From positions 1 through 23,662 of IMG/VR virus record IMGVR_UViG_3300015163_000002: a stretch of 23,662 nt of DNA. One strand, given 5' to 3'. Position numbers and translations under genes: made by a program. Below are positions 1-23,662 of this stretch, piece after piece. The notes beneath the pieces are model-generated. The model worked only from the letters and a program-made list of their open reading frames with translations, was not told the origin of the DNA and ran no database searches. Every line of letters starts with the position of its first letter. The stretch's first letter is position 1. The stretch is from a virus.

Positions 1-122
1 GTGGGCAGCCCCGGAAATGGCGGCACCTGCGGGAGCGAAGGAATCGCGGGCGGAGACGGAAGGTGCGGAAGAGGCACCGCGGGGATCGGGAACGGGATGG
101 TGGGGAAAGCGCATTTCGACAC
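1..122 (-). CDS. Pro-rich phage tail/baseplate protein (N-terminus only)
   Basis: Only the first 40 or so codons are present; the gene runs off the left edge. It starts at a GTG two codons' length downstream of the spike gene's stop. The visible peptide begins VSKCAFPTIPFPIPAVPLP and continues as alternating Pro/Phe/Leu/Ile with no charged residues. Short proteins opening with this kind of F-P-P-I-P pattern are common in phage baseplate regions just after the spike gene, so a baseplate-associated role is inferred from position and composition only. The Pro-rich composition in this frame, with no stop to the window edge, supports a real reading frame, but the piece is too short to assign a family. 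Confidence 0.55.
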   Translation of the reverse strand, partial: MSKCAFPTIPFPIPAVPLPHLPSPPAIPSLPQVPPFPGLP

Positions 123-125
123 GGC

Positions 126-824
126 TCACGCCGTCAGGCTGATCGCCGGCGGGACCGGGATCACGATGGGCGGAGACGCCGCGGCGCACGCCGCCTGCAC
201 AGCGGTCATCCACGCCGTCAGGAGCGGCCCCGTCCCCATGTTGCCCAGCACCTTCAGGTTGCCGTTGATCTCGACGCCGTCGTCGTTCACGCAGAGCCAC
301 GCGTTGTTCGCCGCGTTCGCGATGTAGATGCCGTTCTTGTCGCCGGCCTTGTCGCCGATGGTGATCCGCATCCCGGCGGCGTGGAGGAAGTTGAAGTTGC
401 GCGTCCCGTTCGCGTCCTTGCCGATCGTGAGGACGTGCGCCTTGGTCGCCTTCCCCGCCCCGTCGAAGTCGGTGGGGACGTAGAGCGTGTACGTGTTCGT
501 CTTCGGATCCATCTCGGCGAACATGCCGCTGCACGAGTACTGGCAGCTTCCGCCCTTCGGTAGCTTCGGAATCTTCGCGAGCCCGCGCGCGTCTCCGAGC
601 GGCCAGCAATGCACGCGGCTCCCTTCCTGCGCGAAGAGGACGAGGCACGCGCCCGTCGCGTCCGGGTCGAGCGGCACGCTGTGGAAGCCGTACGGCGTGT
701 GGCTCTCGCCGTACGGGCCGCCGCTGCCGTCGTCCGAGTAGCCGTCGATCTGGATCGTCGGGACGCCGGTGTCGTCGACGACCGACCCCGTCGCGGTCCC
801 CATGTCCCATTTCCAACCGAGCAT
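126..824 (-). CDS. Baseplate spike protein, Mu gp45-like
   Basis: A 232-aa protein, probably the central spike at the tip of the tail tube that pierces the outer membrane. The start is set by the TGATG overlap with the hub gene's stop. The N-terminal part looks like an OB-fold gpV/gp45-type domain (TGVPTIQIDGY, then PYGFHSVPLDP near residues 40-55). The C-terminal half is Gly/Asn/Asp-rich with regular short beta strands (MRITIGDKAG, NGIYIANAANN, GVEINGNLKVLG), as in trimeric beta-helical spikes. The last 35 residues are hydrophobic, Ala/Pro-rich. It sits directly after the hub gene, the order seen in Mu (44 then 45). The family call rests on order and fold pattern; I see no HxH iron-binding tip motif. 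Confidence 0.72.
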   Translation of the reverse strand: MLGWKWDMGTATGSVVDDTGVPTIQIDGYSDDGSGGPYGESHTPYGFHSVPLDPDATGACLVLFAQEGSRVHCWPLGDARGLAKIPKLPKGGSCQYSCSGMFAEMDPKTNTYTLYVPTDFDGAGKATKAHVLTIGKDANGTRNFNFLHAAGMRITIGDKAGDKNGIYIANAANNAWLCVNDDGVEINGNLKVLGNMGTGPLLTAWMTAVQAACAAASPPIVIPVPPAISLTA

Positions 825-1987
825 CAGACCTTTTCCTGAAGCACGTCGTGGGTACGCATGATGTCGAGCGTCGTCGTCGTCGCGGGATCGCCGTTGAAGG
901 TGACGCCCTCGATCCAGAAGTCCGTGCCGTTGAAGCCCAGCTTGTCGTCGTAGACGGTGACGATCGTGTCCGGCGCCCACGCGACTTTCTTGCCCTGCCC
1001 GCCCGTCAGTGACGTCGTGGTGTGACCGCGAACCGTGTAGGAGAGGCGGTATCCCTGGCGGCGCGTCTCACGCATCTTGCGGAGCGCCCAAAACTTCGCC
1101 TTCTCGGGCGTGTCGGCGTTGACGTCCTTCATCACCATGCGCCGCGTGAAGCCCCACGCGACCATCTCGTCGTCGGTGGCCTTCGCCGTCGCGGTGGCGC
1201 GGACGCCCTTCTTCGAGGCCTTCAGGTAGACGAGGAACTCAGAGAAGCGCGAGCTCGTGTCGTTCGTGAAGTGCTCCTCGAGGATGTTGCAGCCGTAGGG
1301 CTTCTCGTAGTTTCGGGTCAGCGCGTAGAGCGGCGCCTGCGCGGGGTTCGGCTCGGAGAGGACGAACGATCCGTCGCCCGCACACCAGAGGTAGAGCCCG
1401 CCGTGGTCGAGGTGGCGCCGAAGAAATTCGTAGTCGCGCTCGCCGAGGTGCGCCTGCGTTTCCTTCTTGACCGTGAAGCCGCCTGAGTCGGTTTCGATCT
1501 TCAACTGCTCGACGTTGCGCGGCGGGGCGAGCTGCCTGATGTCGCCGCCGGTAATCTTCCGCCGATTCGCCTCGTTCGTGCTCCGGAGCGAGAGCCCCGC
1601 GAGCCCCTGCGCGTCGAGGCGCTTCCTCACGAGGTCGTGGTAGCTGATATCCTTGTACGTGACCTCTTGCTCGACGTATCCGTCATGCAAGAGCGCGAGG
1701 TTGTCGCGTCCGTTGATGACCACCGCCGTCGCCGCTCCGCTCGTCGAGAGCGAGTCGATGCGCCCGGTCTGGATCGTCAGGTCGTTGATCTTGAGCTGAA
1801 ACGGCGTCCCCGGCGGGTAGGCCGAGAGGATCTTCTTCGCCGCGTCGTTGTCGCCGAGCTTCAGCGAGAAGGCGGCGGGTTGCGTGAAGATCGCAACCTT
1901 GACGGTGTACGTCTCGCAGAGCACGACCTCGCGTCCCGAGAGGACGAGCGTGATGACGTCCTCGGAGCCGTGGAGCGAGTTGGCCAC
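824..1987 (-). CDS. Baseplate hub protein, Mu gpP (gp44)-like
   Basis: A 387-aa protein that should form the baseplate hub, joining the tail tube to the spike (gp27/gpD superfamily). The GTG start lies one base after the stop of the upstream gpN-like gene. Visible hub hallmarks are an N-terminal beta domain (VITLVLSGREVVLCETYTV), a segment reading INGRDNLALLHDGYV near residue 95, which resembles the conserved 'GRS..D.L.D' stretch of Mu gpP/late control D proteins, and a C-terminal domain with GYRLSYTVRGHTT near residue 315. The length is close to Mu gpP (about 380 aa). Between a gpN-like gene and a gp45-like gene this is the expected position. Confidence 0.8.
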   Translation of the reverse strand: MANSLHGSEDVITLVLSGREVVLCETYTVKVAIFTQPAAFSLKLGDNDAAKKILSAYPPGTPFQLKINDLTIQTGRIDSLSTSGAATAVVINGRDNLALLHDGYVEQEVTYKDISYHDLVRKRLDAQGLAGLSLRSTNEANRRKITGGDIRQLAPPRNVEQLKIETDSGGFTVKKETQAHLGERDYEFLRRHLDHGGLYLWCAGDGSFVLSEPNPAQAPLYALTRNYEKPYGCNILEEHFTNDTSSRFSEFLVYLKASKKGVRATATAKATDDEMVAWGFTRRMVMKDVNADTPEKAKFWALRKMRETRRQGYRLSYTVRGHTTTSLTGGQGKKVAWAPDTIVTVYDDKLGFNGTDFWIEGVTFNGDPATTTTLDIMRTHDVLQEKV

Positions 1988-1988
1988 C

Positions 1989-2912
1989 TCACGTCACCGC
2001 GTAGTAGTTGATCGGCGTGCCCGCCCGGATGCGGAAGGGGTCGGTGATGTTCGCGCGGTTCAGGCTGAGAAGCTCGCCGCCGTGGGTCGCGTCGCCGTAG
2101 GTCGCCTTCGACAGATCGGAGAGCGTCATCTGTTGCGGCACCGAGTAGATGCGTTGCTTTCGCCCGGTCTGGTGGAGGTCGCCGAGGAGCCGCTGCGACG
2201 CGTCCCCGAGCGCGCGGACCGAGCGCGCAAGGTTCGCGTTCTCGGGCTTTCGCACGAACGCGACCGTCGCCTCGATCGTGTGGCAAAGGCTCGTGAGTTT
2301 GTCGAGCTTGGACGAGAGCAGGTTGCCGTAGAGGGTCGATTGGTCCTTGATCGCGGAGATCGCGTCGGTGAGCTCGCCCAGCGCGCCGAAGAGGCTCGTG
2401 CGCGGCTTGCTGTCCTTCTCGATCTTCGCCTTCGCGTCGTCAGAGAGGCGGTCGTAGAGGTAGCGCACCGTCGCCGTCTTCGAGTCGAAGTCGCTCTTCG
2501 TCGAGGAGACCGCGACCGCGTCGAAGGGGCGCTCGTCGTCCTCGATGAAGTGGAGCTTGACGTCCTCGCCTGAGACGATGATGCCTTTGCGGGTCGAGTC
2601 GAAGTCGTCGAGGAGCGCGCTGATCGTCCCGAGCTCGGGGACGAAGAGCGGCGAGGTCGTCTGGCCCTCCGCGAGCTTCCGAAAGGCGTTCCACGTGCCG
2701 GGGTAGAGGTCCGGGTAGCGCTCGCTCGTCGCGTGGAAGGGGCAGTCGAAGGTGAAGACGTAGACCTTGCGTCCCATCTTCTCGACCTTCGCGCCGGGCA
2801 TCCGCGGAAACTCGTGCTCGTGGATGCGCGTCGAGACCTTGAAGTTCCGCGTGACGAACGGAAACGGCATCTTCGCGAACGTCGCGAGCGGCAGGTTGGA
2901 GTTGGCGCTCAT
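1989..2912 (-). CDS. Tail/DNA circularisation protein, Mu gpN-like (DNA_circ_N) with LysM-like end
   Basis: A 307-aa protein of the Mu gpN / DNA circularisation family, a baseplate-hub-associated component in Mu-like tails. The start ATG overlaps the tape measure stop by four bases (ATGA). The N-terminal 125 residues match the family pattern: a PF.V start, HEHEFPRMPG near residue 31, then EKMGRKVYVFTFDCPF, and the end-of-domain VKLHFIEDDER. The middle is alpha-helical. The last 50 residues (IYSVPQQMTLSDLSKATYGD, then LSLNRANITDPFRIRAGTPI) look like a LysM-type module, common in hub proteins, where it suggests either peptidoglycan contact or tube-fold packing. It is shorter than Mu gpN (about 490 aa). 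Confidence 0.8.
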   Translation of the reverse strand: MSANSNLPLATFAKMPFPFVTRNFKVSTRIHEHEFPRMPGAKVEKMGRKVYVFTFDCPFHATSERYPDLYPGTWNAFRKLAEGQTTSPLFVPELGTISALLDDFDSTRKGIIVSGEDVKLHFIEDDERPFDAVAVSSTKSDFDSKTATVRYLYDRLSDDAKAKIEKDSKPRTSLFGALGELTDAISAIKDQSTLYGNLLSSKLDKLTSLCHTIEATVAFVRKPENANLARSVRALGDASQRLLGDLHQTGRKQRIYSVPQQMTLSDLSKATYGDATHGGELLSLNRANITDPFRIRAGTPINYYAVT

Positions 2913-5254
2913 GGGCCGGTCCTGACGCCTGGAGGGATGCTGGGGCCAGCGCCGCCGCCGGTCCCGATGTCGCCGGGGTTGGTCACGCGCACAGCGATCG
3001 TTTCGCCGGCCTTCGGCATCGCGCCCATGGTCGTCGTGAGCGTCGCGAGCGTGGCCTTTAGTTCTTCCATGTGGGAGGCGCTCTCGCGGTTCTCGTTCAA
3101 CGCGCTCATGCCAGGCCCGCTGCCAGTCGCGTCGTTGTAGAGCGCGCCGATCCTGGCTCCGGCGCGGCCGAGCGCCCCCTTCTCGTTCCACTCTTCGCCG
3201 CCCTTTACGCGCGCCGCGAGGGCTTCACGCGTGCGGTCTTCCTCGGCGTCCGCCTTGTCCGCCTCGGCGGCCTCCTCGGGCGTCTCCGGGCCAATGCGCT
3301 TGGCCTCGTTGGCCCTTCGGATCCTTCCGCCCGCGCCCTGTGATGCAAGGGCGTCGAACTCGTCGTTTCGGAGCTTGTCCTCCTGGTCCTTCTTGTCCTT
3401 GAAGACCTTGTCGATGATTTGGACGCCGACCGCGTACGCCGCGACCGCCGTGGTCGCGATCATCGCCATGGCTGCGAGGTTGCCGAGCGCCGTCGCCGCG
3501 CGCCCAGCCGCTGCGCCGCCGGCCGCGCCGCCGGCTTGCGGTCCGGTGTTCATCGCGCCGCCCATGGCCATGCGGCCCGAGAGGTTGCCAGTCGCGCGCT
3601 CAATGGTCGCGCGCATCATCTCCGAGCCGAAGGACTTCGCCATCGACGCCGTAAACGCGATCGCGGCCGTCTTGAACGGGTTTGCCGCGGCGTACTGGAC
3701 CATGCCGCCGAACGCCGTGACGAGGGTGCCCGCCGCCGCCCCGAGCTTCATCAGGTTCGGCGCGGCCTTCTCGACCGCGTCGCCGAGATCTTTCTCTATC
3801 TGATTCTTGAGTCGCGTTGCCTGGCTCTCGCTCGTCCCGAGCTTCGCCTTCAGCGAGTCGGCGATCTCCCCCTCGCCCATCGCACTGTTCTTGTACTTCG
3901 AGAACTCCGCGCGGACCGCAGCCTCACCCGCCTTGCCGCCGCCGGCCTTGTTGTAGACCTGCTCGAAGCCGCGCGTGACCTTGCGGGCCTGCGCGTCGGC
4001 GAACATCTTGCCCATCGCGAGGTCATTGCCCTTGGTCTTGTTCAGCGCCTGGACGATGATCTCTTCCGCGTCGAGGAGGCCCTTGTCGCCGTCCTTGACG
4101 TGCACGCCCTTGGCGGCCATCGCGTTGCGGCGCGCGCCCTTGCCAAATTGGTTCATGAACGAGCCGAGCGCCGTGAACGACTGCGCTGCGTTCGCCGCGC
4201 CTCCGTGTGCGCGCGCCATCTGAACGAGCGCGCCCATCTGGCCCATGGCCTGATCGGGAGAGCCCGCGAACTCACCCGCGCGCGACGCGAGCTTCGCCGC
4301 CTGCCGCGCCTGGTCCTTGATCTCGATCGCGCCCTCTTTGCCCTGGCCCGCGAACGCCTTCATGACGCGGTTAATCCCGCCGACCTTGTCGACGCCTTCG
4401 GGGAGCGCGTTTGCGACTTCGCCCGCCGCCGACACCATGTCCTCCATCGAGGAGCCGGTGGCCTGCGAGAGCCTCGCCATGTCGCCGAGGATCGCGCGCG
4501 CCGTCGAGAGATCGCCGGTCTTGCCGGTGAACGCCTGCATTCCTTCGAGCGCCTTGTCCGCGCCGATCGCGTACTCCTGCGCGACCCGCTGCGCGTCCGC
4601 CATGAGCGCGCGCGGGTCTTGCCGCTGCCCGTTCGGGCCCTCCTTGCCGGGCATGTAGCCGGCGTTCGAGAGGTCGACGGCGCCCGTCTGGAGCGCCATG
4701 CGGCTCTTGACGGCGTTGCCGAGCGAGAAGTCGATCCCCGCCCCGCGCCCGATGTCGGCGGCGATGCCGACACCCTGGCGGACCATGCCACCCATGTTCC
4801 GGACGGCGCCCCCGGAGACGCGGAGCGCGCCCGCGTCGGCGATGCGCTGGTTGCGGTAGGAGCCTCGCGCCAGGTCGCGCTCGATGCGCGCGTTGTTGGT
4901 CGCCGCCTGCTTTCGGATCTGCGTCTCGGCCTTCGTCTCTTCGCGGACGATGGCGAGCTTGGCTGCCGCTGCCGCTGCTGCCGCCGCGACCTCGCCCTTT
5001 TGGACGATCTTCGACCGCTCGACGTGACCCTTCGTGACGATCTTGGTGAGGTCCGCCTGGAGCTTCGCTTGCGCGCGAAGTTGCTCCTGTTGGCCGAACG
5101 CGCGCTCTTTCCCGCCGCCTCCGGAACCGCCGCCGCCGAGGTTTCGCTGGATCGCCTTCGACGCTCGCTCGCTCGCCTTGACGAGCGACGCGAACGCGAC
5201 GTCGCCCATGCCCTGATCGACGCTCGCGCCGATGCGGATTTTCAGGTTGGGCAT
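2909..5254 (-). CDS. Tail tape measure protein
   Basis: A 781-aa protein that sets tail length and fills the tube lumen. It starts MPNLKIRIGASVDQ, a common tape measure opening. An Ala-rich coiled-coil region covers residues 50-145 (KLQADLTKIV, a run of nine alanines, REETKAETQIRKQ), followed by the conserved Gly/Ala-rich domain around residues 190-440 (MQAFTGKTGDLSTARAIL, ATGSSMEDMVSAAGEVANAL). Hydrophobic membrane-type segments lie near residues 505-545 and 590-620 (AAMAMIATTAVAAYAVGV). The C-terminus is disordered and Gly/Pro-rich. It is the longest gene in the window, preceded by tail chaperone genes and followed by gpN-like and hub genes, as expected. There is a Gly-rich linker after residue 38. 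Confidence 0.9.
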   Translation of the reverse strand: MPNLKIRIGASVDQGMGDVAFASLVKASERASKAIQRNLGGGGSGGGGKERAFGQQEQLRAQAKLQADLTKIVTKGHVERSKIVQKGEVAAAAAAAAAKLAIVREETKAETQIRKQAATNNARIERDLARGSYRNQRIADAGALRVSGGAVRNMGGMVRQGVGIAADIGRGAGIDFSLGNAVKSRMALQTGAVDLSNAGYMPGKEGPNGQRQDPRALMADAQRVAQEYAIGADKALEGMQAFTGKTGDLSTARAILGDMARLSQATGSSMEDMVSAAGEVANALPEGVDKVGGINRVMKAFAGQGKEGAIEIKDQARQAAKLASRAGEFAGSPDQAMGQMGALVQMARAHGGAANAAQSFTALGSFMNQFGKGARRNAMAAKGVHVKDGDKGLLDAEEIIVQALNKTKGNDLAMGKMFADAQARKVTRGFEQVYNKAGGGKAGEAAVRAEFSKYKNSAMGEGEIADSLKAKLGTSESQATRLKNQIEKDLGDAVEKAAPNLMKLGAAAGTLVTAFGGMVQYAAANPFKTAAIAFTASMAKSFGSEMMRATIERATGNLSGRMAMGGAMNTGPQAGGAAGGAAAGRAATALGNLAAMAMIATTAVAAYAVGVQIIDKVFKDKKDQEDKLRNDEFDALASQGAGGRIRRANEAKRIGPETPEEAAEADKADAEEDRTREALAARVKGGEEWNEKGALGRAGARIGALYNDATGSGPGMSALNENRESASHMEELKATLATLTTTMGAMPKAGETIAVRVTNPGDIGTGGGAGPSIPPGVRTGP

Positions 5255-5260
5255 GGTCGG

Positions 5261-5662
5261 GTGTCGCGCAGTGGAGCGCGTGGTATTCGTAGAGGCGTGG
5301 GCCGACCCATTCGAGACTGCCTCGCCGCCCTACTCGCACGCGCCGATGGCCCGTCGGACAGCGAGGAGGCGCGCACCGCGGCGTGGATCGCGTGCAAACT
5401 GATCCGCGACCACCGGATGCTTTCGGCTGCGCGTCCGCGGGAGAAGCCGCCACCGAGCCCAGCGCCAGCACCAGCGCCGCCGCAGAGTCGCGCGCGCACT
5501 CGATTGACCCGCGGGCCGTACCGTCGCCGCGATGACGTCGGGATGTGTCTCTGCTGGGAATGCAACGGATGGGTCGATGTCGGATCCGCGCTTCACGTGC
5601 TGTCCGGCAACGGCGCCGGAGGCTACGTTCACGCCGCGTGCGTCCCGGAAGAGGATCGTCCG
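5261..5662 (+). CDS. Candidate plus-strand accessory gene: SEEAR helical region plus Cys/His motif
   Basis: This is the only stretch where the plus strand reads like protein. It lies between two minus-strand tail genes, in the 408-bp gap that carries no good minus-strand frame. In-frame GTG codons at 5261 and 5297 are the likely starts; neither has a strong ribosome binding site. An N-terminal helical region reads LAALLARADGPSDSEEARTA then WIACKLIRDH, reminiscent of DUF2786-type helices. A Pro/Ala-rich linker follows, then a putative zinc-binding region MCLCWECNGWVDVG ... GGYVHAACVPEED, with Cys at C.C..C and a distal HAAC. Third positions are mostly G or C. The frame has no stop here and stays open to 6376, antisense to the next gene, so the true end is unknown; coding character fades at about 5662. 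It may be a moron. I assign no function. Confidence 0.5.
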
Positions 5663-6208
5663 TTACGCGCTCTCGGCCGGCCGCATCTCGTCGAGGCAGT
5701 ACCGCAGCCACCGCCGCACCCGCCGCGCCTGCGCGACCCCCAAATGAGAAAGCGCCCCGGGATCGGCCAGAAGAAACGAGAGGTCGTCTTGTTCTTCGGG
5801 GCTGATCTCGGGGCGCGTGGGGGACGCTGCGACGATGGCGAGCTCGAGCTCGTGGAGGAGGTGGGCGATCGCGGCCGGCGTCAGCGCCACCTTGACCAGC
5901 GCGGAGCCGGTCTCGAACCACGGCTCACCGGCGTCGTTCGGGTTCGTCGCGGCGAGCCCGACCGTCCAGCACGCGAGCGCTTCGTCGAAGCGGTGCTGTT
6001 GCACCTCTTCGCGCCGGTCGCCGCTGGTCGCTTCGTTCGCGGCTTCGGTCGTCGCGAGGAGCGTGTCGTCCTCGCCGAGGATGCGGAGCCCGATCGCGAC
6101 CTCGCCAGCGGGGCGCCGTGGCCAGCGCGAATTGAAGTGGTGCGGCTGGAGCACCACGACGCGATCGGGGCGTACGGCGTCGCTACGTGCCGCGGCAGAC
6201 GCCTTCAT
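5663..6208 (-). CDS. Hypothetical tail-region protein (181 aa)
   Basis: I do not recognise this protein. It is soluble and acidic: residues 1-60 hold short beta strands (RVVVLQPHHFNSRWP, GEVAIGLRILGEDDTLLAT), and the middle has a helical EEVQQHRFDEALACWTVGLA. The remainder is helical (ALTPAAIAHLLHELELAIVA) and ends with a basic amphipathic helix (AQARRVRRWLRYCLDEM). It lies between the small membrane protein and the tape measure, starting 8 bp after the upstream stop. That position suits a tail assembly factor or a second chaperone, but nothing in the sequence proves it. Its TAA stop marks the boundary with the plus-strand candidate gene. Confidence 0.7.
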   Translation of the reverse strand: MKASAAARSDAVRPDRVVVLQPHHFNSRWPRRPAGEVAIGLRILGEDDTLLATTEAANEATSGDRREEVQQHRFDEALACWTVGLAATNPNDAGEPWFETGSALVKVALTPAAIAHLLHELELAIVAASPTRPEISPEEQDDLSFLLADPGALSHLGVAQARRVRRWLRYCLDEMRPAESA

Positions 6209-6215
6209 GTCCCGC

Positions 6216-6395
6216 TCAGCGAAACGTCGCGTGCAGCGGCAGCGAGACGCCGCCGAAGAACAGACCGAAGAGCGCGAGCAAGCAGAACACCAGGACGGCG
6301 ATCCGCAGGTACTTGCCGAGCGGCTCGGGGGCGAGGTCGCGAATCAACATCAGCGCGACGCACACGAACACGATGAGCAGAATCAGAGAGAGCAT
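6216..6395 (-). CDS. Small two-transmembrane protein (59 aa)
   Basis: A 59-aa inner-membrane protein candidate. The first segment is MLSLILLIVFVCVALML, then a short polar loop with RDLAPEPLGKY, then IAVLVFCLLALFGLFFGG. The ATG follows the tail chaperone stop by 11 bp, with a GGAAGG ribosome binding site, so translation should follow the frameshift product closely. The hairpin-like two-TM shape would fit a holin-like or superinfection-exclusion protein, but a holin is not expected between the chaperone and the tape measure, and no endolysin is nearby. The function is therefore left open. Confidence 0.65.
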   Translation of the reverse strand: MLSLILLIVFVCVALMLIRDLAPEPLGKYLRIAVLVFCLLALFGLFFGGVSLPLHATFR

Positions 6396-6406
6396 GGCGA
6401 TCCTTC

Positions 6407-7083
6407 CTACTGGGTGACGAGGCCATCCTTCAGCCAGTCGTCGTAACGGGTGAGGGCGAGGAAGGCGCCAAGCTGGGCGCGTGAGAGATCGCAAGCTGGC
6501 GAGCCATAGTACGCGCACAAATCCGCAGCATTACTGGCCCCAAAGAGTCGAAAAAACGGTCGTCCCCATCCTCCGTTTGGGCGAGCCCGGAGACGGTCAT
6601 CGCGTACTCGACGACGGACATGCCGACGCGGCGCGGGTTGCACGTCGCTTCCCAATCGCAGAACGCTTGAAAGAGCAGCGTCAAGCGATCGGTGTCGAGC
6701 GAGAGCGCCTGTGCGACGGCGCCGATCTGCTGACCCTTCTCGTCCACGCCGTCGAAGAACGGCTCGGGGGCGTCGGCGGGCGACTCGTGATCGATGCACG
6801 CGAGCGCGCAGATTTCCGCCATCACGGAGAGGTCGTACAGCGTCGACCCTTCGCGCGGCTCGGCGCCCTTCGACTTGACCCATTCGTGCGCGCGGGCGAG
6901 CGCGTCGCGCCGTTCGTCGCTCGAGAGCGGGCGCACGTCGACGAGGATCACGCCCTCGGCTTCGGGGTAGGTGACGACGCCGTCGACGGTGACGGGGAGC
7001 GGCAGCGGGGCGTCGCGCGTCGGAAACGGGACGGCGTGACGCGCCTTCGTGCCTAGGCGGATACCGGATCGGGAGAGCTTCAT
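6407..7083 (-). CDS. Tail assembly chaperone, -1 frameshift product (225 aa)
   Basis: The longer chaperone form, made if ribosomes slip back one base at the T TTT TTC heptamer (6550-6556). Residues 1-178 are shared with the zero-frame form. After the slip, 47 residues follow, starting RLFGASNAADLCAYYGSP and ending RYDDWLKDGLVTQ. The codons of the last 20 or so residues are strongly GC at the third position, which supports real coding here. In many tailed phages, including Mu (gp41 region), the gene between tube and tape measure uses a frameshift to make two chaperone forms that bind the tape measure. A true single-base indel in a homopolymer (six A on the plus strand) is the alternative. Confidence 0.68.
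6430..7083 (-). CDS. Tail assembly chaperone, zero-frame product (217 aa)
   Basis: Starts MKLSRSGIRLGTKARHAVPF at an ATG preceded by a GAGG ribosome binding site that forms the base of a hairpin. The N-terminal 50 residues are a beta-rich domain (VTVDGVVTYPEAEGVILVDV); then comes a helical domain (SSDERRDALARAHEWVKSKG, LTLLFQAFCDWEATCNPRRV). The zero frame continues 39 codons past the slippery site, ending PSPVTTTG, but these codons have a weaker coding signature than the -1 frame. The position between the tube block and the tape measure fits a tail assembly chaperone, although no family motif is decisive. Unusually, the two predicted forms differ little in length (217 versus 225 aa) and differ only in their C-termini. 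Confidence 0.7.
   Translation of the reverse strand: MKLSRSGIRLGTKARHAVPFPTRDAPLPLPVTVDGVVTYPEAEGVILVDVRPLSSDERRDALARAHEWVKSKGAEPREGSTLYDLSVMAEICALACIDHESPADAPEPFFDGVDEKGQQIGAVAQALSLDTDRLTLLFQAFCDWEATCNPRRVGMSVVEYAMTVSGLAQTEDGDDRFFDSLGPVMLRICARTMARQLAISHAPSLAPSSPSPVTTTG
6550..6556 (-). other. -1 ribosomal frameshift site T TTT TTC
   Basis: On the minus strand the zero frame reads CGT TTT TTC GAC. The heptamer T TTT TTC fits the X XXY YYZ pattern exactly in phase with the upstream frame. A -1 slip gives TTT TTT CGA CTC TTT, entering the frame that runs to 6407. I did not see an obvious strong stem just downstream. Confidence 0.65.
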
Positions 7084-7091
7084 GCGATTGC

Positions 7092-7153
7092 CTCAATCAG
7101 ACCGCGACGCGTCGGCGGGGGAGGGAACGCCTCCGCGTCGTGGGCTGATTGAG
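7092..7153 (-). promoter_or_regulatory. Long hairpin over the chaperone ribosome binding site
   Basis: In the 102-bp gap between the 73-aa gene and the chaperone start, CTCAATCAG (7092-7100) pairs perfectly with CTGATTGAG (7145-7153). Inside, CGACGCG (7105-7111) pairs with CGCGTCG (7134-7140). In the minus-strand mRNA the 3' arm ends ...TTGAG followed by G, so the GAGG ribosome binding site of the chaperone ATG at 7083 is part of the stem. A role in limiting chaperone translation or in stopping coupled reading is inferred. Confidence 0.55.
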
Positions 7154-7155
7154 AC

Positions 7156-7174
7156 CGGCGAGGCTCGCTCGCCG
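7156..7174 (-). promoter_or_regulatory. GC-rich hairpin after the 73-aa gene
   Basis: CGGCGAG and CTCGCCG form a perfect 7-bp stem with a 5-base loop, 11 bases beyond the stop of the 73-aa gene. No T-run follows in the direction of transcription, so it is not a classic intrinsic terminator; RNA protection or pausing is possible. Confidence 0.4.
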
Positions 7175-7185
7175 ATCGCGCTGCG

Positions 7186-7407
7186 TCAGGACTCCGCGAC
7201 GTTCGCCGCGTTGTGAAACAGGTTCGCCGCGTTGGCTCCGTCGCACGGTTCGCCCGCGCCGCAGCGGGCGCACGCCTCGACGCCGCTGTGGATGCTGAAC
7301 TCGCCGATCGCGAGACCGCTCTTCACTACGGCGTCGGTGATGGTGGAGACGAGCGCATCGACCCTTGCTGCGTCTTGCCCGTTCACGAACCGGACGAAGA
7401 TTCGCAT
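7186..7407 (-). CDS. Small Cys-containing protein after tail tube (73 aa)
   Basis: Starts at the ATG in a TGATG overlap with the tail tube stop, so it is translationally coupled to the tube gene. The first 40 residues (MRIFVRFVNGQDAARVDALV, then a helix and IGEFSIHSG) resemble a small alpha/beta fold. The C-terminal half carries the motif C-A-R-C-G-A-G-E-P-C (residues 46-55), which could bind a metal. I do not recognise the family. It occupies the place between the tube and the chaperone where Mu has no counterpart, and it is followed by the hairpin-rich gap. Confidence 0.65.
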   Translation of the reverse strand: MRIFVRFVNGQDAARVDALVSTITDAVVKSGLAIGEFSIHSGVEACARCGAGEPCDGANAANLFHNAANVAES

Positions 7408-7784
7408 CAGGACTTGGTCGGCTCGAAGCCGATGAACTCGAAGGCGCCCTTCTGCACGCCGCTCTTGACGTCGGTGTCGTAGTCGCACTTCACGCACCGC
7501 ATCTTGAGCGCGTGGATCTCGCTGTCGACGACGCCGACCTGCACGGTCAGAGTCTTCTTGTTCAGCATGGCGTCGCTGAGCTTCGCCGTGCCGCCGTCGG
7601 TGACGACGATCGTGTTCGCGCTGAGCGTGGAGGTCGGCTGCCCGTCCGAAAACACGCCGCCGCCGTCGGTGACGTGGGCCTCGTCGTTGCCGGCGAGCGA
7701 GTACTTCGACGTTTCCATCGTCGCGAGCTTCGCGCCGCCGAGGAAGATCGAGAAATGCTGACTGCGCTTCGGTTCGTTGGCCAT
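7407..7784 (-). CDS. Tail tube protein, Mu gpM-like position
   Basis: A 125-aa protein that likely polymerises into the inner tail tube. Size and position (directly after the sheath gene) fit the Mu gpM class. The sequence is beta-rich: FSIFLGGAKLATMETSKYSL near the start, LSANTIVVTDGG, LTVQVGVVDSEIHALKMRC and a final FEFIGFEPTKS. The ATG is preceded by GAGGAG at a good distance, but this ribosome binding site lies in the loop of a 7-bp hairpin (7788-7807). Two close cysteines (residues 96 and 99) are unusual for a tube protein. Confidence 0.75.
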   Translation of the reverse strand: MANEPKRSQHFSIFLGGAKLATMETSKYSLAGNDEAHVTDGGGVFSDGQPTSTLSANTIVVTDGGTAKLSDAMLNKKTLTVQVGVVDSEIHALKMRCVKCDYDTDVKSGVQKGAFEFIGFEPTKS

Positions 7785-7787
7785 GCG

Positions 7788-7807
7788 TGTGCGCTCCTCG
7801 GCGCACA
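7788..7807 (-). promoter_or_regulatory. Hairpin presenting the tail tube ribosome binding site
   Basis: In the minus-strand mRNA TGTGCGC, loop CGAGGA, GCGCACA form a perfect 7-bp stem; three bases later the tail tube ATG begins. The Shine-Dalgarno GAGGA is exactly the loop. The gap to the sheath stop (7785-7885) also holds GGGTC-GAC-GACCC just after the sheath stop and a GCGCGC stem. This suggests structured control of relative sheath and tube synthesis. Confidence 0.55.
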
Positions 7808-7885
7808 GCGCGCCGGATGATCGGGTCGGTGGCCGCGCGCGCCCGAGAGCGCGCCGTCAGCCGGTGGGGTGGGTCGTCGACCCGG

Positions 7886-9619
7886 TCAGAACGTCTGGTT
7901 GATGTTGCCGCCGATGCGGTGGTTGATCGGCGTCACGGTCAGGTTCAGGGTCGTCAGCAGCCCGCGCCCGACCGGGTCGTACGCGCTCGAGATGTCGACG
8001 TTCGCGAACCAGTTTTGCTGGATGAGCGGATCGAGAAGCCCGTGCGCGTAGCTCGTCCAGAGCGACGGCGTCGCGACGCCTGCGGGGCGCGGGAGCTCGC
8101 CCGGAGCCGGGTCGGCGTTGACGAACGGGTTCGAGACCACGAACTCACTCGACCACGCGAGGGAGAGGCTTTCGCTCGCCGTGTCGGGCGTCCGCGCCTG
8201 CCCCCATTCCTCGCAGCCGTAGAAGGGCGCGCTGTTGCGCTGCGAGAGGCCGGTGCAGCCGCGCACGAGCGTGACCGTTCCGTCCTTCTGCGTGACGCAC
8301 GGACTGACGCCGTTCTGGAGCGCGGTGTTCTGCGTCCCGCTGTCACCCGCCGTCGCGATGTCGAGGTTCGACCGCTGCGGGTGAAGGCCCGTGAGTACGA
8401 GCCCGTCGTAGTTGTTGTTCGGCTTGATCTGCTCGAGCTGCGTCGCGACGCACGCGCCCGCCGTCGCGATGACGCTCGGGTGATCTTCGCTCCCCTGAAT
8501 CCACGGGAACCGGAACCGGTGCGCGTTCACGGTCGTCTGCGAGAGCGTCTTCGCCGTCGCGTAGAGCCCATTCGCGCCGATGACTACGTGCTCGTAGCGC
8601 TGGACGCCGATCGCCGCCTTCGCGGCCACGTAGCTCTTCCAGCGGCCCGCGTTCACGACGTCGTTCTGCGCCGTCGCGTGGGTGAAGTAGGTCGCGCCCT
8701 GAAGGAGCGTCTGCACCGTGGTGCAGTCGTCCGTGCCAGTGCCGCCGCCGAAGCGGACGCCGACGACGCCGCCGGAGCCGGTGTTCACCGCGTAGGTGAG
8801 CTGCGACACGCTGCCGCCCGTTGCCATCGCGCCGAGTCCGCCGGTGCAGCCCGCGAGGGTCGCGCCGGTGATGCTCGTGTACGCGACGACCTGCGGACCG
8901 AGCGAGGTCCAGACGATGGCGTTGCCGGCCGACGCGAAGCCAGCCGTCGCGGCGACGTTGATGGTCGCCTGCGGGAGCGACTGCCCGTTCGAGGCGACGG
9001 CGATCGTGGTGTTCGGCGCGCTCGCGAGCTGCACCGTCGTGCCGGTCGGCTTGAGGTACGGATCGTTGTAGAGCGTGTGATCGTTGCCGCGGATCCCGAA
9101 GTTCTGGATCGTGAGCGTGACCGTGCCGGCCGCGTTGACGGCCACCGCGGGCGCGTTCACGAGTCCCGCGAGCGCGGTAACGAAGTTGTCGCCCTGCACG
9201 GTGGGCGTGTCGCCGCTCGCGACGTTGACCTCGAAGTAGACGCCGTCGAGGTAGAATTTGTGAGTGCCCGTGCTCGTCGCGTTGCTCGCGAACACAACCA
9301 CAGCCGTGGCCTTCGCGCCGCTCGTCGCTTCCGTGATGGGCGCCGCGTAGAGCTGGAGGCCCGGGAACTTCTGCGCTTCGAGGCACATGTTCGCGAGCTC
9401 GCTGCGCGCGCCGAACGTGGCGCCGATGTCGATGCCGGGAGTGATCGCGACGATGTCCTGATTCGGCGTCGCGGTGCCCGTGGTCATGTTGCCGGTGAGG
9501 AGCACGGCGCGCGGAATCGAGCCCGCCTGAACGCGGCCGACACCTGGGTTGACGGCGAAGTACGCGCCGGGAACCTTGCCGGTCGGGCTGAACCCTACGA
9601 CGATGATTTGCTGTCCCAT
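7886..9619 (-). CDS. Contractile tail sheath protein, Mu gpL-like
   Basis: A 577-aa sheath subunit. It opens MGQQIIVVGFSPTGKVPGAY, with the early GS.PR.VLL and beta-rich attachment arm typical of Mu gpL relatives. Conserved sheath core pieces appear later: RYEHVVIGANG near residue 340, LVLTGLHPQRS near residue 415 and a C-terminal LWTSYAHGLLDPLIQQNWFA. The last strand TTLNLTVTPINHRIGGNINQ can join the inter-subunit beta mesh. Residues 203-271 form an inserted module shared with the 325-aa gene upstream. The ATG has AGAGG upstream. The length is somewhat above Mu gpL (about 495 aa), explained by the insert. Its presence shows the phage is a myovirus. Confidence 0.9.
   Translation of the reverse strand: MGQQIIVVGFSPTGKVPGAYFAVNPGVGRVQAGSIPRAVLLTGNMTTGTATPNQDIVAITPGIDIGATFGARSELANMCLEAQKFPGLQLYAAPITEATSGAKATAVVVFASNATSTGTHKFYLDGVYFEVNVASGDTPTVQGDNFVTALAGLVNAPAVAVNAAGTVTLTIQNFGIRGNDHTLYNDPYLKPTGTTVQLASAPNTTIAVASNGQSLPQATINVAATAGFASAGNAIVWTSLGPQVVAYTSITGATLAGCTGGLGAMATGGSVSQLTYAVNTGSGGVVGVRFGGGTGTDDCTTVQTLLQGATYFTHATAQNDVVNAGRWKSYVAAKAAIGVQRYEHVVIGANGLYATAKTLSQTTVNAHRFRFPWIQGSEDHPSVIATAGACVATQLEQIKPNNNYDGLVLTGLHPQRSNLDIATAGDSGTQNTALQNGVSPCVTQKDGTVTLVRGCTGLSQRNSAPFYGCEEWGQARTPDTASESLSLAWSSEFVVSNPFVNADPAPGELPRPAGVATPSLWTSYAHGLLDPLIQQNWFANVDISSAYDPVGRGLLTTLNLTVTPINHRIGGNINQTF
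8807..9013 (-). repeat. Duplicated protein module, sheath copy
   Basis: Codes for sheath residues 203-271: TTIA..SNGQSLPQATINVA, then ATAGFASAG, ending with GCTGGLGAMATGG. A second copy lies at 10905-11114 in the terminator candidate; about half the residues are identical by eye, with one gap. The LPQA.INVA..AGFA and GCTGG.G.M..GG signatures are the anchors. Confidence 0.75.
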
Positions 9620-9632
9620 GGGTCAGTGCCTC

Positions 9633-10118
9633 TCAGGCTGCGGCGCTGGGCGCCGTGGTGGGCTTCGTGGACTTCGGCGCGAGCGAAGGCTCGGGTGTCG
9701 GTGGCGCGCTCGGGGCGCCCAGGAAGGGGCTCTCGGTGCCGCGCGCAGCGAGGAACGCAGCGGCGGCTTTCCCGCGCTCAACCGCCAGCGCATCGGCGAC
9801 GGGCAGCCAGCGAACGCCGGCGAGCGCCGCGGTCGCTTCGTCGGCGGGGAGGATCTCCCCGGTGCGGAGGAGCGCGCGGTGCGCGGGCGTGTCGGCGATC
9901 GCTTCGGGGTCTTTGCGCCAAACGAACTTCGGCGCGTGCGGCGCGGCGGACACCTCGTCGGCGGTCGCGCCCGATGCGCTGACGCTCCGCACGTGGTCGA
10001 CGGTGCCGCCGATCATGCGGCCTCCGGGGACGTCGGTGCGGTCGACGTAGCCGCAAGGCTCGCCGTCGATGTCGAGCGCGCAATAGGGGTTGCTGACCAC
10101 GAGAAGGGCCTGAGCCAT
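9633..10118 (-). CDS. Hypothetical protein before the tail sheath (161 aa)
   Basis: The N-terminal domain begins MAQALLVVSNPYCALDIDGE, then PCGYVDRTDVPGGRMIGGTV. An 'NPYxALDxxGxPxG' opening is something I associate with small proteins coded just before sheath genes in Mu-like phages (the Mu gp38/DUF2635 position), but this protein is longer. The middle is helical (IADTPAHRALLRTG, EILPADEATAALAGV), and the last 40 residues are a disordered Pro/Ala/Lys tail. The start ATG has AGGGA about 9 bases upstream. The function is not known; a sheath-tube or connector accessory role is inferred from position. Confidence 0.7.
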   Translation of the reverse strand: MAQALLVVSNPYCALDIDGEPCGYVDRTDVPGGRMIGGTVDHVRSVSASGATADEVSAAPHAPKFVWRKDPEAIADTPAHRALLRTGEILPADEATAALAGVRWLPVADALAVERGKAAAAFLAARGTESPFLGAPSAPPTPEPSLAPKSTKPTTAPSAAA

Positions 10119-10142
10119 CGGTGTGTCCCTGTCGGCGGCGCG

Positions 10143-11120
10143 TTAGGGCGTCGCGAGAAGTACGGAATCGGTGACGAACGGCGGGGAGTCCGCCGTCTGT
10201 CCGGTGACAGTGATTTCTTGGAGGCCGAACCCAGGCGCGCGTCGCTCGCGCTCTTCCAGGTGAATCGAGACCTCGAGCGCGGAGTAACGAGCCTTCTCGC
10301 CGCCGTCGCCGATCTCCACCGGCCGCGTGCGCCAGCGCCCGACGCCGATCTTCCAGATGCCGGCTAGGTTCCAGACGAACGAGCCGTTGTAGGAAGCCTG
10401 CGGCTCCGGGTCGCCAGCCTGGATCCACGCGGGGTGCCGGCCGGCGGCGAGCGCGCTCGTGATGATCTTGACCAGCGCGTTGACGTAGCTGTTGCGAATG
10501 ACGTGCTTCGGTTGGGTCCGAAGCGGGAAGACCCACAGCAGCGTCAGCCGGTCTTTCGAGACCAGGAAGTCGTCGGCGATGCGGACCGCGTCCTCGTCGC
10601 TGCCGTCGCGCGAGAGGTACAGCGCGGGGAGGTCTTGGGTGCGAAACGCAACGCCCTCGGGGCCGCCCGGGTCATGCGTGTGCGTCGTCAACACAACGGG
10701 GCTCGTGGCGCCCGTGGCGCCCGCCTGCGTGGCCGCGATGGTCGCCCACGTTGCCGCGGCGTCGGCGTTCAGAACGGCTTTGAGGAAGGCCAGCAGCGTG
10801 TCGAGGCACGGGTCGCCGATCGTCGTGCTTGCCGGGTTCGTTGCCGGGACCGGGAGATCGAGCGCGCCGAAGTTCCGCGCGGTGTCGTCGAGGTGCGCGG
10901 GGTAGACCACGCCGCCGAGCGACATGGTGCCCGTGCCGCCGGTGCACCCGGTGAACGACGTGGCGGTGAGGCCGGCGTAGCTGACGAGCGCGAGGCCCGT
11001 CGAAGAGAGGATTCGTGCGCGGCCCGGCGCGGCTGCGAAGCCGGCGGTGCTCGCGACGTTGACGATCGCCTGCGGAAGCGCGGCGCCATCGGAGCCGGCG
11101 GCGATCGTGGTTTGGGTCAT
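10143..11120 (-). CDS. Tail terminator candidate with extra N-terminal module (325 aa)
   Basis: Residues 3-72 are the module also found in the sheath (TTIAAGSDGAALPQAIVNVA ... GCTGGTGTMSLGGVV). Residues 80-140 contain a helix rich in Ala (CLDTLLAFLKAVLNADAAAT). The C-terminal 170 residues look like a tail terminator/completion fold: FLVSKDRLTLLWVFPL, a helix NSYVNALVKIITSAL, and the final strand ARYSALEVSIHLEERERR. Genes with this fold lie between the neck genes and the sheath in Mu-like phages (gp37 position). The ATG overlaps the upstream stop by four bases. The fold call is inference from pattern and location, not a clear family match. Confidence 0.55.
   Translation of the reverse strand: MTQTTIAAGSDGAALPQAIVNVASTAGFAAAPGRARILSSTGLALVSYAGLTATSFTGCTGGTGTMSLGGVVYPAHLDDTARNFGALDLPVPATNPASTTIGDPCLDTLLAFLKAVLNADAAATWATIAATQAGATGATSPVVLTTHTHDPGGPEGVAFRTQDLPALYLSRDGSDEDAVRIADDFLVSKDRLTLLWVFPLRTQPKHVIRNSYVNALVKIITSALAAGRHPAWIQAGDPEPQASYNGSFVWNLAGIWKIGVGRWRTRPVEIGDGGEKARYSALEVSIHLEERERRAPGFGLQEITVTGQTADSPPFVTDSVLLATP
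10905..11114 (-). repeat. Duplicated protein module, terminator-candidate copy
   Basis: Second copy of the module at 8807-9013. The DNA also matches at the start (GCCTGCGG.AGCG and GGCGATCGTGGT appear in both), which suggests a duplication within this phage lineage or import of the same module. Confidence 0.7.
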
Positions 11121-11587
11121 CGGGAGAGGATTCGCTGTGCGGCTTCGACGCCGAGCTCGGCCTCACGAATGAGGACGTCTTCGGCCTTCCGGTACGCGTC
11201 GCCGGCGAAGCCGTAGGCCTTCGTGCCGGGGTGGTTCACGCGCTTGCCGACGAACACGCCGCCGATCTTCGGCCAGTAGAAGACGAGATTCGGTGCCCTG
11301 CGCGCTTCGATCGGGTGCGGCTTGGTGCCCTCTTCTACGAACGAGGCGTAGGCGACGGGCCACACGATCTCAGCCTCGGGCTTACCCACCGACCGGGAAA
11401 CGATCGTGGAATAGGCGAAGTCCGAAAGCTGTCCGGTTCGGTCCTTGTACCGGCGTCGAGCCCTGGAGTACGCGAGCCCCTCGGATGCGGCGAGGCGGAC
11501 CGCGTTCTCCGCGCCGTGGTTGATCTCGCGCTCGGCGAGACGGAGCGCGTCGCGGATGTCGGAGAGGTCGAAGTCGACGGTGAACAC
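11117..11587 (-). CDS. Head-tail/virion morphogenesis protein, HK97 gp10-like
   Basis: A 156-aa protein with an N-terminal helical part (LSDIRDALRLAEREINHGAE) and the sequence VAYASFVEEGTKPHPIEARR near residues 78-97, matching the 'Y.. .VE.GT..H.I.' motif of HK97 gp10-type tail completion/neck proteins. GVFVGKRVNHPGTKAYGF near residue 110 matches the conserved 'V.HPG....PF' segment of the same family. The GTG start follows the gp36-like stop after one base. The product should sit at the head-tail junction. Mu gpG is an alternative name for a protein with this role, but the motif fits the gp10 family better. Confidence 0.75.
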   Translation of the reverse strand: MFTVDFDLSDIRDALRLAEREINHGAENAVRLAASEGLAYSRARRRYKDRTGQLSDFAYSTIVSRSVGKPEAEIVWPVAYASFVEEGTKPHPIEARRAPNLVFYWPKIGGVFVGKRVNHPGTKAYGFAGDAYRKAEDVLIREAELGVEAAQRILSR

Positions 11588-11588
11588 G

Positions 11589-12056
11589 TCACAGGTCGCC
11601 GCTGTTGGACGATCCGTTGGCGCTAGTCACCAGAAGCCGCGGCCCCTCGTCGTAGGTGATGCCGCCGACGTTCTTCGGCTCGGGCTGCTTGGTCAGGTCG
11701 TAGAGGCGCTGTACGCTTGCCACCACGCGGTCCATGCGAGCCTTCGCCCGATTGAACCGCGCCTCATTGTCCTTCGCGTAGAGGCGCGCGTACTCGGGGT
11801 GCTTCTCGAACATGTAGCAAACGGCGTAGTCCACGACGCACATCTTGATCGCCTTGGACGTGGGCGTCTGCGCGGCCGGGAGCGGAACGGTGTAGTTGTT
11901 GGGGAGGTAACTGTTGACCTCCGTTTCGGCACGGTCGATTACGTCGTCGACCGCTACCGAATCGGGCACGCCACTCTGGCCGAACTCGAAGATCGCGAGC
12001 ACCGTTTCCGGGCTCGTCGCGCTTTCGAGATCCTGCTGACTGATGTACGTGCCCAT
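11589..12056 (-). CDS. Neck/head-completion protein, Mu gp36-like (DUF1320)
   Basis: A 155-aa protein of the Mu gp36 type. It opens MGTYISQQDLESATSPETVL, the usual 'Y.t..dl......' start of this family. The conserved helical core follows: VDDVIDRAETEVNSYLPNNY, then KAIKMCVVDYAVCYMFEKHP and YAKDNEARFNRAKARMDRVV. The last 40 residues are disordered. In Mu-like phages this gene lies after the major capsid gene and before the tail terminator genes, as here. The product likely binds the portal to form the first neck ring. Confidence 0.82.
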   Translation of the reverse strand: MGTYISQQDLESATSPETVLAIFEFGQSGVPDSVAVDDVIDRAETEVNSYLPNNYTVPLPAAQTPTSKAIKMCVVDYAVCYMFEKHPEYARLYAKDNEARFNRAKARMDRVVASVQRLYDLTKQPEPKNVGGITYDEGPRLLVTSANGSSNSGDL

Positions 12057-12062
12057 CCAGTG

Positions 12063-12251
12063 TCACTTCGCGACTTCGATCGCGCCAGCCTCGAGCAAAC
12101 CGACGGCGCACGCGTCGGGGATCGAAACAACATCCCCAGACGCAGCCTCCGCGCGCTTGCCGTCCTCGCCGGTGAAGGCGAGCCGCGAGAGGGCGCGATA
12201 CTTGTCCGCGCCCTTCGCCTCGACCTTCGCGACAGGAGCCGACTGACTCAC
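12063..12251 (-). CDS. Small structural-region protein (62 aa)
   Basis: The GTG start overlaps the capsid gene stop by four bases (GTGA). It is a basic N-terminal stretch followed by YRALSRLAFTGEDGKRAEAA and SGDVVSIPDACAVGLLEAGA. This 'l..f....g....GD.v.l.d..A..L...G.i' pattern occurs in many tiny proteins coded just after phage capsid genes, whose role is undefined. There is no cysteine cluster or membrane segment. Coupled translation with the capsid gene implies expression at a comparable time. Confidence 0.7.
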   Translation of the reverse strand: MSQSAPVAKVEAKGADKYRALSRLAFTGEDGKRAEAASGDVVSIPDACAVGLLEAGAIEVAK

Positions 12252-13456
12252 TGGTGAGCGCCCTTCACGAGCCCGCCAACGAACTTAGAGGTCATGATCT
12301 CGGTGTCGTTGTGGACGACGACGAGCTTCTGACCGCCGCGGCCCTGACCGCGATCCTGCATGAAGAACTTCCGCACGAGCCAGCCGGAGGTCATCGAGCC
12401 GTCCGCGGTGCCGCCGCCGTCCCAGCGGAACGTGATCGCCGTGGCGACGTCCTCCTGGTCGGAGGGCGGCATCTGCGCCGGCTCGTGGATGAGGACGACG
12501 TCGTTGCCCCAGACGTACGTGAGCGCGCCGGACTTGATGTACTTCTGCTTCGCCGTGTAGATCGGCGGCAGCTTGAGCGCCGACGCGAGCTCGCCCATGC
12601 TGGGAACCGCGCCGATGCCGTTCTTGGTGTAGATGTACTTCTGCACCTGCGCGTTGCGCACGAAGTCGTGCTCGACGAGCTCCGACATGATGATGCCCGT
12701 GACGGGCGCGTAGCTCGACTCGATGATCTTGTGCAGATCGGCGAGCGGGTCCGAGGACGCGCCGCCGTTCCACTTCGCGCCGGCCGCGAGGTTCGTGTAG
12801 AGGGTCGAGTCCCAGTTGGCGCCCGTCTGCATCAGGGTCGCGACACGGATCTCGCGCTCGAGGCGGAGCGCATCCATCACGCGGCGGATCGCCGCCATCT
12901 CGGGCCGCAGCGGGCTGTCCGCGTTCGCGAGCACCTCGGTCGGGATGAACGCGCCGAGGGCGCGCGGGACGGTCTGGTAGCTCGCGTTCGAGAGCGTCGG
13001 GTTGATTTCCGGCGTACCCGCTCCGCTCGCGTTGTTGGTCGGAGCGACGCGCGAGAACGCGTTTTCCTTGTCCCAGGTGTAATACTTGTTCGTGTCCTTC
13101 GGGACGAGCACCGGGGGGCACGCGAGGTCGGCGACGCCGTCCGCGAGCTTGTAGCCGGCGGCGTAGTTCGGGAGAGCTGCCGCGATGTGGACGTCGGCGG
13201 TGCCGAGGTCCATCTGCACGAGGCGCTCGTCGCCGGCGCTGTCACGCATCCGAACCGGGCGCCCGAGCTGGGCGGCCATGTTCGAGTAGCAGAGCGATGC
13301 GGCGATGTCGGAGAGTACGGCGGGGTCTTCGCCGCTCGGGATCATGCGCGCGACGGTGTTGCCCGCCGCGTCGTAGACGTGGCCGGTGGCGAGATCGAGC
13401 GTGCCATTGCGGACGCCGAGATCCTTGTCGCTGAACTGAACGATTTGGGAGGTCAT
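12248..13456 (-). CDS. Major capsid protein
   Basis: A 402-aa protein, probably HK97-fold. The start MTSQIVQFSDKDLGVRNGTL is chosen because it lies just after the decoration gene's stop. Capsid features include TPEINPTLSNASYQTVPRAL GAF (residues 148-170, E-loop/spine transition pattern), a long helix PEMAAIRRVMDALRLEREIR near residues 190-210, the P-domain helix and strand AVPSMGELASALKLPP near residue 290, and IYTAKQKYIKSGALTYVWGN DVVLIH near 310. It does not look like Mu gpT, so the capsid belongs to another family than Mu's. The position after protease, scaffold and decoration genes supports the call. Confidence 0.82.
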   Translation of the reverse strand: MTSQIVQFSDKDLGVRNGTLDLATGHVYDAAGNTVARMIPSGEDPAVLSDIAASLCYSNMAAQLGRPVRMRDSAGDERLVQMDLGTADVHIAAALPNYAAGYKLADGVADLACPPVLVPKDTNKYYTWDKENAFSRVAPTNNASGAGTPEINPTLSNASYQTVPRALGAFIPTEVLANADSPLRPEMAAIRRVMDALRLEREIRVATLMQTGANWDSTLYTNLAAGAKWNGGASSDPLADLHKIIESSYAPVTGIIMSELVEHDFVRNAQVQKYIYTKNGIGAVPSMGELASALKLPPIYTAKQKYIKSGALTYVWGNDVVLIHEPAQMPPSDQEDVATAITFRWDGGGTADGSMTSGWLVRKFFMQDRGQGRGGQKLVVVHNDTEIMTSKFVGGLVKGAHQ

Positions 13457-13472
13457 GTGGGTTGGCTTTCGT

Positions 13473-13904
13473 TCAGGCGTTCTTCGCGAACCCGCAGAGC
13501 AGGACTTCGCAGGGGTCACCGTCCGCGGCGGTGTTCATGGCAATGCCGATCGTCGGCTTGCCCGCGGTGGAAGTGCTGACGGTGCCGCTCGTGCTGCCCG
13601 GCATCAGGATGTCACCGTAGGTGATCGCGCCCTTGGCGGTGCACGGGTACGTGGCAGTCGAGACCATGCGGACACGGCCCGTGCCGCTCGCGGGAATCGA
13701 CTCGACCGTGATTCCGATCGCGTTGTCGGTGCTCGCCGCAGTGGCGACGACGCCGCCGAGGATCGCGCTGGCGCCCGTGGGGGCGTTGGCGGTGTCGAGC
13801 TTGACGAGGACGCCCGCCGCAATCGCGGTGACGCCGTAGTTTTTGAAACCGCGCGTCCCGTCCTGGGAGAGCGGCGAGGATGCGTACAGGAAATCCGTTG
13901 CCAT
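13473..13904 (-). CDS. Head decoration protein, DUF2190-like
   Basis: A 143-aa, beta-rich, Ala/Thr/Gly-rich protein: MATDFLYASSPLSQDGTRGF, then VTAIAAGVLVKLDTANAP, AIGITVESIPASGTGRVRMV and a final strand. The repeating 'G.lv.l......A.Gi......' layout matches DUF2190/decoration proteins that trim the capsid surface. It has a clear ribosome binding site, GGAGACACAACCCAC before the ATG, nearly identical to the one before the internal scaffold start. The upstream protease frame reads through 301 bp of this gene in another frame, without a stop. Confidence 0.78.
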   Translation of the reverse strand: MATDFLYASSPLSQDGTRGFKNYGVTAIAAGVLVKLDTANAPTGASAILGGVVATAASTDNAIGITVESIPASGTGRVRMVSTATYPCTAKGAITYGDILMPGSTSGTVSTSTAGKPTIGIAMNTAADGDPCEVLLCGFAKNA

Positions 13905-15526
13905 GTGGGTTGTGTCTCCAGGGGACGCACCTCCGCACAGCGCCTCTCATCAGTGAGAGGACGCGGAGCAGGGAGCGCGCGGTGGTTGGGTAACTTCGAG
14001 CGCTTGCCGTGGACGAGGCGCGAGGCCTTCGTCATCGCCGCGTCGTAAGAGAGATTCTCGTCCTTCATGAGCTTCTTCGCAGTGGCGAGAACGCCCACGG
14101 GCGCGTCGGTGACGGCATCGGCCGCGGGAGGCGGATCGCCGCCGCCAGCGATGTTGCGCTGGAGGTGCCGCTCGCTCGGCTTGACCTTCGGATACATGCC
14201 GGCGAACGCCTCGGGTGCGGCCTTGCAGAGCACGAGCATGTTCGCGCGGTCCGCGTCGGTCAGCTTCTTCGCGTCCTTGTAGGTCTCGAAGGCGGCGTCG
14301 ACCTCGGCCGCGATGTCCTTCTCTTCGCGCTCGGCGCGCCACGCCTTGAGGACGGCGATCTCACTGTCCTTGAGCGCGATGAGCGCCTCCGAGGCAGTGA
14401 GTTTGGTCGCGACGTCGGTGAGCTTCGACTCCGCGTCGCGGAGCTTGATCTGATCTTCGTTCATGGTCTGTGTCTCCGTCGCGCTCGCGCGCATCGCTGA
14501 GTCGTCTTCTTCTTCGTCGTCGAGCTCCGCCGCGTCCGAGACGCCGCCGTGGTCTTCGATGACGTGCTGGTCGATCGCTGCGTCGATCATGTCCTCGACC
14601 GCGTCGAACACGTCGCCCCACGTCGAGGACATGGGCATTCGCATCGCGTCCCGCATTGCGGGGAGGTGCTCGGCGAGGTTGACGCCGTGCACCGTGCCAG
14701 TCGGACTGTCGGCCATCTCACAGAGCTCGCGGAGGCGCGCGCACTGCGCGCTCATCTCGGCGGGCGTCGAGACGTCCGCCATCCGCATCGCGGACCGCAA
14801 CGTCGGGAAGACGTCGTTGCTCGAGTAGGCTCGGCTTTTGAGCTTGTCGCTCGCGGCGAGGTCCGCCATACCGCGCAGGAAAGGCGAGTTGGTCAGGGCG
14901 ACGCTCGTGAGCCGCGCGCCGATTGCCGCGCCCGTCACGGGGTGCTTCGCGTTGAAGCGGATCGCCGGACTGACGGCCTTGTACTTCCCCTCACGGATGT
15001 AGGTCCGCGCAGGCTCGAGCCAGTCGACCAGGCCCCAGAGCTCGGTGCCGCGGTTATCCAGTTGGGTAATCCAGCCCTGCGCGGGCGCGCCGTGCTGCGG
15101 AACGCTTCCGTCCGTCGCATCTGCCTCGCTCGCGTGCTCGAAGTCGAAGTGAACGCGCCCGCCGTCCACCGCGGCGAAGTTCCGCACGATGTCGGCGAAG
15201 GTCTTGCCGCTCATCTCGAACGGGCCCGAGCCGTGGCCCTTGAACGCGCCGGCCTTGGCGATCTGAACCCATACGGGCTTCGGATCGGTGTCAGCCATCG
15301 CGACGACGTCGAACGCCTGAAAGGCGAACCGTTCGACGCTGTCGTCGCTCATGTGCCGAACGTGCAGACTCCCGCCCTCGGCGATGTCCGCGCGGACGTG
15401 GACCTTGCGCTTGCTCTTCGGCTTCGCCGGACCCGCCTTGGCGGCGCGCGCGGCTTTGCGCTTCGCCACGGCGCCGCCTGGCGTCGCGACGTCAGCGGTG
15501 CCGAGATCCATGCGGTGCGCGCCCAT
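13604..15526 (-). CDS. Mu I-like prohead protease fused to scaffold; open frame lacks expected stop
   Basis: Residues 1-45 are basic and disordered. The protease domain (about 50-230) matches Mu gpI-type proteases: VHFDFEHASE near residue 125, then APAQGWITQLDNRG, LWGLVDWLEPARTYI, EGKYKAVSPAIRF and LTSVALTNSPFL. An acidic stretch follows (DDEEEDDS), then a scaffold region (355-511) with coiled coil RDAESKLTDVATKLTASEAL. The protein matures the prohead and guides shell assembly. Coding character falls away after residue 511 (ending HGKRSK); the next codon is TTA (13991-13993), one substitution from TAA. Beyond it the frame runs as low-complexity Ser/Arg/Pro sequence into the decoration gene. 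The true end is probably near 13990, giving about 511 aa; stop loss or an assembly error is likely. Confidence 0.78.
   Translation of the reverse strand: MGAHRMDLGTADVATPGGAVAKRKAARAAKAGPAKPKSKRKVHVRADIAEGGSLHVRHMSDDSVERFAFQAFDVVAMADTDPKPVWVQIAKAGAFKGHGSGPFEMSGKTFADIVRNFAAVDGGRVHFDFEHASEADATDGSVPQHGAPAQGWITQLDNRGTELWGLVDWLEPARTYIREGKYKAVSPAIRFNAKHPVTGAAIGARLTSVALTNSPFLRGMADLAASDKLKSRAYSSNDVFPTLRSAMRMADVSTPAEMSAQCARLRELCEMADSPTGTVHGVNLAEHLPAMRDAMRMPMSSTWGDVFDAVEDMIDAAIDQHVIEDHGGVSDAAELDDEEEDDSAMRASATETQTMNEDQIKLRDAESKLTDVATKLTASEALIALKDSEIAVLKAWRAEREEKDIAAEVDAAFETYKDAKKLTDADRANMLVLCKAAPEAFAGMYPKVKPSERHLQRNIAGGGDPPPAADAVTDAPVGVLATAKKLMKDENLSYDAAMTKASRLVHGKRSKLPNHRALPAPRPLTDERRCAEVRPLETQPTWQRISCTHPRRSPRTGRAVSKTTASPRLRRASSSSSTPPTPPRAPARSSAASSPLRRAPTTRSESRSSRFPRAARAVSAWSRLPRTRAPPRARSPTVTS
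13940..13964 (-). promoter_or_regulatory. Hairpin before the decoration gene
   Basis: CCTCTCA (13943-13949) and TGAGAGG (13954-13960) form a perfect 7-bp stem with a 4-base loop. Flanking GCG and CGC extend it past a single bulge. It lies in the presumed leader between the scaffold end and the decoration ATG, 36 bases upstream of the start. There is no T-run, so it is not a standard terminator. Confidence 0.5.
13991..14464 (-). CDS. Internal scaffold protein start within protease gene (Mu gpZ-like)
   Basis: An in-frame ATG at 14464 starts MNEDQIKLRDAESKLTDVAT, right at the domain border after the acidic linker. It is preceded by GGAGACACAGACC, almost the same leader as the decoration gene (GGAGACACAACCCAC). 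In Mu, scaffold gpZ is made from an internal start in the protease gene I, and the layout here is the same. The product would be about 157 aa, mostly coiled coil and helical, ending VHGKRSK if the missing stop is real. The end coordinate is inferred. Confidence 0.6.
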
Positions 15527-15529
15527 GGC

Positions 15530-16012
15530 TCAGGAGAGGAAGAGAGCGAGCACGCCAGCGGGGACGACGACGCCGGTGCCGGTCTTCGTGATCGAGTATG
15601 TGACGGCATCGCCCGCGGCGACTGCGCCGGCGACTACGGGGATCGCAACGGGCGACCACTGCGCCCAGTTGCCAGAGCCGGTGATCTGCGTCGTGACCGT
15701 CGCGATCGTAACCGGAGCGCCCCCCGCGGTGCGCTTCTGCACCAGGATGGTCGCGTAGTTCGCGTTATCGGCGGTGAGCGCCGCAGCCGGCGTAAACTTC
15801 ACGGATCCGATCACGCACGCCGCGCCAACGGCACCAACGACCGTCTCGGCCGTCGCGGCGCCCGCGGAACCGTCCGCGGCGGTCTTCGTCAGACCGAGCG
15901 CCTCGATCGCCTGAACGGCGGCGAGCGCCTCGGCCATGAACGTGCGCTGATTGGTCGCGATGCCCGCCGGGTAGTTGTCGCTCGCGCTCGTTGCCTGCGT
16001 AATGGATGGCAT
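15530..16012 (-). CDS. Head surface/fibre-like protein (160 aa)
   Basis: An Ala/Thr/Val-rich, beta-sandwich-type protein: MPSITQATSASDNYPAGIAT, a helix AEALAAVQAIEALGL, then strands VVGAVGAACVIGSVKFTPAA, ANYATILVQKRTAGG, VTIATVTTQITGSG and DAVTYSITKTGTGVVVPAGV. The repeating 'tiLvqkrtaGGapvtiAt' pattern is familiar from phage head-fibre or surface-decoration proteins. GGAG lies 10 bases before the ATG. It takes the place between portal and protease where Mu has gpF and gpG. A head decoration role is inferred. Confidence 0.65.
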   Translation of the reverse strand: MPSITQATSASDNYPAGIATNQRTFMAEALAAVQAIEALGLTKTAADGSAGAATAETVVGAVGAACVIGSVKFTPAAALTADNANYATILVQKRTAGGAPVTIATVTTQITGSGNWAQWSPVAIPVVAGAVAAGDAVTYSITKTGTGVVVPAGVLALFLS

Positions 16013-16018
16013 GTGTCG

Positions 16019-17572
16019 TCACTCCGCGGCTTGCGCCGGTGGGGGCTTGGCCGCCTTGCGCGGCTTGGTCTTCGTGTCGTTCGCTGCTGGGACTTCGCCG
16101 CCCGCTACGGGCGCGTGGGGCGCCGCAATGACCGGGGCGGGCGGCGTCACGTCTTCGCCAGCGTTCATCTTGTCGAGCACGTCGGGCGTAATCGGCGTCA
16201 TCGGCGCGAGGCGTCGTTGCTTCACGCCGTCCGGGAGGTCGATCAGCGCGACGCCCGCCTGGTCTGCGAGCTTGTCGGCGTCGACGGGCGCGCCAGAGAG
16301 AGCGAGTTTCGTGCCGCGTTCGATCATCTCGAGCGCGTCGGGCTCGTCCTCGACCATGAGCCGAACGATCGGGACAAGGTGCATCTTGTCGGGGCGATTC
16401 AGCCGCACAATCGCCGCGGCAAGCTGCCATCGAAGGCACTCGGCAAGGTCGCCCGCGTCGGCTGCCGCCAGGCGCATCGCGCCCTTGTGGTGCGTCTCGC
16501 CGAGGCTACGGTTGCCGCCGCCGGCGGATGCCTCGGTGGTCATCGTCTCGGTGAGAACAGCCTTCGAGACCTCGGCGTTACAGGTCTCGATGACTTCGAG
16601 AAACGGGTTTTTCCCGCCCCCCTTGCCGGCCATGATCCGCTCGACGTCGACCTTCACCGAGTCGGGGAGCGTGGCCGTAGCGAGCGAGCCAATCCCGAGC
16701 GCCTTGGTCGCGGCGTCGGCTGCGGCGATATCCTTCGTGCTCGCGGTGCGCGGCTTCCCGTCCGATCCGGTTGTGTAGTACGCGAAGACCCACGGCTTGC
16801 CGAAGCGCTCGGCGGCGCCCGCCATGCCGCGGAGGGCCATGAGCTTGATGGCCATATACCAAGACAGCACGCGACCGAGGCCCTCACGGGTCGGGTAGTC
16901 CCCGCGTACCATCGGGGTGTGAACGATGAACTTGTTGGGGTAGTCCGAGGGCGCGATGCCGAACATCCGGCTCGTCGGATCCTGAAACGCCGTGCCGCTG
17001 CGAACCTGTCCCTGGTCCCAGATGCGGACCTCCCACGAGTAGAGCTCCGGGAAGGCAAACCGGCGGTGGTGGATGAAGTGGAGCCGCGTCGGAACCCATC
17101 CGTCCGCGTTGCGGTCCCAGGCGATCTCGCAGCCGGAGACGCCGTAGTAAACGCCCCACTGGAGGCCGACGAGCGAGCGGTTGAAGTCGCGGATGTTGCG
17201 GAAGCCGCGCTCGACTAGCTCGGCGATCTCGATCGCTTCCTTCTCATCCGACTCGTCGCATTCGGCCGGGCCGATCTCGAGACGCGCGCCGGTCACGGAG
17301 ATGATCCGCTGCGTCATCACGCTCTGCGTGTGCGCGTCGCGCTCGAGCAGCTCGTCGAGGATGTCGACCCACTCGCGGCGATAGCCGGTGGTCGCAAGAC
17401 GCTGCGCGTTCGAGAGGGTCTGGAGGGTGAGGTTCGCGCCGAGGACCGTCGGGTAACGGTCGACGCTCGGCCACGGCGCGATCTCCGCCGCTGCCTCGGC
17501 CGGAGGCGTCGGGAACGGGTCCGCCATCACGTGCCCGCGCGCGGCGGCGAGTTGGTATGCCGCTTCGTTCAT
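16019..17572 (-). CDS. Portal protein, DUF935 / Mu gp29-like
   Basis: A 517-aa protein forming the dodecameric DNA gate at the capsid vertex. DUF935 features are visible: the segment LLERDAHTQSVMTQRIISVT near residues 75-95, LQWGVYYGVSGCEIAWDRNA near 140, RLHFIHHRRFAF near 163, FIVHTPMVRGDYPTREGLGR near 215, and the conserved AERFGKPWVFAYY near 258. GGKNPFLEVIETCNAEVSKA near residue 320 and TTEASAGGGNRSLGETHHKG near 345 match the Mu gp29 'G.GS.A...vH' region. The C-terminal 60 residues are Pro/Ala/Lys-rich and probably disordered. The length is typical (about 510 aa). Confidence 0.9.
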   Translation of the reverse strand: MNEAAYQLAAARGHVMADPFPTPPAEAAAEIAPWPSVDRYPTVLGANLTLQTLSNAQRLATTGYRREWVDILDELLERDAHTQSVMTQRIISVTGARLEIGPAECDESDEKEAIEIAELVERGFRNIRDFNRSLVGLQWGVYYGVSGCEIAWDRNADGWVPTRLHFIHHRRFAFPELYSWEVRIWDQGQVRSGTAFQDPTSRMFGIAPSDYPNKFIVHTPMVRGDYPTREGLGRVLSWYMAIKLMALRGMAGAAERFGKPWVFAYYTTGSDGKPRTASTKDIAAADAATKALGIGSLATATLPDSVKVDVERIMAGKGGGKNPFLEVIETCNAEVSKAVLTETMTTEASAGGGNRSLGETHHKGAMRLAAADAGDLAECLRWQLAAAIVRLNRPDKMHLVPIVRLMVEDEPDALEMIERGTKLALSGAPVDADKLADQAGVALIDLPDGVKQRRLAPMTPITPDVLDKMNAGEDVTPPAPVIAAPHAPVAGGEVPAANDTKTKPRKAAKPPPAQAAE

Positions 17573-17590
17573 GGGGAGGGCTCGCGCCCC

Positions 17591-19000
17591 TCACATGCCG
17601 AGGGACATTGTATCGAGTGAGGTGAGGTGCGGCGCCGGGACGTCGTCCGAGTCGCCGTAGTCGTCCGCGCTGCGCCCGCCGCCAGCCGCCGTGATGGCGA
17701 GCATCGCGGCCCACGCTCGGTCACCGTGACCGGTCGCCGTACGCGGCGTCTCGAAGGCGAGCTTCCCGCCGCTAGCAGCCTTCGCCTTGATCGAGATGAG
17801 CTCGCTCCGGAGGGAGCGCACTTGCTCGAAGCTTTCGCCGCCGACCCAGAATCGGAGTCGGCCGCTTTCGAGCGCGGACCGGAACGTCACGGCCATTTGC
17901 TCTTTGGTGTCCTGCGAGAAGTCGACGCCCTTCACCCGCGTTGCGAAACGGCGCTCGAGGTGATCGGAGAGGTCGCGCCCGATGCCGCCGCGATCGATCA
18001 GCGCCCGCCCGAGCTTGTGTCCGTCGGTGCGCCCGAGCGTAGCGATCGCCCGGTCGCGCTGGTCATCCATGTGGACGTTGCGGAGCGCCTCGATCCCGAC
18101 GATCCACACGACGTCACCGAGGCGCTTGGCCTCGACGATGACGGTCAGGTCCGTCGTGCGGCCGATGTCGATTCCGTAGAAGCTCGGCTCGCGCGCGATG
18201 TCCTCGGGGAGGTCTTCGCGCTCTGCGTTCAGCAGGAGGTCGGGGTCGAAGAAGCACGCGCCGCCCTTGATCCACTGGCACTCGTACTCCTGCGCAAAAA
18301 TCTCCGCGAGCGCGCATTCCTTCCGCGTCTGCTCGATGTCGATCGGAAAACCAGCCTTCTCGGCCGTGTAGATATCGACAGTCTGTCGACGAAACCCGAG
18401 CGTCTCGTCGGTGAAAATCTTGTGCGGGAAGCCGCCGTATGCCCATGGCGTCGTCACCGCGGACACCGGGTATCCGCGCGGCTCTTTCAGCGTCGACGCT
18501 GCGATCGTTTTCGCCGCGCCCCACACTTCCTCGGGTCGCTGGTAGAACGCGAACTCGTCGAAGAGCACCGCGCCCGTGTACGTGCGGAGCGAGCTCGGCT
18601 TGCACGAGAGCGCGATGATGCGAGCGCCCGTGGCGAACTCGATCGTGGTCGCCTTCGGCTCCGCGCGATACCGCGGCTCGCGTTCGCATACCTTCTCGAC
18701 GAAGAGCGCGACCTCCGCGAGGACGTTCTTCGCCTGGGCGTTGGTCGCCGAGATGATGTGGACGTCGATCGGGAGCGCGTCGATCCACTTCTCGCCGTCC
18801 CACTCGAAGCCCGCCGCCATGTTCGCGGCGTCGATCGCGGCGGCGCAGGAGCCACCGATCCGCCGCGCCTTCAGCAGCGTCTTGGTGACGGCCTTGCGCT
18901 TACCGCCATCCGTCGTCTGATAGCGGACCGCCATCGTAAACTCGCGCTGGTAGCTCGCGAGTGAGAACGGCGGGCCGTTCGTCTGGGATGGGTTCGCCAT
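17591..19000 (-). CDS. Terminase large subunit, Mu gp28-like
   Basis: A 469-aa packaging motor and nuclease. The ATPase has an adenine-contact SLASYQREF near residue 13, a Walker A-like KARRIGGS (44-51), a Walker B VLFDE (145-149) followed by FAF, and a coupling motif VTTPWAYGG near 183. The RNase H-fold nuclease has acidic residues in YGIDIG (Asp278), ALIDRGG (Asp336) and GHGDRAW (Asp427). The Walker A lacks the classical GK(S/T), which is usual in this group. The start is ambiguous: ATG at 19000 keeps the YQR motif but overlaps the small subunit gene by 101 bp; ATG at 18934 would lose it. Confidence 0.9.
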   Translation of the reverse strand: MANPSQTNGPPFSLASYQREFTMAVRYQTTDGGKRKAVTKTLLKARRIGGSCAAAIDAANMAAGFEWDGEKWIDALPIDVHIISATNAQAKNVLAEVALFVEKVCEREPRYRAEPKATTIEFATGARIIALSCKPSSLRTYTGAVLFDEFAFYQRPEEVWGAAKTIAASTLKEPRGYPVSAVTTPWAYGGFPHKIFTDETLGFRRQTVDIYTAEKAGFPIDIEQTRKECALAEIFAQEYECQWIKGGACFFDPDLLLNAEREDLPEDIAREPSFYGIDIGRTTDLTVIVEAKRLGDVVWIVGIEALRNVHMDDQRDRAIATLGRTDGHKLGRALIDRGGIGRDLSDHLERRFATRVKGVDFSQDTKEQMAVTFRSALESGRLRFWVGGESFEQVRSLRSELISIKAKAASGGKLAFETPRTATGHGDRAWAAMLAITAAGGGRSADDYGDSDDVPAPHLTSLDTMSLGM

Positions 19001-19613
19001 GCGCTTCGATCGTCTTTGGCGTCGGCTCGGCCCAGAGGTCCGCGAGCACGTCGCTCTTCGCTACTTGCCCGACGTTGATCGTCAGGCTCGGGCCGCTCTT
19101 GTCCGCGACGCTCACGCCGGCGATCTGCGCCGTCGCGAGGATCGCCCGCGTCGCGCTCTCGGTCGCCTTGGTCATCGCCTCGGACGCCTTCGCCGGGCTG
19201 AAGTCTTCGTCTCGCGCTCGGGCGAACGCTTCGTCCACGCGCGTCATGTTCCGCTCGAGCGCGTCGATGAGCTTCGCCCGCACGTACGGGCGCACCTCGG
19301 CGTTTCGGATGAGCCGCGAGGCCTCCGCGCTGAGGTTCTGCACCGTCGACACCGCGACCCCCCACTCCTTCGCGAGCACGGCCGCCGTCTCCGGCTTCCA
19401 CTCGTCGCAGAGCATCATGTCGCGGATCGTCCTGACCCGCATCTCGGTCTCGGCGGGGGTCGCGTGGTACCGTTCGCGCGCTGACTCCGGTGCGCCCGCC
19501 TGTCCCCTCGCCCTCGGCTTCTGCGCCGACCGCTGCGGCCCGCCTCCCTTGCTGGCCGGCGGGCTCTTCGCCCCCTGCGTCTTCCGGGGCTTCTGCGGGG
19601 TCGCTTGCGTCAC
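18900..19613 (-). CDS. Putative terminase small subunit (HTH)
   Basis: A 237-aa protein with a basic, disordered first 50 residues (Pro/Lys/Arg/Gln-rich) and a helix-turn-helix region at about 70-105: CDEWKPETAAVLAKEWGVAV then STVQNLSAEASRLIRN. The middle is helical (VRAKLIDALERNMTRVDEAF). Small subunits bind the packaging site through such an N-terminal HTH and feed DNA to the large subunit, whose gene overlaps by 101 bp. The GTG start is taken because it lies after the gap; a later start cannot be excluded. It stands first in the packaging block after the 159-bp gap, which suggests a promoter nearby, though I see no convincing -35/-10 pair. Confidence 0.72.
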   Translation of the reverse strand: MTQATPQKPRKTQGAKSPPASKGGGPQRSAQKPRARGQAGAPESARERYHATPAETEMRVRTIRDMMLCDEWKPETAAVLAKEWGVAVSTVQNLSAEASRLIRNAEVRPYVRAKLIDALERNMTRVDEAFARARDEDFSPAKASEAMTKATESATRAILATAQIAGVSVADKSGPSLTINVGQVAKSDVLADLWAEPTPKTIEAHGEPIPDERPAVLTRELPARVYDGGPLSDDGWR

Positions 19614-19772
19614 GGTCGTCTTTCGCTTCCCCCGCGTCTCGCCGTGTGCGCCGGCGGTGCGTTGATCCGGTCGTCGGCGGGTTGGTCCGGCTCAGACGCG
19701 GGAGCGCCCGAAGCCCCTTCCCGCCCCTGAACCTAGCGCGGCATTCCGTCACGCACGTTCACTTCTGTTTCG

Positions 19773-20123
19773 TTATGCCACACCGAACCGGCGTTTGTAG
19801 GCATCCGCCAGGAGCTTGTTCGTCGCGCGTATCTCCGCGACTTCCAGGCGCAAAGCGGCCACGTCCTGATTTATCTTCCGAAAAAACACGCGGAGCCGCG
19901 CGGCGATCTCGTCGGTATGGTCGAAAAGCTCGGGAAGGTTCCGCCGGAGCGCCACCTCCGTCGTGTACGCGCGCCGTCCGCGCCCGGTCCCACGGAACCA
20001 GACGATCTTCTGCCGGCACGTCCGCTGACGGGCGATGAGCATCCGCCGCGTCTTGACCCCCGCGAAGCGCCCCGGGATCCGGAGCACCTTCGCCGCCTGG
20101 CCCATCGTGAGGTAGCCGCTCAC
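19773..20123 (-). CDS. Putative DNA-binding protein with coiled-coil tail (116 aa)
   Basis: The GTG start overlaps the previous stop by four bases (GTGA). The N-terminus YLTMGQAAKVLRIPGRFAGV resembles the opening of a MerR/excisionase-type winged helix ('yLt..eAA..L.v'), followed by RTCRQKIVWFRGTGRGRRAY in place of the usual recognition wing. The C-terminal 45 residues are a helical, heptad-like stretch (FFRKINQDVAALRLEVAEIR). It may be a late-gene regulator or packaging accessory, since it lies just before the 159-bp gap and the terminase genes; that role is inferred. It is the last gene of the coupled small-protein block. Confidence 0.6.
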   Translation of the reverse strand: MSGYLTMGQAAKVLRIPGRFAGVKTRRMLIARQRTCRQKIVWFRGTGRGRRAYTTEVALRRNLPELFDHTDEIAARLRVFFRKINQDVAALRLEVAEIRATNKLLADAYKRRFGVA

Positions 20124-20842
20124 ACCAGCACCAGCCGAAGCTCGCGGATCCGCTCCCGCGACTCCTCCCGTCTGTCCCGTCTCGGTGGCGCCGTCGCTCG
20201 CCACGCGGACTCGGCCGCCTCGAGCAGCGCCTCGCCCTCTCGCCGGATGGTCCCCTCCGCGTTGCCCTTCACCGACTCCGCGAGCGCCTTGGTGGGGTTC
20301 TGCTCCCGGCTCTTCGCCATCACCCGCGCCAGCATCCTGCCGCCCGTCTCGGTGAGCGGCGCGAGCGACCACAGCCGGCCGTTCGTGAAGCCCTGCCAGG
20401 CGATCCCCGCGTTGCCGTAGTACGCGCCGAGGACGTGGATGTGGATGCGCCCCTGACGCTCTACGCCGAGGAGGCGCCGCGACACCTGCGCGTGCTTCGT
20501 GAGCGCTTCGTCGTCGGGTTCGCACCGGCCCTCCGCGGCGTCTTCGTTCACGTGCATCGGCGGCTGCGGATGATCGAGACCGAGGAGATCGAGAAGCGCG
20601 TCCGGGCGGTTGTCGCGACCCGACACCCACGACCAATCATCTCCGGTTGGCACGACCTTCCCGGCACTGTCTCGATACCGCGCCTCTTGTCGCGAGAGCG
20701 TCGCTCCGAAGGTCGAGCGCTCGAAGGCGTACTGCGTGAAGTACCACTCGAGGAGCCTGACGTCGCCGCCGTAGAGAGCCCGCTTCGGCCCCGTTGCTAC
20801 CACCGTGAGATGCGATGCCACCCGTCCGTCCACTTCGCCCAT
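20120..20842 (-). CDS. Hypothetical protein (240 aa)
   Basis: I do not recognise this protein. It begins MGEVDGRVASHLTVVATGPK with a good AAGGAG ribosome binding site. There is an aromatic helix LLEWYFTQYAFERSTFGATL (residues 30-49) and an acidic linker with HPQPPMHVNEDAAEG. A beta-like segment RQGRIHIHVLGAYYGNAGIA WQGF (residues 131-155) follows, then a helical, charged C-terminus with EGEALLEAAESAWRATAPPR. There are no catalytic motifs or membrane segments. It follows an 81-aa Cys protein after a 40-bp gap that holds a hairpin. Confidence 0.7.
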   Translation of the reverse strand: MGEVDGRVASHLTVVATGPKRALYGGDVRLLEWYFTQYAFERSTFGATLSRQEARYRDSAGKVVPTGDDWSWVSGRDNRPDALLDLLGLDHPQPPMHVNEDAAEGRCEPDDEALTKHAQVSRRLLGVERQGRIHIHVLGAYYGNAGIAWQGFTNGRLWSLAPLTETGGRMLARVMAKSREQNPTKALAESVKGNAEGTIRREGEALLEAAESAWRATAPPRRDRREESRERIRELRLVLV

Positions 20843-20855
20843 GGTCTCTCCTTCG

Positions 20856-20874
20856 GAGCGCGGCCAGCGCGCTC
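20856..20874 (-). promoter_or_regulatory. GC-rich hairpin upstream of the 240-aa gene
   Basis: GAGCGCG and CGCGCTC form a perfect 7-bp stem with a 5-base loop, between the stop of the 81-aa gene and the AAGGAG of the 240-aa gene. No T-run follows. It breaks an otherwise overlapping gene chain and may separate two translation units. Confidence 0.4.
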
Positions 20875-20882
20875 GGTTGCTG

Positions 20883-21128
20883 TCACCGCTTCACTCGCTC
20901 TTCGCTCGCAAACCACGCCTGAGACTCGATCTGCGGCGACAGGTACGGCCACGCGCCGGTCACCGTGACCTTGCAGCGCCCAACCGCGACGGTCCCGAGC
21001 GGAACCCGGACGATGCACGGGCCCGCCGCCTTGCGCGACACGGTGCGCGCGATCTCGCAGATGTAGCAGCGGCACCCGAGGACCGGAACGAACTCGCGGT
21101 CGGGGTAGAAGACGTGATCGCTCGTCAT
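20883..21128 (-). CDS. Small Cys protein (81 aa)
   Basis: The start MTSDHVFYPDREFVPVLG is set by the ATGA overlap with the preceding gene. It contains G-C-R-C-Y-I-C (residues 18-24), a tight Cys triplet followed by EIARTVSRKAAGPCIVRV, which could hold a metal. The remainder is beta-rich (TVAVGRCKVTVTGAWPYL). I do not recognise it. The frame upstream of this ATG stays open, but only as an overlap with the preceding gene. Confidence 0.62.
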   Translation of the reverse strand: MTSDHVFYPDREFVPVLGCRCYICEIARTVSRKAAGPCIVRVPLGTVAVGRCKVTVTGAWPYLSPQIESQAWFASEERVKR

Positions 21129-21337
21129 GACGGCGCCCACTGCCCCACGAGCCGCGGTCGCGCCGCCGTGTCGTCGATCGCGTCGTAATCTGGTCCCTCG
21201 TCGTCGAAGTACACGCCACGCGGCGGACCGGTGCGCTCGTCGCGATCCCACCTCGGATCGAAGTGGTCCCCGGCGTGGCCGCGCTCGCGGAAGCACTCGA
21301 AGCCGCCCCTGGTATGGTGACATCCGGGCGCGGTCAC
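21125..21337 (-). CDS. Small His/Cys protein, GH.GDHFD type (70 aa)
   Basis: The GTG start sits in a GTGA overlap with the preceding gene. The N-terminus MTAPGCHHTRGGFECFRERG then HAGDHFDPRWDRD is the motif; the remainder is acidic (FDDEGPDYDAIDDTAA). The gene just upstream begins in the same way (MTAP..C, C-H-R-V-D-G-H-D-G-D-H-F-D), so the two are paralogues. Cys and His spacing (C, C, H, H) suggests a small zinc-binding fold often met in phage early regions. The function is unknown. Confidence 0.62.
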   Translation of the reverse strand: MTAPGCHHTRGGFECFRERGHAGDHFDPRWDRDERTGPPRGVYFDDEGPDYDAIDDTAARPRLVGQWAPS

Positions 21338-21567
21338 GACGTGAACTCCGGGTGCGCGGCCGCCGTCAGCACGAGGTCATGGGGACAAGGCTCACTGCTT
21401 CCACGGAACCGCACGCCGTCACCTCGCGCCGGGCCCCACCAAACGCCACCCGGTCCGGCCGCATAGTCGAAGTGGTCACCGTCGTGGCCGTCGACGCGGT
21501 GGCAGCGACGTGGGTAGGAGCCGAGTCCGTGGGTGCGCTCGGCGGCGCAGCGCGCGGGCGCGGTCAC
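21334..21567 (-). CDS. Small His/Cys protein, GH.GDHFD type (77 aa)
   Basis: Paralogue of the neighbouring 70-aa protein. It opens MTAPARCAAERTHGLGSYPR, then RCHRVDGHDGDHFDYAAG. The C-terminal half differs: Gly/Trp-rich PGGVWWGPARGDG, then a second Cys/His area SSEPCPHDLVL. The start is GTG in a GTGA overlap with the 104-aa gene. The tandem arrangement indicates local duplication followed by divergence of the C-termini. Confidence 0.62.
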   Translation of the reverse strand: MTAPARCAAERTHGLGSYPRRCHRVDGHDGDHFDYAAGPGGVWWGPARGDGVRFRGSSEPCPHDLVLTAAAHPEFTS

Positions 21568-21878
21568 AGGTCAAGCCCCGCTTCGTCTTGCTCTTCCTCC
21601 GTCCACTGCCGCACCGGCTCGCGGTACGTCTCCGATCGCCACTTCACGAGCTTGCCGGCGACCATGCGCGCGCAGAACGGAACCGCGGCGTGGTCGTGCT
21701 CGCGATCGCAGCCAGCGCGGGCGACTTCGGAGACGGTTAGGAGGTCCGATAGTATCGCCGCCACCGCTGCCGTCAGGTGGTCGCTCGGGGCGGCGTTTAC
21801 CATTCGCCTGAGCGCGCACTCCCCGCGCCGCACGGTCACCTCGTACTGCGTTACTCGCGTCTCGATCGTGTCCGTCAT
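21564..21878 (-). CDS. Hypothetical protein (104 aa)
   Basis: The start MTDTIETRVTQYEVTVRRGE is set by a strong GGAGGAAACC ribosome binding site and an ATGA overlap with the 320-aa gene. A helix follows (DHLTAAVAAILSDLLTVSEV), then a Cys/His stretch CDREHDHAAVPFCARM and a basic region KLVKWRSETYREP with an acidic tail. I do not recognise it. Confidence 0.65.
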   Translation of the reverse strand: MTDTIETRVTQYEVTVRRGECALRRMVNAAPSDHLTAAVAAILSDLLTVSEVARAGCDREHDHAAVPFCARMVAGKLVKWRSETYREPVRQWTEEEQDEAGLDL

Positions 21879-22837
21879 GGTTTCCTCCTGAGTCCATCGA
21901 TGCCCTCTCGCCTCTTCCGCCGCGCCTCGACCTCCGCAGCGTCGCTCGCGGGGCGGCCCCATGTCGCGGCGATGGCATGCGCGCCCCAGTCTTCGGCAGA
22001 ACACACGATGTCGACGAGCCGATACGCGTTGCCAGCAAACATGCCCGCCGACTCCTCGTGTGATCCGGCGATACCGTCGATCGTGAGCCGCAGCCTCACG
22101 CTCTGTCTAGCGCCCGCAGTCACGTCCCACGATATCCGAGCAAGCGGGCTCCACGCGCGCCAACGGTCGATCGCGCGCCTGAGGTAGACTCCCCACGCGA
22201 CCGCTTCAGCGAGGTTGCGCAGCGGCGTCAGGTCGACATCGGGTCGAGCCTTCGGGATGCCGAGCGCGTCCGCGGCGGCAGAAAGGGCGGCTTCGCGATC
22301 CGTCGCCGTCGCGAGGCTCGGCACTTCGGAGCCGTCGGGGCGCCGGTGGGTGCCGACGATGACCCCAATCGCTTCGCCATTCTTCGCGTCGTGCGTGGCG
22401 ATGCCGGAGACCGCTGGCCTTGATGCCGGGCGAGCGGCAATCGCGACAAGGCCGCAGCCGCAACACTCCGCGCAGTCGAGCTTCGCGTAGCGCGGCGCGC
22501 CGGCCGTGCCGACGATGGTGTAGCGAGCATGATGCGGCTCGTCCCGGACGCATTCGCAAAACCGGTAGGCCGCGCCGGTCCCACCGATCTGCTCCGCGCT
22601 CAGCGACGCAATCACTGCCTTCATGATCCGCGAGAACGGGGCTCGGCTCGCCTCCGCCTTTCGCGCCTCCGCTGCCATGTTGGCGGGCGTCGCTCTGTCC
22701 AGCGACACGGGCGCGAGAGGCCGCGTCCGTACGTCGCCGCCGTGCACCAAACACTGGCCGTCGATCTCGAACACCACGCTGCCGCTCGTCCGCGACACGT
22801 GCTTCACACAGGTACACGTCTTCAAATTCGTCACCAT
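21875..22837 (-). CDS. Hypothetical Cys-rich protein (320 aa)
   Basis: Starts MVTNLKTCTCVKHVSRTSGS at the ATG in a TGATG overlap. The longer frame upstream is only the repeat read in another phase. The N-terminal quarter has C.C...H and SVVFEIDGQCLVHGGDVR. A second Cys cluster lies at about residues 100-130 (FCECVRDEPHHARY, then KLDCAECCGCGLVAIA), a plausible zinc ribbon. Residues 60-85 (FSRIMKAVIASLSAEQIGGT) are helical. The C-terminal 100 residues (AVAWGVYLRRAIDRWRAWSP, RLRLTIDGIAGSHEESAG) look like a separate domain. No enzyme motif was recognised. It is the longest of the early-region genes here. Confidence 0.68.
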   Translation of the reverse strand: MVTNLKTCTCVKHVSRTSGSVVFEIDGQCLVHGGDVRTRPLAPVSLDRATPANMAAEARKAEASRAPFSRIMKAVIASLSAEQIGGTGAAYRFCECVRDEPHHARYTIVGTAGAPRYAKLDCAECCGCGLVAIAARPASRPAVSGIATHDAKNGEAIGVIVGTHRRPDGSEVPSLATATDREAALSAAADALGIPKARPDVDLTPLRNLAEAVAWGVYLRRAIDRWRAWSPLARISWDVTAGARQSVRLRLTIDGIAGSHEESAGMFAGNAYRLVDIVCSAEDWGAHAIAATWGRPASDAAEVEARRKRREGIDGLRRKP

Positions 22838-22885
22838 CACCCCACCGCCCTTCCCTGCATCGCCCTCAGCCCCCACCCGCGCTTC
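22834..22885. repeat. 52-bp gene-junction repeat, copy A
   Basis: Matches 23564-23615 at 50 of 52 positions by eye. On the minus strand it codes the last residues of one gene and carries the GGTGGGG ribosome binding site and start codon of the next. Confidence 0.85.
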
Positions 22886-23214
22886 ACCGATCGCTTCTCC
22901 ACCTCGGCGCCGTCGAGCCCGTACCGGCACCCGTCGTCCGCCACGTACGCCTTGAACCGGTCGCCCGGCGACAGCACTTCGCGCACGACGTTCCAGAAGA
23001 CGGAGCGCACGCTCGTGTACGCGCCCGCGACGAATACCCTCTCCGGATACCAGATGACGGCGCCAACGCGGATGTCCGAAGCCTTCGCCAGCCGCGTCCT
23101 ATCCGGCAACGGCGCGCCCTTCGCGCTTCGGTACGCGGCCGCGATCCTGCGCTCGCACGCGGCGATGACGCGGCGCTCCTGCTTCTCGATCTGCACGTAC
23201 TCTCGTGGCGTCAT
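22837..23214 (-). CDS. Hypothetical protein (125 aa), repeat-coded ends
   Basis: Begins MTPREYVQIEKQERRVIAAC with an ATGA overlap. The middle reads RVGAVIWYPERVFVAGAYTS then VFWNVVREVLSPGDRFKAYV, a beta-rich fold that may resemble small SH3-like phage proteins. The last residues RGWGLRAMQGRAVG are coded by the 52-bp repeat, which also holds the ribosome binding site of the next gene. The protein coded at the right edge ends in nearly the same way. Confidence 0.62.
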   Translation of the reverse strand: MTPREYVQIEKQERRVIAACERRIAAAYRSAKGAPLPDRTRLAKASDIRVGAVIWYPERVFVAGAYTSVRSVFWNVVREVLSPGDRFKAYVADDGCRYGLDGAEVEKRSVKRGWGLRAMQGRAVG

Positions 23215-23567
23215 GTTTCCCTCCAGGCTAGTGTCATCATAGCCTTCGCCCGGCCAGTCCCATCGCCCTCAGCCCCCACCCGCGCCGCGTCACCTTCCGC
23301 CTCGTCTTCGCCTTCCGCGGCGCCGCCCTCGCCCGCTCGAGCGCCGCCGCGCAACCAAAGCCGCATCCGCTCACCGCGCGTAGCCGGAGGCGACGGCATC
23401 CACTCGGCGACCGGCGAGCCGTTCGCGTCCCACCCGACGACGAGGACCTCGACGCGCTCGATGGCGCCGCCGAACATCGCCCACTCCTGCCACACGCGCT
23501 CGGTCCACTCGCGCGCGAAGGCCGTGGCCGCCTCGTAGACCTCAGCCTCGCGCGGAGTCATCGCCAT
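23211..23567 (-). CDS. Hypothetical protein (118 aa)
   Basis: The start chosen is the ATG in the TGATG overlap at 23567, after GGTGGGG. The first residues MAMTPREAEVYEAATAFARE share MTPRE with the following gene. A helix and a strand follow (WQEWAMFGGAIERVEVLVVG then WDANGSPVAEWMP). The C-terminal 45 residues are low-complexity Gly/Ala/Glu/Arg, partly coded by a fragment of the 52-bp repeat read in another frame (ARVGAEGDG). The N-terminal part looks real; the tail may be a decayed or frameshifted piece. Confidence 0.58.
   Translation of the reverse strand: MAMTPREAEVYEAATAFAREWTERVWQEWAMFGGAIERVEVLVVGWDANGSPVAEWMPSPPATRGERMRLWLRGGARAGEGGAAEGEDEAEGDAARVGAEGDGTGRAKAMMTLAWRET
23261..23285. repeat. 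25-bp fragment of the junction repeat, copy C
   Basis: Exact match to the central 25 bases of copy A (CATCGCCCTCAGCCCCCACC then CGCGC), here inside the 118-aa gene and read in a different frame. Confidence 0.75.
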
Positions 23568-23615
23568 CACCCCACCGCCTTTCCCTGCATCGCCCTCAGC
23601 GCCCACCCGCGCTTC
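23564..23615. repeat. 52-bp gene-junction repeat, copy B
   Basis: Second full copy, with two substitutions relative to copy A. It lies at the same kind of junction: end of the partial gene and start of the 118-aa gene. Confidence 0.85.
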
Positions 23616-23662
23616 GACGCGCGCCGCTTCATCCCCTGCCCGAGGAACGCGAGCGCCGCCGC
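23567..23662 (-). CDS. Partial protein, C-terminus only
   Basis: The frame enters from the right edge and codes 31 residues, AAALAFLGQGMKRRASKRGW then ALRAMQGKAVG, before the TGA shared with the next ATG. The ending matches the C-terminus of the 125-aa protein (RGWGLRAMQGRAVG), through the repeat. Confidence 0.5.
   Translation of the reverse strand, partial: AAALAFLGQGMKRRASKRGWALRAMQGKAVG

Follow-up and report, generated by a model that had tools for sequence, protein, structure and literature searches.

The interval of 408 bases between the tape measure gene and the 181-aa gene upstream of it, in the tail operon of an uncultured, Mu/B3-like phage, is read here as the 3'-truncated remnant of a small accessory (moron-like) gene that was inserted opposite to the operon, with a probability of about one half. 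Descent of its plus strand from coding DNA, whether as a remnant or as a gene still alive, is considered likely, because several weak tests favour it: the match to DUF2786, the null distributions, the codon-position GC, the antisense controls and the finding of the Cys/His motif elsewhere. The broken state of the frame was directly observed, as no stop codon occurs before position 6376, neither a promoter nor a terminator match was found, and the GC of third codon positions (GC3) is below that of the other genes of this phage. Counted against the remnant are the want of a homologue of the whole frame in the collections searched, a DUF2786 score below the cut-off, narrow seed HMMs that miss the frame, negative codon usage over the gap as a whole, and the choice of the tests after the motifs had been seen. 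The interval most likely goes back to the usual shuffling of phage genes, and a cargo gene at work is the less likely reading.

The Phage Record and the Tail Operon

The window, that is, the whole analysed stretch of the record IMGVR_UViG_3300015163_000002, comprises 23,662 bases with 68% GC and carries the head and tail genes on the minus strand, including those for the terminase, portal, protease, major head protein and sheath, as well as the tube-like protein, tape measure, DNA-circularisation protein and hub. The terminase and portal are similar, at about 25-31% identity, to those of the B3/D3112-type Mu-like phages. The features in and around the gap are collected in Table 1; for the product of the 181-aa gene, the family searches were without a match.

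Table 1. Features of the gap and its flanks (window coordinates)
Feature	Position	Strand	Basis
Tape measure protein gene	2909..5254	-	28.8% identity over the matched part to the cta39025 protein whose gene is immediately upstream of that for the DNA circularisation protein
Interval of 408 bp without a credible minus-strand gene	5255..5662	.	ORF lists, sequence; no minus-strand coding signal, no family match
Protein-like plus frame, probable accessory-gene remnant; candidate starts GTG 5261 / GTG 5297	5261..5662	+	No stop within the gap
DUF2786-like helical stretch	5324..5413	+	PF10979 below cut-off, phrog_421, own HMM
Pro/Arg-rich low-complexity linker	5435..5527	+	Sequence; GC1/2/3 0.77/0.84/0.71
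Cys/His motif C.C..C ... GGYVHAAC, zinc-finger type by pattern only	5546..5641	+	Sequence
181-aa gene, upstream in the operon, tail chaperone position	5663..6208	-	ORF, coding-like GC3 of 0.86

Some other small ORFs of the minus strand are worth recording. An ORF with a membrane segment lies between the 217-aa and 181-aa genes (6216-6518), with a weak match to the Pfam family Phage_holin_2 (E 0.00067, below cut-off), and an ORF of 73 aa with the motif CARCGAGEPC (7186-7407) takes up most of the stretch that separates the tube-like gene from the 217-aa gene. Two neighbouring ORFs of 70 and 77 aa (21125-21337 and 21334-21567), both small and rich in Cys/His, start with MTAP and have a GHxGDHFD stretch in common; they resemble tandem paralogues.

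The collections searched yielded no close relative of the phage, and hence none in which the site is empty or intact. The scans of the collection viral_contigs with the 181-aa gene, tape measure, terminase, portal and sheath returned nothing usable, the terminase scan of genome_contigs only B3-like prophages of about 26-33% identity without matching tail genes, and the tape-measure searches in two phyla gave no match in one and a single distant match in the other. In the circular record of phage cta39025, the gene preceding the tape measure ends 7 bases before the record end and that of the tape measure begins at base 1, so that the two genes abut; as an empty site this arrangement is only suggestive, because the preceding gene had no BLAST match to the 181-aa protein. 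The same phage (L121, MW202476) is titled Siphoviridae, yet has a Mu-like tail sheath gene at 11982-13541. Of the seven inverted-repeat pairs within 1.8 kb, two are close to the ends of the gap (5259-5271/5729-5741 and 5316-5327/5689-5700) and were treated as chance.

Coding Signal on the Two Strands of the Gap

A preliminary description of this DNA had held that the gap is devoid of a credible minus-strand protein, and the ORF lists and the sequence agree with it: the short minus-strand ORFs are without a family match, and the composition of the minus frames is non-protein. Programmed frameshifts are established in the tail assembly chaperones of long-tailed phages, the gap lies just upstream of the tape measure, and one minus frame is open through it, as would be expected of an extension of the upstream gene by such a frameshift. 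This extension is nevertheless highly improbable, given the lack of family matches, the Arg-rich content of the open minus frame with its composition scores of about -2.4 to -5.0 and codon score of -0.37, and the absence, by eye, of any slippery stretch close to where the 181-aa gene ends.

The further claim of a coding-like composition spanning the gap almost exactly could not be upheld. The codon scores, based on the gene codon frequencies of this phage, are below zero in all six frames over the whole gap. An amino-acid-composition classifier (cross-validated AUC of 0.98-0.99) places the plus frame first among the six over most of the gap, yet below the 5th percentile of the real genes of this phage. 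The total GC of the gap is about 0.70 versus 0.68 for the window. Over the whole gap the plus frame has GC1/2/3 of 0.73/0.64/0.72, this GC3 comparing with 0.78-0.90 in 17 of the 18 minus-strand intervals sampled; the one interval outside this range, 6216-6390 (0.36), was excised in the wrong frame and is no measure of that gene. With the Pro-rich linker taken out, the plus frame is coding-like, its two parts having GC1/2/3 of 0.74/0.61/0.78 and 0.72/0.49/0.74. A scan of the whole window for codon and composition scores at 50 codons was set aside, its noise being too great in the early region and where genes end.

The main rival to the remnant is a noncoding spacer, such as a tape-measure leader or inserted DNA of high GC, whose likeness to protein would have arisen by chance. 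The codon scores and the composition percentile are what such a spacer would give, as are the want of a homologue and the commonness of open frames at this GC, whereas two unlikely features sharing one open frame, the coding-like codon-position GC outside the linker, the clean antisense controls, and an Rfam/structured-RNA search of the gap region without a match all weigh against it, and it is regarded as an unlikely explanation, although the foremost among the alternatives.

Layout of the Plus-Strand Frame

The features ascribed to the plus strand in the preliminary description, namely an EEAR helix, a Pro-rich linker, a C.C..C beginning at 5546 and a VHAAC ending at 5641, are present in the sequence, and the missing stop is likewise real, the frame being open from 3419 to 6376. 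The stop-free plus frame exists only as part of this chance-long antisense ORF of 985 codons; its openness is unremarkable for this reason and because shuffled gaps are often open as well (by a Markov shuffle, one given frame in 10% and some frame in 60%). At E<=1, the plus frame has three PHROG matches versus none for 10 antisense ORFs of 131 codons from the window; one of the three, that to phrog_36950, was dropped as noise, its model matching 8 of 193 genomes at E<=0.01. A single-sequence AlphaFold2 model of the frame has a mean pLDDT of 45 with two N-terminal helices and is too poor for a fold search.

The helical stretch is matched by PF10979 (DUF2786) with 12.2 bits (E 0.006, for the record), which falls short of the curated cut-off of 23.9 bits for membership of the family, and by phrog_421 with E 0.11 when the N-terminal part is scanned alone; known DUF2786 proteins match phrog_421 as well. 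An HMM built from 11 DUF2786 domains, of which Mu-like phages or prophages supplied six, assigned 8.1 bits to the plus frame, placing it 9th of the 19,495 fragments from a six-frame translation of 1.7 Mb and third among the non-seed fragments. The seed set had been enlarged twice, making three tries, with sequences that were not chosen for resembling the plus frame: the five-seed HMM did not have the frame among the window matches listed, and the eight-seed HMM gave it 2.1 bits and rank 84. In the C-terminal part, the ligand set C..C-X22-H..C (5552-5641) has the Cys/His spacing of a zinc-binding type, as a pattern only. Among 3,000 shuffled gaps, a DUF2786 HMM score comparable to that of the plus frame arose in 0.1%, and in 0.07% a fully open frame carried the C..C-H..C motif. 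These frequencies overstate the case because of the post hoc choice of tests and the three seed sets, the DUF2786 likeness having been spotted by eye before testing and the Cys/His pattern likewise taken from the sequence. The combination of features in the plus frame exceeds what chance easily gives, with the caveat that the tests were picked after the sequence was seen.

A DNA pattern search for GGYVHA.C returned nine stretches in viral_contigs, three of which belong to the same ORF of 104 codons with a C..C ahead of GGYVHADC, while the six others have no such C..C in the frame printed. Judged by sequence pattern, the Cys/His arrangement also exists elsewhere in viral DNA. The translated plus frame itself, for which the preliminary description had proposed a homologue search, found none in Pfam, PHROGs, NCBIfam, the PDB, IMG/VR (viral_contigs), or the phage and plasmid records. 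In the 195 genomes of the phylum of UBA5297, weak matches of the plus frame at E<=0.01 were obtained in 24; they are probably compositional, being mostly over the Pro/Arg-rich part.

Expression Signals and the Question of a Working Gene

Within 4900-6300, no promoter-like site was found in a search covering the sigma-70 type, nor a terminator matching the plus frame, the sole terminator-like site being on the minus strand (6288-6300). Only 7 and 43 bases separate the two candidate starts from the ATG of the tape measure, and therefore any promoter would have to be inside the tape-measure gene. A missing Shine-Dalgarno match at the plus frame is uninformative because most of the genes of this phage tested with the same script are without one; two entries in that test, DNAcirc and TM58, were taken at coordinates that are not start codons.

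A live accessory gene is also conceivable, if a metagenomic contig error conceals its stop or if its product runs on opposite the 181-aa gene to 6376. It would share with the remnant the DUF2786 match, the nulls and the codon-position GC, and the want of a Shine-Dalgarno match is no argument against it; the frame with no stop before 6376, the signals missing from its surroundings, the closeness of its starts to the tape-measure ATG and the GC3 below that of other genes are, and such a gene is doubtful, ranking behind the noncoding spacer. The preliminary description saw in the plus frame a moron, cargo expressed from the prophage, which has no support in these signals, in the open 3' end or in the homologue searches; the evidence is against the plus frame as a working gene, and the live-cargo reading is not supported. 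The alternative it offered, a remnant trapped by recombination, fits better than a live moron, in view of the lack of a stop, promoter, terminator and homologue. A live small zinc-finger gene opposite the late operon, read on into the tail-gene antisense so as to form a long overlapping gene pair in the structural module, is very far from probable.

Proposed History of the Putative Remnant

For the remnant, the following course may be suggested. A small accessory gene would have entered the tail operon in the opposite orientation, its original product probably having combined a helical hairpin like that of DUF2786 with a Pro-rich linker and a zinc-type motif of Cys and His. The 3' end would then have been lost where the remnant meets the 181-aa gene, and what is left has no recognisable expression signals. 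Today the interval most likely serves only as an untranslated spacer of 408 bases in the minus-strand late transcript, by virtue of which the start of the tape measure would be independent of the upstream gene. If this is right, the gap adds to the traces left by small accessory genes on their entry into a conserved Mu-like structural module, and it cautions against annotating, as a working cargo gene, an open frame that carries a zinc-type motif in antisense DNA of high GC.

Comparison with Known Systems

The DUF2786 proteins (PF10979/phrog_421), for example, that of Alteromonadaceae phage B23, have a pattern of about 40 residues, LLA.A...E(A/E)A..AA..A.KL...H, which is also present in the plus frame, the identity to four DUF2786 domains being 31-38%. 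DUF2786 genes occur in Mu-like phages and prophages, where they differ from the plus frame in their length of about 230-250 codons, another C-terminal part without the Cys/His motif, and a position ahead of the terminase instead of in the tail module. Such genes ahead of the terminase were seen in L004 (6784-7530), L049 (5373-6101), L040 (3984-4673), L067 (3539-4225), L083 (3969-4652) and L069 (4501-5277), the variant of the last three having an insertion within the helical hairpin; among the loci checked in other genomes, none combines DUF2786 with the zinc motif. The small Cys-rich ORF of 104 codons in the viral contigs L146, L147 and L153 has C..C and then GGYVHA.C, as in the plus frame; it differs in that no DUF2786-like part was seen, and, having been found with a pattern derived from the plus frame, it carries no claim of homology.

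A moron is by definition a single complete coding region with its own promoter and terminator on the flanks, sits between two genes that are direct neighbours in related phages, and has a nucleotide composition unlike that of its neighbours (PMC4378225). The gap differs from the morons of Mu-like Pseudomonas phages (PMC4378225) in having no complete ORF, since the frame continues opposite the 181-aa gene, no promoter (sigma-70 type) or terminator found within the range searched, and no closely related genome with an empty site. It is like these morons, or single-gene accessory regions, in position and size, as a short stretch of different coding character between structural genes, and, as in those regions, the ORF that it holds is small and of unknown function (PMC4378225).
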